From Acinetobacter sp. C32I (GTDB taxonomy: Bacteria; Pseudomonadota; Gammaproteobacteria; Pseudomonadales; Moraxellaceae), in the NCBI RefSeq assembly GCF_023702715.1, contig NZ_CP098480.1, forward strand, positions 62,001-126,000: 64,000 nt of DNA, written 5' to 3'. Numbering within the stretch: position 1 is the stretch's first letter; each line of letters opens with the position of its first letter. Made by a program: the position numbers and the translations under genes. Of the stretch, positions 1 through 64,000 are shown one piece after another. A model generated the notes under the pieces. That model was not told where the DNA came from. It did no database searches and saw only the letters and a list, made by a program, of their open reading frames with translations.

Positions 1-94
1 GTTTGGGAAAAAAAGGGCGTATACAGCTAAACAGCAATATCGCTGTACTAATAAAACCAATCGTTAGAAATAAGAAGTGATTCGATTCAAACAT
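1..94 (-). CDS. Possible membrane protein, N-terminal part only (runs off the left edge)
   Basis: An open frame on the minus strand starts with ATG at 94 and stays open to the window edge (31 codons). Its N-terminus reads as a short polar stretch followed by a hydrophobic helix (FLFLTIGFISTAILLF), which suits a first membrane segment. It follows the tRNA-Asn terminator in the same direction. I see no good Shine-Dalgarno sequence, and too little is visible to name a family. It may be chance. Confidence 0.35.
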   Translation of the reverse strand, partial: MFESNHFLFLTIGFISTAILLFSCIRPFFPK

Positions 95-114
95 GTATTT
101 ATCAAAGAGCAAAT

Positions 115-146
115 AAAAAACCCACTCAATGAAGAGTGGGTTTTTA
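115..146 (-). terminator. Rho-independent terminator after tRNA-Asn (first copy)
   Basis: Inverted repeat CCCACTC / GAGTGGG flanked by A and T tracts, directly downstream of the minus-strand tRNA-Asn. Confidence 0.8.
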
Positions 147-233
147 GAATCTTGGCTCTCCCACCTGGGCTCGAACCAGGGACCTGCGGATTAACAGTCC
201 GTCGCTCTACCGACTGAGCTATGGGAGAATCTG
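141..233. repeat. Direct repeat including tRNA-Asn (copy 1)
   Basis: The stretch from the terminator T-run through the tRNA and a few bases past it is the same here and at 789-881. About 93 bp are shared, slightly more than the tRNA itself. The two copies have the same orientation and bracket a single protein gene. Confidence 0.85.
153..228 (-). tRNA. tRNA-Asn (GTT), copy 1
   Basis: Reading the minus strand gives a complete 76-nt cloverleaf: acceptor TCTCCCA pairs with TGGGAGA, the D-arm is AGCTCAGTCGGTAGAGC, the anticodon loop CTGTTAA carries GTT, the T-arm contains GGTTCGAGCC, and CCA is encoded. It is identical to the copy at 801-876. Confidence 0.97.
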
Positions 234-313
234 GAGCGAATTTTAGGGCTTAAATGCTAGTCCGTCAAGTAAAATCAGTATGAATAATAATCGCTTAAGC
301 AAAATATTGCATA

Positions 314-622
314 TTAACGTGCAACTTGATTACATTGTGCTAATTCAGTAGATCCAGCATTCCAGATTGCACCCGCTGAGTTCTTATAAAAACTAATCTT
401 ACCGATACGTAACACTAGACTTTGGCAAGAATCTAAAGAGAGTGCATTACCCCAAGGGCCAGACATGCTACAGACACGACCATTACATTTCCAGACCACA
501 TTGGGACCATTTTCGATGGGTACCGTCACACTACCTTTATAAGAAGAACCTGCATACCAAGTGGTTTGGGCAGCCATGACAGGACTGCTAAGGAATATTA
601 AACACAACAGAAGTTTTTTCAT
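314..622 (-). CDS. Small secreted protein, CC_3452-like
   Basis: 102 residues with a Sec signal peptide (MKKLLLCLIFLSSPVMAA, cleavage after about residue 18). The mature part is about 84 residues and has four cysteines (WKC, RVC, SC, AQC). The order W-x-C-x(n)-C ... SCQxLVxxxGxIxxF/Y ... ELAxCN resembles the small periplasmic CC_3452 family known mainly from alphaproteobacteria. That likeness comes from memory of the motif and is not a search result. The function is unknown. It sits alone between two tRNA-Asn copies, is transcribed in the same direction as both, and an AGGGAAAAG stretch precedes the ATG. Confidence 0.8.
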   Translation of the reverse strand: MKKLLLCLIFLSSPVMAAQTTWYAGSSYKGSVTVPIENGPNVVWKCNGRVCSMSGPWGNALSLDSCQSLVLRIGKISFYKNSAGAIWNAGSTELAQCNQVAR

Positions 623-762
623 TATATCTTTTCCCTAATATAATAATTAAATTTTATTTTATATTGAAAATAGGGAGGTGGTTTAAATTTATACGATACT
701 CAACATGAAATGAACAAAATAATCGTATTGATCGTTTTAAGGATATTTTATGCATTCAAAAT

Positions 763-793
763 AAAAAGCCCAGATCAATGATCTGGGCTTTTT
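763..793 (-). terminator. Rho-independent terminator after tRNA-Asn (second copy)
   Basis: AAAAAGCCCAGAT / ATCTGGGCTTTTT hairpin just downstream of the minus-strand tRNA at 801-876. Its stem sequence differs from the terminator of the other tRNA-Asn copy, so the repeat stops at the T-run. Confidence 0.85.
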
Positions 794-881
794 AGAATCT
801 TGGCTCTCCCACCTGGGCTCGAACCAGGGACCTGCGGATTAACAGTCCGTCGCTCTACCGACTGAGCTATGGGAGAATCTG
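789..881. repeat. Direct repeat including tRNA-Asn (copy 2)
   Basis: Second copy of the ~93-bp direct repeat described at 141-233. Confidence 0.85.
801..876 (-). tRNA. tRNA-Asn (GTT), copy 2
   Basis: 76 nt, identical in sequence to the copy at 153-228, with anticodon GTT and an encoded CCA end. Confidence 0.97.
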
Positions 882-1112
882 AGTGCCATTATAGGCAGCT
901 TTTAAAATTGGTCAAGATAAAAGTGTCATGTTTTCTTCATTTTTGTGTCGTATGCTTTTTATTTGCACAATTGCGAGAAAGTCGCAAAAATTACTTGAAC
1001 TTTAAGCAGGCTATTGCTAGATTCAAATGAGAAAGAGCGTTTAGATATTAATCTAAACAGTGTGGATTTAACCCTACTTGCCAGCACTAAAATGGCTAAA
1101 CCGGAGGTCGAA

Positions 1113-1544
1113 ATGACTATTCTAAATATTCAATCTATTTTTTCAAATTTTTCTTTTTATCAAGAGCATTATCTCGAAATTATTCAAGACCCTGCGCAGT
1201 ATTACACGCCGGTTGAACATGCTTTTCTCAATACTTTTCCATTTAAGCAACAAGCCTTGTATCTGGGTGATTTATTGCAATTATGGTTTGGTAATAAGTG
1301 GAAAATTCAAACCGCTAAAGACCTACTCACACAAAAAAATACCTCGACTGTTGATGAGCATGTACCGTTATATTTATTTCAACTTGGTGGTGAATTATTT
1401 TTAGGTGCAAACACGGCTTTGGCTTGGTCTGTGGCAGAGCAAAAGGTTGTTTCAGTACAAGTGAAAAGCATTTGGCAATACGCAGTATTCAGTCATTTAT
1501 GTATTCGACCAAAAAATTTTCAAGCGAATAAAGCCATTGCATAG
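1113..1544 (+). CDS. Hypothetical protein
   Basis: 143 residues from the ATG at 1113, which has the best ribosome binding site (CCGGAGGTCGAAATG). The frame is open upstream to a TTG at 1014 (176 residues), but that start is weaker. The protein is rich in aromatic residues (IFSNFSFYQEHYLEII ... LYLGDLLQLWFGNKWKI) and has no signal peptide, clear membrane helix or cysteine-rich motif. I do not recognise the family. A basic tail (RPKNFQANKA) ends it. It stands alone between the tRNA region and a convergent thioesterase gene. Confidence 0.75.
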   Translation: MTILNIQSIFSNFSFYQEHYLEIIQDPAQYYTPVEHAFLNTFPFKQQALYLGDLLQLWFGNKWKIQTAKDLLTQKNTSTVDEHVPLYLFQLGGELFLGANTALAWSVAEQKVVSVQVKSIWQYAVFSHLCIRPKNFQANKAIA

Positions 1545-1581
1545 GGCTATGATGAAATAGCCCATTTGCTTCTGTTTAGAC

Positions 1582-2019
1582 TTATGGGCGAATGATCATA
1601 CAGGTTGCGGTTGCATGGGCATAAAGTTTGCCTTCAGCATCGACAATTTTACCTTCAGAAATTCCCAAATTTTTACTGATATTGATGATGTTACCTGTCG
1701 CTATGAGCTTTTGATTTTTTGGAATAGGGCGGCACATTTTAATATTCAGATCAATAGTGCCATAGCCTACGCCTGCTTCTAGAAGTGTATGAACAGCACA
1801 GCCTGTCACTGAATCGAGTACCGTTGCAGCAAAACCACCATGAACGCCTCCTAGCGGGTTAAGGTGGCGTTGATCTGCTTGTACTTCAAATTTGATAAAG
1901 CCTGCTGCAACTTCAACGGGTTGCATTGGAATGGTTTCACTAATGCTGGCTGGTGGAATGTGTCCTTCACACATCGCGGTTAAAAACTCAAGTCCATTCA
2001 TTTCTTTCGGGTGTTTCAT
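1582..2019 (-). CDS. PaaI-family hotdog-fold thioesterase
   Basis: 145 residues, the usual size of single hotdog acyl-CoA thioesterases. The active-site signature is LNPLGGVHGGFAATVLDSVTG (residues ~54-74): the HGG turn and the D at the start of the hotdog helix match the PaaI/YdiI-like 4HBT group. This family hydrolyses the thioester of aryl- or acyl-CoA in the cytoplasm, and the substrate here cannot be read from sequence. It is a single-gene unit convergent with the hypothetical gene at 1113. YdiI-like and phenylacetate-type members are equally possible. Confidence 0.9.
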   Translation of the reverse strand: MKHPKEMNGLEFLTAMCEGHIPPASISETIPMQPVEVAAGFIKFEVQADQRHLNPLGGVHGGFAATVLDSVTGCAVHTLLEAGVGYGTIDLNIKMCRPIPKNQKLIATGNIINISKNLGISEGKIVDAEGKLYAHATATCMIIRP

Positions 2020-2198
2020 GTTTTTTCCTGTATAGTTCTAAAAAGGAACTTATGTATAACGTAGTCTTTCCATTACAGGCTGTCAATACTTCAGCGATGA
2101 ATCCTAAGTTTTACAAATTATTGATTGCGCCATGCGTGCTTTGTTTTATGCTAAGGATAATTCATAAATAACAATTTTGAATAAAAGGTAAATTTATA

Positions 2199-2618
2199 AT
2201 GAAAGGACAGTGTGTTTGTGGTGAAACCACATTTGAAGTTGAATTAAGTAATCATGATGTACATGCCTGTCACTGCTCGATTTGTCGTCGACAGACCAGT
2301 GGGGTGATAATGACCATCGATGTTAAACAGGGCAGCTTAAAATTTTTAAAACAAGACCGCCTTTCTGTTTATAATTCATCGGCTTGGGGGGAGCGAGGTT
2401 TCTGTAATGCCTGTGGTACCAATTTATTTTGGCGGACTAAAGATCAGAATTATTGCAATATCAATGCCTTTGCGTTGAATGAATCACCTCAAGATTTAAA
2501 TCTTGATTTGGAAATCTATATCGATTGCAAACCTGAGTTTTATGCTTTTCAAAATGCGACCAAGAAGATGACCGAGGCAGAAGTGGTTGCACTTTTTAGT
2601 GATGAATCAGCTCAATAG
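2199..2618 (+). CDS. GFA / CENP-V family zinc-binding protein
   Basis: 139 residues. The zinc-binding cysteines are all present: GQCVCG near the N-terminus, CHCSICRR (residues ~24-31) and GFCNACGTNLFWR (~67-79). This is the pattern of glutathione-dependent formaldehyde-activating (Gfa) and related CENP-V domains. Many bacterial members are not proven formaldehyde enzymes, so the reaction is uncertain. AAAGGT lies upstream of the ATG. The gene stands alone, with a bidirectional terminator behind it. Confidence 0.9.
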   Translation: MKGQCVCGETTFEVELSNHDVHACHCSICRRQTSGVIMTIDVKQGSLKFLKQDRLSVYNSSAWGERGFCNACGTNLFWRTKDQNYCNINAFALNESPQDLNLDLEIYIDCKPEFYAFQNATKKMTEAEVVALFSDESAQ

Positions 2619-2667
2619 TACTCGTTTTAGGAATCCCAATTTTAGTTAAGGTATAAATTCAAGAGAT

Positions 2668-2703
2668 AAAAAAAGAAGCTTCATTGAGAAGCTTCTTTTT
2701 TAT
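2668..2703. terminator. Bidirectional terminator between GFA-type gene and aminotransferase gene
   Basis: AAAAAAAGAAGCTTC / GAAGCTTCTTTTTT hairpin with an A-run on one side and a T-run on the other, placed between two convergent genes. Confidence 0.85.
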
Positions 2704-2713
2704 TGCGGAAAAA

Positions 2714-3949
2714 TTATTTCGCAGCTTTTTCTGCTGCAATCGATGCAATTGCGGCATCAACGCCTTCAATTGAATCAGCTGCTTTTTTAATACGTGCTAA
2801 AGCATCAACTAAAACTTCGTCAGCAGTCGCATAAGAGATACGCATAAATCCGCCTAAGCCAAACGCATCGCCAGGAACAACCGCAACGCCAGTTTCTTCA
2901 AGTAACCACTCAGAGAATTCTGTGCAAGATTTTAAACCTTTGGCACGAATTAACGGGCGGATATTGGCATAGGCATAGAACGCGCCATCAGCAGGTAAGC
3001 AAGAAATACCGTTGATGTCATTTAAGCCGTTTACCACTAAGTCATGACGGCGTTTGAATGCTTCAATCATTGGCTGTAATACGTCTTGTGGGCCATTCAA
3101 TGCTGCTTCAGCTGCAACTTGCGAAATCGAAGTTGGGTTTGAAGTCGATTGAGACTGGATTTTTTTCATTGCGCCAATGATTTTTGCAGGACCTGCCGCA
3201 TAACCAATACGCCAGCCTGTCATTGCATAGGCTTTAGATACACCATTTAAAACAATAGTGCGGTCATATAAGTCTGGTGCAACAGTTGCGATATTGTAGA
3301 ACTCATCTTCCCAGCGGATTGGTTCATACATGTCATCAGAAGCAACAAAGACTTGTGGGTGACGACGTAACACTTCTGCCAAAGCTTCTAATTCAGCTTT
3401 GGTGTAGATCATACCTGTTGGATTTGAAGGGCTGTTTAATACCACTAGGCGTGTATTTGGTGTGATTGCCGCTTCTAATTGTTCAGGTGTGATTTTGAAG
3501 CGTTGTTCTTCACCACATTTGACGATCACGGGTGTGCCTTCAGCGATAATTACCATATCTGGATAGCTGACCCAGAACGGTGCAGGGATAATCACTTCAT
3601 CGCCTTTATTTAACAAAGCAAGCGCCAAGTTAAAGAAACTTTGCTTACCACCACACGACACTAAAATCTGGTTGGCTTGATAATCTAGATTATTATCACG
3701 TTTAAGTTTCGCAATAATTGCTTTTTTTAAGCTTGGAGTACCGTCTACAGCTGTATATTTTGTAAAGCCTTTATTAATCGCTTCAATTGCAGCATCTTTG
3801 ATGTGTTGAGGGGTATCAAAGTCTGGTTCGCCTGCACCTAAACCAATCACGTTTTTACCAGCAGCTTTAAGCTCAGCAGCTTTGTTGGTCACTGCAAGTG
3901 TAGGGGACGGTTTGATGGCATTGACACGATCAGAGAGACGTACGTCCAC
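2714..3949 (-). CDS. aspC: Pyridoxal-phosphate-dependent aspartate aminotransferase (class I)
   Basis: 411 residues. Family marks are GLGAGEPDFDTPQHI near residue 40, the NSPSNPTGMIY stretch (~172-182), and the PLP lysine in SKAYAMTGWRIGYAAGP (~238-254). This points to the type Ib aspartate (prephenate) aminotransferase group, which moves an amino group between aspartate and 2-oxoglutarate in the cytoplasm. The start is GTG with AAGGA eight bases upstream. An ATG five bases before it is out of frame. The C-terminus is alanine/lysine-rich and longer than usual. The symbol is by function, and aatA would fit equally. Confidence 0.93.
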   Translation of the reverse strand: MDVRLSDRVNAIKPSPTLAVTNKAAELKAAGKNVIGLGAGEPDFDTPQHIKDAAIEAINKGFTKYTAVDGTPSLKKAIIAKLKRDNNLDYQANQILVSCGGKQSFFNLALALLNKGDEVIIPAPFWVSYPDMVIIAEGTPVIVKCGEEQRFKITPEQLEAAITPNTRLVVLNSPSNPTGMIYTKAELEALAEVLRRHPQVFVASDDMYEPIRWEDEFYNIATVAPDLYDRTIVLNGVSKAYAMTGWRIGYAAGPAKIIGAMKKIQSQSTSNPTSISQVAAEAALNGPQDVLQPMIEAFKRRHDLVVNGLNDINGISCLPADGAFYAYANIRPLIRAKGLKSCTEFSEWLLEETGVAVVPGDAFGLGGFMRISYATADEVLVDALARIKKAADSIEGVDAAIASIAAEKAAK

Positions 3950-4163
3950 GGCATTATTCCTTCTTATGGGATTAAAAAATAAAAAGCAGGTTATCTTAGC
4001 CTAAATCGACTTCTTTGTGGCTGAAACTTGCCAGAAACGCATAAAAAGTTACTAAATTTTAAGCATTAGAATCATTGTGTTTTTTTACATATTTTATTTT
4101 TATCAAAAGCGCAAAAATCTATTACAATATGCGGCTAGAAATCTAGATTTCGAGAGAATTCCA

Positions 4164-4343
4164 ATGAGTACCCAACAACCTAAAGCCAAAAAAGCTTTGG
4201 TGAAATTGCCTTTTCCAATGCCATCTGCTCAGGATGATGCCGAGGATGCAACCCATAATCAGGTCCGTCCAAAACCTGAGCAATATGCTGATCGTACTTG
4301 GATGCCACCACGTGGTACCCGTCGTTCAATGGGTAAGCGTTAA
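4164..4343 (+). CDS. Small basic hypothetical protein
   Basis: 59 residues from the ATG at 4164, preceded by CGAGAGAATTCCA. An in-frame upstream extension to 4077 encodes an implausible FFYIFYFYQ stretch and is rejected. The protein has a lysine-rich start, a proline-rich middle and an arginine-rich end (DRTWMPPRGTRRSMGKR). It has no membrane segment or cysteine. The family is not recognised. It is a single gene with its own terminator. Confidence 0.7.
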   Translation: MSTQQPKAKKALVKLPFPMPSAQDDAEDATHNQVRPKPEQYADRTWMPPRGTRRSMGKR

Positions 4344-4344
4344 G

Positions 4345-4377
4345 AAAAAAGCCAATCATCTTGATTGGCTTTTTTTG
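4345..4377. terminator. Bidirectional terminator
   Basis: AAAAAAGCCAATCA / TGATTGGCTTTTTTT hairpin between the 59-residue gene and the convergent A1S_2505-type gene. Confidence 0.85.
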
Positions 4378-4378
4378 G

Positions 4379-5176
4379 TTAATGGCGGCGGTTGAGAGGG
4401 TGTTGTATTTCTAACTCACCACGCCAGAGTTTGAGAAAATCATACTCATCAATGTCATACAGCTCCATCAAAGCAATAATTACACTGACAAAGGTCATGG
4501 CACCTTCTGTATTGTTATGGAAATTAAAAATCTTGCCATTGAGTTTGCCTAAAATATCGTTGATTTCATGCTCGCGGCCACGCCCATAGCGATCACGGGG
4601 GTACAACTCTTCATTCAAAACAATTAAGGCAATCGCCTTTTCTGCTGCAGTGAGTTTGGTCTGATCGAGTGCTTCTTCAAAAGATTCATAGCCATGATCG
4701 AAATAGAAAATAACCTCATCTGAAATAAAGGCATGTACCGCTTCAGCAGTTAAGTCTGGAAATTGGGAAACTGCATCTTCTTCGATATAGGGCCGAAATG
4801 ATTCTGGGAAAATCACATTGGAATGAATCCCTTTGAATAAAGGGGCGATTTCAGACACTTTATAACCCGCAATGCCGCAACCTAAAGCTGTTAAAAAATA
4901 TTTCATTTTGGGATGGTGTTTTGCATAGACTTTAAAGTCTTCTACATAATGCTCAATTTGAGCCAATGGCATTTGTTGTAGATGTTCATTCAGTGTTGGA
5001 ATCGCAAAAGTTTGCCCAGCCCAACCACGACCAACACCTTTGACTGCTGCAAAGTGTTGTGCTGCGACACGGGCTGCACCGCTGTCATGGATACCCGCTA
5101 AGTTACTGCCAAAAACAAAGACTGTATCTTCTGGAAGTTCCGTTACGATTGTTTCGTCATGGTATTGGTAAGCCAT
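4379..5176 (-). CDS. A1S_2505-type phage non-structural-like protein
   Basis: 265 residues from the ATG at 5176. The longest frame uses a TTG 51 bases further upstream and has no better binding site. Residues ~15-35 read VFVFGSNLAGIHDSGAAR, followed by ALGCGIAGYKVSEIAPLF near 95-112. These glycine-rich loops recall macro-domain/ADP-ribose-binding folds, and the same arrangement is found in proteins named A1S_2505 family phage non-structural protein. The C-terminal ~120 residues are acidic and helical. No phage gene neighbours it. The biochemical role is unknown. Confidence 0.75.
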   Translation of the reverse strand: MAYQYHDETIVTELPEDTVFVFGSNLAGIHDSGAARVAAQHFAAVKGVGRGWAGQTFAIPTLNEHLQQMPLAQIEHYVEDFKVYAKHHPKMKYFLTALGCGIAGYKVSEIAPLFKGIHSNVIFPESFRPYIEEDAVSQFPDLTAEAVHAFISDEVIFYFDHGYESFEEALDQTKLTAAEKAIALIVLNEELYPRDRYGRGREHEINDILGKLNGKIFNFHNNTEGAMTFVSVIIALMELYDIDEYDFLKLWRGELEIQHPLNRRH

Positions 5177-5329
5177 ATTCTTATCATTGAAACTGAGTAT
5201 AAGTCCATGTTGCAGTTGATTATGCAAAGGGTCAAGCGCTGTTTGTATTTTTCTTTTATATTTTATTTTGAAGCTCCATTTCGTATCGACTGATTCATTT
5301 CAGGGCAGCTTAAATCCTAAGGTGGTTGT

Positions 5330-6481
5330 TCAGGTGACCAGATCAAAAGAGATTTGATTGCGTCCATTCTCTTTTGCTTGATAAAGTAAATCATCTGCGC
5401 GCTGCAATCCTTGTTCAATTTCATCAAAGTGATGTATTTGCGTGAGGCCATAACTGGCGGTCATTTTAATTTTATGGCTGGTAAATGTGGTTTGTTCAAG
5501 TCGCCTTTTGAGTTGTTTTGTTCGAAACAATGCCTCAGTTGCATCTTTGGCAGAGATTAAACAAATAAATTCTTCACCACCAAAACGGGCCATTAGATCA
5601 TCTGGTTTTTTCTGTTGTAACATCACTCGGCTTACTTTTTGCAAGACCTGATCGCCAACGTAATGCCCCCAAGTATCATTAATTGATTTAAAGTGATCGA
5701 GATCTAAGCAAACCAGAAAGTAACAGTGATTGTTGAAAGATAGCTGTTCACTTTTTTCGAAAAACCCCCGCCGATTCAGCAATTGTGTTAGTGGGTCTTG
5801 TAGACGTTCATTGTTAAGATGCTGAATCACATCCTTGACCGCACCGCCACTGATGACGATTGCGAATAAAATATTTAAAATAATATTGACTGACATCCCC
5901 AATAACCACCATGTTGAAGAGGTGAGAATGATATGGTCTCGATCAATGCTATCTAAAAAGATAAAATTAATGATGGCACGACAAAAAGAATAGGAGACAT
6001 TCAGCAAATAGAAAATCAAAATCCAGCGATAAAATGATTTACTGGTGGGCAGAGCTTTTAATACCGCAGGAATCGCAATAAAGCCAATCAAGCCTAAGGT
6101 GGCATTCAAAATAATCAACCTTAACCATATTTGCGGATTCACATAGGAAAAGTAGGCCAGGGTAATAATGGCAAAGACTGAGAGCGTTAAAGCAATGTAA
6201 TGATTGAAAGAGGTCTTTAATTTAACACTGATGGCATATGCACCCAGCCAACTACCTAATAAATAAAGAATTGCAGTGAATGGGGCGGCAATCGTTAGTT
6301 GCGGGTTGCTCATTAAGCATTGTATAAAAAGTGCTATTGAGGGAATCGCGTAAGCCAAACCAATCCATAATAAAAAAATCTCAGCTTTAAAAATTAAGCG
6401 GCAGAATGTAAATGCCAAACCTATGAAAAATAGGCAGCTGGGAACGATTAATATAAAATATTGTGTATTAACTGAATTCAC
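5330..6481 (-). CDS. Membrane-bound diguanylate cyclase (GGDEF domain)
   Basis: 383 residues. The first ~215 hold six or seven predicted membrane helices (LIVPSCLFFIGLAFTFCRLI and onward). The rest is a GGDEF domain: DPLTQLLNRRGFF begins it, DLDHFKSINDTWGH is the metal-binding part, and the active site reads FGGEEF. The enzyme would make cyclic di-GMP from two GTP. The RxxD inhibitory site normally found just before GG[DE]EF is not seen (QKKPDDLMARFGGEEF), so product inhibition may be weak. The start is GTG with a weak binding site. The signal sensed by the membrane part is unknown. Confidence 0.9.
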   Translation of the reverse strand: MNSVNTQYFILIVPSCLFFIGLAFTFCRLIFKAEIFLLWIGLAYAIPSIALFIQCLMSNPQLTIAAPFTAILYLLGSWLGAYAISVKLKTSFNHYIALTLSVFAIITLAYFSYVNPQIWLRLIILNATLGLIGFIAIPAVLKALPTSKSFYRWILIFYLLNVSYSFCRAIINFIFLDSIDRDHIILTSSTWWLLGMSVNIILNILFAIVISGGAVKDVIQHLNNERLQDPLTQLLNRRGFFEKSEQLSFNNHCYFLVCLDLDHFKSINDTWGHYVGDQVLQKVSRVMLQQKKPDDLMARFGGEEFICLISAKDATEALFRTKQLKRRLEQTTFTSHKIKMTASYGLTQIHHFDEIEQGLQRADDLLYQAKENGRNQISFDLVT

Positions 6482-6726
6482 AAAAAAAAATAAAGTTCTT
6501 GATATTTTTGAAGCGCATAGATTAAGGTGCTTTTGTATAAAAATTCAATCTTTTTAATTGGAAATATAAAATTAGCCGTACTTTTTAAGTCAATAAATAT
6601 GTGAATTTGAAAATAATTATTGAAATTTAAGCTATATACCTAAAAACGTATTAAAGTCGCTAAAATAGATTGTAAATTCTATCCAATGACGCCATTAATA
6701 GCACATATTCAGAAAAGAGAAGTCTC

Positions 6727-8751
6727 GTGAGCGAAAACCAACCTTTTGAGTTAGTCACCAATTATCAACCTGCAGGAGATCAACCTCAGGCGATTGAGAA
6801 ATTGGTCAGCGGTATTGACCAAGGTTTTCGTAATCAATTACTGCTTGGCGTAACTGGATCGGGTAAAACCTATACCATGGCCAATGTGATTGCGCAAACA
6901 CAACGACCAACCATCATCATGGCACATAACAAGACCCTTGCTGCTCAGTTGTATGGTGAGTTTAAGGCATTCTTCCCCAATAATGCGGTTGAGTATTTCG
7001 TCAGTTATTACGATTACTATCAACCGGAAGCCTATGTACCATCATCCGATACCTTTATTGAAAAAGATTCGGCGATTAATGATCACATTGATCAAATGCG
7101 TCTTTCTGCAACACGTGCATTGTTAGAACGTCGTGATGCGATTATTGTCGCTTCGGTTTCTGCAATCTATGGTTTGGGTGATCCAAATGCCTATATGCAG
7201 ATGCTATTGCATATTGTGCAAGGTGATCGCGTCAGTCGTGATGAGATCATTCGTCGTTTGGTGGAAATGCAATATACCCGTAATGAATTGGAGTTCTTAC
7301 GTGGTACCTACCGGATTCGTGGCGAAATCATTGATATTTTCCCAGCAGAATCGGATAAAGATGCGATTCGGGTCGAGTTATTTGATGATGAAGTGGATTC
7401 GATTCGCTGGTTTGATCCGTTGACTGGAAAATTGGTACGTAAAGTGCCGCGTGTGACTATTTATCCAAAAAGTCATTACGTGACCCCGAAAGATCATTTG
7501 ACCCGCGCGATTGATACGATTAAAGATGAGTTGAAAGATCAGCTGAAATTCTTCAAAGAGCATGACAAATTATTGGAAGCACAGCGGATTGAACAGCGTA
7601 CGCGTTATGATTTAGAGATGATGCAACAGTTGGGTTATACCAATGGGATTGAAAACTACTCGCGCCATCTTTCAGGTCGTGGGGCAGGCGAAGCGCCGCC
7701 AACCTTGTTTGATTATATCCCTGAAGATGCCTTGCTGATCATTGATGAATCGCATGTGACCGTTCCACAAATTGGGGCGATGTATAAAGGTGACCGTTCA
7801 CGTAAAGAAAACTTGGTGAATTATGGTTTTCGCTTACCAAGTGCTTTGGATAACCGTCCAATGAAATTTGAGGAGTGGGAGCGGATTGTGCCTACCACCG
7901 TTTTCGTTAGCGCAACACCCGCCCATTATGAATTGGAAAAGTCAGAACAAATTGTTGAACAGGTGGTTCGTCCAACAGGCTTGATTGATCCTGAAATTGA
8001 AGTACGTCCGGTATTAACCCAAGTGGATGATGTACTTTCTGAAATTAATATTCGTAAACAGCTGAATGAACGTGTCCTTGTGACAACCTTAACCAAACGT
8101 ATGGCTGAGGATTTAACTTCATACTTGAAAGAGTACGGGGTTAAAGTGGCTTATTTGCACTCGGATATCGATACGGTTGAGCGCGTCAAAATTATTCACG
8201 AGCTACGTACTGGTGTACATGATGTATTGGTCGGGATTAACTTGCTGCGTGAAGGTCTGGATATGCCAGAAGTGTCTTTGGTTGCAATCTTAGATGCGGA
8301 TAAAGAAGGCTTCCTACGTTCAGAACGTTCATTGATTCAAACCATTGGTCGTGCGGCACGTAATGTCAAAGGTAAAGCAATTTTATATGCCGATCGTATT
8401 ACCGATTCAATGCGTAAAGCGATGGATGAAACAGATCGCCGTCGTAATAAGCAAATTGAATTTAATGAATTACATGGTATTACCCCACGTAGTGCGGTAC
8501 GCCAAGCGATCAAGGAAATCGATACCGGTGAAGTGCTGACGGACGATGAAATTGATGAAAAAGTGCTTGAGCAAGCGCAGGCGATCAGTGCGGATGAACA
8601 GCATTTATTATCTGATCCAAAACTGTTTGCAAAGCATATTGGCAAACTGGAAAAGGAAATGTTAAAAGCCTCGAAAGAGCTCCAGTTTGAACAAGCGGCA
8701 AGATTACGCGATGAGATTGTCCGTCTTAAAGCGCATATGTTGCAGTCATAA
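6727..8751 (+). CDS. uvrB: Excinuclease ABC subunit B
   Basis: 674 residues, normal for UvrB. Walker A is GVTGSGKT (~residue 39), the DNA-clamping beta-hairpin is [20 protein letters not shown] (~92-111), the DEAD-like box is [10 protein letters not shown], helicase motif VI is QTIGRAARN, and a C-terminal UVR domain ([24 protein letters not shown]) binds UvrC. It verifies damage and loads UvrC in nucleotide excision repair. The start is GTG with AAGAGAAG upstream. The 245-bp upstream gap is AT-rich, and I see no LexA-type palindrome in it. Confidence 0.99.
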
Positions 8752-8758
8752 TCAAACA

Positions 8759-8871
8759 GAGAAATCCTCAAAGGGGATACATATCGCAACAGTTTTTGTT
8801 CACAAAGTAAGCTATTTTAAATTGCTAACTATATGACTATTGATAACAAATTACTGTTTTGAGGATTTCTC
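8759..8871. repeat. 14-bp inverted repeat whose right arm covers the lipocalin ribosome binding site
   Basis: GAGAAATCCTCAAA (8759-8772) and its exact reverse complement TTTGAGGATTTCTC (8858-8871). The left arm starts seven bases after the uvrB stop. The right arm contains GAGG, the only good Shine-Dalgarno sequence for the lipocalin ATG at 8872. The spacing between arms is 85 nt. Confidence 0.7.
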
Positions 8872-9456
8872 ATGCCTTTTATTAAAAATTTCCCGAAAGC
8901 GAGTTGGCGCCTTGCAAAAATTGCGATTGGTGGGGCTGTCTTAACAGGGTTGGCAGTTGGAACCATTGCTTATGCGCAAGCAAAACCGTTGCCAACAGTC
9001 GATAAAGTCGAGCTCGATAAATATTTGGGGGTTTGGTATGAAGTGGCCCGAAAGCCGATGTTTTTTGAGCGTAAGTGCGCCTATAACGTTACCGCAACTT
9101 ATACCCTAAATGAAAATGGCAATATTGTTGTGAATAACAAATGCTATGACGGTGAAGGCAACGTACAGCAAAGTTTAGGAGAGGCATTTGTCGCCAATGC
9201 GCCGTTTAACAGTAAATTGCGTGTGAGTTTTTTACCAGAAGTCGTGCGTTGGGTGCCTGTAATTCGTGGTGATTACTGGATTTTAAAGCTCGATGCAGAT
9301 TATCAAACTGTACTGGTGGGTGAACCACGCCGTAAATATTTGTGGGTGCTTTCGCGCATACCAAATCCGAAGAAAGAAATTATTCATGAATATTTAAATT
9401 ATGCGAAATCATTAGGTTATGATATTGGGGATGTTATTTATCCTGAACATCACTAA
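8872..9456 (+). CDS. Lipocalin (Blc-like) with N-terminal membrane anchor
   Basis: 194 residues. Residues ~17-36 form one hydrophobic segment (LAKIAIGGAVLTGLAVGTIAYAQA), either an uncleaved anchor or a signal peptide cut after AQA. The lipocalin signature LDKYLGVWYEVARKP begins near residue 49. The second conserved region (GDYWILKLDADYQTVLVGEP) and third (YLWVLSRIP) follow. E. coli Blc is an outer-membrane lipoprotein, but no lipobox cysteine is visible here. Blc-type proteins bind lysophospholipids or fatty acids. Its Shine-Dalgarno sequence lies in an inverted repeat. Confidence 0.9.
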   Translation: MPFIKNFPKASWRLAKIAIGGAVLTGLAVGTIAYAQAKPLPTVDKVELDKYLGVWYEVARKPMFFERKCAYNVTATYTLNENGNIVVNNKCYDGEGNVQQSLGEAFVANAPFNSKLRVSFLPEVVRWVPVIRGDYWILKLDADYQTVLVGEPRRKYLWVLSRIPNPKKEIIHEYLNYAKSLGYDIGDVIYPEHH

Positions 9457-9473
9457 ATCAGCTATACTTGTTG

Positions 9474-9498
9474 AAAACCATGCATGCATGGTTTTTTT
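9474..9498 (+). terminator. Rho-independent terminator after lipocalin gene
   Basis: AAAACCATGCATGCATGGTTTT: a fully self-complementary stem followed by a T-run. Confidence 0.8.
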
Positions 9499-9557
9499 TA
9501 TTCCATATAGTGGATAAATCACGTATTTTTTAAACAATCGTCAATCAGAGGCTGAAA

Positions 9558-10511
9558 ATGATTAAAGGAATTGCTTATTCAATTTTGGCTTCTATTACTT
9601 TTGGTGTCCTGTATTTTTATAGCCAGTTCCTCGGTTCCTTGGATAGTGAGCAGACCTTTGGTTGGCGAATTATTGCCACAATTCCATTTCTGACCCTATT
9701 TATGTGGTTGAGTGGTGATTTATCCCTGATCAAAACCGTGTTTAAGCGGATTCTTGCCAATCCCAGCTTATTATTGCTTTTATTGACTACCTCGGTACTC
9801 ACTTCTGCTCAGCTTTGGCTATTTCTGTGGGCCCCTATGCATGGCAGAGGGTTGCAAGTTTCCCTGGGCTATTTTCTTTTACCTCTGGTTTTGGTGCTGG
9901 CTGGAAGTTTTTTATACGGAGAGAAACTTTCTAAGTTTCAATATGTCGCTGTATTGCTCGCTGTGTTTGGGGTTGGGCATGAAATATGGCGTTTAGGCAG
10001 TATTGCTTGGGAAACGGCTTTTGTAGCATTGGGGTATGCTGCTTACTTTGTATTGCGTAAAAAAATTCAAACCGATCACTTGGGCGGTTTTTGGTGGGAT
10101 CTTATGTTGATTCTACCGATTGCGATTTTCTTTACCCAGGCAGGAGAGATGTCATCACTCAAATTCCTGGGGCATCCAAGTCTAATTGCTGTGGTAATTG
10201 GTCTAGGGTTGTTAAGTGCGATTGGTTTGGGAAGTTATATTCTTGCCAGCCGTTACTTGCCTTTGATCATTTTTGGTTTACTCGGTTATTTAGAACCTGT
10301 TTTATTGGCTTTGGTTTCTTTGCTGATCGGCGAAAAAATCGGTGCAGATGAATGGCTGACTTATATCCCGATTTGGTTGGCTGTGTTGGTGTTGGTGATT
10401 GAAGGGGCAATGCATTTGTACCAACAGAGAAAGCGTAAGCAACATCTAGAATTGAACTTAAAACAGTATTCGCAACGTGTGAATCTAGACGATAAAGAAC
10501 AAAAAAGCTGA
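9558..10511 (+). CDS. rarD: RarD-type EamA transporter
   Basis: 317 residues with about ten membrane helices and the two-fold EamA repeat of drug/metabolite transporters. RarD marks include the N-terminal KGIAYSILASITFGVLYFYS, LWAPMHGRGLQVSLGYFLLPL (~residue 92) and GEKLSKFQYVAVLLA. Chloramphenicol sensitivity is the historical name for the family, and the natural substrate is unknown. A lysine/arginine-rich tail (QQRKRKQH) should face the cytoplasm. GAGGCTG precedes the ATG. It is a single gene between a terminator and the GAPDH promoter region. Confidence 0.9.
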   Translation: MIKGIAYSILASITFGVLYFYSQFLGSLDSEQTFGWRIIATIPFLTLFMWLSGDLSLIKTVFKRILANPSLLLLLLTTSVLTSAQLWLFLWAPMHGRGLQVSLGYFLLPLVLVLAGSFLYGEKLSKFQYVAVLLAVFGVGHEIWRLGSIAWETAFVALGYAAYFVLRKKIQTDHLGGFWWDLMLILPIAIFFTQAGEMSSLKFLGHPSLIAVVIGLGLLSAIGLGSYILASRYLPLIIFGLLGYLEPVLLALVSLLIGEKIGADEWLTYIPIWLAVLVLVIEGAMHLYQQRKRKQHLELNLKQYSQRVNLDDKEQKS

Positions 10512-10757
10512 TTTTATCGTCAGAATGATCAGTAAAATTGTTATTGCTGTGAGCTAAACCACTGCTATTATGATGATAGGAAAAGATTTTTACCAAAATT
10601 CACAAAAATAATTATAGGTATTTTATGAATTTATAGTCAATTAGGACAAAATCTTAGCTCGTTTAACAGCTTTTGATTCAATCTTGATGATAATTCTATT
10701 ACAATAATGGCGTTTTAAAAATTCACGCCCAGTATATATAAATTAGAGGACGTAACT

Positions 10758-12215
10758 GTGAGCAAAGAAACAATCGTTGCCCTACACGCTGAACACCAAG
10801 GTCGTTGGAAAAACCGTGAAGAAATCGCGGAACGTATGATTACCTTAATCGGTCAATTATACCGTGAGAAAAATATTGTTGTTTCTGTTTACGGACGCTC
10901 TTTAATTAACCGTTCTGTTATTCAAATTCTTAAAACGCATCGTCGTACCCGTATGCTTGATGTTGAACTTTCAGTGGTAAATACCTTCCCAATTTTGGAA
11001 GCGTTAATGAAAGTTGACAATATCGGTTCTGCTGAAGTTGATATCGGTAAACTTGCTGTTGAATATAAAAACCAAGGCGGCGATGTAGACGCTTTTGTTG
11101 CACAAGCGGTTGCTTCAATTCAAGGCAATGCTGCGACTGCTACACCTAAAGATGTTGTTCTTTACGGTTTTGGTCGTATCGGCCGTATCTTGGCACGCTT
11201 AATCATCAGCCAATCAGGTTTAGGCCGTGGTTTAAGCTTAAAAGCAATTGTAGTACGTAAATCATCTGATGGTGACTTGGCGAAACGTGCTTCTTTATTA
11301 CGTCGTGATTCTATTCACGGTACTTTTGACGGTACGATTTCTGTAGATGAAGAAAACGAAGCAATCATTGCAAATGGTCAATTCATTAAAGTGATTTATG
11401 CATCAAGCCCAAGCGAAGTAGATTACACAGCTTATGGTATTGATAATGCGCTTCTTATCGACAACACAGGTAAATGGCGTGATGCTGAAGGCTTAAGCCA
11501 ACACTTGAAATGTGCAGGTATTGCACGTGTCGTATTAACTGCACCAAGTAAAGGTGAGATGAAGAACGTTGTATTTGGTGTGAACAACGGCGATATCTTA
11601 GATGAAGACAAGATCATCTCTGCTGCAAGCTGTACAACCAACGCAATTACACCTGTATTAAAAGTTTTAGACGACAAATACAAAGTATTAAATGGTCATG
11701 TTGAAACAGTTCACTCGTTCACAAACGACCAAAACTTAATTGATAACTACCATAAAGCAGACCGTCGTGGTCGTGCTGCAACATTGAATATGGTGATTAC
11801 CGAAACTGGCGCTGCAAAAGCAGTTGCAAAAGCATTGCCAGGCCTTAAAGGCAAGTTAACAGGTAACTCGGTACGTGTACCGACACCAAACGTTTCACTT
11901 GCCATCTTGAACTTAAACTTAGAGAAAGAAATTGATCGTGAAGAAGTGAACGAATATATTCGTCAAATTTCGATCAACTCGAAGTTACAAGGTCAAATCG
12001 GTTATACCAACTCTACTGAAGTTGTATCGAGCGATTTTATTGGTTCGCGTACAGCGGGTGTATTTGATGCGCAAGCAACAATCGCATCTGGTACACGTTT
12101 AACGGCTTATGTTTGGTACGATAACGAAGTAGGTTATAGCTGCCAAGTATTACGTATTGCTGAACAAATGTGTGGCGTAAGCTATGCGAAAGTTCCTGCG
12201 GAAACAAATGCATAA
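10758..12215 (+). CDS. gap: Glyceraldehyde-3-phosphate dehydrogenase, long form
   Basis: 485 residues. The GAPDH core begins near residue 125 with the NAD-binding loop LYGFGRIGRILAR. The catalytic cysteine is in AASCTTNAITPVL (~residue 292), and VWYDNEVGYSCQVLRIAEQM closes the domain. About 120 residues precede the core (GRWKNREEIAERMITLIGQLYREKNIVVSVYGRSLIN...), as in the long Pseudomonas/Acinetobacter type. Acinetobacter generally lacks a complete Embden-Meyerhof pathway, so the enzyme probably serves gluconeogenesis (inference). The start is GTG with TTAGAGGACG upstream. Confidence 0.95.
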   Translation: MSKETIVALHAEHQGRWKNREEIAERMITLIGQLYREKNIVVSVYGRSLINRSVIQILKTHRRTRMLDVELSVVNTFPILEALMKVDNIGSAEVDIGKLAVEYKNQGGDVDAFVAQAVASIQGNAATATPKDVVLYGFGRIGRILARLIISQSGLGRGLSLKAIVVRKSSDGDLAKRASLLRRDSIHGTFDGTISVDEENEAIIANGQFIKVIYASSPSEVDYTAYGIDNALLIDNTGKWRDAEGLSQHLKCAGIARVVLTAPSKGEMKNVVFGVNNGDILDEDKIISAASCTTNAITPVLKVLDDKYKVLNGHVETVHSFTNDQNLIDNYHKADRRGRAATLNMVITETGAAKAVAKALPGLKGKLTGNSVRVPTPNVSLAILNLNLEKEIDREEVNEYIRQISINSKLQGQIGYTNSTEVVSSDFIGSRTAGVFDAQATIASGTRLTAYVWYDNEVGYSCQVLRIAEQMCGVSYAKVPAETNA

Positions 12216-12236
12216 TTTGTTTGCATAGCGATAGCT

Positions 12237-12265
12237 AAAAGCCCAGTTTTTAACTGGGCTTTTTT
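12237..12265 (+). terminator. Rho-independent terminator after GAPDH gene
   Basis: AAAAGCCCAGTT / AACTGGGCTTTTT hairpin with a T-run. Confidence 0.9.
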
Positions 12266-12352
12266 ATTGACTGTACAGAATATATGCTGAATTAAACATA
12301 AAAATCGATAAGAATAGGGGAAAAGGGAAATAATTAATCAAGGGATAGTTCA

Positions 12353-13096
12353 TTGTTGCAGTTCAGACGTTTATTCGTGGTATTTGCTTTAATTGTGGTT
12401 GCCAACTTGTGTGGTGTATACATCGCGATGTGGGTATTTAAGCATTTTAACATTTATATTCCCTTGAAGAATCAAGATGTCGCAATCGACTTGCAAGAGC
12501 CATTACAGGTTCGGGTCAAAGTTAAAGATGCACTCAGTGTTGATGTGAATGGGCGTGTTGATGCCAAGATCCCAATTAATGAACAACTCAATGTTCCACT
12601 GACTCAAACGCTGACACCGCGGGTTTATTTCGATAATGTTGTCCCGATCAGTACCACGATTCCTGTAAAGGAAACGATTAAGGTCAATCAAAGCCTGCCG
12701 ATTGACACCAAAGTACAGGTCAAGATTTTAGGTCGGGATGTCACCTTACCATTAAAAGGTTCAATTCCCTTACAACTGGATGTACCGATTGATATTCAGG
12801 TTCCTTTGCAGCAAAAAGTTCATTTAAAATTTGATGCGCCTGTGCGCACCGAACTCAAAGAAAATTTGAATATTCCATTGAAAGCGCAACTGAATGCCAA
12901 TATTCCAATTCAAGGCAATTTGAATGTTCCGATTACATCTGAGTTGAATGCCTCGGTGGATGTTAAAAATACCTTGCCTGTTAAAATTGCACAGGGAGAG
13001 TTAAAAATTCCGCTGTCTAGCATGTATTTGGATCGTGTCAAAGCCCAACCTGCTGAAGCACAAGTCGTTCAACATGATGCAAAAGCAGGTGAGTAA
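12353..13096 (+). CDS. Membrane-anchored repetitive beta-rich protein, first of a pair
   Basis: 247 residues from a TTG start with AAGGGATAG upstream. One N-terminal helix (LFVVFALIVVANLCGVYIAMWV) anchors it. The remainder, presumably periplasmic, is made of short alternating strands with recurrent P-L/I units: LNIPLKAQLNANIPI, QGNLNVPITSELNA, KGSIPLQLDVPIDIQVPLQ. Tryptophan and cysteine are nearly absent beyond the anchor. I do not recognise the family. The amphipathic repeats could form an elongated beta structure (inference). Its stop overlaps the start of the next gene (TAATG), so the two should be translated together. Confidence 0.75.
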   Translation: MLQFRRLFVVFALIVVANLCGVYIAMWVFKHFNIYIPLKNQDVAIDLQEPLQVRVKVKDALSVDVNGRVDAKIPINEQLNVPLTQTLTPRVYFDNVVPISTTIPVKETIKVNQSLPIDTKVQVKILGRDVTLPLKGSIPLQLDVPIDIQVPLQQKVHLKFDAPVRTELKENLNIPLKAQLNANIPIQGNLNVPITSELNASVDVKNTLPVKIAQGELKIPLSSMYLDRVKAQPAEAQVVQHDAKAGE

Positions 13097-13776
13097 TGGA
13101 TATCACCAAATCGCTTAAAAGCTTATTGATCAGTTTTGTGATCGTGACCACCTTAGTGGCGATTTTATTTTGGTTCTATTTAAATATTCAGGCGTCCTTG
13201 ATTGTTTCTGCCCAGCAAGCGGATATTCGTTTACCTGAGTCTTTGGGCACCAAGATTCAAGTCGGTGATCATTTAAGAGTGAAATCGGAAGGTCAGTTGA
13301 ATACGGTTTTAGATATTGATCGGACTTTGCATTTACCATTAAAAGGTAAGTATTTGGCTGATCTCAGTTTTGAGGTAGAAACACCGATTACCGTGGATAT
13401 CAACTACGAAACTATGCTGAAAGTAGATGAAGTTGTACCGATTGAGACCAGTACAGACTTGATCTATCAAAATAAATTATTACCCAAGTTTCCTTTGAGT
13501 TTGGATATCCCGGTTAAATTAGATATTCCATTTCAACTGAAACGTACGTACACCGTGCCAGTGAAAATTGTTTTTGATGGGCCTGTTTATTTTGCTTTTG
13601 ATGAGACAGTCGATTTACCTGTGAAGCATCAATTTAAGCCAAGCTTCTATATGAATGATGCGATTAATATGAGCAATATTTCTTCTTTCGATGCGATCAT
13701 GTATAACTCGGTACAGCAAACCAAAGCTAATTTAGATATGCAGATGCAATTACCGCTGAAGAATGTCAGACCATAA
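13096..13776 (+). CDS. Membrane-anchored repetitive beta-rich protein, second of a pair
   Basis: 226 residues with one N-terminal anchor (SLLISFVIVTTLVAILFWFYL) followed by a periplasmic-type region of short strands: LDIDRTLHLPLKGKYLADLSF, FPLSLDIPVKLDIPFQLKR, VDLPVKHQFKP. Strand spacing and the repeated P-V/L-x-L-D-I-P units match the preceding protein, so the two are probably diverged paralogues or subunits of one assembly. The ATG shares its A with the upstream stop codon. The function is unknown. No terminator is evident before obgE. Confidence 0.75.
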   Translation: MDITKSLKSLLISFVIVTTLVAILFWFYLNIQASLIVSAQQADIRLPESLGTKIQVGDHLRVKSEGQLNTVLDIDRTLHLPLKGKYLADLSFEVETPITVDINYETMLKVDEVVPIETSTDLIYQNKLLPKFPLSLDIPVKLDIPFQLKRTYTVPVKIVFDGPVYFAFDETVDLPVKHQFKPSFYMNDAINMSNISSFDAIMYNSVQQTKANLDMQMQLPLKNVRP

Positions 13777-13934
13777 TCCACTCATATAGGCTGTATCATG
13801 AGCCAATTCGGATCATGAAATTGAAGTTTGAGCGGGTAATCAATTTAAAAAAAACAATTTGCTGATTTTTCTATTCGAGAATTTTCTTAAAATGTGGCAA
13901 AATAGTCCGCTTTTAAGAATTTGAGGATTGGCAC

Positions 13935-15152
13935 ATGCGCTTTGTTGATGAAGCAGTCATTACCGTAGAGGCTGGCGACGGTGGCAATGGCGTAGCCAGT
14001 TTTCGCCGTGAAAAATTTGTTCCTTTTGGTGGCCCAGATGGCGGAGATGGGGGACGTGGCGGAAGTATTTACATCCAAGCAGATGATGATACCAGCACAT
14101 TGGTAGATTACCGCTATACACGTCGTTATCGTGCAGAGCGCGGTAAAAATGGTTCGGGTGCGAATTGCTCTGGCCGTGGCGGTGAAGACGTTATTTTAAA
14201 AGTACCCGTTGGTACAACTATTGTGGATACAGAGTCTGGCGATATCATTGGTGACTTGGTCGCTGATGGCCAACGTGTAAAAGTTGCGCATGGCGGTGAT
14301 GGTGGTTTAGGTAATACTCACTTTAAATCATCAACCAACCGTTCGCCTCGTAAGTGTACGCATGGTATTAAAGGTGAATATCGCGAAGTCCGTTTAGAAT
14401 TGAAAGTATTGGCAGATGTTGGCTTACTCGGTATGCCGAATGCTGGTAAATCAACATTTATTCGTGCAGTCAGTGCAGCAAAACCAAAAGTTGCAGATTA
14501 TCCATTTACCACGATGGTACCAAACCTTGGTGTGGTCGATGCGGATCGTCACCGTTCATTCGTGATGGCCGATATTCCTGGATTGATCGAAGGTGCAGCA
14601 GAAGGTGCTGGCCTAGGAATTCGCTTCCTTAAGCATTTGGCGCGTACGCGTATTCTTTTGCATATTGTTGATGTTCAACCGATTGATGGTTCTGACCCTG
14701 CACATAATGCAAAAGCAATTTTGGGTGAATTACAAAAATTCTCTCCAACTTTGGCAAAACTTCCAGTTGTCCTTGTATTGAATAAGCTGGATCAACTTCC
14801 TGAAGAATCTAAAGAAGAATGGTGTCAGCACATTCTGGATGAATTGCAATGGAAAGGTCCTGTATTTAAAACCTCAGGCCTAACCTCTGAAGGAACCAAG
14901 GATGTCGTGTATTACTTAATGGATCAAATCGAGCAGCAACGCGAGCGCGAGCTTGAAGACCCTGAGTATGCAGCAGAAATTAAAGCATTCCGTGAGCAGC
15001 TTGAAGCTGAAACACGTGAACAAACCATCGCAGCAAAAGAAGCCTATCGTGCCATGCGTAAAGCTCAGCGTGAAGCGGGTCTGGACGATGATGAAGACTT
15101 TGATGACGATGAGGATGAAGGCGATGTAGAAAGTATCTACATTCGTGACTAG
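13935..15152 (+). CDS. obgE: Obg-family GTPase
   Basis: 405 residues. The glycine-rich Obg fold occupies ~1-158 ([28 protein letters not shown]). The G domain follows with P-loop GMPNAGKST (~166), switch region [14 protein letters not shown], and NKLD. A long acidic tail ([14 protein letters not shown]) ends it, as in gammaproteobacterial ObgE/CgtA. It acts in 50S ribosome maturation and stress control. TTTGAGGATTGGCAC precedes the ATG. proB follows after 15 bases and may be co-transcribed. Confidence 0.98.
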
Positions 15153-15167
15153 TAAACCGAGGGAAAA

Positions 15168-16301
15168 ATGATAGAAGTGGTCGATGGGCAACGTCAGCTC
15201 AATGCGTGTAAACGAATCGTTGTTAAAATCGGATCATCTTTACTCACTGCAAACGGGCAAGGTTTAGATTTAAATGCAATTTCGCATTGGGCGAAACAAA
15301 TTGCAGATCTACACAATGCTGGACATGAGATTATTCTAGTGTCATCAGGTGCAGTTGCAGAAGGGATGGTACGCATGAAACTTGCGAGTCGACCCACCGA
15401 TCTACCCAGTTTGCAAGCTTGTGCTGCCATTGGCCAAATGGGCTTAATCCATACATGGTCAAGTGTACTGGATCAACATGGTATCCAGACGGCGCAAGTC
15501 TTACTCACACATGATGATCTTGCTGATCGTCGTCGTTATCTCAACTCTTGTGATGCGTTGCAAAACTTGATTGATTGGCATGTCATTCCAGTCATTAATG
15601 AAAATGACACCGTCTCTACTGACGAAATTCGGTTTGGGGATAATGACACCTTGGCTGCGATGGTTGCGGGTCAGGTTCAGGCAGAATTGTTGATTATCTT
15701 AACGGATCAACAGGGTATGTTTGACTCGGATCCACGCAGCAATCCAAATGCAAAATTGTTCTCTGCTGTACGGGCCCTCGATGATCGTTTGTTTGAAATG
15801 GCGGGTGGCGGTGGCGTGCTTGGTCGTGGTGGTATGGTCACCAAAGTTCGTGCCGCACGCCTAGCGGCAAAGTCAGGCTGTCCAACTTTGATTGCCAGTG
15901 GTGAAAGTGACAACGTATTAGCACGCTTGATGGCGGGTGAGATGTTAGGGACCTTATTTACCACGGACAATGACCGTGTCACTGCACATCAACAATGGTT
16001 GGCTGCGCATTTGCAAACTGCTGGGCGTCTGGTGATTGATGATGGCGCTGTTGAAGCGATTAAGCTCAAACATCGTAGCTTGTTGCCTGTTGGTGTTAAA
16101 GCGATTGAAGGGCATTTTGATCGTGGTGATGTGGTTGAATGTGTCGATAAAAACGGTGGTCGTATTGCCGTTGGGCGTGTGAATTTTAGTTCGCGTTCAG
16201 CAGAAATGATCAAAGGTTTATCATCGGAAAAAGTCTATCAGGTACTCGGTGAAGCGCGTTCGCTGGAAATGATTCATCGAGATCATATGGCAATTTATTA
16301 A
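15168..16301 (+). CDS. proB: Glutamate 5-kinase
   Basis: 377 residues: amino-acid kinase domain (~1-260) plus C-terminal PUA domain (~285-365). Family marks are [10 protein letters not shown] near residue 20, [35 protein letters not shown] and [18 protein letters not shown]. It phosphorylates glutamate in the first step of proline synthesis. obgE lies 15 bases upstream, a pairing common in gammaproteobacteria. GAGGGAAAA precedes the ATG. Confidence 0.98.
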
Positions 16302-16324
16302 TTTCGATATGATCTAATGGTGTT

Positions 16325-16357
16325 AAAAAAGACCTCAAGTATTTGAGGTCTTTTTTT
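16325..16357. terminator. Bidirectional terminator between proB and the iron-transport permease gene
   Basis: AAAAAAGACCTCAA / TTGAGGTCTTTTTTT hairpin between convergent genes. Confidence 0.9.
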
Positions 16358-16373
16358 GAGGTAAACAAAGTTT

Positions 16374-18068
16374 TTATTTTTGTTGAATGGATTGCCCTAT
16401 ACGCGCCAATAAGATGACCGGAATCAGCCCAACCAGCACAATCAATAAAGCAGCAATTGCACCATCTTCATAGGTTCCTCTGGATGCTTCTGCATAGAGT
16501 TGTGTGGCCAGTGTCTCCAGATTGAGTGGTCGAAGTAGTAGGGTGGCGGGTAATTCCTTCATACAATCGACAAAGATGAGTAAGGCTGCAGAAATCATCG
16601 CGGGGCGTAATAAAGGTAAATGTACTCGCCATAGTGTTGCTGATCGATTGTGTCCCAGATTTTTTGCTGTATCATCAAAAACATGGTGGATACGATTGTA
16701 TCCAGATTCAATGCCACCAATCGCAATGGCGAGAAAGCGAACGCAATAGGCATAGATTAAAGTAAAACTTGTACCTAAAAATAATAATCCCGTATGGATA
16801 CCCAGTTGAAATTCGAGAAAGTCTGCAACAGCATGGTCAATTGTACCAAGAGAAAGCATCAGTCCAATGGCCAATACTGTTCCAGGAATGGCATAACCTA
16901 AGCTGGAAATACGGCTCAACCAGGTGCTCTGATTAAAACGTGCGGCACTGGCAATCAAAAAAGCGATTAGAACTGTAATGAAGGTCGCAATAGTTGCCAA
17001 GCTTAAGGTGTTGATTGAAGCCTGTAATAATTCAGGTGAAAAACCTGCATATTGCAGACGTTTATAAGATTCAGCGACTAAATAACTGCTTGGAATGAGA
17101 AAGCCTATACAAACAGGAATAAAACCAAGTCCAAACAAGAATAATGCCTTAGCCCCTGTGATCTGTTGAGCAGGCATGAGTTTGCTACGTTGTGCTGAAT
17201 TCATATAGCGTTGTTTACGGCGCCCAAACCGTTCGATCACCACCAACAATGTAATAATCATAAGCATAAAAATGGCAATTTGAGCGGCGCTGGCTAAATC
17301 GGATTGATTGGTCCATGTGGAGTAAATGGATAAAGTCAGCGTTTTGACCCCAAAAAACTCGGTTGCCCCAATATCATTAATGGTTTCCATTAACGCTAAA
17401 CTGGCACCCACTGCGATGGCTGGTCGGGCCAGTGGGATGGCGACACGAGTGAAAACCTGATTAGGTTTGAGGCCAAGACTACGTGCTACCTCAACCAGAC
17501 TGGCAGATTGCATTAGAAACATGGCGCGGGTACTTAAATAAACGTATGGGTACAGCACAAAGCTTAATAAGAAAATACATCCCCATACGCTACGGATGTT
17601 CGGAAACCAAGTTGGTTGTCGATCCCATCCGAACCAAGCACCGAGCACACTTTGTACTGGACCAATCGGATGTAACAGGTCGATATAACAGTAGGCAATA
17701 ATATAGGTGGGGACAGCCAATGGCAGTAATAAAGCCCAGTTTAAAAAAGCGCGGCCTCTAAACTGATAAGCCGTGACTAACCATGCACTTCCTGTTCCGA
17801 TCAAGATTGTAAGTAGACCCACCCCAAATAATAATAAAGCGGTATCTAGTAATGTAGGGGGGAGCACATATCGAATCAAATGCTCCCAAATCTCACTATT
17901 CCCTTGTAATGCGGACCAAATCAGCGCCAATATCGGTAGGCAGGCAAGTATCGTGAAAAGTCCACTAAGCGAAAATAATGATTGGAATACAGATTTGTTA
18001 TTGATCATCAAGGCTGTCAATTGTCGGAATATAAGGCTGGGTGAAGCAAGGTGGCGAGTCAATGCCAC
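16374..18068 (-). CDS. fbpB: Ferric-iron ABC transporter permease (FbpB-like)
   Basis: 564 residues, about twelve membrane helices in two fused permease halves, the normal arrangement for FbpB/SfuB. Each half has an EAA-type loop for contact with the ATPase: EVARSLGLKPNQVFTRVAIPLARPAI (first half) and DTAKNLGHNRSATLWRVHLPLLRPAM (second half). It should pass Fe3+ from the periplasmic binding protein into the cytoplasm. It is last in a three-gene set: ATPase, binding protein, permease. The gap to the binding-protein gene is only 14 bases. The family also carries thiamine or phosphonates, so the substrate rests on the binding protein. Confidence 0.92.
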   Translation of the reverse strand: MALTRHLASPSLIFRQLTALMINNKSVFQSLFSLSGLFTILACLPILALIWSALQGNSEIWEHLIRYVLPPTLLDTALLLFGVGLLTILIGTGSAWLVTAYQFRGRAFLNWALLLPLAVPTYIIAYCYIDLLHPIGPVQSVLGAWFGWDRQPTWFPNIRSVWGCIFLLSFVLYPYVYLSTRAMFLMQSASLVEVARSLGLKPNQVFTRVAIPLARPAIAVGASLALMETINDIGATEFFGVKTLTLSIYSTWTNQSDLASAAQIAIFMLMIITLLVVIERFGRRKQRYMNSAQRSKLMPAQQITGAKALFLFGLGFIPVCIGFLIPSSYLVAESYKRLQYAGFSPELLQASINTLSLATIATFITVLIAFLIASAARFNQSTWLSRISSLGYAIPGTVLAIGLMLSLGTIDHAVADFLEFQLGIHTGLLFLGTSFTLIYAYCVRFLAIAIGGIESGYNRIHHVFDDTAKNLGHNRSATLWRVHLPLLRPAMISAALLIFVDCMKELPATLLLRPLNLETLATQLYAEASRGTYEDGAIAALLIVLVGLIPVILLARIGQSIQQK

Positions 18069-18082
18069 CTTGCTGCCATGAT

Positions 18083-19102
18083 TTAGTGATTAAACTGAAC
18101 TTTATCAACCAAAAGGTTGGCTGTTTTGCGGTATCGAGCGATTTCACTTAAGCGTATCGTATCGATGTTCAATTTGCCAAAGCTGGCAATCACAGGATCT
18201 ATTTTGACCCCAGGTTTAACTGGATATTCGAAACCACTTTGTGCATAGATGGCTTGGGCGTGGTCAGAGACCAAGAACTCAAGCAACTGGACGGCCTGTT
18301 TAGCGTTGGGTGCATTTTTGGCGACAGCCGCACCAGAAACATTGACATGCGTTCCACCATTGCTAAAACGGGGGAGAACCACGTTGATGGCATTGCCCCA
18401 ACGTTGCTGTTCAACATCGTTTCCTGTACGCATACGCCCCACATAGTAGGTATTTGCAACGCCAATATCACAGATTTTGCCCAAAATATCACGTGCCACG
18501 TCACGGTCACCGCCACTGGCTGGTCGTGCTAAATTGGCTTTGACCCCACGTAGCCATTGTTCAGTGGCTTTTTCACCGTGATGCGCAATATAAGCAGCAA
18601 TCAGGCTAGTGTTATAGACATGGCTGCCAGAGCGAATACAGATTTTACCTTTCCATTTCGGGTTTGCTAGTTCTTCATAATTGATCGCAGTTAATGGGGC
18701 GCGCTCTTTCGATGCATAGACCGCACGAGCCCGCATCGAGAGAGCATACCAATGTCCATTTGCAGCGCGTAAATTACCAGGAATGGCCAGATTCAGAATT
18801 TTTGATTGAATGGGTTGAGTCACACCGCCTTCAACTAAATCGACTAGATTGCCAAAATCAACGGTGAGTAGAACATCTGCTGGAGAGCGACGCCCTTCGG
18901 CTTTTACGCGTTCAAGCAAACCATCTTTGATAAAAACCGTATTTACTTTAACACCTGTCTTAGCGCTAAATTCTTGTAGCAGAGGTTGAATCAAGGCGGG
19001 TTCACGGGTGGTGTACAGATTGACTTGGGCGGCATGTACCCAACCGCTGCCGAGTGTAAGTAGGCTCGTTAAAATTAGATGATGCTTAAACCGTAACTTC
19101 AT
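18083..19102 (-). CDS. fbpA: Ferric-iron ABC transporter substrate-binding protein (FbpA-like)
   Basis: 339 residues with signal peptide MKLRFKHHLILTSLLTLGSGWVHA. The mature start AQVNLYTTREPALIQPLLQEF is typical of the FbpA/FutA cluster. A tyrosine pair in ANTYYVGRM (~residue 220) corresponds to the Fe3+-coordinating YY of these proteins. It should capture ferric iron in the periplasm and deliver it to the fused permease downstream. The gap to the ATPase gene is 66 bases. Sequence alone does not exclude another metal-anion ligand. Confidence 0.92.
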   Translation of the reverse strand: MKLRFKHHLILTSLLTLGSGWVHAAQVNLYTTREPALIQPLLQEFSAKTGVKVNTVFIKDGLLERVKAEGRRSPADVLLTVDFGNLVDLVEGGVTQPIQSKILNLAIPGNLRAANGHWYALSMRARAVYASKERAPLTAINYEELANPKWKGKICIRSGSHVYNTSLIAAYIAHHGEKATEQWLRGVKANLARPASGGDRDVARDILGKICDIGVANTYYVGRMRTGNDVEQQRWGNAINVVLPRFSNGGTHVNVSGAAVAKNAPNAKQAVQLLEFLVSDHAQAIYAQSGFEYPVKPGVKIDPVIASFGKLNIDTIRLSEIARYRKTANLLVDKVQFNH

Positions 19103-19168
19103 TTTGTCTCACTCATATTTAGGATATTGAATATCAAGCTGCTGATTCAGCAAAGCAATGGTTAAATG

Positions 19169-20257
19169 CTAAGTGGCGTAGTAAAAACAAGTATTTAAAT
19201 CAACAGAAACATAGACATTTTCTTGTTCTGAAAAATGTTGTAAATGATCAACCTGAGCAATTAAGTTAACTGCTTCAACCATCAGTTGTAAATGTAATTG
19301 CTGAATATGTCCCATAAAGGTAGTTGAAATGACTTTTGCTGCTAAAAAGCCTTCAGATTGCTGATGCTGATGCTGATGCTGAATGCGGATTTGATGCGGT
19401 CGAAAGTAGCAGTGAATGCTTTGCTGAGTGTGGCTTAAGTGCTGTGGGAGATTTATAGAGCCAAATAAAGTGGTCAGTAGCTGATCATTTTTTTGAGTGG
19501 GTATTTCATTTAAAGTCGAAAAGTAACGGGCAGCGAATTGTGTTTTAGGTTGTAAATAAAGTTGTTTGGGGCTGCCAATTTGAATGATTTTGCCTTCATG
19601 CATCAAAATAATCTGGTCAGCGATTTGTAACGCTTCTTCAGGATCATGCGTGACAATAATGGTGGTGGTGGCGGTTTTTTTTAAGAGGCTGATGGTATTT
19701 TGACGGATTTGGTCGCGTAGACGATGATCCAGATTTGAAAAGGGTTCATCCATTAAGAGAACATGCGGTTTAGGTGCGAGTGCACGTGCTAGTGCGACAC
19801 GTTGCTGTTCTCCACCAGATAGCGTGTATGGATAACTCTGTGCATGCTGATGCATAGAGACATGTGTTAAAGCCTGTTCAGCAATATCCTGTCGTTGTGA
19901 TTTTGGAAATTTCTCTAAGCCAAACATGACATTTTCCAGCACACTCAGATGCGGGAACAGCGCATAGTCCTGAAAAACTAAGCCGATATTTCGTTGCTCA
20001 GCCGGGATGTTTTGTTGGCTATCCCAGAGCATCTGATTTTCAAGTTGAATTGAGCCTGAACTTGGCGTTTCTAGGCCGGCAATTAGACGTAGCATGGTGG
20101 TTTTTCCACACCCTGAATGTCCGAGTAAACAAATGATTTGACCGCTTGTGGCAGACCAAGTTGCTTGATCAACTGCAAATCGATTGCCGAATTTTTTGCT
20201 CAATTGTTGGATGGTTAAAATGTTGGCCTGAGGTGCACTAGAAGTGGTCATGGTCAA
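19169..20257 (-). CDS. fbpC: Ferric-iron ABC transporter ATP-binding protein (FbpC-like)
   Basis: 362 residues. Walker A is GHSGCGKTT (~residue 47), the Q-loop is GLVFQDYALFPHLSV, the ABC signature is LSGGEQQRVALARA, Walker B is HVLLMDEPFSNLD, and the switch histidine is in TIIVTHDPEE. The last ~110 residues are a C-terminal regulatory domain (TOBE-like) holding an IQHQHQHQQ stretch encoded by four exact TGCTGA hexamers. First gene of the iron-import set. No convincing Fur box is visible in the 110 bp upstream. Confidence 0.92.
   Translation of the reverse strand: MTMTTSSAPQANILTIQQLSKKFGNRFAVDQATWSATSGQIICLLGHSGCGKTTMLRLIAGLETPSSGSIQLENQMLWDSQQNIPAEQRNIGLVFQDYALFPHLSVLENVMFGLEKFPKSQRQDIAEQALTHVSMHQHAQSYPYTLSGGEQQRVALARALAPKPHVLLMDEPFSNLDHRLRDQIRQNTISLLKKTATTTIIVTHDPEEALQIADQIILMHEGKIIQIGSPKQLYLQPKTQFAARYFSTLNEIPTQKNDQLLTTLFGSINLPQHLSHTQQSIHCYFRPHQIRIQHQHQHQQSEGFLAAKVISTTFMGHIQQLHLQLMVEAVNLIAQVDHLQHFSEQENVYVSVDLNTCFYYAT
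19359..19382. repeat. Hexanucleotide tandem repeat (TGCTGA)4 inside fbpC
   Basis: Four perfect tandem copies of TGCTGA on the plus strand encode alternating Gln-His in the C-terminal domain of the ATPase. Unit gain or loss would keep the frame. Confidence 0.9.
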
Positions 20258-20366
20258 ATCACATAAATATTAAAATTGTTAAATATTGATTTAATAATAG
20301 CTTAATAATTCTGCTTGTATAGTCTTTTTTCTAAGCGTTACTAAACTAGAGATTTTCAATAATCGG

Positions 20367-20999
20367 CTATTGAACTGCAACCGTCGTATCACGCCCAACC
20401 ATATAGGGATAATCCGCCAAAGAAAGCATATCGAGATCTTCTTCACTATTACCATAGGCATAAATTGCTTGGTAATCTGCTAAATTATACTGCTGTAAAA
20501 TACGCAATTTCTTTTGTTCTCGACTACAATCTTCTGAGCGATAACGACCTGTTAAAAGCCCATCTTTAATTTCGGTTTGGGTACAGATCAGTTCAATATT
20601 TAGAAATTCACAAATAGGTGTCAGGTAAAGATCTACCGAGGCAGACACCAGCACAATATGGTCACCGCGTTGTTGGTGTTGTTGAAGTTGTTGTAATAAG
20701 TCCTGGTCGAGTCGTTTAATCAACTTTAGTGCATATTCGTGGGCAAGTTGCTCGACCACATCGACAGAAATGTCTTTAAACATGCTCTGGAATAATCGTG
20801 GGCGCATGGCATGTGCAGGGTAGAGGCGTAAATAGTAGGCTTGAATCCACGGCAGGATTTTCAAGCCTCTTTTGACAATATGACGTTTTGATAAAGCGAA
20901 GAAAATAAACCCTGTGAAACTGTCTCTTGGATAGAGTGTTCCATCAAAATCAAATAAAGCAAGATTTAGAGTTTTATGCGTTTCGCTCTTTGCATGCAT
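20367..20999 (-). CDS. HAD-IB family phosphatase (SerB-like)
   Basis: 210 residues. HAD motif I is LALFDFDGTLYPRD (~residue 14, nucleophile D and acid D), motif II is VLVSASVDLYL, and motif IV is AYGNSEEDLDML with its acidic pair. This is the IB subgroup that includes phosphoserine phosphatases and related lipid or sugar phosphatases. The substrate is unknown. The ATG lies 34 bases inside the upstream DUF1615 gene. No later methionine precedes the catalytic motif, so the overlap is real. Confidence 0.9.
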   Translation of the reverse strand: MHAKSETHKTLNLALFDFDGTLYPRDSFTGFIFFALSKRHIVKRGLKILPWIQAYYLRLYPAHAMRPRLFQSMFKDISVDVVEQLAHEYALKLIKRLDQDLLQQLQQHQQRGDHIVLVSASVDLYLTPICEFLNIELICTQTEIKDGLLTGRYRSEDCSREQKKLRILQQYNLADYQAIYAYGNSEEDLDMLSLADYPYMVGRDTTVAVQ

Positions 21000-22174
21000 G
21001 TTTCATATCGTCCATTAACGCGACTGGCAAACCAATTGGTATTGTAGTCACGACTCAGTTTAGGGCCTGAAATAACGACTTCAGGCATCATTGCATAAAT
21101 TGGTTCTTTATTGGTTTTAGTTTGATAAAGTTTTTGAACAGCTAAATAGGTTTGTGTATCTTCAAACTTTTGCTCTTTTTCTTTCTTTAAATCGGCACGG
21201 ATCTGACGTGGAGTGACCAGAATTTTATTATTGGTAAACGCCGAGATCACTTCTTTTTCAGATTGGCTTAATGCTGATTGCGGATTGCCATCTTTATTGT
21301 AAAGTAACAGGTCACCATCTAAATCAAGATCTTTATCTTGGATAACCTCAAGCATTTTCTGAAAAGCTGCGTTGCGACTTGAATACATACCTGAATTATA
21401 ATCGGCAAAACGATAGATGGCTTTGTCGTAATCCGCAGAGTATTCCATCAAACGGTGGATACCGTAATATAAGCCGCCATACTGGGTATAAAGATCATTA
21501 CGCAACTCCGCAATATTGCCACTTTGCCGTTTATGCTCTTTGGCATAGTTAATATGCACCTGCATTGAACCCAGTGTGGTAATCGGATTCATTTTCTCGC
21601 CAATATCTTGCCCAACCAACTTCGCTGCGCCCGTCAGTGCACTGACATGATAATGCTTCGACATATAGTCAAAAATTTCACGATAGAGTAAGTCGAGTTC
21701 ACGCTCGGTTTTCACTTTACGCATTTGGCTCATGTAATTATTTTCTGGTGAGGGTTGGTTTTTGAGTACATCCTCAAAATAACCGGCCACAGTGCCGCCA
21801 ATGGTTTCACCTAGTTTCGCTTCAAACTTCTCTTTGAGTCGGGTATTGATTTCCTTGACCGCTTTTTCACCGAGCCCAGGCACAGCAGGATCTGCAACAA
21901 AATTTGATTCCTGATCGACTACAGCGACAATGCTGCAGACATTCTGCTTGGTCTTGGGAATGCTCAGCTGTTGCATGATATCAAAGATATCTTGCGACCA
22001 TGACTGGCGATCATTGACACGAGATGGGAGAACTTTGTTGATTTGTTCTGCCTTCATTTCAGGTTCTTTACTATTTGACCACCATGCATTATCGCCACAA
22101 GCGGTTAAGCTTATGCTGATTGCCAAGAGGCTAAATGTTTTAAGTAGAGGACGAGTCGAAAACGATTGGTTCAT
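20966..22174 (-). CDS. DUF1615 lipoprotein
   Basis: 402 residues from the ATG at 22174. A TTG seven codons upstream is less likely. The N-terminus is a lipoprotein signal ending in the lipobox SLTAC. The body contains DQESNFVADPAVPGLGEKA and GSMQVHINYAKEH, which fit the DUF1615 family of envelope lipoproteins. The E in a QES context and the GSMQV stretch recall lytic transglycosylase folds, but this is only a resemblance. It overlaps the HAD phosphatase gene at its 3' end. Confidence 0.85.
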   Translation of the reverse strand: MNQSFSTRPLLKTFSLLAISISLTACGDNAWWSNSKEPEMKAEQINKVLPSRVNDRQSWSQDIFDIMQQLSIPKTKQNVCSIVAVVDQESNFVADPAVPGLGEKAVKEINTRLKEKFEAKLGETIGGTVAGYFEDVLKNQPSPENNYMSQMRKVKTERELDLLYREIFDYMSKHYHVSALTGAAKLVGQDIGEKMNPITTLGSMQVHINYAKEHKRQSGNIAELRNDLYTQYGGLYYGIHRLMEYSADYDKAIYRFADYNSGMYSSRNAAFQKMLEVIQDKDLDLDGDLLLYNKDGNPQSALSQSEKEVISAFTNNKILVTPRQIRADLKKEKEQKFEDTQTYLAVQKLYQTKTNKEPIYAMMPEVVISGPKLSRDYNTNWFASRVNGRYETCMQRAKRIKL

Positions 22175-22256
22175 AATGAAGACAACACCGCACAAAAAGA
22201 TGAGCCGAACGGGCGAATGAAGTATACTATGTTGATCAGAAATTGTAAGAAAATAT

Positions 22257-23279
22257 ATGTATATTGGTTCATATCAACTGTCAAATAATTTGATTGTTGC
22301 CCCAATGGCAGGTGTCACCGATAGGCCTTTCCGGACGCTATGTAAATACTTTGGTGCAGGACATGCAGTCAGTGAAATGATGACTGCTGACAAGACACTA
22401 CGCATGAGTAAAAAGAGCTTGTATCGCGCTAATTTTGATGGCGAACTTGCGCCAATTTCAGCACAAATCGCGGGTTCTGATCCTGAACAGCTTGCTGAAG
22501 CGGCGCGTTACCAAGTTGCGAATGGTGCACAAATTGTTGATATCAATATGGGGTGTCCAGCCAAAAAGGTTTGTAACAAGTTAGCGGGTTCCGCATTGCT
22601 ACAAGATGAAGATCTCGTCGCGCGGATTCTTGATGCGGTGGTTGAGGCAGTGGATGTGCCTGTCACGTTAAAAACTCGTTTGGGTTTTTTAAATGGCCAT
22701 GAAAATATTTTACGTGTCGCGAAACGCGCTGAAGAATCTGGAATTGCGGCATTAGCGCTACATGGTCGTACCCGTGAAGATATGTATTTAAATACGGCAC
22801 GTTATGAGTTGATTAAGCAGGTCAAAGAATTGATTAATATCCCATTGATTGCCAATGGTGATATTGATAGCCCTGAAAAAGCCAAATATGTACTCGATTA
22901 TACCGGTGCGGATGCGATTATGATTGGGCGGGCAGCTCAAGGCCGACCTTGGATATTTCGAGAAATTGCCCATTACTTAAAAACGGGTGAGCATCTTGCT
23001 GCACCAGATATTGCCGAAGTTAAGACGGTGTTACTGGGGCATTTGGCGGAATTGTACCAGTTCTATGGTGAGTACTCTGGTTGTCGTATTGCTCGTAAAC
23101 ATATTGCCTGGTATACCAAAGGCTTACGTTCAAGTAATGAGTTTCGTCAAAATATGTATAAAGTCGAAAATACGGCTGATCAAGCCAAAGTGGTGGAATC
23201 ATATTTCGATGAGTTACTTGATCAAGGTCTACGTATGAGCGATGTGCAGGTTGAACAGGTTAATTTATTAGATATTTAA
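22257..23279 (+). CDS. dusB: tRNA-dihydrouridine synthase B
   Basis: 340 residues. FMN-binding TIM barrel marks are APMAGVTDRPFR (~residue 15), DINMGCPAKKVCNKLAGSALL with the catalytic cysteine (~98), HGRTREDMY and ANGDIDSPEKA, then IMIGRAAQGRPWIF. It reduces uridine to dihydrouridine in the D-loop of tRNAs. In enterobacteria fis follows dusB, but here a terminator and the convergent oxyR follow instead. The start is ATG with a weak binding site. Confidence 0.97.
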   Translation: MYIGSYQLSNNLIVAPMAGVTDRPFRTLCKYFGAGHAVSEMMTADKTLRMSKKSLYRANFDGELAPISAQIAGSDPEQLAEAARYQVANGAQIVDINMGCPAKKVCNKLAGSALLQDEDLVARILDAVVEAVDVPVTLKTRLGFLNGHENILRVAKRAEESGIAALALHGRTREDMYLNTARYELIKQVKELINIPLIANGDIDSPEKAKYVLDYTGADAIMIGRAAQGRPWIFREIAHYLKTGEHLAAPDIAEVKTVLLGHLAELYQFYGEYSGCRIARKHIAWYTKGLRSSNEFRQNMYKVENTADQAKVVESYFDELLDQGLRMSDVQVEQVNLLDI

Positions 23280-23298
23280 TCGTTATTATTTTAGATTG

Positions 23299-23330
23299 AA
23301 AAAAGCCTGTAATTTAATTACAGGCTTTTT
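23299..23330. terminator. Bidirectional terminator between dusB and oxyR
   Basis: AAAAAAGCCTGTAA / TTACAGGCTTTTT hairpin between convergent genes. Confidence 0.9.
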
Positions 23331-23337
23331 ACTTTTC

Positions 23338-24243
23338 CTAAGCTAAGTGAGCGGTGATTTTTTGCAGAATCTGCAAGATCACATCAAATTCACTTTGCAA
23401 TGGCGTACTTTTACGCGTCACTAAAGCCAGTGTGCGGCTTGGTGCTGCTTCAATAGATTTCACTGCAATATCTTCATTGAAATGAATCATACTGTTTTTC
23501 AGTGCAATCTCAGGTAACAAGGTAAAACCTAAATCGGAAGAGACCATTTCCACCAAGGTTGGTAATGAGCTTGCTTTTAAGCGGTGATCATTTTTGCGTT
23601 CGCCAACAGGGCAGGCACTGAGTGCATGATCACGTAGACAATGTCCTTCCTCAAGTAGCATCAAACGAGACAGATCCAAGTCATCTAAAGAACTTGCATT
23701 GGCTGCATTGGTATCTTGCTTGTTATACACAAGGAACAGGTGTTCTTTGGCAATTTCAGCAACTTTCAAACTACGCGTATCAAAAGGAAGTGCAAGCACG
23801 ATCATGTCTAAATTACCGTGTTCCAGCTTCTCTACAATTTTCTCGCTTTGTGCTTCGTGTAGATGCAGTTGGATTTTGGGTAACTGTTGATGAACTTCAT
23901 CAAGCAATTGCGTCAAGATAAACGGTGCAATGGTTGGAATAATACCGAGATGCAAATCACCGGTCAGTGGTTCACTCATTTCCCGACTTAAACGCATTAG
24001 GTCTTGAGCATCGGCCAATAATACCCGTGCACGAGCCACAACCTGTTCACCTAAGGGGGTTAAACGGACGTTTTGACGATCACGCTCAACTAAGACGCCA
24101 CCTAATAAACGCTCTAATTCCATGATGCCGCCCGATAAAGTTGACTGGGTGACAAAGGATCGACGCGCTGCTTCAGTAAAATGTAAAGTTTCTGACAACG
24201 TAACTAAATATGATAGCTGTCTTAATGAGGGTAATGCAGCCAT
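23338..24243 (-). CDS. oxyR: Hydrogen-peroxide-sensing LysR regulator OxyR
   Basis: 301 residues. An N-terminal LysR helix-turn-helix (~5-64; LHFTEAARRSFVTQSTLSGGIMELE) is followed by the effector domain. The redox pair is in LEEGHCLRDHALSACPVG, matching C199 and C208 of E. coli OxyR. Oxidation to the disulfide activates catalase and peroxidase genes. It is last in the rubA-rubB-estB-oxyR cluster, six bases after the esterase gene, so read-through with alkane-oxidation genes is likely. That gene order is known from A. baylyi ADP1. Confidence 0.96.
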   Translation of the reverse strand: MAALPSLRQLSYLVTLSETLHFTEAARRSFVTQSTLSGGIMELERLLGGVLVERDRQNVRLTPLGEQVVARARVLLADAQDLMRLSREMSEPLTGDLHLGIIPTIAPFILTQLLDEVHQQLPKIQLHLHEAQSEKIVEKLEHGNLDMIVLALPFDTRSLKVAEIAKEHLFLVYNKQDTNAANASSLDDLDLSRLMLLEEGHCLRDHALSACPVGERKNDHRLKASSLPTLVEMVSSDLGFTLLPEIALKNSMIHFNEDIAVKSIEAAPSRTLALVTRKSTPLQSEFDVILQILQKITAHLA

Positions 24244-24249
24244 AGTGTC

Positions 24250-25194
24250 CTAGTGTGATGATCTAAAGTGGTGTGCAAACAAACCACTAAGTTGTGGAAT
24301 GAAATGTGCAGGAATATCATGCCCCATTCCTTGGATTAATTCAAACTTAGCACCAGAAATTGCTTTTGCAACAGCTTTCCCGTGACTCGGTGGTAACAGG
24401 CGATCTTTTGAGCCATGTACAACCAACGTCGGCTGAGTAATCGTCTTGTTCAATGCTAACAAAGAACCCGTACATAATATTGCTAAAAATTGTTGAAGTA
24501 CACCCGCTGGATAGAAACTACGTCGATATAATTTGCGAATGGTCTGAATTGACTCGACTGGATTGACATAACCAGGGGAACCAATAATACGGAAAACATT
24601 CAAACTGTGATTAATAATGGTTTCTTCATCATGTCCTTCGGGTTTCCCTAATAAGCTAAAAAGTTGCTTTGGAAAAGGGGGCGGAAGAAAAGGCTGATTA
24701 TTACTGGTAAATAACAAACCGATTTTTTCTACTTTTTCTGGATATTTTGCTGCAACAATCTGTGAGATCATCCCGCCCATAGAGGCGCCAATAATATAAG
24801 TTTTCTCAATACCTAACTGATCAATCAGCATGGACACATCATCCGCCATATCATACAGCGTATACGGCGCACCTTCATTACCAAGACCAAACATGAAACG
24901 GCCCATCAGTTTCATGGTGTTGAGTCGTTTTCCTTTGTTGCGAATTTTAGAAGATAAACCGATATCACGGTTATCAAAACGAACAACTCGGAAACCTTGA
25001 TCAATTAAAGCCTTACAAAAAAAATCCGGCCAGAATAGCATTTGTGCACCTAAGCCCATGATCAATAAGATAGTTGGATGCTCAGGATTCCCACCCATTT
25101 CAACATGCAATTCGATCCCATTGCCCAAAGTGACTTTGGTTTCTTGCATAAATGAAGCATAAGGCGACACGTTAAATTGAAGGGCACTGTTCAT
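24250..25194 (-). CDS. estB: Alpha/beta hydrolase, EstB-type esterase
   Basis: 314 residues from the ATG at 25194, which has GGAACGAC upstream. The longer frame needs a TTG at 25260. Fold marks are the oxyanion loop ILLIMGLGAQMLFWPDFF, the FDNRDIGLSS strand, nucleophile elbow GASMGGMIS (serine), acid D in VVHGSKDRLLPP, and histidine in GMGHDIP. The catalytic triad is complete. Position between rubB and oxyR matches estB of A. baylyi, described as an esterase. The physiological ester is unknown. Confidence 0.9.
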   Translation of the reverse strand: MNSALQFNVSPYASFMQETKVTLGNGIELHVEMGGNPEHPTILLIMGLGAQMLFWPDFFCKALIDQGFRVVRFDNRDIGLSSKIRNKGKRLNTMKLMGRFMFGLGNEGAPYTLYDMADDVSMLIDQLGIEKTYIIGASMGGMISQIVAAKYPEKVEKIGLLFTSNNQPFLPPPFPKQLFSLLGKPEGHDEETIINHSLNVFRIIGSPGYVNPVESIQTIRKLYRRSFYPAGVLQQFLAILCTGSLLALNKTITQPTLVVHGSKDRLLPPSHGKAVAKAISGAKFELIQGMGHDIPAHFIPQLSGLFAHHFRSSH

Positions 25195-25277
25195 GGTAGT
25201 CGTTCCGAACTGAATTCTTCTTATTGGTTGTGAGTTTACTGGATTTTCTTTTCCCAGCAAACTCCCGTATTTAAACC

Positions 25278-26459
25278 TTAAACCTGTGCAGGAATCAAGT
25301 CTGGAACCAACTTGGTTAAGGTTAAACGCTGTTTTGCTGCGGTTGCACCAAGTAGGACAAATCCTCTCAAGGTGCCTTCGCCGTCAGCCGCTTTTGCCAA
25401 CATGCCATCATCGAATTCCTCAGTTTCCCAGTTCACATCAACATCGAGTGGAGCGGGTAAAACCGTCAACGGGGCAGCAGGTGTTTTTACCGCAACTGGC
25501 ATAGCAGGATAATGTACAGAAGTACTTTGACCACTCAAAGTTTTTGCTAAAGCTCGTGCTTGTTGCATGATCGGCATGACAAATGGCAACAAAGTGCCAT
25601 TCACTTCAGCACAGTCACCGACTGCATAAACATCAGCCTGATTGGTTTCTAATAAGGTGTTGGTAATAATGCCACGACTGGTTTGGATGTCTGCAGCTTT
25701 AGCCAAAGCAATATTTGGCTGCAAACCAATCGCAGAAAGTACAATATCTGCCACCAAAGTCTGACCATTGGCTAAAGTGACTGCGTAGTCTTCGCCGTCA
25801 TTGATTTTCGATACTTTTTCAACGGTCGTAGAAAGTGCGAACTTGATACCTGCTTGTTCTAGATTGGTTTTGAAGGCTTCGGCAACATGGTTTGGTAATA
25901 AACGACCCAGAGGCTGTGCTGCAAGATCAATCACAGTGACATCATAATTGCTATGTAATAGGTCATTGGCAAATTCACAACCAATTAAACCCGCACCAAG
26001 AATAACCACGCGTTTGTCTTTACGTTTCGAGAGATTTTCACGGAAAGTACGATAGTCGGTCAGTGAGTTCACCACATGAATATCATCACTGCCATCGCCA
26101 GCGATGGCTAAGCGAATTGGATTTGCACCAACCGCAAGTACCAGTTTTGAATAAGGCTGAGTCAGCGTTTCACCATTTTTTTCTAATGTGATTTCGTGCT
26201 TTGCTGCATTGATTTCTTTCACCCAGGTTTCTGCTTCAATGCGCATATTCAGTTGGGTTGCCATTTTGTTGGCATCGCCTAAAGCAATTTGTTCAGGTGC
26301 TTTATTGCCTGCGAAGGCATTGGATAATGTTGGTTTTGCATAATTTACCGCATCATCCGCGCAGATCATAACGAGCTCTTGTTCAGGACTCAGTTTACGA
26401 AATTCTCGAGCAACGGTATAACCCGCCATACCTGATCCGATGATAACGATAGGATGCAT
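25278..26459 (-). CDS. rubB: Rubredoxin-NAD(+) reductase
   Basis: 393 residues from the ATG at 26459, which has TTGGAGAATAGA upstream. FAD-binding GSGMAGYTVAREFR is near residue 7, the NAD-binding GAGLIGCEFANDL is near 145, and the second FAD motif DVYAVGDCAEV is near 270. It moves electrons from NADH to rubredoxin, which serves membrane alkane hydroxylase. It lies downstream of rubA and upstream of estB and oxyR, the arrangement described in Acinetobacter ADP1. Confidence 0.96.
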   Translation of the reverse strand: MHPIVIIGSGMAGYTVAREFRKLSPEQELVMICADDAVNYAKPTLSNAFAGNKAPEQIALGDANKMATQLNMRIEAETWVKEINAAKHEITLEKNGETLTQPYSKLVLAVGANPIRLAIAGDGSDDIHVVNSLTDYRTFRENLSKRKDKRVVILGAGLIGCEFANDLLHSNYDVTVIDLAAQPLGRLLPNHVAEAFKTNLEQAGIKFALSTTVEKVSKINDGEDYAVTLANGQTLVADIVLSAIGLQPNIALAKAADIQTSRGIITNTLLETNQADVYAVGDCAEVNGTLLPFVMPIMQQARALAKTLSGQSTSVHYPAMPVAVKTPAAPLTVLPAPLDVDVNWETEEFDDGMLAKAADGEGTLRGFVLLGATAAKQRLTLTKLVPDLIPAQV

Positions 26460-26542
26460 TCTATTCTCCAATATTTTCTTATTTAAAAACAAACGATAGC
26501 AAAAAAAAGACCATGATCATTGTCACGGCCTTCTCGATCTAT

Positions 26543-26707
26543 TTAGATTTCAATCATTTCAAAATCAGCTTTTGAAACGCCGCAATCTGGGCAAGTCCAA
26601 TCATCTGGGATATCTTCCCATTTGGTCCCTGCTGCAATGCCGTCTTGTGGCCAACCTTCTGCTTCGTCGTAAATCCAACCACAAACGATACATTGATATT
26701 TTTTCAT
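26543..26707 (-). CDS. rubA: Rubredoxin
   Basis: 54 residues from the ATG at 26707 with GGAGAGTCAC upstream. Iron is held by two CxxC-type knuckles, CIVCGW (residues ~6-11) and CPDCGV (~39-44). The [11 protein letters not shown] sequence is typical of AlkG2-type rubredoxins that support alkane hydroxylase. It heads the rubA-rubB-estB-oxyR cluster. The longest frame would add ten residues with no better binding site. Confidence 0.97.
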
Positions 26708-26737
26708 GTGACTCTCCAAACTGATAGGTATGCTCAA

Positions 26738-27055
26738 ATTGCCTTTCAGTAAAACTATTCCATAATGTCGCTACGATCGCTGCAATAGAACTAACTTGTG
26801 TTGATCGGGAGTTAGATTTTTACGCAGAACGCCATTTAAGTAAAGTAAATGCAAGAGTTTAATCATTTATTCAAAAAGCGATATGGCAATTCTATCTGAA
26901 ACTCTTGTTATTTGAGCAATTACTCTAATTTTTTACAACAATATAAATGCTTATGTAATTAAAAATGAATAATCGTATGAATATAGTGTGTATAAAAAAC
27001 AAACATTCAGAATCAAGTTATGATGAATCACAACAATGAAAACGGAGAATAGGGC
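26738..27055. other. Intergenic region between divergent rubA and SRPBCC gene
   Basis: 318 bp, AT-rich, with no open frame of note. It must hold two divergent promoters. I see no strong palindrome or recognised operator. Confidence 0.5.
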
Positions 27056-27493
27056 ATGGAAACTCTGTCATATAATATAAAAATTTATGCGACTCCAGAG
27101 AAAGTTTGGGAGGTTTTGTGGACACCTGAGAGTTATCAGGCATGGACAAAATTCTTTGCATGCGACTCAACCATGAAAACCGACTGGAAAGTGGGTGGTA
27201 AAACTTTTTTTGGTGATGGTAAAGGCAATGGCATGATCTCCACCATTGAAAGCATAGACGAACCTAAAGAGATTGTGTTTAAACATCTTGGGATGATTCA
27301 AGATGGTAAGGAAGATCTTGACAGTGAGGAGGTGAAATCTTGGGCGGGTGCTTTAGAAAAATATATGTTGTTTGATTTTAATGGTGAAACGCAACTGCAT
27401 GTTGAAGTCGACATTCAACCTGAACATGCTGAATTTATGAATAAAGGCTTTGATCAGGGACTTGCCATGGTGAAACATTTGGCTGAAAAATAA
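27056..27493 (+). CDS. SRPBCC (AHSA1-like) domain protein
   Basis: 145 residues, a single START-like ligand-binding fold. Marks are IKIYATPEKVWEVLWTPESYQAWTKFF at the N-terminus, the GGKTFFGDGKGNGMISTIESIDEPKEIVFKHLG core and a C-terminal helix HAEFMNKGFDQGLAMVKHLAEK. The family binds hydrophobic ligands or, in AHA1 relatives, Hsp90. No specific role can be inferred. It is a single gene ahead of lysS, with GGAGAATAGGGC upstream of the ATG. Confidence 0.88.
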   Translation: METLSYNIKIYATPEKVWEVLWTPESYQAWTKFFACDSTMKTDWKVGGKTFFGDGKGNGMISTIESIDEPKEIVFKHLGMIQDGKEDLDSEEVKSWAGALEKYMLFDFNGETQLHVEVDIQPEHAEFMNKGFDQGLAMVKHLAEK

Positions 27494-27651
27494 TTCATTC
27501 GTGAGTGGTTTCTGAGACTGAATTGCTGCGTTATCTTGATTCAAAAACGGATCAATCTTGATTTTTTTGAATTGTCTGGTTGAAACAATACGAAAATGAG
27601 TTGTGATCTGCTATTCTATGTCACTTCATTTTTTACTTAATCGAGGCAGAG

Positions 27652-29178
27652 ATGACGCAACAAAACGCTCAATCGACTTCTGAACAAACACTTTCCGAAA
27701 ACGATTTAATCGCACAGCGTCATGCCAAATTAAAGCAAATCCAAGAGACTGCAAAACAAACGGGTAAGAGCCCGTGGCCAAACACGTTTAAACGTGAGCA
27801 TTACACTGGTGATCTGCAAGAACAATTTAAAGATCAAGACAAGGCGCAAATTGAAGGCGCTGAAAAAGTTTATGTAAAAGTTGCGGGTCGTGTCATGCTC
27901 AACCGTGGATCATTTATTGTGATCCAAGACATGACAGGTCGTATCCAATTGTATGTGGACCGTAAAGGTTTGCCAGCTGACATTTTAGAAACCATTAAAA
28001 GTTTAGATCTTGGCGATATTATTGCAGCTGAAGGTTATATTGGTCGTTCTGGTAAAGGTGACTTATATGTTCACCTTGAAGGTTTTGAATTACTGACTAA
28101 ATCACTGCGTCCACTTCCAGACAAATTCCATGGTTTAACGGATACTGAAGCAAAATATCGTAAACGTTATTTAGATTTGATCGTAAACGAAGAAACGCGT
28201 AAAACCTTTGAAATTCGTGCCAAAGTGGTTGCGGGTATTCGTACATTCTTGACCAATGAACGTTTCATGGAAGTTGAAACGCCGATGATGCATGTGATTC
28301 CTGGTGGCGCATCTGCAAAACCATTTGTAACGCATCACAATGCTTTGGACATGGAACTGTATTTACGTGTTGCACCAGAACTCTATTTAAAACGCCTTGT
28401 GGTGGGTGGTTTTGAACGTGTCTTTGAAATCAACCGTAACTTCCGTAATGAAGGGGTTTCAACACGTCATAATCCAGAATTTACCATGATTGAGTTCTAT
28501 CAAGCCTATGCTGATTATAAGGACTTGATGGTACTGACTGAAAACATGCTTGAAAAATTGGCTTTAGATATCTTGGGTACAACTGATGTACCTTATGGTG
28601 AAGAAGTATATAGCTTCAAAGGCCCATTCAAGAAAATCTCAATGTTTGATGCAATTCTTGAACACAACCCGACTTTCACGCCTGAAAATGTCAATGACCG
28701 TGAGTTCTTGGCGAGGTTCACGCAAGATGTATTGAAAGAGAAAGTAAAACCAGGTTTTGGTTTAGGTAAGTTGCAAACGATTGTGTTTGAAGAAACCGTA
28801 GAAACCCAATTACGTCAGCCGACATTCATTACTGAATATCCAGCGGAAACTTCTCCATTGGCACGCCGTAATGATGATAATCCACACATTACCGATCGTT
28901 TTGAGTTCTTTATCGGTGGTCGTGAGTTGGCAAATGGCTTCTCCGAGTTAAACGATCCAATTGATCAGGCTGAGCGTTTCCAAGCACAGGTTGCCGAGAA
29001 GGATGCCGGTGATGATGAAGCAATGCATTATGATGCAGACTTTATTGAAGCCTTGGAATATGGTTTACCACCGACGGCGGGTCAGGGTATCGGTATTGAC
29101 CGTTTGGTGATGTTATTTGCGAATGCAGCAAGTATCCGTGATGTATTATTATTCCCGCATATGCGCCGTAAAGATTAA
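27652..29178 (+). CDS. lysS: Lysyl-tRNA synthetase (class II)
   Basis: 508 residues. The OB-fold anticodon-binding domain spans ~60-160 ([23 protein letters not shown]). Class II motif 1 is [17 protein letters not shown], motif 2 is [30 protein letters not shown], and motif 3 is [19 protein letters not shown]. It charges tRNA-Lys in the cytoplasm. GAGGCAGAG precedes the ATG. Confidence 0.99.
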
Positions 29179-29192
29179 TTTACCGTTTATTC

Positions 29193-29221
29193 AAAAGCCA
29201 CTTCAATGAAGTGGCTTTTTT
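29193..29221 (+). terminator. Rho-independent terminator after lysS
   Basis: AAAAGCCACTTC / GAAGTGGCTTTTTT hairpin. Confidence 0.9.
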
Positions 29222-29320
29222 ATTTTCATCATTAAAAAATAATTATTGCATTTGATGATTGAAAAGAGATCGTAAAAAAACGATCATGTGCACATAAATA
29301 AATTTGAGAACAGTTGAGAC

Positions 29321-30778
29321 ATGTTTCTAAAAAAATCGCTTTATGTCGCATTATTTGCTTCGCTTTCATCTGCAACATTTGCACAAGGTCTTATTTTAAA
29401 TGATGCAAACCTGCGAACAGATCTTAACTGGCTGAATCAACAAGGTGTTATTCAAATTAGTACATCGACTTGGCCAATCAGTGGGGATGAAATTCAACGT
29501 GCCCTATCTCAAGCTAAGGTGAGTAATAATGCTCAGCAAAAGGTAGTGAATTCAGTTGTTAATGCGTTAAAAGCAGATAATGAAACGGTTAAAATTGGTT
29601 TACATGCAGGTTCTGATCTTAAAACGGTTCCTCAAACATTTGGTGATAATCAAAAATCACAATATCAAATTGCTGCAGAATTTAATGCAGGTGGTGAGAA
29701 TTGGGATGCCAAACTGCGTGTCAATGGAGAGAAGGATCCATTGATTAACAATGGGCACGATGTCAATGTTGAAGGTTCTTATTTAGCAGGAAAACTCTGG
29801 AATCAATGGGTAATTGCGGGTCAGATTCCGACATACTGGGGACCAGGCCATGATGGCAGTTTGATTCGTGGTGATGCGAGTCGTCCTGTTTATGGTGTCA
29901 CTGTTCAGCGCGCTGTGCAAAATGCATTTGAAACTAAGTGGTTGTCTTGGATTGGTCCATGGCAGTATCAAGCTTTTGCTGGGCAATTAGATGATTATAA
30001 AGCTGTACCAGACACAAAATTGATTGGACTGCGTTTTACTGCTCAGCCTTTACCTTATTTGGAGCTTGGCGCTTCTCGCGCAATTCAAATTGGGGGTAAA
30101 GGCCAGCCGAATAGCTTTAAGGCTTATTGGAATGCAATGATTGGTAAAGACAATGGTTGTGATGATAGTGGCTGTGTAGGAGATGACAATGCATCCAACC
30201 AGATTGCTGGTTTTGATGGACGTTTATTGCTGCAGCCTTTACTGAACGTACCAGTAAGTTTATATACTCAATTTGTTGGTGAAGATGAAGCGGGTGGATT
30301 ACCAGCGAAGTACCTTTATCTTGCTGGTGCAGATTTTTCATCAAGCTATAAAAATATGCCTTATCAACTCTATGCTGAATGGGCGGATACCCGTACTAAT
30401 GGTGAAGTAAAAGGCGTTTCTTATAGTCATCATCAATATACTGATGGTTATTATCAACATGGTTTCTCTTTAGGTCATGCGATTGGCGGGGATAGTCAGA
30501 TGTATTCGGTTGGTGGTGATATCCGTTTTGACGTGATGAATCGTTTAAGCGGCCGTGCAATTTATGCCAAAGTAAACCAATCCAACTTAGCAATCAATGC
30601 AGCCTTTCCAAAAGAAGATACAGTAAAAGGCCTAGACTTGACTTGGACGCATTATCTGAAACCGACCATTCCTTTAAAAGTGAATGGTTGGGTCAGTGAT
30701 TCTGATCTGGATGGGCGTGATGGTGGTATTTCTGTTGGTGTAGAAATTCCATTAGAACGTAAAATGTTTGGTTTCTAA
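29321..30778 (+). CDS. Wzi-family capsule-assembly outer-membrane protein
   Basis: 485 residues with signal peptide (MFLKKSLYVALFASLSSATFA). The mature start LILNDANLRTDLNWLNQQGVIQ and the GQIPTYWGPGHDGSLIRGDASRP motif (~residue 168) are typical of Wzi proteins. Further alternating strands and a C-terminal aromatic (MFGF) fit an 18-stranded barrel. E. coli Wzi holds K-antigen capsule on the surface. No capsule genes are nearby, as is usual in Acinetobacter. A CDDSGC pair sits in a probable loop near residue 280. Confidence 0.9.
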   Translation: MFLKKSLYVALFASLSSATFAQGLILNDANLRTDLNWLNQQGVIQISTSTWPISGDEIQRALSQAKVSNNAQQKVVNSVVNALKADNETVKIGLHAGSDLKTVPQTFGDNQKSQYQIAAEFNAGGENWDAKLRVNGEKDPLINNGHDVNVEGSYLAGKLWNQWVIAGQIPTYWGPGHDGSLIRGDASRPVYGVTVQRAVQNAFETKWLSWIGPWQYQAFAGQLDDYKAVPDTKLIGLRFTAQPLPYLELGASRAIQIGGKGQPNSFKAYWNAMIGKDNGCDDSGCVGDDNASNQIAGFDGRLLLQPLLNVPVSLYTQFVGEDEAGGLPAKYLYLAGADFSSSYKNMPYQLYAEWADTRTNGEVKGVSYSHHQYTDGYYQHGFSLGHAIGGDSQMYSVGGDIRFDVMNRLSGRAIYAKVNQSNLAINAAFPKEDTVKGLDLTWTHYLKPTIPLKVNGWVSDSDLDGRDGGISVGVEIPLERKMFGF

Positions 30779-30796
30779 TAGAAGCTAAATGATTGG

Positions 30797-30824
30797 AAAA
30801 GAAGCCTTTGGGCTTCTTTTTTTT
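30797..30824 (+). terminator. Rho-independent terminator
   Basis: AAAAGAAGCC tttg GGCTTCTTTT followed by more T, directly behind the Wzi-like gene. Confidence 0.85.
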
Positions 30825-31014
30825 GTATTTGATTTATGTGAAATTGGTTGTATTGATATTCCAGAATCTTATTTTCATATCATAATTTTGCATATTGATA
30901 TGAAAAAACAAGCTAAAGAACTCAATCTAAATTATTATAATGAATAACCTTTACTCAGTAGCATATTTTCTACTGCAAGTAAGAATATCGATATCATGAA
31001 AAATTGGAGTTGTT

Positions 31015-31113
31015 ATGGCACTCGTTCCTCCACACAGTCTTCAAAGTGGTGGTGTAATTCCACTTATAGATTTTATGGATAGCATGGATAAGGAGGAAAT
31101 TGTACATGACTGA
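31015..31113 (+). CDS. Small upstream ORF overlapping cysD
   Basis: 32 codons with ATTGGAGTTGTT ahead of the ATG, a good binding site. The peptide starts [20 protein letters not shown] and ends acidic ([11 protein letters not shown]). The stop overlaps cysD by eight bases, so ribosomes ending here would be delivered to the cysD start. It contains no cysteine and so is not a classical cysteine attenuator. The LVPPH start resembles the N-terminus of the unrelated ATP sulfurylase Sat family, which may be chance. No homologue search was possible. Confidence 0.5.
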
Positions 31114-32014
31114 AAATAGATTGACTCACCTCAAGCAACTTGAGGCAGAAAGTATTCATATTATTCGTGAAGTTGCGGCTGAATTTGAAAACCCTGTAAT
31201 GCTTTACTCGATCGGTAAAGATTCAGCGGTGATGCTGCATTTGGCACTCAAAGCATTCTATCCAGCAAAACTCCCATTCCCGCTACTGCATGTAGATACC
31301 GGTTGGAAGTTTAAAGACATGATTGCTTTCCGTGACAACATGGCAAAAACGCATGGCTTTGATTTGATCGTGCATCAAAATGTAGAAGGTCGTGAGGCTG
31401 GGATTAACCCGTTTGATCACGGCAGTTCAAAATATACTGACATCATGAAAACCCAAGGTTTAAAACAAGCTTTGGATAAATATCAGTTCGATGCTGCTTT
31501 TGGTGGTGCGCGTCGTGACGAAGAAAAGTCGCGCGCCAAAGAGCGTGTCTATTCTTTCCGTGATAATAAACATCGTTGGGACCCTAAGAACCAGCGTCCA
31601 GAGCTTTGGAATCTTTATAACGGTAAAGTGAATAAAGGCGAAAGTATTCGCGTATTCCCATTGTCGAACTGGACTGAGTTAGACATTTGGCAATATATCT
31701 ATTTGGAAAATATCCAAATCGTTCCTCTTTATTTCTCTGCAGTTCGCCCAGTGGTAGAACGTAGTGGTACGTTGATCATGGTGGATGATGAGCGTATGCG
31801 TTTAAAAGAGGGTGAAGTTCCACAAATGAAATCGGTACGTTTCCGTACGCTTGGCTGTTATCCATTAACAGGTGCAGTTGAGTCTGAAGCAGATACCTTG
31901 CCTGAAATTATCCAAGAAATGCTTTTAGCCACTAGCTCAGAGCGTCAAGGTCGTATGATTGACCATGATGAGGCAGGCTCGATGGAAAAGAAAAAGCAGG
32001 AAGGTTATTTCTAG
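31106..32014 (+). CDS. cysD: Sulfate adenylyltransferase subunit 2
   Basis: 302 residues from the ATG at 31106, nine bases after AGGAGG. A TTG two codons upstream is also open. PP-loop ATPase marks are [20 protein letters not shown] (~residue 31) and [22 protein letters not shown] (~132). It makes APS from sulfate and ATP, with CysN hydrolysing GTP. cysN follows after 77 bases. The start lies inside the end of a small upstream ORF. Confidence 0.97.
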
Positions 32015-32019
32015 TCAAT

Positions 32020-32057
32020 CTCCCCCAACTCCTCTTTAAAAAAGAGGGGTGTTTAGG
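32020..32057. repeat. Intercistronic hairpin between cysD and cysN
   Basis: CCTCTTT and AAAGAGG form a tight stem with a few extra pairs on the outside (ACT / GGT). There is no T-run after it, so it may stabilise or process mRNA more than terminate it. C-rich CTCCCCCAACTCC flanks of this kind also occur in dispersed hairpin repeats, which I cannot test here. Confidence 0.5.
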
Positions 32058-32091
32058 AAATTCGATTTCAAATTTTGTGGAGTTTTGAGCA

Positions 32092-33705
32092 ATGTCTCAT
32101 CAATCAGATCTTATTAGCCAAGACATCTTGGGATATTTAAAACAGCATGAACAAAAAGATTTATTACGCTTTTTGACGTGCGGTAACGTCGATGATGGTA
32201 AAAGTACCTTAATTGGTCGCTTACTTTACGATTCAAAATTGATTTATGAAGATCAATTACAAGCGGTGACCCGTGACAGTAAGAAAGTGGGTACCACAGG
32301 TGATGCGCCTGACCTTGCTTTATTGGTTGATGGCTTACAGGCTGAACGTGAGCAGGGTATTACCATTGATGTGGCTTATCGCTATTTCTCCACTGAAAAG
32401 CGTAAGTTCATCATTGCAGATACCCCGGGACATGAACAATATACGCGTAACATGGCAACAGGTGCATCAACAGCTGATCTTGCGATTATCTTGATTGATG
32501 CACGTTATGGTGTGCAAACACAGACTCGTCGTCATTCGTTTATTGCTAGTTTATTGGGCATTAAAAATATCGTTGTTGCGATTAACAAAATGGATTTGGT
32601 GGAATTCTCAGAAGCACGTTTCAATGAAATCCAAGTTGAATATGATGCTTTTGTCAGCCAACTCGGTGATCGCCGTCCTGAAAATATTGTGTTCGTACCA
32701 ATTTCAGCACTGAATGGCGATAACGTTGTTAATGCATCAGCAAGTACACCGTGGTACAAGGGTCAAACCTTGATGAGCATTCTTGAATCAGTGGAAATTA
32801 AACGTGAATCAAATAAACATGAATTCCGTTTCCCTGTTCAATATGTGAATCGTCCAAATCTCGATTTCCGTGGTTTCGCAGGTACGATTGCCTTGGGTGA
32901 AATTAACGTCGGTGATGAAATTGTTGCTTTGCCATCTGGTAAGAAATCAACAGTTAAAGAAATCGTCACTTTTGATGGTAACCTTGAGCAAGCTGTTGCT
33001 GGTCAGGCCGTGACTTTAACTTTAAACGATGAAATTGATATTTCTCGTGGTAACGTTTTGGTTCGTGCAGGCGAGCAACCTTTGATTTCACGTAGTGTGC
33101 GTGCATCAGTGGTTTGGATGAATGAGCATCCATTGGTGAAAGGCAAACTGTACAATGTTAAAATTGGTACACAGACTGTACCAGCCAAAGTCACTGCAAT
33201 TAACTTCCGTGTCAATGTCAATACATTGGAGCATACGCAAGTTGAAGAGCTTGAACTGAATGCAATTGCGGATGTTGTGGTTGAGTTTGATGCGCCAGTG
33301 GTGTTTGATCAATACCAAGACAGCCGTTACACAGGTTCATTTATCTTTATTGACCGTCTAAGTAACGTAACTGTTGGTGCGGGTATGGTTGAAGCTGCGG
33401 TTGAATGGACAGCGCATAGCAATCCTGTGACTGCGGAAGATCGTGCAGCTCGTTTAGGTCAGAAGCCTGCGGTGATTGGTGTGTCTGCATCGTTGATTGA
33501 GAAAGCTCAAGCTTTAGAAAGCTTGTTGATTCAACAGGGTGTAGTTGCGATTGCGAAAGCAAATTTAACAGTTGAGCAAATTGCATTGTTGCGTGAAACA
33601 GGTGTTGTAATTATCACGACGACTGTGGATAGTACAGATACAGACATTACTGCTGAAACAGTTGAAGAAGCTGCTGAAAAAGTGGTGGAATTGGTTCGTC
33701 TTTAA
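32092..33705 (+). CDS. cysN: Sulfate adenylyltransferase subunit 1 with degenerate APS-kinase-like tail
   Basis: 537 residues. The GTPase domain has P-loop [18 protein letters not shown] (~residue 32), [12 protein letters not shown] and NKMD. EF-Tu-like beta barrels follow to ~450. E. coli CysN ends soon after [15 protein letters not shown], but here ~90 more residues start [15 protein letters not shown], the usual junction of CysNC fusions, and continue without the kinase P-loop (GLSGxGKS). The tail therefore looks like a shrunken, inactive APS kinase. The GTPase drives APS formation with CysD. GTGGAGTTTT precedes the ATG. Confidence 0.95.
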
Positions 33706-33723
33706 TCGGCTGGATTGATTTTC

Positions 33724-33749
33724 AAAAACCCGCGTAAGCGGGTTTTTTT
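33724..33749 (+). terminator. Rho-independent terminator after cysN
   Basis: AAAAACCCGC gtaa GCGGGTTTTTTT. Confidence 0.9.
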
Positions 33750-33796
33750 ATTGTATTGTGGATACTCTATATTTTATATAACGACATTTCTAATAA

Positions 33797-34153
33797 ATGA
33801 AACTTGAAACCCTTAATAAAAATGCCGAATTTTATTTGGCTTCACTAGCTTTGGGTGTTTTAGAAGCAATGAAACAAGGTATTCTTTCTCCTGAAGTTGG
33901 AATATGTTCTTTAGCAAGGCCGAGCTTTTCTAATGAATTCTTAAAATCCACAATAATTTCCGATGATCTGAAATATGTAATAGCTTGTTTTGATGAGATT
34001 GATGTTTTATCTTGCTTTGATAGTGGAGAGCTAAAGCAACAGCAAATGATTGATGAATTGAAAGAGAGATGTCTAAGTTGTTTGCAGGAAATTGATTATA
34101 AAAATATTGATATGAAAATGACATCTTCAATAAATGATGAAGATGATTTATAG
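33797..34153 (+). CDS. Small hypothetical protein, DUF3969-like
   Basis: 118 residues. The N-terminal FYLASLALGVLEAMKQGILSPEVGICSLARPSF resembles DUF3969-type small proteins, where a helix GVxEAxKxGIxS precedes LFxP. This is recalled from the pattern and was not searched. The C-terminus is acidic (SINDEDDL). There is no signal peptide or membrane helix. It is AT-rich, with many AAA/ATA/TTA codons compared with cysN next door, which hints at recent acquisition. The upstream terminator separates it from cysN. Confidence 0.65.
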   Translation: MKLETLNKNAEFYLASLALGVLEAMKQGILSPEVGICSLARPSFSNEFLKSTIISDDLKYVIACFDEIDVLSCFDSGELKQQQMIDELKERCLSCLQEIDYKNIDMKMTSSINDEDDL

Positions 34154-34162
34154 ATTATGTCT

Positions 34163-34195
34163 GATTGTTCCACTGATCAAGGAGGTGGAACAATC
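34163..34195. repeat. 11-bp inverted repeat after the DUF3969-like gene
   Basis: GATTGTTCCAC (34163-34173) and GTGGAACAATC (34185-34195), perfect, with an 11-base loop. There is no T-run on either strand, so a simple terminator is unlikely. It lies a few bases from the DUF2239 relic. Confidence 0.7.
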
Positions 34196-34201
34196 AAAAA
34201 A

Positions 34202-34286
34202 TTAAAAAATATTTTGGGTTTTTGAATTAAATATTCTTTTATATCTTTAGGGTAATCTTGAATCATCGTCAAAACATTTCTCGATC
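34202..34286 (-). pseudogene. Relic of the 3' end of a DUF2239 gene
   Basis: On the minus strand this translates, with one base missing, to DREMF / TMIQDYPKDIKEYLIQKPKIF, closely matching the C-terminus DREIFLKMIQDYPKDIKSYLV of the intact DUF2239 gene at 35344-35892. The 28-base core TATATCTTTAGG(G/A)TAATC... differs at one base. The rest of the gene is absent, and the match starts directly after the stop codon of the EamA gene. It lies in the same direction as the intact gene, so the two bracket the EamA gene. Confidence 0.65.
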
Positions 34287-34290
34287 AATT

Positions 34291-35190
34291 CTATAAGGTA
34301 TCTTTCGTATGGTCCAAGGTCTGAGAACGATTTGTTTTGGTGGCTTTCCTATACACTAAATAAACGCCACTCAAGATCGCTGCAATTCCAATATAGTCGA
34401 AACTAGAAAGTTGGGTATTAAAAATCATAAAGTCGAGTATTAAAGTCACAAGGGGTACAAGATAGAATAAGCTGGTTGTATTCACCAGATTTCCTGATTG
34501 TAATAATTTATAGAAAATAAGTTGGGCAATCACAGAAACAATGATGCCTTGATATAAAACTGGAATCCAAAAACCTAAATTCATCTCAAAATTAAATGAT
34601 TGAAAAGGGGTGATTAGGATTATGAAAATCAAAGAAATTGTATATTGTAGTGGTAAAACGTGCCATGGTTTTTCAGAAATTTTTCTTTGTAGAATCACAC
34701 CTGCCGTAATACATGTCAGGCACATAATTGAAGCAAGCGTTGCCCATAAAGATAATTTATTGACAAACATATTGTTATAAACCAAACAAATAATTCCAAA
34801 AAAACTAAGCAGTAGTCCAGTAAGCTTCACTTTGGAAAAACTCTTTTCAGTAATAAAAAAAGTCAAAATGGGCTGTAATGCAAGAATGGTGGAAAGGAGC
34901 CCTGGGGAAATTCCAAATTCAAGGGATAAAAAATAAAATAAGGTATAACCCGTAATTAAAAAGCAACCTGTCAATATGACATATTTAAAAGAGGTGTTTT
35001 GTGGGTAAAAAGGCTGTTTTGAAATCACACAGAAGGATAAAATTAATGCGGTAGCAATCAAAAAACGAAAAAACAGAAAAGGAATTGCAGCACCATGATG
35101 AAGTCCCCATTTGGTAAAAATAGCAGCACTTCCCCAGAGCAAAACGAATAGGCTGATATAAAGGAAATTCTCATTCTTAAGTTTGACCAT
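34291..35190 (-). CDS. EamA/DMT-family transporter
   Basis: 299 residues, ten predicted membrane helices in two EamA halves. Marks are LLWGSAAIFTKWGLHHGAAIPFLFFRFLIA (first half) and SFFGIICLVYNN near the domain boundary. The substrate cannot be told, as family members export amino acids, nucleosides or drugs. The C-terminus is basic (YRKATKTNRSQ). The gene is AT-rich and lies between a relic of DUF2239 and the intact DUF2239 gene, which suggests it arrived by insertion or segmental duplication. Confidence 0.9.
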   Translation of the reverse strand: MVKLKNENFLYISLFVLLWGSAAIFTKWGLHHGAAIPFLFFRFLIATALILSFCVISKQPFYPQNTSFKYVILTGCFLITGYTLFYFLSLEFGISPGLLSTILALQPILTFFITEKSFSKVKLTGLLLSFFGIICLVYNNMFVNKLSLWATLASIMCLTCITAGVILQRKISEKPWHVLPLQYTISLIFIILITPFQSFNFEMNLGFWIPVLYQGIIVSVIAQLIFYKLLQSGNLVNTTSLFYLVPLVTLILDFMIFNTQLSSFDYIGIAAILSGVYLVYRKATKTNRSQTLDHTKDTL

Positions 35191-35343
35191 TTTACTTATC
35201 CTTTTATATCTATATTTTTAGGTCTTTAAATATCAGTTTTATATGATGATTAAATTATGATTTTCACTCAATGGTGATAAAAATGCTCTATCGCCTAAGA
35301 CAGATAGAGCAAGTTATTTTAACAAATGATAAAAAGAATGCAT

Positions 35344-35892
35344 TTAGAAAATATGACGTGTTTTGAAAACTAAATAGCTTTTTATATCTTTAGGATAATC
35401 TTGAATCATCTTTAAGAAGATCTCGCGATCCCCCTGATATAAAGCACGTGTTGCTTCTTCGTAATTTGGCATATTACCCAACATGGTTGACATAAAACGA
35501 TCAGTGGCTTGCTTGGCGAGCATAATATTACTTTCAGAATTTGGATCATTCAGCTCTTTATCAATTAATTTACGAATCACAGCCGATGCACTGGCACTTT
35601 GTTGATCTAACCAGTCCCAATGTTTCTTCTGTAAGGTAATTTCACGAGAAATGACACCGAGTTTCGGTCGCCCAACTTTTTTAATTGCCTCTGGCTCAGC
35701 GTAGCGTTGCTGTAGCTCTTGCTCAGAACCAGAGAGATCAAGATCTATTTGTTGGCCAGTTTGATCATTAAAAAATAAGATATTTTCCACTGTCGCGGGA
35801 ATGAGCTTAATTTTCAGTGCAAGATCAGTGGGGGTACCACTTGCAATCAAGTTACTGCCAGTGAATGCCGTATAGGTTGTTTGAAGATTCAT
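35344..35892 (-). CDS. DUF2239 family protein
   Basis: 182 residues. The N-terminus TTYTAFTGSNLIASGTPTDLALKIK fits DUF2239. Around residue 75 is KKVGRPKLGVISREITLQKKHWDWLDQQSASASAVIRKLIDKEL, a ribbon-helix-helix-like segment (GRPK then a helix-rich stretch with VIRKLID), suggesting DNA binding. The function is unknown. An imperfect copy of its last ~25 codons lies beyond the neighbouring EamA gene. Confidence 0.85.
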   Translation of the reverse strand: MNLQTTYTAFTGSNLIASGTPTDLALKIKLIPATVENILFFNDQTGQQIDLDLSGSEQELQQRYAEPEAIKKVGRPKLGVISREITLQKKHWDWLDQQSASASAVIRKLIDKELNDPNSESNIMLAKQATDRFMSTMLGNMPNYEEATRALYQGDREIFLKMIQDYPKDIKSYLVFKTRHIF

Positions 35893-36106
35893 TATAATCG
35901 CATATTTTTATCGGGGTAAAATAATATTATCAGGGTAAAATAATTATGGCAAATAAATAAACAAAAAAAGTATGTTACTCATCAAATCGCTTGTTGGATT
36001 GGCGTGATAAAAATAACGAAGATCACCACGCATTTTTAATTTTTATTCTGTTTTAAATAGGCTTTTATGAGACAATACTTTTTTATTTTTGTGTATTAGG
36101 ACTCCC

Positions 36107-36622
36107 ATGATTGAGCAATCTCCTGAATCTTTAAGCGATATCGAAATTTTAGACATTTTACAGTCTATGAAAAAAGATAAGCTGGATACGGAAGCAAATG
36201 AGATGATCCGTAATGGGGGTAAAGCTGGGCGTCAAGAAGCACATAAACAGGCTTTGGTCGCTCTCAGTACAAGCTTTGAAGAGAAGTTTGTAGAAGCGGT
36301 GACATTAGCATTGGGCTTAAATGCAGGTCAGGCCAAAAAAATCCGTTATAAAAAAGACCGTATCCGTATTCTCAAAGTGCGTGGCATTGATTATTTAGCC
36401 ATTGATGGTGCTGAAACGGCTCAGGTCTTGGCTCAGGTAGCCCAAGCCATTGGCCGTGAAGATGCAACTGTAACGCACGATTTGCATAATATTTTCCCAT
36501 TCTGGAAAGAAGGCTGGCCGATGGTTCAGTTTGATAATGCTTATAAAATCCTAGCAGAAGATATCGGTATTCATTATCAAGCGGTGTTGGATGAGCTGAT
36601 TTCATTGTATGGTGGAAATTAA
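36107..36622 (+). CDS. Hypothetical protein
   Basis: 171 residues from the ATG at 36107 with TTAGGACTCCC upstream. The longer frame adds six residues. It is mixed charged and helical at the N-terminus (SLSDIEILDILQSMKKDKLDTEANEMIRNGGKAGRQEA), then KKIRYKKDRIRILKVRGIDYLAIDGAETAQVLAQVAQAIGREDATVTHDLHN. It has no membrane segment or cysteine. The family is not recognised. The L7/L12-like gene follows 63 bases downstream on the same strand. Confidence 0.75.
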   Translation: MIEQSPESLSDIEILDILQSMKKDKLDTEANEMIRNGGKAGRQEAHKQALVALSTSFEEKFVEAVTLALGLNAGQAKKIRYKKDRIRILKVRGIDYLAIDGAETAQVLAQVAQAIGREDATVTHDLHNIFPFWKEGWPMVQFDNAYKILAEDIGIHYQAVLDELISLYGGN

Positions 36623-36685
36623 GGAGTTCTAAATATCCTGCTCTGATGCGGTTCTCAATAGAAAATAACAAGGATTGTTAATTTT

Positions 36686-36949
36686 ATGACTTTAGCACCA
36701 AAGATTCCGCCAGAAGCACTCAATGTGCTCAGAGCAGGGCAATTAATTGATGCAATTAAGATCACACGGGAAAAAACAGGTTTAGGCCTCAAGGAATCTA
36801 AAGATTTAATTGATCAGTATCTGCAAGATCATCCGCAGGAACAGGCACAGATCCAAGAACAATTGGCACAGCGTAGTCGCGGTGGCATTAAAATCTTTAG
36901 TTTGATGCTCTTGATCTTTGCTGCTGTGATCTGGTTCATGATGAAATAA
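36686..36949 (+). CDS. Membrane-anchored L7/L12 C-terminal-like protein
   Basis: 87 residues with AAGGATTG upstream. Residues ~10-45 (ALNVLRAGQLIDAIKITREKTGLGLKESKDLIDQYL) match the ribosomal L7/L12 C-terminal fold, where helices around TGLGLKEAK contact translation factors. Residues ~67-86 form one membrane helix (IKIFSLMLLIFAAVIWFMM). This puts the L7/L12-like domain on the cytoplasmic face of the inner membrane. The role is unknown. It is probably co-transcribed with the gene before it. Confidence 0.85.
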   Translation: MTLAPKIPPEALNVLRAGQLIDAIKITREKTGLGLKESKDLIDQYLQDHPQEQAQIQEQLAQRSRGGIKIFSLMLLIFAAVIWFMMK

Positions 36950-36974
36950 AAAAAGCCCATTATGGGGCTTTTTT
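36948..36974. terminator. Bidirectional terminator overlapping the L7/L12-like stop codon
   Basis: AAAAAAAGCCC attatg GGGCTTTTTT hairpin between convergent genes. Its first bases are the stop codon. Confidence 0.85.
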
Positions 36975-36989
36975 CATGAACTGTTCTGC

Positions 36990-38318
36990 TTAATCTTCTT
37001 GAGTCGTAGAAGTATCGTTTTCTAGAGTAGGGATGATTTGTGTGACCAGTAACTGGTCAATTTTGTAGTGGTCGATATCGACAACTTCAAATTTAAAACC
37101 CGCATATTCAACAGCATCGGCAGGGCGCGGGATCTTGCGCAGACGATACATAATAAAGCCAGCAATTGTCTCGTAATTTTCATTTTCTGGGAATTCGTCA
37201 ATTACCAGCGCATGTTTTACATCTTCAATTGGTGTACTGCCATCAATGAGCCATGAGTTGTTATCACGCTTAATAATTTGTTTTTCTTCATCCATTGGCG
37301 TGACCCAGTCGCCCATGACGGTGATCATAATGTCACTCAGCGTAATCACACCAACAACTAGAGCATACTCGTTGATTACAACCGCAAACTTCTCTTTGGT
37401 TGAGCGGAATCGGTCAAGTAGTTCTGATAAGGTTAGTGTGTCAGGAATAATCAGGACATTACGGATGATTGATTCATTGAGTTGGGTAAAAGATTGATTA
37501 TTTAAAATTCGAACCAGAATATCTTTGGCATCAACATAGCCAATGACTTGGTCAATGTGTTCATTACAAATTAAGAATTTTGAATAAGGGTGATCGGCCA
37601 ACTTTTGACGAATACTGTGTTCAGCCTCATTCAGGGTAAAATAAACGATATTTTCCCGTGCTGTCATACTGGATGGGACAGTACGTTCTTCAAGTTCAAA
37701 TACGTTCTCAATAAAATGGTGTTCTTGTTTTTGTAATACGCCTGCTTGTGCACCTGCATTGACGATGGCAGAAATATCATCAAAGGTCATGCTGTCATCG
37801 CGTTTGGTGTCAATTTTAAAGATTCTAAAAATTGAATTGGCAATGATATTAATAAACCAAGCCAATGGTCTGCAGATTTTGATAAAGATGGTAATTGGGT
37901 TGATGACTTTGATGGCTAGTTTTTCTGGAAAGATCATCGCCAGACGTTTTGGCATCAAGTCTGCAAATAAGATAAACAGGGAGGTGACGGTTAAAAAGGA
38001 TAAACTGAATCCGATGGTATCTGCCCAAGGTCCTGGATAAAGCTCAGTCGCCAAATTGTGGAAGTAAGGACGTAATGAGGATTCACCAACAATACCCCCT
38101 AAGATTGCGACGGCATTCACACCGACTTGGGTTGATGCAAAAAAGTCTGCTGAGTTCTCTTGTAACTCGATGACTTTATTAGCACGTTCCTCACCACTTT
38201 CAGCAAGGAGTTTGAGTTTGATTTTTCGTGATCCAGCAATCGCGATTTCAGATAAGGATAAAAAGAATGAACATGCGACTAGAATAACTAGAATCATCAT
38301 GCTTTGGAAAATATCCAT
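36990..38318 (-). CDS. CNNM/CBS-domain membrane protein (hemolysin-family, CorC/YtfL-like)
   Basis: 442 residues. N-terminal CNNM (DUF21) membrane domain with about four helices (FQSMMILVILVACSFFLSLSEIAIAGSRK). A CBS pair follows (~205-330; VPSSMTARENIVYFTLNE, FAVVINEYALVVGVITLSDIMITVMGD), then a C-terminal CorC/HlyC domain (DNNSWLIDGSTPIEDVKHAL). Homologues affect Mg2+ or cobalt handling. True hemolysis is not implied. It is a single gene. Confidence 0.92.
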   Translation of the reverse strand: MDIFQSMMILVILVACSFFLSLSEIAIAGSRKIKLKLLAESGEERANKVIELQENSADFFASTQVGVNAVAILGGIVGESSLRPYFHNLATELYPGPWADTIGFSLSFLTVTSLFILFADLMPKRLAMIFPEKLAIKVINPITIFIKICRPLAWFINIIANSIFRIFKIDTKRDDSMTFDDISAIVNAGAQAGVLQKQEHHFIENVFELEERTVPSSMTARENIVYFTLNEAEHSIRQKLADHPYSKFLICNEHIDQVIGYVDAKDILVRILNNQSFTQLNESIIRNVLIIPDTLTLSELLDRFRSTKEKFAVVINEYALVVGVITLSDIMITVMGDWVTPMDEEKQIIKRDNNSWLIDGSTPIEDVKHALVIDEFPENENYETIAGFIMYRLRKIPRPADAVEYAGFKFEVVDIDHYKIDQLLVTQIIPTLENDTSTTQED

Positions 38319-38519
38319 ACATCACCTTTGTTGGTAGGACACAGCCTATACGTTCGCTTATGCAAATAATTGTTGGTTAGGCATTATTTCACTCGCTTAT
38401 TCTGTAAGAGAATATAATCTATCAATAAGTAAAAGAAATAAGTTTTTATTGATATTATTATTAAAACAATCAGCCACACCTAAGATATGGCTGAAATTTC
38501 ATCTTGTTAATCTGCTTAA

Positions 38520-39521
38520 TTAAAAAAAGCTGTGTGGTAATTGCGAATTGCCATTATTCAACAAATACTCACGATTTTCTTCCTCAATCATTTGGCGAGC
38601 AACAAACAAAATTAATTGTCTGAGCCAACGATGTGCAGGATGATGATGCAATAACGGACACCAAGCCATTTTCAGTTCAAACTCTGGAATATAAAAAGGA
38701 GGATCCTTTATAACCAGTCGTGGATTCTGAGTTTGCAAACGTGCCATACGAGTTGGTAAGGTTGCAATTAAATCTACATTCTGTGCCAATAATGCCGGCA
38801 TTTGATAATGGCGAGTAAAGACCGAGATCTTACGGCGTTGACCGATACGCTCTAAAGCTTGATCAATCCAACCTAATCCAGCTTGTTTTTCTGGATTGAC
38901 ACCAAAGCCGACACCCATACCTGTTTTAGATACCCAAATATGTTGTGCATCCAAATAGCTTTTTAAATTAAGGTGGGTTACCGCAGGATGTTTGTCATTC
39001 AGAATACAGCTAAAACTATCACGCCATACCAGAACTTGGTGGAAGCTTTGTGGAATTTCATTGAAGCGGTTAATGGCTAAATCAACTTTGCCTTGTTCCA
39101 TGTCGCGATAAGACACATCGCTTGGTGTCAAGAAATCCAAGACCACATTGGGTGCTTCTGAACGTAATGCCTTCACTAAACGTGGAACTAGTGTTGCTTC
39201 GGCATAATCGGAGGTCATAATCCGGAATACGCGATTACTGGTATAAGGACGGAATTCGGTACGTGGTTCAAGAATCATTGAAAGGTCTGACAATGCATCT
39301 CGAATACGAGGCTGTAATTCTAATGCACGTTCAGTTGGCGTCATGCCTTCAGAAGAGCGAATGAGTAGGGGGTCATTAAACAAATTACGTAGTCGACGTA
39401 AAATATTACTCATTGCAGGTTGGGTAACACCCAGTTGCTCCGCTGCACGGGTGACATTTTTTTCACGAAGAAGTACGTCAAGATAAATTAATAAATTGAG
39501 ATCGACTCGCTCCAGATTCAT
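38520..39521 (-). CDS. LysR-family transcriptional regulator
   Basis: 333 residues. The N-terminal helix-turn-helix is DVLLREKNVTRAAEQLGVTQPAMSNILRRLRNLFNDPLLIR, of the NodD/NahR-like branch. The effector-binding domain runs to ~300, and a 25-residue tail ends in QLPHSFF. It is divergent from aceA across 529 bp, so regulation of the glyoxylate shunt gene is possible but unproven. Confidence 0.92.
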   Translation of the reverse strand: MNLERVDLNLLIYLDVLLREKNVTRAAEQLGVTQPAMSNILRRLRNLFNDPLLIRSSEGMTPTERALELQPRIRDALSDLSMILEPRTEFRPYTSNRVFRIMTSDYAEATLVPRLVKALRSEAPNVVLDFLTPSDVSYRDMEQGKVDLAINRFNEIPQSFHQVLVWRDSFSCILNDKHPAVTHLNLKSYLDAQHIWVSKTGMGVGFGVNPEKQAGLGWIDQALERIGQRRKISVFTRHYQMPALLAQNVDLIATLPTRMARLQTQNPRLVIKDPPFYIPEFELKMAWCPLLHHHPAHRWLRQLILFVARQMIEEENREYLLNNGNSQLPHSFF

Positions 39522-40050
39522 AAAAAAAATACCGAAAATAAAATCCTTAAATTGTGTTGAATTATGACATATCTAAAGCAATTTGTGTAACTTAATCCGC
39601 TATAACGCGACTGTAGCACTATGTGTATCGCAACTTGGCACATTCGGTTGATTTATTTAATTTAGCAGGTTTCATCGGTGGCGTTCATTTGATGCAAATT
39701 GAGCAAAATCACAGAAAAAAATTGGTGTTTTTAGGTTTTTAAATCGCCAAAATCTGGGTTTTTATGAACTGGGGAGTCTAGAAAATTGTACTGAAATCGG
39801 TTTGTTTGACTTGTTTGTGTATTTTAAAATTTTAATAAAAACATTTGTTTAGGTGTTATTTTTGGCATTTTTGAAAAATGCTTATACATATATTTTTTTA
39901 GAAAATACTGAAGATTAAGCCAGAATATTGGATAAATCGCTTGCCAAAGACTAAGCTTTGAGACATGTTGATGGGGCGCTTGAAATCTAGACTAACTAAA
40001 ATCAGGATTTCCTAGCCCTCATTCGATGCCAATCCTCAAAGGAATATATC
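39522..40050. promoter_or_regulatory. Long intergenic control region between LysR gene and aceA
   Basis: 529 bp, AT-rich, no gene seen. It holds a 17-bp perfect palindrome GCATTTTTGAAAAATGC at 39865-39881, a candidate regulator site. Long T/A tracts around 39720-39900 may bend DNA. CTCAAAGGAATATATC at the end is the aceA binding site. Confidence 0.5.
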
Positions 40051-41655
40051 ATGACTACATATCAAACAGCGATTGATGCAATCCGCGAATTAAAAGCAAA
40101 ATTTGGCAACACTTGGGCAGATATTAGTCCTGAAGATGCTGCTCGTATGCAATTGCAAAACCGTTTCAAAACTGGTTTAGACATTGCTAAATATACAGCT
40201 GCGATTATGCGTCGTGATATGGCTGCTTATGATGCTGATTCTAGCAAATATACTCAATCATTAGGTTGCTGGCACGGTTTCATCGCGCAACAAAAAATGA
40301 TCGCGAATAAAAAATACTTTGGTACTACTGAACGTCGTTATATCTACCTTTCTGGTTGGATGGTTGCTGCGCTTCGTTCAGAATTTGGTCCACTTCCTGA
40401 CCAATCTATGCATGAAAAAACTTCTGTTCCTGCATTGATCGAAGAAATCTACACGTTCTTACGTCAAGCTGATGCGAAAGAATTAAACGATTTATTCCGC
40501 GCACTTAAAAAAGCAAACGAAGCGGGTGATACGGCTAAAGCTGCTGAAATCACTGCTCAAATCGACAACTTTGAAACTCACGTTGTGCCAATTATTGCGG
40601 ACATCGATGCTGGTTTCGGTAACGAAGAAGCAACTTACTTACTTGCTAAGAAAATGATCGAAGCGGGTGCTTGTGCCCTTCAAATCGAAAACCAAGTATC
40701 TGATGCGAAACAATGTGGTCACCAAGCTGGTAAAGTAACTGTTCCACACGAAGACTTCATCGCTAAAATCCATGCATTACGTTATGCATTCTTAGAAATG
40801 GGTCTTGATGACGGTATCATCGTTGCGCGTACTGACTCTGAAGGCGCTGACTTGACTCAAAAAATCCCAGTGGTTAAAGAGCCAGGTGACATCGCTTCTC
40901 AATACATCAGCTATTTAGATACAACTGAAATCGACATCGCTGATGCGCAAGAAGACGAAATCCTCATCAAGCGTGATGGTAAATTACACCGTCCTAAGCG
41001 TTTAGCTTCTGGCTTGTATCAGTTCCGTGCTGACACTCAAATTGACCGTGTTGTACTTGACTGTGTATCTAGCCTTCAAAATGGTGCTGACCTTCTTTGG
41101 ATCGAAACTGCGACTCCAAACGTAGAAGAAATCGCTCACATGGTTAACCGTGTACGTGAAACAGTTCCAAATGCGAAGCTTGTTTATAACAACAGCCCAT
41201 CGTTCAACTGGACTTTAAACTTCCGTCAACAAGCTTACGACCGTTGGGTTGCTGAAGGTAAAGACGTTTCTGCTTACGACCGTGCTAAATTAATGAGCGC
41301 TGAGTACGATGCTACTGAATTAGCTGCTGATGCAGACGCTAAGATCCGTACATTCCAAGCAGATGCTGCTCGTGAAGCGGGTGTGTTCCATCACTTGATC
41401 ACACTTCCAACTTACCACACTGCTGCGCTTTCTACTCATGAGCTTGCACAAGGTTACTTCGGTTCTGAAGGTATGTTGGCTTATGTTGCTGGCGTACAAC
41501 GTAAAGAAATCCGTGGTGGTATCGCTTGTGTTAAACACCAAGCAATGGCGGGTTCTGACATCGGTGATGATCACAAAGAAATCTTCTCTGGTGACAACGC
41601 TCTTAAAGCACACGATGATGCTAAAAACACAATGAACCAATTCGCTGCTCACTAA
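40051..41655 (+). CDS. aceA: Isocitrate lyase
   Basis: 534 residues, the long Pseudomonas/Acinetobacter-type enzyme. The catalytic loop reads SDAKQCGHQAGKVTVPHEDF (~residue 225), where C is the general acid/base. Substrate-binding marks include DIDAGFGNEEATYLLAKKMIEAGA and NNSPSFNW. It splits isocitrate into glyoxylate and succinate in the glyoxylate shunt, needed for growth on acetate, fatty acids or alkanes. CTCAAAGGAATATATC precedes the ATG. Codon use is that of a highly expressed gene. Confidence 0.98.
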   Translation: MTTYQTAIDAIRELKAKFGNTWADISPEDAARMQLQNRFKTGLDIAKYTAAIMRRDMAAYDADSSKYTQSLGCWHGFIAQQKMIANKKYFGTTERRYIYLSGWMVAALRSEFGPLPDQSMHEKTSVPALIEEIYTFLRQADAKELNDLFRALKKANEAGDTAKAAEITAQIDNFETHVVPIIADIDAGFGNEEATYLLAKKMIEAGACALQIENQVSDAKQCGHQAGKVTVPHEDFIAKIHALRYAFLEMGLDDGIIVARTDSEGADLTQKIPVVKEPGDIASQYISYLDTTEIDIADAQEDEILIKRDGKLHRPKRLASGLYQFRADTQIDRVVLDCVSSLQNGADLLWIETATPNVEEIAHMVNRVRETVPNAKLVYNNSPSFNWTLNFRQQAYDRWVAEGKDVSAYDRAKLMSAEYDATELAADADAKIRTFQADAAREAGVFHHLITLPTYHTAALSTHELAQGYFGSEGMLAYVAGVQRKEIRGGIACVKHQAMAGSDIGDDHKEIFSGDNALKAHDDAKNTMNQFAAH

Positions 41656-41675
41656 GCACTGAACTGATTCAAGAG

Positions 41676-41702
41676 AAACCCTGCGAAAGCAGGGTTTTTT
41701 TT
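41676..41702 (+). terminator. Rho-independent terminator after aceA
   Basis: AAACCCTGC gaaa GCAGGGTTTTTTTT. Confidence 0.9.
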
Positions 41703-41752
41703 GCTTTAAAATAAATACTTAAGACTGAATCTTTGTTTCAAGAAAACTAATT

Positions 41753-41891
41753 ATGGCCTTTCTGATTATTAGTGATGAGACACTTTCTATTGAAAAATTA
41801 TTCAATGAGATAGGTCTATTTTTATGAATCTAAGGGCGATGTAAAAGAGACTTTATTTAAAAAGAGCAACAGAATTGAACGGCTGAGTTGA
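41753..41891 (+). pseudogene. Possible frameshifted small gene
   Basis: ATG at 41753 opens a frame (MAFLIISDETLSIEKLF...) that stops at TGA 41825-41827, just after a run of five T (41819-41823). Dropping one T joins it to a second open frame (YESKGDVKETLFKKSNRIERLS) ending at 41891, giving ~45 residues of protein-like composition. It could be a real pseudogene, a sequencing error or chance. The binding site is weak. Confidence 0.3.
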
Positions 41892-41915
41892 ATGATTCCA
41901 TCAAAATATAAGCAT

Positions 41916-41946
41916 AAAAAAACTGCTCATAATGAGCAGTTTTTTT
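41916..41946. terminator. Terminator at the sodB 3' end
   Basis: AAAAAAACTGCTCAT / ATGAGCAGTTTTTTT hairpin. It serves the minus-strand sodB. Confidence 0.9.
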
Positions 41947-41964
41947 AGTTTGAGAAATAATAAA

Positions 41965-42591
41965 TTATTTCTCAACACCCGCTGCTTGACCTGCAAGTTT
42001 TGCATTTGCATAGTCCCAGTTTACTAGGCTTTCTAAGAAAGTCGCGATGTATTTAGGACGTAAGTTACGGAAGTCGATGTAGTAAGCGTGTTCCCATACG
42101 TCGATAGTTAATACTGCAACTTGGCCATGTGCAAGTGGCGTATCTGCATTGGCAGTTTTAGTAATCGATAATTTTCCGTTTACTTCATCAGCAACTAACC
42201 AAGCCCAACCTGAACCGAATTGAGTTGTTGCAGCAGCAGTAAATTCCTCTGCAAACTTTTCGTAGCTACCAAAAGCTTCTTCAATTTTCGCTGCAATCGC
42301 ACCAGTCGGTTTACCACCACCATTTGGCTTCATGCTGTTCCAGTAGAACGTGTGGTTCCATACTTGTGCAGCATTGTTAAAGATACCTGCTTTAGATGCA
42401 TCACCAGCAGACGCTTTGATGATTTCTTCTAAAGATTTACCTTCAAGGTCAGTACCTTTGATTAAGTTGTTTAAGTTAACAACATAAGTATTGTGGTGTT
42501 TGTCGTGATGGTATTCTAAAGTTTCGCGAGTGATGTGTGGCGCTAAATCATCATAGCCATATGGAAGTGCAGGTAAAGTAATGGTTGTCAT
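41965..42591 (-). CDS. sodB: Iron superoxide dismutase
   Basis: 208 residues. Metal ligands are H in LEYHHDKHH (~residue 27), H in AAQVWNHTFYWNSM (~80), and D and H in [13 protein letters not shown] (~165). AAQVWNHTFYW is typical of the iron form, as is the later GGGKPTG. It removes superoxide in the cytoplasm. Its paralogue sodA lies 226 bp upstream in the same direction. Confidence 0.96.
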   Translation of the reverse strand: MTTITLPALPYGYDDLAPHITRETLEYHHDKHHNTYVVNLNNLIKGTDLEGKSLEEIIKASAGDASKAGIFNNAAQVWNHTFYWNSMKPNGGGKPTGAIAAKIEEAFGSYEKFAEEFTAAATTQFGSGWAWLVADEVNGKLSITKTANADTPLAHGQVAVLTIDVWEHAYYIDFRNLRPKYIATFLESLVNWDYANAKLAGQAAGVEK

Positions 42592-42817
42592 GTTTCATTC
42601 CTTGCAAATTTGCTGGGTTTTACATTAAGTGCCTTTATTGTAAATGATTCTATAGACAATAGGGCAGTCTTTTAATACACAAAATATGCAAAAAATTTCT
42701 TTATGAGACATATACGATACAACAATGATTAGAGTTTTTAGCTCGGTTAGTGAACGTTGCAAAAAACTCTAACTTATTTTTATAGAGATGCTGATTTAAC
42801 TTGGACTGCTATGAAAA

Positions 42818-43441
42818 TTACTGAGTTTTGGCTTGTAATGCATCATGATAACGACGATTGACTTCATCCCAAGCCACCACATTATAAAATGCAGCAATAT
42901 ATTCAGGGCGGCGGTTTTGGTATTTTAAATAATACGCATGTTCCCATACATCCAGACCTAAAATAGGCGTATTGCCATGCATCAAGGGTGAGTCTTGATT
43001 GCCACTACTTTCGACCACTAATTTGTGTTCAGGTGTCACACTCAGCCATGCCCAACCACTGCCAAAACGACTAATCGCTGCTTTGGTGAATGCATCTTTA
43101 AAAGCATCGAAACCACCCAGTTGTTGATCAATTGCTTCAGCAACAGCTCCTGTTGGTTGTCCGCCACCTTGCGGGCTCATGATCGTCCAAAAAAGTGAAT
43201 GATTGGCGTGTCCGCCACCATTGTTAATCACCATATTTTTAAGAGCAGCAGGGACGTCATTCACTCTGGCAACCAATTCTTCTACGGGGAGTTTTTCCCA
43301 TTCTGTACCTTCAATTGCACCATTAATATTATTGATGTAGGTCTGATGATGTTTGCTATGGTGAATTTCCATTGTTTTGGTATCAATATTGGGTTCAAGT
43401 GCATCGTAAGCATAAGGAAGCGCCGGTAACGAATAAGCCAT
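42818..43441 (-). CDS. sodA: Manganese superoxide dismutase
   Basis: 207 residues. Metal ligands are in [12 protein letters not shown] (~residue 27), [13 protein letters not shown] (~75-87) and [20 protein letters not shown] (~167). [11 protein letters not shown] marks the manganese form, in contrast to sodB next door. A strong Fur-box candidate lies ~72-90 bp upstream, so expression should rise when iron is short. Confidence 0.96.
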
Positions 43442-43785
43442 GTGTTTGATTCCTTTTAATCAAAATGATTTTTTTTGGCATAAATTAAAGCGCCTTCATT
43501 ATTCATTTAAAAGCAAATGAGAATCAATATCTTTTAATTCGCTTTTATCTATATAAAAATGGATAAAAAATAAATTTTATTTATCATTGGTTTTTGTTGG
43601 GGCTTGAATTGACTTGCCAATGAAAGAGAATGTGTTCTGAGTTAGGCTTTTTAAGCCCAAAGATAGGGTAACGATGTTGCAATGCTGGTGATGCTAGCGC
43701 AAATTTTAAGTTGAAAATGGATTCATTTAAAAATTATGAAGAAAAGGAGTGAAACGAATTTCACGCCTTTCAAAGTTGGATCAGG
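43442..43785. other. Intergenic region upstream of sodA
   Basis: 344 bp with a Fur-box candidate at 43513-43531 and no gene seen. The part near 43600-43740 is plain. Confidence 0.6.
43513..43531. promoter_or_regulatory. Candidate Fur box upstream of sodA
   Basis: GCAAATGAGAATCAATATC agrees with the 19-bp consensus GATAATGATAATCATTATC at 15 of 19 positions by hand count. MnSOD genes are classic Fur-repressed targets. Confidence 0.65.
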
Positions 43786-44544
43786 TTAAATCGGATTGTT
43801 GAGTTCAAAATATTCGGTTTTGATTGAAAACTGATTTTCAATTGCCTGTGCTAAACGCTGTACACCATAACGTTCAGTGGCATGGTGACCACAGGCAAAA
43901 TAATGTACGCCGAGTTCTTTTGCTTCATAGAAGGTACGTTCGCTGACTTCACCCGAAATATAGGCATCACAATCTGCTTGAGCTGCTTTGGCAATAAAAT
44001 CTTGTGCGCCGCCTGTACAGAAACCAACTTTTTTGATGAGCGATTTATCACTTGGCAGATGAATCACATTAAAGTCAAAAATGCTCTGTAACTTTGTTTT
44101 AAATTGTTCTGGACTTAGTGGGTTGTCTAAATAGGCAATGTTGCCAATTGGATGCTTTTCACTTGGATCCAAAGCTTCCAAATCTTTGAGACCGATCAAA
44201 TCGGCAATGGCGATGTTATTGCCTAAAGTTGGATGTGCATCCAAAGGTAAATGGTAGGCGATCAAGGAAATATTATTTTGAATCAGTTTCTTGATACGAT
44301 TGCCACGCATGCCCGTAATTGGGTAGGGTTCGCCTTTCCAGAAATAGCCATGATGGACAAGCAGTGCATCGGCTTGTTGGGCAATTGCAGCATCAATTGC
44401 ATCTTCAGATGCAGTCACGGCACATACAATTTTATTGACTTCAGACTTGCCTTCGATCTGTAAGCCGTTTGGTGCGTAGTCTTTAAATTCATTGGCTTTT
44501 AAAGTCTGGTTACACCATTGCACAATGTCATGCAAATTTGCCAT
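43786..44544 (-). CDS. Nif3-like dinuclear-metal hexameric protein
   Basis: 252 residues from the ATG at 44544, with TTGAGGAATCAC upstream. Nif3/YbgI marks are NGLQIEGKSEVNKIVCAVTASEDAIDAAI, LLVHHGYFWKGEP (metal-binding HH), and near the C-terminus GVHYFACGHHATERYGVQRLA. E. coli YbgI is a toroidal hexamer with two metals and no settled reaction. It stands alone, divergent from the DegS-like gene. Confidence 0.93.
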   Translation of the reverse strand: MANLHDIVQWCNQTLKANEFKDYAPNGLQIEGKSEVNKIVCAVTASEDAIDAAIAQQADALLVHHGYFWKGEPYPITGMRGNRIKKLIQNNISLIAYHLPLDAHPTLGNNIAIADLIGLKDLEALDPSEKHPIGNIAYLDNPLSPEQFKTKLQSIFDFNVIHLPSDKSLIKKVGFCTGGAQDFIAKAAQADCDAYISGEVSERTFYEAKELGVHYFACGHHATERYGVQRLAQAIENQFSIKTEYFELNNPI

Positions 44545-44731
44545 GTGATTCCTCAATCTTTTTACATCTTTTCTCAGCACAATAAGAACATATTTTCAAA
44601 TGTAACTAAAGCTAGACAAAACTTTTTTAACTTTTGCATTGATTTTAAGCAATTTACTTTACAATGGTGGAAACTTCCAGTTCTTCAATAAATTACGTTG
44701 ATCACATAATTTCGCCTAGAGGATAATAGAC

Positions 44732-45919
44732 GTGCGCCGTGCATTTACATGGTTACCTTGGGTATTACTCATTCTTGTTATTTTTAGTTTTCTGGCTTGG
44801 CAGAAATCACATCAACCGAAACCAACGGTGGCTGCTGATGGGGTAAAAATGCCCGCAGAAAAGGTTGAACCACTGATTGATACCACGCGTACGGGTGGGG
44901 TGGTTTCGTATAGCGCTGCGGTCAAAGTGGCGGCACCTGCTGTGGTGAATATCTTTACCACACAGAAAGTGAAACAGATGAATCATCCATTATTGAATGA
45001 TCCTGTGTTTCGTGAGTTTTTCGGCAATCAAATGCCACAACAACCCCAAAACGAAAACAGTTTGGGTTCAGGCGTAATTGTACGTGCGGATGGTTATATT
45101 CTGACGAATAATCATGTGATTGCGCAGGCCGAACATATTGTCGTGGCTTTACAAGATGGGCGCCGTGCTGAAGCGACCGTGGTTGGCACTGACCCAGACA
45201 CCGATTTGGCGGTAATCAAAATTGAATTGGATAAATTACCAGTGTTGCCATTTAAATTAAGTGGTAATGAAGTGGGTGATGTTGTGCTCGCGATTGGTAA
45301 TCCATTTGGTGTTGGTCAAACTGTGACTCAGGGGATTATTTCTGCTACAGGACGTTCGGATTTGGGCATCAATACCTATGAAGACTTTATTCAAACCGAT
45401 GCTGCAATTAACCCAGGTAACTCGGGCGGTGCATTGATTGATGTTGCGGGTAATTTGATTGGGGTCAATACGGCCATCTTCTCGCAATCGGGTGGTTCAC
45501 TTGGAATTGGTTTTGCGATACCTGCCAAAGTGTGTCAGCAAGTTCTTAATTCAATTTTGAAAGATGGGCGTGTGGTACGTGGTTGGTTAGGGATTAGCTT
45601 AATTCCAAATAACATTGATGAAGATGTTCTGACCGCTAAACCAGTTGGTGTCACTGTTGCAGATGTAATACGTGGCGGACCATCTGATTCTGCAGGCATT
45701 AAGCGTGGTGATAAGATTATTCAAGTGAATAATGAGCAAATTTCAACTGCATCACACTTGATCAATTATGTTGCGTTACAAGCGCCAGAAAGTTTAATTG
45801 ATGTGGTGATTGAGCGTGAAGGCAAACAACAAACTTTACAGGTTAAAGTTGGAGAGCGTAAAGCGCAACAAAATGCACAATCGCAATATATTCCATTGCC
45901 TAAGCGTCAACAACAGTAA
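44732..45919 (+). CDS. DegS/AlgW-like periplasmic serine protease
   Basis: 395 residues from a GTG start with GAGGATAATAGAC upstream. One N-terminal anchor (FTWLPWVLLILVIFSFLAW). The trypsin-like triad is complete: NNHVIA (His), DTDLAVIKIE (Asp) and NPGNSGGAL (Ser). One PDZ domain spans ~290-375 (RGWLGISLIPNNID...GDKIIQVNNEQIS). One anchor plus one PDZ fits DegS/AlgW, which cuts the anti-sigma factor RseA/MucA in envelope stress. The linker with PQQPQNENS is longer than in DegS. Confidence 0.93.
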   Translation: MRRAFTWLPWVLLILVIFSFLAWQKSHQPKPTVAADGVKMPAEKVEPLIDTTRTGGVVSYSAAVKVAAPAVVNIFTTQKVKQMNHPLLNDPVFREFFGNQMPQQPQNENSLGSGVIVRADGYILTNNHVIAQAEHIVVALQDGRRAEATVVGTDPDTDLAVIKIELDKLPVLPFKLSGNEVGDVVLAIGNPFGVGQTVTQGIISATGRSDLGINTYEDFIQTDAAINPGNSGGALIDVAGNLIGVNTAIFSQSGGSLGIGFAIPAKVCQQVLNSILKDGRVVRGWLGISLIPNNIDEDVLTAKPVGVTVADVIRGGPSDSAGIKRGDKIIQVNNEQISTASHLINYVALQAPESLIDVVIEREGKQQTLQVKVGERKAQQNAQSQYIPLPKRQQQ

Positions 45920-45934
45920 GCTGGCTTTGATGAT

Positions 45935-45966
45935 AAATAAGGGCTGCCGATGAGCGGCCCTTATTT
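45935..45966 (+). terminator. Terminator after the DegS-like gene
   Basis: AAATAAGGGC / GCCCTTATTT hairpin. Confidence 0.8.
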
Positions 45967-45978
45967 ATTTCAGGTCAT

Positions 45979-46015
45979 AAAAAAAGCGTGTTGATCGACT
46001 GATCAACACGCTTTT
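45979..46015. terminator. Strong second terminator
   Basis: AAAAAAAGCGTGTTGATC gact GATCAACACGCTTTTT: a 16-bp stem with A/T flanks, probably bidirectional. Confidence 0.85.
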
Positions 46016-46121
46016 TGCATTTTATTGACGTTTTTATTTTTTATTAAAGCATCGAAATTTGATGGTTTGATGACAGCGCTTTGATGTTTATATGACAAAG
46101 GTCAAATATGCACTATTTGCC

Positions 46122-46256
46122 TTAATGTGCACAAAATGCTTGGTTGAAGTACTCAAATAAATCAGGGGTCTGAAACCAGATTAAGATCGAAAGACTCATC
46201 AAGCACAGAAGGGTGACAAACAATAGCAACTTAAAATGACGTTCTATATTAGTCAT
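46122..46256 (-). CDS. 44-residue single-pass membrane protein coupled to MFS gene
   Basis: ATG at 46256, stop at 46122-46124. Its start overlaps the last eight bases of the MFS transporter gene (ATGACTAA). The peptide has a short charged N-terminus (MTNIERHFK), one hydrophobic helix (LLLFVTLLCLMSLSILIWF) and a polar tail. Helix, position and overlapping stop/start all suggest a small partner or regulator of the transporter. No homologue is known to me. Confidence 0.55.
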   Translation of the reverse strand: MTNIERHFKLLLFVTLLCLMSLSILIWFQTPDLFEYFNQAFCAH

Positions 46257-47454
46257 GAATCACAGCCTCTTCATTCACGAAAAGATGGATAACAACACCA
46301 AAAGCACTCAGCACTAAACAGGCGAGCCAGATCATATTGTAGTTGCCTGCAATATCATGATTGACCCCACCAAGCCAGCCACCAAAGAATGAGCCGATTT
46401 GATGAGTAAAGAACACAATACCACTGAGCATGGATAAATATTTGACCCCAAACATATTGGCCACAATCCCGTTAGTGAGCGGAACAGTGGAAAGCCAGAG
46501 TAGTCCCATAATGATCCCAAAACTATAAATGGTCAATGTGCTGAGTGGGAGCAAGAGAAAAGCAATAATGGCAATGCCGCGTAAACCGTAAAGCAGCATC
46601 AGCAGCCTAGGTTTTGAATAGCGATCACCTAACCAACCTGCACCATAGGTCCCTACAATATTAAATAGACCGACCAGTGCCAAGAATATCGTACCTGTTG
46701 TGGCATCGAAGCCATGATCTATTAAATAACCAGGTAGGTGTACGCCTAGAAATACCACTTGGAAACCACAGACCAGAAAGCCGAGCGATAACCACCAAAA
46801 AGGTTTGTGTTTTCTTGCGATATGTAAAACCTGTTTAAAGCTTAAGCTTGGTTGATTCAGCGCTTTAGGTGCGGTAGAAGAAGGGGATTTCAATAACCAA
46901 GCCAAGGGAACAATGAATGCAATAGCAAAGGCACTCACCAGTAAAGCAGAAGACCAACCAATCGTTTTAAGGAGTAACAAGGTTGAAGGCAGCATAATAA
47001 ACTGGCCAAAGGACCCCGCAGCACTGGCAATCCCCATGACCATACTGCGTTTCTCTGGTGGTGCAGCACGACCAACGGCAGAAAGCAATACTGTAAAAGA
47101 GGTCGCAGATAAGGCGAGTCCAATCACGAGTCCTAAGCTGAGGTTAAGTAAGAGTCCTGTAGAGCTAAATGCCATAAGGACTAAGCCAATAGCATAGAGT
47201 ACACCCCCCGCCATCACGACTTTTTTAGTACCGTACTTGTCAGCAATCGCACCGGTAAAGGGTTGTGCAGCCCCCCAGATCAGGTTTTGCATGGCAATCG
47301 CAAAACTAAAAATATGATGGCCCCAACCAAAACTATCGCTCATGGGGACCAGATATAAACCAAAGCCATGGCGTACACCCAATGAAAGGGCAAGAATCAG
47401 CGCACTTCCGATCAGCATATAGACCAATTGTTTGGAAAATTGAGGGTTTGACAT
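46249..47454 (-). CDS. MFS transporter
   Basis: 401 residues from the ATG at 47454. The 45-residue upstream extension (longest frame) has no binding site and odd composition. Twelve membrane helices. The MFS signature is GAIADKYGTKKVVMAGG (~residue 66), and the repeat in the second half is AGWLGDRYSKPR. It resembles YbfB/OFA-like carriers of organic anions. The substrate is unknown. It is followed by an overlapping 44-residue membrane ORF. Confidence 0.88.
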   Translation of the reverse strand: MSNPQFSKQLVYMLIGSALILALSLGVRHGFGLYLVPMSDSFGWGHHIFSFAIAMQNLIWGAAQPFTGAIADKYGTKKVVMAGGVLYAIGLVLMAFSSTGLLLNLSLGLVIGLALSATSFTVLLSAVGRAAPPEKRSMVMGIASAAGSFGQFIMLPSTLLLLKTIGWSSALLVSAFAIAFIVPLAWLLKSPSSTAPKALNQPSLSFKQVLHIARKHKPFWWLSLGFLVCGFQVVFLGVHLPGYLIDHGFDATTGTIFLALVGLFNIVGTYGAGWLGDRYSKPRLLMLLYGLRGIAIIAFLLLPLSTLTIYSFGIIMGLLWLSTVPLTNGIVANMFGVKYLSMLSGIVFFTHQIGSFFGGWLGGVNHDIAGNYNMIWLACLVLSAFGVVIHLFVNEEAVIHD

Positions 47455-47553
47455 TGTTGTTGTAATCTTGGAATAAGTGAAAAGTATTCTAAAATACTTC
47501 TCGCCATATTTCGATTCCCTGCAAAAATTATTGTGACAAGATTTAAAGTCATC

Positions 47554-47582
47554 AAAACAGTCAACTGTAAGTTGACCGTTTT
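47554..47582. terminator. Hairpin between porin and MFS genes
   Basis: AAAACAGTCAACT (47554-47566) and AGTTGACCGTTTT (47570-47582) with a three-base loop. In the minus-strand RNA only one G-U pair breaks the stem, and a U-run closes it. It could terminate the porin message. A regulator palindrome is the alternative. Confidence 0.65.
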
Positions 47583-47604
47583 GTTTCAAATGGCAGGATA
47601 TAAT

Positions 47605-48741
47605 TTAGAACTTAAGTTCCAAGCCTAATCCGACGACAGGTTGCTTGTCTTTTTTATCTGCTTGTTCAAGTGTTAAATAACCTACATAGCCATAGCTTTT
47701 CACCTGCTTATTAAAGGCATAATCAGCCCCAGCCATGATTTGTTTGGCTTTAAAATCAGCTGTGGTGTTTTTAAAGCGGGTATCATTCTGGCTATATTGT
47801 GCTTTGAGCATCCATTTTTTTGCATTTGGAAGAATATATTCGGCACCCACTAACCAACCTTGAGCATCATCAATATTATTGGCTTTTGTGGCCCATTTTA
47901 TTGCTTCAGCTGGGTCTGCATAGCTGGTTTGTTCCATTTCGGAGCGTTGATACAAGCTTTTAATCGCCAAACCATCAATCGGATTTAAACGCCCGATGGC
48001 ACGTATGGTATTTGCTGTCGCAAAAGCTTGTGCGTCGGCTGTATATGCCTGTCCTGTGGCAACATTAAGAAAGCCACGCCCTGCAAAGGTGCTCGGAATG
48101 GCCTTGTCATAACCAAGACCTGCGACAAAAAATGGATGTTCATAGACCAGACTGGCAGACCACGCATCACCTAAACCACGACCTGCGACTTTTGCACCGC
48201 CGCTGGATGTTTTAATGCCAGATGACTCTCCCGTGGCGAGCAGAGCATTGAGTTTAACCACGCCTTTAGAGAGGTGAATAACTGGCGATTCATAGAGAAC
48301 GACGTTATCGATACGGTTTTCTCCAGTCAGAATCCCGCCAATATCCGCTTTATTTGCCACATAATTATTGAAAATATCAACTGTACTTGAGAGCTGTTTG
48401 ACAGGTGTATCATGTTTACCCACTTTGATGGTGCCGAATTGACTGTCCTTTAATCCGACAAAGCGGTTTCGTTGCGTCCAGTCTGTTCCATCGCCGTCGG
48501 CACTCAATCCCCATTCAATCGCATAAACTGCGCTTAGACGCTCAGTTAGTTTCTCATCTCCTTTAATACCCAGATAGGAGCTATTGGAGCTGATTTCCCA
48601 CACATCTTTATTTGAGCTGTTGGCATTTTTTTCTGGTAAGTAATCGATACTGGTATCAATTTCCCCATAAAGTGTTGCTGCTGCAAAAGTAGTATTGGCT
48701 AGACATCCGAGCATGGCAAAGCCAAGAAGATTCAATTTCAT
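47605..48741 (-). CDS. Gram-negative general porin
   Basis: 378 residues from the ATG at 48741, with AGGGGTCGCAAT upstream. Signal peptide MKLNLLGFAMLGCLANTTFA. The mature start ATLYGEIDTSIDYLPEKN, then YLGIKGDEKLTERLSAVYAIEWGLSAD and NRFVGLKDSQFGTIKVGKHDTPVKQL, is the 16-strand Porin_4 pattern. The C-terminus ends in aromatic F (GLGLELKF), as outer-membrane proteins do. It lies downstream of the nitrate transporter in the same direction and may pass nitrate or other small anions (inference from position). Confidence 0.9.
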   Translation of the reverse strand: MKLNLLGFAMLGCLANTTFAAATLYGEIDTSIDYLPEKNANSSNKDVWEISSNSSYLGIKGDEKLTERLSAVYAIEWGLSADGDGTDWTQRNRFVGLKDSQFGTIKVGKHDTPVKQLSSTVDIFNNYVANKADIGGILTGENRIDNVVLYESPVIHLSKGVVKLNALLATGESSGIKTSSGGAKVAGRGLGDAWSASLVYEHPFFVAGLGYDKAIPSTFAGRGFLNVATGQAYTADAQAFATANTIRAIGRLNPIDGLAIKSLYQRSEMEQTSYADPAEAIKWATKANNIDDAQGWLVGAEYILPNAKKWMLKAQYSQNDTRFKNTTADFKAKQIMAGADYAFNKQVKSYGYVGYLTLEQADKKDKQPVVGLGLELKF

Positions 48742-48787
48742 ATTGCGACCCCTGAAAAATGGTGTTGAAGTATTTAATTTGAAAACC

Positions 48788-48810
48788 GTGTGGGAGGGTT
48801 TATCCCACAC
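48788..48810 (-). other. Intercistronic hairpin between nitrate transporter and porin genes
   Basis: GTGTGGGA (48788-48795) and TCCCACAC (48803-48810), perfect, 7-base loop. The minus-strand RNA continues GGTTTTC, so a weak terminator or processing site is possible. Confidence 0.7.
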
Positions 48811-48824
48811 AAAATATGTTGTGA

Positions 48825-50171
48825 TTAAGCGAGAGAGTTACGTTCCAATACAGCTTGCTCGAACAATTTTTGTTCTTTGGCTTTATGTTCGACCGAGAAG
48901 CGAATGAGGATGACACTGAATGCGGCTACGGTCACCAAAGCACCTAAAATCATCAGGCAGGTTTGTACGTCGAGTAAACCTTTGAGTAAGAAACCTGCAG
49001 CAACAGCACCAACATTACCGCCTGCACCGATGATACCTGCGACACCACCGAGAGCATTGCGATCAATAAATGGCACAAGCGCGTAAGTTGCACCACAAGA
49101 CATATGGGTAAATAAGGCAAAAACGGTCATGCTGATAATTGCAAGTGCTACGGTATTCATCTGAGAAAAAAGTATGAGGAATAAGCCTTCACATAGGATC
49201 ATGATAAACAATACTTTTGTTCGACCATCTAAACCTTTTGATATTGCAACTTTATCTGAAAGATAACCTCCCAATGCACGGGCAAATAGGGCAAGCAGAC
49301 CGAAAATACCCGCAGTCAAACCTGCTTCTTTGAGCCCCATATTGAAGTGATCGACATAGTACATGGCGGCAATGTTGTGAATAAAAATCTCGATACCAAA
49401 ACAGGCAGCATAAGAAACAAATAGAATCCAGACACGATAATTACGTGCAGCTTGCATCAGAATCGCAACACCACCTTTTTTACCGGCACCAACTTCGATG
49501 CCTTGTTCACGCAACTCTTTAAAATTGCCTTGAGGACAATCTTGAGTGAGTTTCCAGTATAGTACGCCAACGATTAGCATCATGATGCCTGGTACAAGTA
49601 GCGCAATTCTCCATCCCATCGCTTGTTCCACACCAAACATGACGATTGCACCTAAAATAAGAGGCATAATTGCTTGGGTTGCACCACCACCTGCATTTCC
49701 CCAACCAGCAGAAGCTGCATTGGCTGTGCCTACCACGTTTGGTGCAAACATCACACTGGTATGGTATTGGGTAATTACAAAGCTCGCGCCAATTGCACCA
49801 ATCAATAAGCGGAAGAATAAGAAGGATTCATAGGTATTTGCAGCAGCAACACCAAAAACAGGAATACTGCCAAGCAGTAAAAGGGCAGTGTAGGTTTTGC
49901 GTGGGCCGTATTTATCACAGAGTGGGCCAACGATGAGTCGAATTAAAATGGTAATCGCAACGGCTGCAATGTTGATATTGGCAATTTGATCTTTGGTTAA
50001 ATTGAACTCGCCTTTAATGACAGGCATAAGTGGTGCGCAGGCAAACCATGCGAAGAAACAGACAAAGAATGCCAGCCATGTCATATGGAACGCACGCATG
50101 GCAGGTGTTGAAAAACTAAATAATTTTATTTCGGTGGCTTTTTTTGCATCAATATTCATTGGTGAAGACAT
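48825..50171 (-). CDS. narK: Nitrate/nitrite transporter (NarK/NasA family MFS)
   Basis: 448 residues, twelve membrane helices. The two nitrate signatures are AGWGNAGGGATQAIMP (~residue 155) and GAGGNVGAVAAGF (~395). Arginines for anion binding are in the expected first-half (FFRLLIG) region. It should import nitrate across the inner membrane. Upstream are a sigma-54 promoter and a two-hairpin leader, both typical of assimilatory nitrate genes, so this is likely a NasA-like carrier. A nitrite-extrusion role is the alternative. Confidence 0.92.
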   Translation of the reverse strand: MSSPMNIDAKKATEIKLFSFSTPAMRAFHMTWLAFFVCFFAWFACAPLMPVIKGEFNLTKDQIANINIAAVAITILIRLIVGPLCDKYGPRKTYTALLLLGSIPVFGVAAANTYESFLFFRLLIGAIGASFVITQYHTSVMFAPNVVGTANAASAGWGNAGGGATQAIMPLILGAIVMFGVEQAMGWRIALLVPGIMMLIVGVLYWKLTQDCPQGNFKELREQGIEVGAGKKGGVAILMQAARNYRVWILFVSYAACFGIEIFIHNIAAMYYVDHFNMGLKEAGLTAGIFGLLALFARALGGYLSDKVAISKGLDGRTKVLFIMILCEGLFLILFSQMNTVALAIISMTVFALFTHMSCGATYALVPFIDRNALGGVAGIIGAGGNVGAVAAGFLLKGLLDVQTCLMILGALVTVAAFSVILIRFSVEHKAKEQKLFEQAVLERNSLA

Positions 50172-50202
50172 AACTTTCTCCTGAACTGCACGTCATTTAT
50201 TT

Positions 50203-50230
50203 TGCTTAGTCATTACGCTGCTTAAGCAAA
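50203..50230 (-). other. Leader hairpin just upstream of the nitrate transporter
   Basis: TTTGCTTA and TAAGCAAA (8-bp stem) enclose 14 bases in the 5' untranslated region. There is no U-run after it, so it is not a simple terminator. AAUGAC also occurs in its loop. Confidence 0.5.
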
Positions 50231-50239
50231 TCGAACAGA

Positions 50240-50257
50240 ACGGACGTCGTTGGCCGT
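50240..50257 (-). promoter_or_regulatory. ANTAR-type leader hairpin P2
   Basis: RNA ACGGCC AACGAC GUCCGU: six-base loop with A at position 1 and G at position 4. The stem is six positions with one C-U mismatch. Confidence 0.55.
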
Positions 50258-50272
50258 CATCAAATTGTTTTA

Positions 50273-50290
50273 TGAATCGTCATTGATTCA
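50273..50290 (-). promoter_or_regulatory. ANTAR-type leader hairpin P1
   Basis: RNA UGAAUC AAUGAC GAUUCA: perfect 6-bp stem and six-base loop with A1 and G4. It lies about 15 nt upstream of P2 and a few bases after the predicted transcription start. Confidence 0.6.
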
Positions 50291-50305
50291 ATTTGTTTGA
50301 TATAT

Positions 50306-50321
50306 AGCAAGTGCCGTGCCA
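50306..50321 (-). promoter_or_regulatory. Sigma-54 (RpoN) promoter of the nitrate transporter
   Basis: The minus strand reads TGGCACGGCACTTGCT, matching the consensus TGGCAC-N5-TTGCT at every fixed base, including GG(-24) and GC(-12) with correct spacing. It is oriented toward the transporter gene, with a predicted start near 50295. Confidence 0.8.
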
Positions 50322-50514
50322 GAAAATTAAATTAACCAAATGAACAATTTAAAATGTTAATCATCAAGGTATTTATAAGAGGATTAAGTGAACCAAGAAT
50401 ATTGGTATAAATGTGGGGTGGTAGATTGAAGGTGACTATGTTAGACAATCTTCTGAAAATTGCTTTCTCGTGGTGCGTGATTTTTGATCATGCTGCTTTG
50501 AAAGATTGCACAAT

Positions 50515-50540
50515 AAAAAAGCAGCGAGTGCTGCTTTTTT
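50515..50540 (-). terminator. Terminator after the OmpW-family gene
   Basis: AAAAAAGCAGC gagt GCTGCTTTTTT hairpin. Confidence 0.85.
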
Positions 50541-50552
50541 ATGAAATTAAAT

Positions 50553-51647
50553 TTAGAAGCGGTAACCAACACCTGCATAACCTAAAATAGGGTTAATCTC
50601 GATATCTGTTTTTGCGCGAATGAGCTCTCCATATTTAGCATCATTCACTGTTATTGTTGCTTCTCCTGTAAGGTGTGCATATGAAACAGAACCAACGGCA
50701 AACCAACGATCATTGAAATCATAAGTAAAACCAGCAGTGGCAACAGGTGCAAATGCATCTGAAGCTTCTAATTTAACTTTTGGATCACCAGAGCTGGTCT
50801 TTTGATCCAAGGCTGCACCTGCTTTACCATCTTTAATATTGACAATCATATGTCCAGCATTGATTAGATCATTTTCGATTGCGGAATTGATTTTCAGCTC
50901 ATTAAAATAAGCATACATTAGACCTAATCCAACATAGGGTCTGAATTTATTTACACCTGTTTTACCGAAATGATATTGGAGTTCAAAAGCTGGCGTCCAT
51001 GCTCTAGCCGTTGCTGCTGTACCATGTGCTTCTAGGTCAGTAATGAAAATTTGTTTTTCTAAATCGATTGAAGGTAAATCTATCCCTCCAATAATAGGAA
51101 GTTCTATTGATGGATGTGCTGTAGCTGTTAATGGTGCGTAAATTTGTCCTTTACCTTGAATGTCGACCTTTGGTGGAATACCAGCTTTAACTTCAAGTGA
51201 AACATTATCAGTGAAGAAGTAATTTGTCATGATGCCAAGAGTCATTACATCATCTGCTTCTAATCCTGTACCTGGGTTATTCCATTCGTTTAGACCATAG
51301 ATTTCGGCATTACCACTTAATGAACCAGGTAAGGTTTCTTGTCCCAAGCCATCTAAAAAATTAATGAAAGCTGTTGATAGGTTAGGGTCCATATCTTTAG
51401 ATATACTGTCTTTAACGGTTTTTATTGAAACATCTCCAACTTTGGATTGTTCTCCGTTTGCGACAGCAGTGTTAACTTTGACGGGTTGTGCTTTACCTGT
51501 TGGTTTTACATACAAAGCACCTACGGAAACGGAAAAGCGTTTAAAACCATCTCCATCTTTTAAGCTGAAATAAGGTGAGTCTGCGAAAGCAAGTGTCGGT
51601 AGGGCACATACGCCTGTAATCAGGCAAGCGAATGATTTCTTCATCAT
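50553..51647 (-). CDS. OmpW-family outer-membrane protein, enlarged
   Basis: 364 residues from the ATG at 51647, with GGAGTCCCAA upstream. Signal peptide MMKKSFACLITGVCALPTLAFA. OmpW marks: FSVSVGALYVKP at the start, MTNYFFTDNVSLEVKAGIPPKVDIQG in the middle, FRPYVGLGLMYAYFNE, and the final PILGYAGVGYRF. E. coli OmpW has ~212 residues, and here large insertions sit between strands (~residues 30-110, ~150-200 and ~260-290). OmpW/AlkL proteins let hydrophobic molecules cross the outer membrane. The substrate is unknown. Confidence 0.87.
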   Translation of the reverse strand: MMKKSFACLITGVCALPTLAFADSPYFSLKDGDGFKRFSVSVGALYVKPTGKAQPVKVNTAVANGEQSKVGDVSIKTVKDSISKDMDPNLSTAFINFLDGLGQETLPGSLSGNAEIYGLNEWNNPGTGLEADDVMTLGIMTNYFFTDNVSLEVKAGIPPKVDIQGKGQIYAPLTATAHPSIELPIIGGIDLPSIDLEKQIFITDLEAHGTAATARAWTPAFELQYHFGKTGVNKFRPYVGLGLMYAYFNELKINSAIENDLINAGHMIVNIKDGKAGAALDQKTSSGDPKVKLEASDAFAPVATAGFTYDFNDRWFAVGSVSYAHLTGEATITVNDAKYGELIRAKTDIEINPILGYAGVGYRF

Positions 51648-51801
51648 TTGGGACTCCATGTCCAGAAGTTTGTTAGGATTTTTCTTGCGCCCACCATAAC
51701 TCTTTTTTGCGCGAGCTTTGTTTAGTTAGAATTTATAATTGTTATGCTTATGAAAAAAATTGTTTGCTTTAAATAAATTGATGAAGGAATTGTGAAGAGA
51801 T

Positions 51802-51828
51802 AAAAAAAGCCACCGAAGTGACTTTTTT
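51802..51828 (-). terminator. Terminator after map
   Basis: Imperfect AAAAAAAGCCAC cgaa GTGACTTTTTT hairpin just past the map stop codon. Confidence 0.65.
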
Positions 51829-51850
51829 AAAATAATTCAAAGATTATGAA

Positions 51851-52675
51851 TTACATAAAGCGTGATAGGTCTTCTTCAGGGCGAGCGGTTAAAACTTCGA
51901 TCCCTGTTTGTGTTACCAAAATCGTATGTTCATATTGAGCAGATAACTTGTGATCTTTTGTGACAACGGTCCACTTATCACCTAAAAGTTTAGTTTGCCA
52001 AACACCTGCGTTGACCATTGGTTCAATGGTAAAGGTCATGCCAGCCTCTAGACGCATACCCGTACCTTTTTGACCATAATGTAAAACTTGTGGTTCATCA
52101 TGGAACACATTACCAATTCCGTGACCACAATATTCACGCACAACACTAAAGCGCTCAGATTCAACATATTGTTGAATGGCATAACCCACATCACCTAAAT
52201 ATGAGCCATCTTTTACCGTTGCCATACCGCGATACATGGCTTCTTGTGCCACTGAACATAAACGATTGGCAAGAATCGATGTTTCGCCACCAATGACATA
52301 CATCATATTGGTATCGCCGTGATAGCCATCTTTAATCACAGTCACGTCAATATTCAGAATATCGCCATTTTTTAAGATTTTATTTTCAGAGGGAATTCCA
52401 TGACAAACCACATGGTTAACCGACGTACAAATAGAATGTTGGAATGCAGGGCGGCCTGGTGCAGCACCATAGCCTACACATGCAGGAATTGCTTGTTGAA
52501 CATTTTCAATATGATTGCGACAGATTGTATCGAGTTCTAGTGTGCTTACACCCGCTTTAATATGCGGTTTAATCATGTCTAGAACTTCAGCCGCCAATTT
52601 CCCTGCAACACGCATCTTTTCAATTTCTTCAGGTGTTTTGATTAATCGACGTGGGGCCGTATAAGTTGTATTCAT
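51851..52675 (-). CDS. map: Methionine aminopeptidase type I
   Basis: 274 residues. Metal-ligand region: HSICTSVNHVVCHGIPSE, DILNIDVTVIKDGYHGDTNMMYVIG, HGIGNVFHDEPQVLHYG and MTFTIEPMVNAG, EHTILVT. It removes the N-terminal methionine from nascent proteins. Divergent from rpsB, as is common in gammaproteobacteria. Confidence 0.98.
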   Translation of the reverse strand: MNTTYTAPRRLIKTPEEIEKMRVAGKLAAEVLDMIKPHIKAGVSTLELDTICRNHIENVQQAIPACVGYGAAPGRPAFQHSICTSVNHVVCHGIPSENKILKNGDILNIDVTVIKDGYHGDTNMMYVIGGETSILANRLCSVAQEAMYRGMATVKDGSYLGDVGYAIQQYVESERFSVVREYCGHGIGNVFHDEPQVLHYGQKGTGMRLEAGMTFTIEPMVNAGVWQTKLLGDKWTVVTKDHKLSAQYEHTILVTQTGIEVLTARPEEDLSRFM

Positions 52676-52842
52676 GATCTCTAAAAACTTTTGGTAATTT
52701 GCAAGCGTCTATGGTATAAATAGCCGCCTATTTTATCAAATGCTTTTCGTGACTATCTTTTATTATTTATGAAAAGATTTTACGAAGATATCTGATAACA
52801 ATAGTCGTAAAAAAATCCGCACATATATCGACACATTACTCT

Positions 52843-52890
52843 GGGTGCCTAGCAATAGGTGGAGAATGCGGATATATGGAGGCCTAACCC
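52843..52890 (+). promoter_or_regulatory. Candidate S2-binding leader of rpsB
   Basis: GGGT (52843-52846) can pair with ACCC (52887-52890). Inside is CCTA gcaa TAGG, a 4-bp stem with a GNRA tetraloop, followed by GGAGAATGCGGATATATGGAGGCC. rpsB leaders of gammaproteobacteria fold for S2 autoregulation, so a similar role is likely but unproven here. Confidence 0.5.
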
Positions 52891-52909
52891 AAACTTTAAG
52901 GTAAAGAAA

Positions 52910-53662
52910 ATGGCAGATTACAACGTAAGCATGCGCGACCTTCTTCAAGCAGGCGCACACTTTGGTCACCAAACTCGTTTCTGGAACCCAAAAATGCGTC
53001 AATACATTTTTGGCGCGCGTAACAAAATTCACATCATCAACCTTGAGCACACTGTTCCTGCGTTAAATGATGCTTTGAACTTTGTTAACAATCTTGCAAG
53101 CAAAAAGAACAAAGTATTGTTCGTTGGTACTAAACGTGCTGCTTCTAACATCATCCGTGAACAAGCTCAACGCGCTGGTCAACCATATGTAGATCACCGT
53201 TGGTTAGGTGGTATGTTGACGAACTGGAAAACACTTCGCCAATCTATCAACCGTTTAAAAGACCTTCAAACTCAATCTCAAGACGGTACTTTTGCTAAGC
53301 TTACTAAACGTGAAGCTTTAGAGCGTACTCGTGAGATGGAAAAACTTGAACGTGCTTTAGGCGGCGTTAAGAACATGGGTGGTTTACCTGACGCATTATT
53401 TGTAATCGACGTTGATCACGAAGCGATTGCAATCAAAGAAGCGAAAAACTTAGGTATTCCTGTAATCGGTATCGTTGATACAAACTCTAACCCAGACAAC
53501 GTTGATTACGTTATTCCGGGTAACGACGATGCGATTCGTGCAGTAACTTTGTATGCTTCAGCTATGGCTGATGCGATTCTTGCTGGTAAAGAATACGCTC
53601 AATCACAAGCTAATGCACAAGCAAAAGGCGATGATGCTGCGAAAGACGCATCTGAGGCTTAA
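52910..53662 (+). CDS. rpsB: 30S ribosomal protein S2
   Basis: 250 residues from the ATG at 52910, with TTTAAGGTAAAGAAA upstream. The start matches the family ([29 protein letters not shown]). Further marks: [17 protein letters not shown] and [29 protein letters not shown]. The C-terminal tail is alanine/lysine-rich. tsf follows, separated by a hairpin. Confidence 0.99.
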
Positions 53663-53729
53663 TGCGTTTTGACGCAAGCTTGTCATTTTTGCGACATGTA
53701 ATGGTGGCAAATTAAAGCGTCGAGAGTGC

Positions 53730-53760
53730 AAACGGCCCAGAGTTTCTTTGGGCCGTTTTT
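53730..53760 (+). terminator. Terminator-like hairpin between rpsB and tsf
   Basis: AACGGCCCA / TGGGCCGTTTTT hairpin. In E. coli the same position holds a partial terminator that sets the S2 to EF-Ts ratio. Confidence 0.85.
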
Positions 53761-53800
53761 GTTGAACAGATTTATTTTCTACCGATTTTAGGAGATCAAC

Positions 53801-54676
53801 ATGACTGCAGTTACTGCGAGCATGGTAAAAGAATTACGTGACCGTACTGGTCTTGCAATGATGGAATGCAAAAAAGCATTAACAGAAGCAGGCGGTGACA
53901 TCGAACTTGCGATTGATAACCTTCGTAAATCAGGTCAAGCAAAAGCTGCTAAAAAAGCAGGTAACATTGCTGCTGATGGTGCGATCACTATTATTCAAAA
54001 CGGTAACAAAGCAATCCTTGTTGAAGTTAACTGTCAAACTGACTTCGTTGCTAAAGACGAAAACTTCAAAAACTTCTCTGATAAAGTTGCTGCTGCTGCA
54101 CTTGCTGCTGGCGAAACTGATGCTGCAAAAATTGCTGAACTTAAGCTTGAAGACGGCGCGACTGTAGAAGAAGCTCGTGTTGCACTTGTTCAAAAAATCG
54201 GTGAGAACATTCAAGTTCGTCGTGCTCAAATCGTTGAAGGCGAAAACTTGGCTGTTTACAAACACGGTTTAAAAATCGGTGTTGTTGTTTCTTACACAGG
54301 TGATGCTGACACTGGTAAAGGTATTGCAATGCATGTTGCTGCGTTCAACCCAGTTGCTGTAAATGCTGAAGCTGTTCCAGCTGACTTGATCGCTAAAGAG
54401 AAAGAAATTGCTGAAGCGAAAGCGTTAGAATCTGGTAAGCCAGCGAACATCGTTGAGAAAATGGTAACGGGTTCAGTTGAAAAATACTTGAACGAAGTTG
54501 CGCTTGATCGTCAAATGTATGTTATCGATAACGACAAGAAAGTTGCTGATGTATTAAAAGCGACTGGTACTGTTGTAGCTCAGTTCGTTCGTTTCGAAGT
54601 GGGTGAAGGTATTGAGAAGAAAGCTGAAATGAGTTTTGCAGAAGAAGTTGCTGCTGCTCAAGCTGCTGCGAAGTAA
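53801..54676 (+). CDS. tsf: Elongation factor Ts
   Basis: 291 residues. The N-terminal UBA-like domain is [34 protein letters not shown]. The EF-Tu-contacting core has the conserved [16 protein letters not shown]. It exchanges GDP for GTP on EF-Tu. AGGAGATCAAC precedes the ATG. pyrH does not follow, unlike in enterobacteria. Confidence 0.99.
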
Positions 54677-54688
54677 TTCGTATCTTCT

Positions 54689-54719
54689 AAAAAACCCAGT
54701 CATTTTGACTGGGTTTTTT
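54689..54719 (+). terminator. Rho-independent terminator after tsf
   Basis: AAAAAACCCAGTCA / TGACTGGGTTTTTT hairpin. Confidence 0.9.
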
Positions 54720-54730
54720 ATTGCCAGTGT

Positions 54731-54760
54731 AAAAAAGCCCACTATATTGAGTGGGCTTTT
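54731..54760 (-). terminator. Terminator after the NlpE-like gene
   Basis: AAAAAAGCCCACT / AGTGGGCTTTT hairpin next to the tsf terminator. It serves the minus strand. Confidence 0.85.
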
Positions 54761-54775
54761 ATTGGTAGGAATAAC

Positions 54776-55249
54776 TTATTCAGCTTCTTTCTTGAGTTCG
54801 TATTTGTCAGCCAATTCGCCTGTAATCTCTTTGCCTTCCGTGTCGAGGGCTTTTAAGTAGCCTTCAGCAACAAAGTATTTGCGGCCATCACCGGCTTTGT
54901 CGAGTTCAATAATGGAGGTATTCTTGCTGTCAAAAGTAAAGCTACCTTTGCTTTCAAATGCTTTGCCATCACCTTTGCCAAGATAAGTCTCTTTGAGCTC
55001 GTAAGTTTTATCTAGATTAAGTTCAAGTTCGGTTTCAATTCCTTCGCAATCTGCGCAAGGAAGTACACCTTTATATGTGCCATTCCAATCCAATGAGTTC
55101 TCTGCGGTGTGTGCGCTATCAACAACTTCAGTGCTGCTTTCTGAGCTCGTTGCAGGTGGGGCTTGTTCATCAGTTTTTGGGGTTTCTGCTTTATTACATG
55201 CAACTAAAAAAATAGAAGCTAAAGAAATGGCGATAATTGATTTTTTCAT
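54776..55249 (-). CDS. NlpE-like outer-membrane lipoprotein
   Basis: 157 residues. Lipobox FLVAC at residues ~14-18. A low-complexity linker precedes the NlpE N-terminal domain: GTYKGVLPCADCEGIETELELNLDKTYELKETYLGKG, with the CxxC motif. E. coli NlpE signals surface contact and lipoprotein-traffic stress through Cpx. This protein holds only the N-terminal domain, so a copper-related role is also possible. No Cpx genes lie near. Confidence 0.88.
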   Translation of the reverse strand: MKKSIIAISLASIFLVACNKAETPKTDEQAPPATSSESSTEVVDSAHTAENSLDWNGTYKGVLPCADCEGIETELELNLDKTYELKETYLGKGDGKAFESKGSFTFDSKNTSIIELDKAGDGRKYFVAEGYLKALDTEGKEITGELADKYELKKEAE

Positions 55250-55357
55250 CTTAGATATAACCTTGTGAAAACATTAATATCCAAGTTATTAGATTTTAAA
55301 AAGAAATGGTAGTAAGGGAATGTAAGGGTTATTTAATCTTTGGTAAAGCAAGACAAG

Positions 55358-55483
55358 TTAACCTTGTCTTGCTTTGAAGCGAGGATTGGATTTGCAAATC
55401 ACAAATAACTTGCCGCGACGTTTTACAATCTGGCAATCGGCACTGCGGCGTTTACCACTTTTAAGAGATGAGCAGACTTTCAT
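55358..55483 (-). CDS. rpmJ: 50S ribosomal protein L36, type B (zinc-independent)
   Basis: 41 residues ([20 protein letters not shown], then [21 protein letters not shown]). The zinc-ribbon form has C11xxC14 ... C27 ... H32. Here the cysteines are differently placed and no CxxC exists, so this is the YkgO-like paralogue that replaces zinc-bound L36 when zinc is short. ATG at 55483 with weak GAGAATTAAA. A Zur-type palindrome lies ~23 bp upstream. Confidence 0.93.
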
Positions 55484-55505
55484 TTTAATTCTCGATAATT
55501 GATGT

Positions 55506-55524
55506 AATGTTATAATATTGCATT
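55506..55524. promoter_or_regulatory. Candidate Zur box upstream of rpmJ
   Basis: AATGTTATAATATTGCATT, a 19-bp palindrome (7 of 9 half-site positions match) resembling the Acinetobacter Zur motif with ATGTTATA/TATAACAT. Placed directly upstream of the zinc-independent L36. Confidence 0.65.
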
Positions 55525-55588
55525 TGATTTGTGTTGTAAAGTTTGTCTCATTGTGGAGGGCTTAAATGAAGGTGTGGATTTTGGAAAT

Positions 55589-55623
55589 AAAAAAGCCCTT
55601 ATCTTTCGATAAGGGCTTTTTTT
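55589..55623. terminator. Terminator downstream of tRNA-Gly
   Basis: AAAAAAGCCCTTAT / ATAAGGGCTTTTTTT hairpin. Confidence 0.85.
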
Positions 55624-55627
55624 AATC

Positions 55628-55703
55628 TGGAGCGGGAAAGGAGACTCGAACTCCCGACCCCAACCTTGGCAAGGTTATGCTCTACCAACTGAGCTATTCC
55701 CGC
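55628..55703 (-). tRNA. tRNA-Gly (GCC)
   Basis: 76-nt cloverleaf on the minus strand: acceptor GCGGGAA/TTCCCGC, D-arm AGCTCAGTTGGTAGAGC, anticodon GCC in TTGCCAA, T-arm with GAGTTCGAGTCTC, CCA encoded. Confidence 0.97.
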
Positions 55704-55765
55704 AATAGGACGCATTATAGAGAGTTTCATTCAAGTGTCAACTCTTTATAATGCTGAGTGTTTAA

Positions 55766-57187
55766 TTAATCAGCACGTCGCCAGATTGTCCCTTGACGCG
55801 TATCTTCTAAAACCACACCTTGATCGAGTAAAGACTGGCGAATGCCATCAGCTTGAGCAAAGTCTTTGGCTTTTTTCGCATCAACACGTTGTTGAATAAA
55901 ACTTTCAATTTCAGCATCGGAAAGGCTAAGTGCTTCCTGACCAATATCTGATTTGAGGAACTCATCCACATCATGCTGAACCAAGCCAAGAATGTTGGTT
56001 AAATGACGCAGAGTAGAGTAAAGCGTTGTCGCTTGTTCCGCTTGCTCTTCTTTCACCGCGCGATTAAGTTCTTTATTCAGTTCGAACAATACTGCCATTG
56101 CTTCAGCGGTATTGAAATCATCACACATCGCATTGTTAAAGCGTTCAATAAAGTTTTGCTCTAATGTCTCAACCGTTGTTTGACCATACACCTGTTGATA
56201 GGCTTTAAATGAATGATAAAAACGGCTTAGCGCAGTTTTTGCTTCTTTTAAGGCCACATCAGAGAAGTTGACTGGGCTGCGGTAATGCGAAGACACAATG
56301 AAGTAGCGAATCACTTCGGGATGGAATTTCTCCATCACATCGCGAATGGTAAAGAAGTTGCCTAAAGATTTAGACATTTTCTCGCCATCAACATTGATGA
56401 AACCAACATGCATCCAATAATTGACATATTGTTCACCCGTTGATGCTTCACTTTGTGCGATTTCATTTTCATGGTGTGGGAACATCAGATCTGAACCACC
56501 CCCATGAATATCGAAATGGTTGCCTAGGCAGCAAGTCGACATTGCAGAGCATTCGATATGCCAACCTGGGCGGCCATTGCCCCAAGGTGAAGCCCACGCA
56601 GGTTCATTTGCTTTGGCATGTTTCCACAGTACAAAGTCAAAGGGATGTTTCTTTTCAACTTCAACATCCACACGCTCAGATGCACCCGCTTGCATATCAT
56701 CCAATTTACGACCAGATAAACGACCGTATTTATTGAACTTGCTCACCTCAAAATAAACATCGCCATTGCTAGCAGGGTAGGCAGCCCCTTTATCAACCAA
56801 GGTGCCGATCATATTTTGCATTTGATCAATATATTCAGTTGCTTTAGGTGCTTCATCGGGTTCAGCACACCCTAAGTTAGCCGCATCTTCATTCATTGCC
56901 TGAATAAAACGAGCAGTGAGTTGTTGAATGCTTTCACCATTTTCATTGGCACGCGCAATGATTTTGTCATCAATATCGGTAATGTTGCGAATATAGCGAA
57001 CTTTCCAGCCTTGGCTGCGCAGAAAGCGAATGATGTAGTCAAATGCAACCATAACCCGAGCGTGCCCGATATGACAGTAATCGTAAACCGTCATACCACA
57101 GACATACATATCGATTTGACCTTCTTTACGTGGGACAAATTCAACTTTTTTACGTTGCTCAGAGTTATATAGAACAAAAGGTTGCAT
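55766..57187 (-). CDS. cysS: Cysteinyl-tRNA synthetase
   Basis: 473 residues from the ATG at 57187. A TTG four codons upstream is the longest option. Zinc-site cysteine [21 protein letters not shown] with HIGH-like HIGH, second ligands [10 protein letters not shown], and the KMSKSLGNF motif (~267). Charges tRNA-Cys. Downstream lies tRNA-Gly. Confidence 0.98.
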
Positions 57188-57293
57188 AAGGGTTTTCAAA
57201 CACTCTACAAAAATCGTTATTCATCATAACGTATGCACCATATTTCATAAAGTTATCAGTAGAAAAAAGATGGCTTTCATTTGCAATATTTCT

Positions 57294-58700
57294 TTATTCA
57301 AAACCAATTTGACTCGCTGTTCGAAGTTGAACTTTTTTTGCAAAATAATAATAAATCACAGCCGTTGCCAGAATACCGACCAACCAAGAGATATCAATAC
57401 CACCTAACATGGTTGCGATGTGACCCGTGTAAACTTTACTATGAATAAACGGAAGTTGTAGTAACACACCCATGATATAACAGCCAATGCCGATAAGGTT
57501 CCACCGCCCATATTTCCCATCTGGATCATATAAGGCATCAACATCACATTCTTCTTTAGAGATGAAATAGTAGTCTACGAGGTTAATTGCACTCCAAGGA
57601 ATGAAGAAGGTGAGTAGGAATAGAATGAATGCTTTAAAGCTGTTTAAAAAAGTATGTTCACCAGCAATTGCGATGATTGTAGAAATGGCGACCATTGCAA
57701 GTACAATACCTAAACGCGTCATTCTTGAAATTTGATAGTGCGGTTTGAAGCTATTCCAAATGGTCGCAATACACATGAAACAACCGTAGGCGTTAAGCGT
57801 CGATAGAGTGACTTTGCCAAAGGCAATACTGAAATATAAAAAAGTAATCACCAGTGCAACTGCATTCATACCAACGACATATTGCACTTCATTTCCGACA
57901 AAGCCGCCTTGCGAAATCTGTGCAATCAAGACACCCAAGGTCATGGAAATTTGCGAACTGAGGAGTGAACCTAAACCAACAGCCAGAAAGACGCGAGTCG
58001 AAGAGGTGTTTGAGGGAAGGTATCTAGAATAATCGGCTACATAAGGGCCAAATGAAATTTGCCAAGAAGCAGAAAGAGAAATTGCCAATAAAAATGAGGA
58101 CCAGCTAAATTTCTGAACGGCAATTAATGCTGAAAAATTTGAATGAGTTAAAATCTGAGCCAAAATAATAACAAAGGCAATAATACCAATAATGCTTGCA
58201 ACTTTCCCCACCCAGTGGATTAATCGATAACCAATGGTGGCGAAGATTACAATAAAAGCTGCATAGATTAAAATTCCAGTGCTATTGCTGACATTGATGA
58301 GTTGTGCAATTGCTTTACCTGCAAGGACTTCCCCCGTGGCTGTAAACCCAATGTACATTAAGCAAACTAAGAAAATCGGAATGCAGGCACCATACACACC
58401 AAATTGAACGCGACTTGAAATCATTTGAGGCAGGCCGAGTTTAGGACCTTGTGCTGCATGCAATGCCATTACAATGGCACCAAAGCATTGCCCAATCAAT
58501 AAACCAATAATCGACCAGAATACATCACCACCCAGTACAACGGCCAAAGCACCTGTGACGATTGCTGTGATTTGTAAATTAGCACCAAACCACAGCGTAA
58601 ATTGACCGAAAACACTGCCATGTCTTTCGTGTTCTGGAATGAAATCAATACTTCGGTTTTCAATAAATTGATGTTGTTCTTTCTCATCCAATGAGTTCAT
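57294..58700 (-). CDS. NCS1-family purine/cytosine permease
   Basis: 468 residues, about twelve membrane helices. NCS1 marks: IPEHERHGSVFGQFTLWFGANLQI near residue 21, PYVADYSRYLP (~210), LNAYGCFMCIATIW, and WSAINLVDYYFISKEEC. The substrate (nucleobase, hydantoin, or similar) is unknown. A GntR-type palindrome lies in the promoter region. Confidence 0.9.
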   Translation of the reverse strand: MNSLDEKEQHQFIENRSIDFIPEHERHGSVFGQFTLWFGANLQITAIVTGALAVVLGGDVFWSIIGLLIGQCFGAIVMALHAAQGPKLGLPQMISSRVQFGVYGACIPIFLVCLMYIGFTATGEVLAGKAIAQLINVSNSTGILIYAAFIVIFATIGYRLIHWVGKVASIIGIIAFVIILAQILTHSNFSALIAVQKFSWSSFLLAISLSASWQISFGPYVADYSRYLPSNTSSTRVFLAVGLGSLLSSQISMTLGVLIAQISQGGFVGNEVQYVVGMNAVALVITFLYFSIAFGKVTLSTLNAYGCFMCIATIWNSFKPHYQISRMTRLGIVLAMVAISTIIAIAGEHTFLNSFKAFILFLLTFFIPWSAINLVDYYFISKEECDVDALYDPDGKYGRWNLIGIGCYIMGVLLQLPFIHSKVYTGHIATMLGGIDISWLVGILATAVIYYYFAKKVQLRTASQIGFE

Positions 58701-58741
58701 CTTTTACTCCGCATCCTTGAAGCACTTATCGTCATAAAAAA

Positions 58742-58763
58742 TACCTAATTGAGTACTTAGGTA
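58742..58763. promoter_or_regulatory. Inverted repeat upstream of permease
   Basis: TACCTAA ttgagtac TTAGGTA: two perfect 7-bp arms 20 bp from the second palindrome. Confidence 0.45.
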
Positions 58764-58782
58764 TGGTCATGTATGATCTTAT

Positions 58783-58800
58783 TTGTATATGTATATACAA
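58783..58800. promoter_or_regulatory. Operator-like palindrome upstream of permease
   Basis: TTGTATATGTATATACAA, palindromic at 8 of 9 half-site positions. TTGTATAC-type sites are usual for GntR-family repressors. Confidence 0.55.
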
Positions 58801-59076
58801 CTTGAATTAATAATAAGCAAGTTTTTTCTATCAAGTCTAGAAGGGGGGACGATTAAGGATGAATGTAGATCTGCCTAACTAAATTAGGATTCAATATATG
58901 GGTGTTTAGCCCAAATATAATGAGTCTTATTTCATACGTTATCTCTTCATTTTTCATGAAAACTTATACATTTAGAAACGTGTAATATTTGCAGATATGC
59001 TAGAATCTCCATCATTCTTTTGATTAAAATCATCTACCGTACAGGTGGATAGAGTATTATTTTGAGTCAAACTCAT

Positions 59077-60054
59077 ATGTCACAAACCATAGATTTCCAA
59101 AAAAGCGCATTAGAAACGTTGCGTGTCGAACAACAAGCGATTGAAGTTCTTGCTGCCCAGATTAATGAGCGTTTTGACCTTGCATGTGAGATCCTGTTGC
59201 AATGTCAAGGACGTGTTGTTGTGACAGGGATGGGTAAATCGGGGCATATTGGTCGTAAAATGGCGGCTACCTTTGCATCGACAGGAACGCCATCCTTCTT
59301 TATGCATCCTGGTGAAGCAGGTCATGGGGATCTGGGCATGTTGGTGCGTGGAGATGTATTGATCGCGATTTCAAACTCAGGTAAGAGCGATGAAATCATG
59401 ATGTTAATGCCGCTGATCAAGCATTTAGGTGTACCTTTAATTACCATTAGTCGTGATGATAAGGGACCAATGCCACAAAATGCGGATGTTGCCTTGACAT
59501 TGGGTCAAGCAGATGAAGCTTGTCCCTTAGGTCTAGCACCAACCTCAAGCACCACTGCGACTTTGGTGTTGGGTGATGCTTTGGCTGTAGCACTGTTAGA
59601 AGCGCGTGGTTTTACGGCAGATGATTTTGCCCGTTCACATCCGGCAGGTGCTTTAGGTAAACGTTTACTTTTGCATGTCAAGCACTTGATGCATACAGGT
59701 GCAGAGTTACCTAAAGTTCGACCAGATACGCCAATGAACAAAGTATTATATGAAATTTCTGACAAGCGTCTGGGTTTAACCACCGTTGTGGATGAAAATG
59801 ATACTTTATTGGGTATTTTTACCGACGGTGACTTACGTCGTATGATCGACCAGCAACAAGGTTTTGATGTGAATTTACCCGTGTCTGCAGTCATGACTAA
59901 AAACCCATTGACGATTTCTCAGGAAGCTCGTGCGGTGAAAGCTTTAGAAAAAATGCATGAGAAAAAAGTCAATCAATTTGTAGTTGTTGATGACGCCAAT
60001 AAAGTCATTGGTGTGATTAGTATGCATGACCTCATTCAGGCAGGAGTAAATTAA
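59077..60054 (+). CDS. kdsD: Arabinose-5-phosphate isomerase
   Basis: 325 residues from the ATG at 59077. A TTG five codons upstream is open. The SIS domain (~35-170) has VTGMGKSGHIGRKMAATFASTGTPSFFMHPGEAGHGDLGM and SNSGKSDEI. Two CBS domains follow (~205-325). It makes D-arabinose 5-phosphate from ribulose 5-phosphate, the first step to KDO. kdsC starts three bases after its stop. Confidence 0.97.
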   Translation: MSQTIDFQKSALETLRVEQQAIEVLAAQINERFDLACEILLQCQGRVVVTGMGKSGHIGRKMAATFASTGTPSFFMHPGEAGHGDLGMLVRGDVLIAISNSGKSDEIMMLMPLIKHLGVPLITISRDDKGPMPQNADVALTLGQADEACPLGLAPTSSTTATLVLGDALAVALLEARGFTADDFARSHPAGALGKRLLLHVKHLMHTGAELPKVRPDTPMNKVLYEISDKRLGLTTVVDENDTLLGIFTDGDLRRMIDQQQGFDVNLPVSAVMTKNPLTISQEARAVKALEKMHEKKVNQFVVVDDANKVIGVISMHDLIQAGVN

Positions 60055-60057
60055 GCC

Positions 60058-60597
60058 ATGGCATCTTATGCTTTACAAGAACAAGCTCGTCATTTACAAG
60101 CCCTTGTGCTTGATGTGGATGGGATCTTAAGCGATGGCTTTGTCACTTTAACCAATTCAGGCGATGAGATTAAATCATTTGATATTCGTGATGGCTTGGG
60201 CATGAAACTGGTTCAGCAAGCAGGAATGAAAGTGATTATTATCACTGGGCGGAAAAGTAATATTGTTGAAAAACGCATGTCTGATCTTGGCGTAGATTTG
60301 GTGTTTCAAGGACGTGAAGATAAAGGCGTGGCATTGCGTGAAGCTTGTGCACAACTGGGTCTTTTACCTGAAGATTGTATCTATATGGGTGATGATTGGC
60401 CTGATTTATCTGCCTTTGCTATTGCAGGCATGAAAGTTACTGTGCCAAACGGCCATGAAGAGGTACGCCGTCGTGCGAATCTAGTTACCCAAGCAATGGG
60501 TGGTCGTGGTGCGGTGCGTGAAGTCTGCGATATGTTGTTGATGGCAAAAGGTGTTTACCAAGAACTGCTTGAAAAATATCTTGCTGTACCACATTAA
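60058..60597 (+). CDS. kdsC: KDO-8-phosphate phosphatase
   Basis: 179 residues. HAD motif I LDVDGILSDGFV (~residue 19), IITGRKSNIVEKR, and YMGDDWPDLSAF. A tetrameric HAD-IIIA phosphatase. It removes phosphate from KDO-8-P in LPS core synthesis. CAGGAGTAAATTAAGCC upstream. Second gene of the kdsD-kdsC-lptC-lptA-lptB run. Confidence 0.97.
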   Translation: MASYALQEQARHLQALVLDVDGILSDGFVTLTNSGDEIKSFDIRDGLGMKLVQQAGMKVIIITGRKSNIVEKRMSDLGVDLVFQGREDKGVALREACAQLGLLPEDCIYMGDDWPDLSAFAIAGMKVTVPNGHEEVRRRANLVTQAMGGRGAVREVCDMLLMAKGVYQELLEKYLAVPH

Positions 60598-60636
60598 TAT
60601 AGTGTTGATTCGCTCAAAGGTTAGGTAACCCTGTTT

Positions 60637-61188
60637 ATGGATACCAAAGTTTTATATGTTGTTGCTGTAGTGGTCGCTACTGTGAGTGGTGGTTATTACT
60701 ATTACAGCGGCAAAGCAAAAAAGTTGGATGTTGATTCAGCCAAGAATATGACCTATTCAGCGCAAGGTGTGCATTTAACCCAGACCGATGAACAGGGTAA
60801 TTTGTATATTCGTGCTCAAGTCAAACAGCTAGAACAAAATATGCAACAAAAAACCTCTCAGCTTGATCAACTAAATGCAGTGATGTACAAACAGGGCAAA
60901 CCTGATGCAACATTTTATGCCAAGCAAGCACAAGGTTATGATGATAATACAAAAGTTGTTTTGCTCGGTGATGTTGTTGCAACGAAATTGTCTGATCAGG
61001 GTAATAAAATGGAGTTTCATACCGATGAACTCACGGGTTATCCAAAAACAAGAGAGCTTGAAACACAACATGAGGTCACGGTGCAATCACCATCAGCTCA
61101 GTTTGTGAGTCAAGGCCTCAAGGCTAATTTAAATAATGGTCAATATGAATTTTATAAAATTCGAGGAAAGTATGCGCCAAGCTCTTAA
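60637..61188 (+). CDS. lptC: LPS export protein LptC
   Basis: 183 residues. One N-terminal anchor (VLYVVAVVVATVSGGYYYYSG), then a periplasmic beta-jellyroll with YSAQGVHLTQTDEQGNLYIRAQVKQLEQ. It takes LPS from the LptBFG extractor to LptA. Its 3' end overlaps lptA by 17 bases. Confidence 0.93.
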   Translation: MDTKVLYVVAVVVATVSGGYYYYSGKAKKLDVDSAKNMTYSAQGVHLTQTDEQGNLYIRAQVKQLEQNMQQKTSQLDQLNAVMYKQGKPDATFYAKQAQGYDDNTKVVLLGDVVATKLSDQGNKMEFHTDELTGYPKTRELETQHEVTVQSPSAQFVSQGLKANLNNGQYEFYKIRGKYAPSS

Positions 61189-61720
61189 TTCTAAATCTCG
61201 TTCTACTTTCCTGAAACAAGCCACTTGTGCTGCTGTGCTTGCGTTATCTGCTGCTGCAAGTTTTGCTTTGCCCTCAGATCGTAATCAACAGCTTTCTTTA
61301 GTCGCTGATCGCGCAACCTATAATGATAAAACAGGTGTAACCACCTACACGGGCAATGTCGTGATTGAGCAAGGTACGATGAAGCTACAGGCGGATTCAA
61401 TTGTTGCAAATTTAAATAGCAAGAAAGAGATTCAAATCATTACTGCAAAGGGCCAGCTTGCAAAATTTCAGCAGCAAATGGATGCGAATAAAGGCTTAGC
61501 TCGCGGTGAAGCACAAACCATCGTCTATAATGCAGATACGGGTATTATTACTTTAACAGGTAAGGCTTATCTGTATCAGGATGGCTCAAGCATTCGAGGT
61601 AACAGCCTAAAATATAGTATGAACAAAGGGGATGTAGAAGCACAAGGTTCTTCAACCAATCGCGTGCAAATCATTATTCCACCTTCAAGTTCAAAAAGTT
61701 TCCCAGGGGCGCGTGATTAA
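61172..61720 (+). CDS. lptA: LPS transport periplasmic protein LptA
   Basis: 182 residues from the ATG at 61172, which has CGAGGAAAGT upstream. Signal peptide with core [15 protein letters not shown]. OstA-like jellyroll: [37 protein letters not shown]. LptA oligomers form the bridge carrying LPS to LptDE. It overlaps lptC at the start and lptB at the end. Confidence 0.95.
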
Positions 61721-62466
61721 TGGAGCAATCAGTGCAGCAGCCACAAACGCTTTGTATCAAGCATTTGGCTAAAAACTATAGTAAACGTTGGGTTGTGAAA
61801 GATGTTTCTTTTACAATGCAAAGTGGACAGATTGTGGGCCTGCTCGGGCCAAATGGCGCAGGTAAAACCACAAGCTTCTATATGGTCGTTGGTCTTGTTC
61901 GCATGGACAAAGGTGAAATTCACTTAGACAATCTGGATTTGTCTGATCTTGCGATGCATGAACGTGCTCGTAAAGGCATTGGCTATTTACCGCAAGAAGC
62001 CTCAATCTTTAGAAAGCTGACCATTGCCGAAAACATTATGGCAATTTTAGAAACACGTAAAGATTTAAATAAACAGCAGCGTCAACAACGCCTCAATGAA
62101 TTATTGAGTGATTTTAAAATTAATCACATCAAGGACTCCTTGGGCATGAGTGTATCGGGTGGCGAGCGTCGTCGTGCTGAAATTGCACGTGCTTTGGCTG
62201 CTGATCCGAAGTTTATGTTGCTGGATGAACCTTTTGCGGGGGTTGATCCAATTTCTGTTGGCGATATTAAAGATATTATTCAAACACTCAAAGATCGTGG
62301 CATTGGCGTGCTGATTACCGATCATAACGTTCGTGAGACCTTAGCCATTTGTGAGAAAGCTTATATTGTGAGTGAGGGCTCTGTGATTGCAGAAGGCACA
62401 CCGCAAGAAATTCTGGATAATGAGCAAGTCCGTAAAGTATATCTAGGGGATGATTTTGTTGTTTAG
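61720..62466 (+). CDS. lptB: LPS export ATPase LptB
   Basis: 248 residues. Walker [10 protein letters not shown] (~residue 45), Q-loop YLPQEASIF, signature [15 protein letters not shown], Walker [14 protein letters not shown], switch His in [11 protein letters not shown]. The ATG overlaps the lptA stop (TAATG). Powers LPS extraction. Downstream is a terminator, not rpoN as in many gammaproteobacteria. Confidence 0.98.
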
Positions 62467-62487
62467 TCAGCAAAATTTGTATTTAAG

Positions 62488-62512
62488 AAAAGAACCGAGA
62501 GGTTCTTTTTTT
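62488..62512 (+). terminator. Rho-independent terminator after lptB
   Basis: AAAAGAACC gaga GGTTCTTTTTTT. Confidence 0.85.
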
Positions 62513-62810
62513 ATGCGGAAATAAATGATGGGTGGTGAAATATTGATCTGTGAAGGGGCTAGTTTGATATTTATTTGGCTAATTGATTGATAAATATTTA
62601 TTTTATCTATTCCATTACCAAGGCATAATCTATTAAAATGTGAACTGTTTTACAAAAATATACATATATCTAGCGATGAAATTATGTGCGGAACGTAGTG
62701 TTTTTTATAAAAAAATGCTTAAAATGAAAATGCTGAAATGATAACAATACGAAAAAAATATGAACTTGCACAACGATATAAAAGTGAATAATGGAACATG
62801 GAAAAAAAGT
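62513..62810. other. AT-rich intergenic region before the TolC-family gene
   Basis: About 300 bp, very AT-rich, no gene seen. Presumably promoter of the TolC-family gene. Confidence 0.45.
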
Positions 62811-64000
62811 ATGGATTTTAAGTGGTTACTCTATGTAGCAACACTGTCTGTGCCAATGACACATGCAACACCACCGAGTGAACAGTATCACACTTTAAAG
62901 AACAATATTTCTAAGCTTTTTGTCCCAAAAAGTAGTGATGAGTTCAAAGTGGCACAAATGCAGAAATTGAGTAATTTTTCTGTAGATACTTCGTTGGGAA
63001 GTGATTTGCCTGTGGTTGGGTCAGGTCGCCCCCAAGTCGATACGGTTCCAGCAGCTTTTTGGCAGAACCAACGCAAAGTGCTTACAGATGCGGTACAGAT
63101 TGCAGTACAGCGTAATCCTGAAATTTCTCAAGGCATTGCCGCATTAGCTTCACAAAATGCCAATATTGATGTCGCCAAATCCGGTTATTATCCACAGATT
63201 GGTGGTGGGGTCAGCACAGGGGATTTAGGTAAAAAAAGTACTCGCGGGCAGCAGTTGCTGACATTGAGTGCAACGCAAATGCTGTACGACTTTGGCAAAG
63301 TAAAAACGGGTGTTGATGTCGAAAAAGCCAAAGTTTTGGTTGGTCAAGCCAATGTATTGGTCAAGATTGATGATATTTCCTTAGATGCCGCACAGACGAT
63401 TATCAATATTCAGCGTTATCAAAAACTGATCCAGATTGCGAATCAGCAAATCGCAGGGATTAAACGTATCCAAGAGATGGCGAATTTGCGTGCCAATGCG
63501 GGGATTAGTAGTCAAGCGGATCCGATACAAGCACAGTCTTATTTGCAATCAGCACAATCTGCGATGATCGCGCAACAATCTTTACTGAGCCAATATCAGC
63601 AGCATTTGTATACATTATTGGGTTTTGATACACGAAATGTACAATGGGCAATTTCAGAAGACTACGTAAAACAATCAGATTTATATGCTGCACCACAGTT
63701 CAATACCATTCCGCAAATGATTGCAGCACAAGCTGGGATTGAAGTTGCGCGTAATCAAAAATTACAGACACAGGTGAGTAATTATCCGACACTAGCTGTA
63801 AAAGGTGAACTGAGTCAAGCTTTGCACGGCAGAAACCCAAGCAATGATAAAGAAGGTGGGTTTGATAGTGCCATCATGTTTGAAGCCAGTAGTCAGTTTT
63901 ATCAGGGTGGAGCAACCGCCTCAAAAACTCGGGCAGCTAGTTTTGCTGAAGAGGCAGCAAAAGCACAGGTCAATGCTGTGTATTTAAAAGTGTTGGATCA
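62811..64000 (+). CDS. TolC-family outer-membrane efflux/secretion protein (5' part)
   Basis: Open from the ATG at 62811 to the window edge (~396 codons). A second ATG in frame at 62760 would lengthen the N-terminus by 17 residues. GGAAAAAAAGT precedes 62811. The signal-like start is MDFKWLLYVATLSVPMTHA. TolC repeat marks: LTDAVQIAVQRNPEISQGIAALASQNANIDVAKSGYYPQIGGG and later YPTLAVKGELSQ. About 90 residues precede the first repeat. Members of this family work with type I secretion or RND pumps. Confidence 0.88.
   Translation, partial: MDFKWLLYVATLSVPMTHATPPSEQYHTLKNNISKLFVPKSSDEFKVAQMQKLSNFSVDTSLGSDLPVVGSGRPQVDTVPAAFWQNQRKVLTDAVQIAVQRNPEISQGIAALASQNANIDVAKSGYYPQIGGGVSTGDLGKKSTRGQQLLTLSATQMLYDFGKVKTGVDVEKAKVLVGQANVLVKIDDISLDAAQTIINIQRYQKLIQIANQQIAGIKRIQEMANLRANAGISSQADPIQAQSYLQSAQSAMIAQQSLLSQYQQHLYTLLGFDTRNVQWAISEDYVKQSDLYAAPQFNTIPQMIAAQAGIEVARNQKLQTQVSNYPTLAVKGELSQALHGRNPSNDKEGGFDSAIMFEASSQFYQGGATASKTRAASFAEEAAKAQVNAVYLKVLD

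Follow-up and report, generated by a model that had tools for sequence, protein, structure and literature searches.

In Paracoccus, nitrate or nitrite releases the ANTAR protein NasT from its partner NasS (PMC3795266, PMC5424462, PMC6759348). The closest described leaders, those of Pseudomonas nalA-nirBD and Paracoccus nasA, combine NasT and NasS with a hairpin leader and nitrate assimilation genes, and nalA-nirBD is in addition sigma-54-dependent; in the accessible parts of these sources, both are described as systems of transcription termination and antitermination (PMC3795266, PMC5424462, PMC12830290). Here we analyze the leader of a narK gene in a stretch of 64,000 nucleotides of Acinetobacter sp. 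C32I (contig NZ_CP098480.1, positions 62,001 to 126,000), hereafter the window. The narK leader shares the NasS-NasT pair, the hairpins, and the nitrate-related gene with the described leaders, and the sigma-54-type promoter with that of Pseudomonas. Unlike them, it has no intrinsic terminator, and its second hairpin, P2, can pair with the Shine-Dalgarno sequence.

NasT and the architecture of the narK leader

The preliminary description of the window had proposed that an ANTAR protein, NasR or NasT, controls narK and that the lack of any such protein in the genome would speak against this. A search of the 4.19-Mb genome that contains the window found exactly one ANTAR-domain protein (PF03861, 64.9 bits). 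It is composed of a receiver (REC) domain and an ANTAR domain, and its neighbor is a NasS-type protein with similarity to NMT1, which is the gene arrangement of NasS-NasT systems. Because of this domain composition and this neighbor, the NasT half of the proposal stands, while NasR is rejected as the regulator. A second narK, 85% identical to that of the window, is divergent from the nasT/nasS-like pair and is followed by nirB, whose product matches the NirB model above its cut-off. Judged from the sequence, the regulon of the single NasT in this genome very likely comprises the two narK copies, one of them followed by nirB. An ANTAR regulator of Acinetobacter baumannii, AvnR, is cited for amino acid metabolism and virulence in the part of the literature accessible to us.

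Table 1. Features of the narK leader in the order of transcription, with positions in the window.
Feature	Position	Strand	Description	Evidence
Sigma-54-type promoter element (-24/-12)	50307..50321	-	TGGCACGGCACTTGC	Sequence; comparison of narK leaders; sigma-54 protein in the genome
P1 hairpin	50273..50290	-	6-bp stem, loop AAUGAC	Sequence, fold, stem covariation (44 leaders)
Linker P1-P2	50258..50272	-	15 nt	
P2 hairpin	50240..50257	-	Loop AACGAC; second position from the loop is a C.U mismatch	
5' side of the helix bringing the Shine-Dalgarno region to P2	50232..50238	-	CUGUUCG	Pairing analysis
P3 variable hairpin	50201..50230	-	UUUGCUUA...UAAGCAAA; no U-run behind it	
3' side of the CUGUUCG helix	50186..50192	-	CGUGCAG	Pairing analysis
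Shine-Dalgarno sequence	50178..50182	-	AGGAG	Predicted pairing with UCC of P2 in protein-free RNA
narK-type nitrate/nitrite MFS transporter	48825..50171	-	TIGR00886, 304.6 bits, just under the 311.7 cut-off	

Direct reading and measurement of the minus strand gave TGAATC-AATGAC-GATTCA for P1 (50290 to 50273) and ACGGCC-AACGAC-GTCCGT for P2 (50257 to 50240). The stem of P2 is imperfect, with A-U, C-G, G-C, and G-C pairs, a C.U mismatch, and then a C-G pair beside the loop. In P1 and P2 alike, A occupies loop position 1 and G loop position 4 on a stem of at least 3 bp, which is the pattern of ANTAR-target hairpins; the two hexaloop hairpins and their 15-nt spacing are thus as they had been described. 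Across 30 leaders of the window type, the linker measures 10-15 nt. Among 44 aligned leaders, the P1 stem covaries, one of its pairs being G-C in 29 and A-U in 13, and the mismatched position of P2 shows no standard pair in any of the 44, with U.C replacing C.U in four. No Rfam family was reached in the window leader at gathering thresholds.

A sigma-54-type element precedes all 102 narK leaders parsed, and the genome encodes a protein with a sigma-54 DNA-binding domain. Transcription from such promoters starts 12 nt beyond the last C of the element. Counted in this way from TGGCACGGCACTTGC, P1 begins at about +6, that is, about 5-6 nt past the expected start, in agreement with the distance of about 5 nt given previously. 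The NarK proteins of the window and of G024 share 100% identity (rounded). Downstream of narK on the same strand, a porin gene and then an MFS carrier gene follow at gaps of 14-15 nt (window 46249-48810, minus strand; longest open frames, whose true starts may lie further in), and nitrate control may extend over this three-gene transport operon, narK-porin-MFS. The window also holds an Rfam t44 RNA (RF00127) at 52800-52888 on the plus strand, where the gene at 52859-53662 begins; we take this gene to encode ribosomal protein S2.

Conservation of the double hairpin and its match with ANTAR proteins

Conservation of the loops in related narK leaders had also been named beforehand as a point on which the reading could fail. 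In the genus Acinetobacter, the double hairpin, defined as a fixed-pattern P2 together with a P1 hexaloop hairpin, lies upstream of 103 of the 104 narK loci read, the exception being a second NarK paralogue in G026 (L105). The loci were drawn from 107 matches, leaving out those in G025 and G030 and, in G010, the latter part of a window-type narK copy that is divided into two overlapping frames (G010:C1:348108-349450). Because P1 loops had to open with AA or GA and carry G at position 4, and P2 loops to have AA and G at position 4, the loop tallies are conditional on these patterns, and the evidence lies in the 103 of 104 loci that pass. The first loop begins with G in two of the 103 leaders, and three have no more than 2-3 uninterrupted pairs in the P1 stem.

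The covariance search suggested at the outset was run with a model built from 44 of the 103 leaders (below 88% similarity), the same set as was used for the alignments. In the 4.19-Mb genome, this model gave two matches at E<=1, the window leader (5.4e-12) and the leader of the other narK (2.7e-11), both scores being partly circular because both leaders are among the 44. Applied to the congeners at E<=1e-3, the model matched 83 of 83 genomes with an ANTAR protein vs 1 of 16 without (Fisher 7e-17, relatedness ignored), a comparison that is partly circular where narK is present because the model was trained on narK leaders. Its independent part consists of the 16 ANTAR-negative genomes and of G002 and G098, which have an ANTAR protein and no narK match; in these two, the motif is present ahead of nirB. 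Within the genus sample of 99 genomes, NarK was detected in 81 (E<=1e-60) and an ANTAR protein in 83, all of the 81 lying within the 83.

The sole ANTAR-negative match, in G094 (E 2.7e-4), has a P2 loop without G at position 4. This locus (L131) lies in a genome with neither an ANTAR nor a NarK match, yet a promoter-like element and a degraded motif are still recognizable there, as would fit decay once NasT had been lost. An order-wide search of 194 genomes returned 7 genomes at E<=0.1, the window's own included, with a best outside E of 0.005. The P2 pattern matched at least 119 stretches in reference genomes; among the matches listed, 78 of 80 are labelled Acinetobacter, and the remaining two are one Moraxellaceae MAG and one other MAG.

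Because the motif is conserved, P1 covaries, the ANTAR protein has a NasS-like neighbor, and the motif tracks the presence of ANTAR proteins, we infer that NasT binds the narK leader of the window, which is very likely a NasT target.

Predicted pairing of P2 with the start of narK and the step controlled

In a typical narK leader, P2 is followed by CUGNUCG, a variable hairpin, CGNNCAG, and the Shine-Dalgarno sequence. CUGNUCG is complementary to CGNNCAG, and the strand UCCG of P2 is complementary to the Shine-Dalgarno side. The predicted probability of pairing between the Shine-Dalgarno sequence and the 3' strand of P2 is 0.46 in the window leader itself, averages 0.43 over the 30 window-type leaders (above 0.3 in 25), and averages 0.39 over 72 other leaders (above 0.3 in 48), compared with 0.01 in a control that used the start regions of other window genes (120 and 292 chimeras). 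In 12 window-type rows, UCCG/CAGGA is paired in 11 or 12 of the 12 at each position, and CUG/CAG and CG/CG are paired in all 12. Alignment columns 46 and 146 hold C-G in 39 of the 44 leaders, U-A in two, U-G in two, and another combination in one; as column 46 pairs with column 146, the P2 mismatch conserved in all 44 fits an alternative partner. Leaders of the nasT-linked type, which usually lie next to nasT, show a further contact: minimum-energy folds such as that of L051 also pair the start region (GGCUAUGUCUUCAAAUUU) with the stretch made up of the linker and the other P2 strand, the 5' one (AAAUUUGUAAGACGGCC). In the fold predicted for the free RNA, narK codons 1-3 can likewise be paired with the 3' end of the linker and the start of P2, a pairing that is weak in the window leader.

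The named OFF helices are paired in 82.9% of cells vs 30-41% when slid, and their covariation score is 0.107 vs 0.083 +- 0.007 for shuffles and no more than 0.071 for slid controls. Double changes supporting these helices, found in 16 cells, were not above the slid controls (4-21), and the RNAalifold consensus of the 44 leaders contains P1 and P2 only.

These pairings suggest a mechanism that would begin with a NasT target site at the start of the narK mRNA. While nitrate and nitrite are absent, NasS would hold NasT, as transferred to this genus from Paracoccus. In the protein-free leader, the 3' strand of P2 (UCC) would pair with AGGA of the Shine-Dalgarno sequence, with the helix CUGUUCG/CGUGCAG alongside; in the paralogue linked to nasT, the start codon region would be paired as well, with the linker and the P2 5' strand. 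When nitrate is present, freed NasT would capture P1 and P2, P2 would close, the start region would open more easily, and translation would begin. The predicted pairing of P2 with the Shine-Dalgarno sequence and the predicted closure of P1/P2 are mutually exclusive. By analogy, we infer that the signal, nitrate or nitrite, acts on the narK leader via NasT.

The effect of closing P1/P2 was calculated for 99 distinct leaders of the 102 parsed (without L110) by purely thermodynamic folding, in which co-transcriptional folding and the protein are ignored; 33 of the 99 entered a control with foreign start regions. Closing lowered the cost of opening the start region from 13.7 to 7.7 kcal/mol in 69 mostly nasT-linked leaders, a mean drop of 6.1 kcal/mol, and from 10.1 to 7.4 kcal/mol in the 30 window-type leaders. 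The group of 69 includes two window-type leaders (L037 and L109); without both, the mean coupling is 6.11 over 67. When the 33 leaders were joined to 15 foreign start regions, the foreign coupling means were 0.3-2.4 kcal/mol. The coupling with the own start region exceeded the own foreign mean in 23 of 23 non-window-type leaders; 3 of 10 window-type leaders lay below theirs, and single foreign start regions reached up to 11.1 kcal/mol. For the window leader, the coupling of 1.9 kcal/mol vs 1.4 +- 1.6 with foreign start regions is not above the controls. Swaps between species gave a similar division, with own 5.64 vs swapped 4.32 in 32 non-window-type leaders (reached in 0 of 5000 permutations) and own 2.46 vs swapped 2.37 in 12 window-type leaders (p 0.38).

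Accessibility of the Shine-Dalgarno sequence was rejected as a test of the switch since it gives no support, whereas the opening cost of the whole start region does. In the window leader, the Shine-Dalgarno sequence is no less exposed than usual (0.50 unpaired vs 0.40 in 15 other window genes), and closing P1/P2 hardly frees it (0.50 to 0.57). On closing, mean accessibility moves from 0.31 to 0.35 in the 30 window-type leaders (14 up, 9 down) and falls from 0.43 to 0.33 in 68 other leaders (42 down, 16 up), where other local folds form. Taken as predictions, these folds give good support to a translational reading for the nasT-linked type and weak support for the window leader, where the conservation and specificity of the pairing between the Shine-Dalgarno sequence and P2 are the main evidence. 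For the narK leaders as a whole, we lean slightly toward NasT-activated translation as the controlled step.

Antitermination is the reported mode of NasT in Pseudomonas, Paracoccus (as a proposal), and Bradyrhizobium, as far as the accessible text of the sources goes (PMC3795266, PMC5424462, PMC12830290), and NasT could act in this way here too, if the leader or the first part of narK holds a terminator of a Rho-dependent or unconventional kind; we judge this possible but rather unlikely. A terminator scan around the window leader found no U-run terminator after P2, as had been noted previously, and no intrinsic terminator overlapping P2, the mark of ANTAR transcription attenuation. The same holds for most of the genus, as 95 of the 103 narK leaders have no terminator-like site (defined as a hairpin at or below -8 kcal/mol that is followed by a U-rich tail) between P2 and the ATG. 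The conserved element downstream of P2 that is complementary to the Shine-Dalgarno region also argues against antitermination. In the other eight leaders, the tails are mostly short and AUUUAU-like; the strongest site, in G016, reaches -14.8 kcal/mol with AUUUUAUAUA, and three of the eight start inside P2 at -8.6 to -10.7 kcal/mol. Against the proposed mechanism as a whole stand one terminator-like site inside narK at 50009-50026, though close to the shuffle level (0.5 expected in shuffles of the region), and the long linker of the window leader, 15 nt; linkers in the EutV system measure 5-12 nt, and 14 nt impaired induction there, according to the accessible part of the source (PMC3369931). 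Repression of narK translation by bound NasT is improbable. In the available portion of the mycobacterial work, ANTAR-target RNAs overlapping the ribosome-binding site do repress (PMC8164766), but P2 of the window leader ends 57 nt upstream of the Shine-Dalgarno sequence, so the motif leaves it uncovered, and closed P1/P2 lowers the predicted opening cost of the start region. That the hairpins arose by chance or have another role, such as mRNA stability, is very improbable: the window leader as a whole is indeed no more stable than shuffled sequence (z -0.81), but the conservation at 103 of 104 loci, the covariation of P1, and the match with ANTAR presence argue against it.

Sequences of other NasT leaders do suggest antitermination for targets other than narK. 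P2-overlapping U-tract terminators of -23.2 and -25.9 kcal/mol are present in substrate-binding-protein gene leaders of G091 and G096, and a G245 leader from another family of the order has a P2-overlapping terminator of -33.2 kcal/mol. The corresponding leader in G021 reaches -7.8 kcal/mol, below the pass of the scan, with complementary sequence visible by eye. G021, G091, and G096 each have narK leaders and one ANTAR match. Their substrate-binding-protein genes (L126, L127, and L128) are NMT1-like by a family search in G021, presumably nrtA, and each has the NasT motif together with a sigma-54-like element; the three leaders show couplings of 1.3 to 2.7 kcal/mol, equalled by 1 to 5 foreign starts. 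We tentatively suggest that, in some relatives, one NasT may combine classic antitermination on the substrate-binding-protein gene with a natural translational ON switch on narK, in which the P2 strands serve as anti-start and anti-Shine-Dalgarno sequences. Such doubling would explain the P2 mismatch kept in 44 of 44 leaders.

NasT leaders also occur ahead of further genes. At L123, L124, and L125, narK is lost or truncated and the leader is retained upstream of nirB, from which a short reading frame separates it; at L129 and L130 (G086 and G042), a GTG-started short frame comes first and a molybdopterin oxidoreductase gene follows. This enzyme is probably an assimilatory nitrate reductase and the gene presumably nasA; in the family search, its partial frame did not reach the cut-off set for assimilatory nitrate reductase models. 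With the putative short reading frames taken as starts, the coupling in the nirB leaders (G002 and G009) and the molybdopterin oxidoreductase leaders (G086 and G042) ranges between 2.5 and 6.2 kcal/mol, and for each of them 0 to 3 of the 17 foreign start regions gave as much. A narK relic leader in G098 has a coupling of 4.4 kcal/mol, equalled by one foreign start region.

Comparison with known ANTAR-controlled leaders

In a literature search that was thin on subscription journals, no publication was found that describes control of Acinetobacter narK by NasT or an action of NasT on translation. NmPAL carries an ANTAR domain. In the engineered NmPAL riboptoregulator, a protein bound to its aptamer relieves a cis-RNA looped onto the Shine-Dalgarno sequence, which resembles the reading of narK proposed here; the device differs in being synthetic and light-driven and in using another aptamer, as described in the accessible part of the report (PMC11381354). 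The mycobacterial and actinobacterial ANTAR-target RNAs, in the sections of the source at hand, are likewise cases in which an ANTAR protein is proposed or shown to act on translation (PMC8164766). However, their motif covers the ribosome-binding site and binding represses, whereas on narK binding would release the start region. Like the narK leader, the EutV/eut, NasR/nasF, and AmiR/ami leaders have two hexaloop hairpins with A at position 1 and G at position 4, the second of which competes with a downstream fold; in those systems, the competing fold is an intrinsic terminator, according to the available text (PMC3369931, PMC8934654).

The authors of a 2012 search for the ANTAR motif suggested, in the part of their report available, that matches without a terminator might act on translation initiation (PMC3369931). 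Two related genomes supply a built-in control, a NasT leader of the terminator type, and the narK leaders of Acinetobacter offer a conserved and cheaply testable case of that suggestion in the control of nitrate metabolism.
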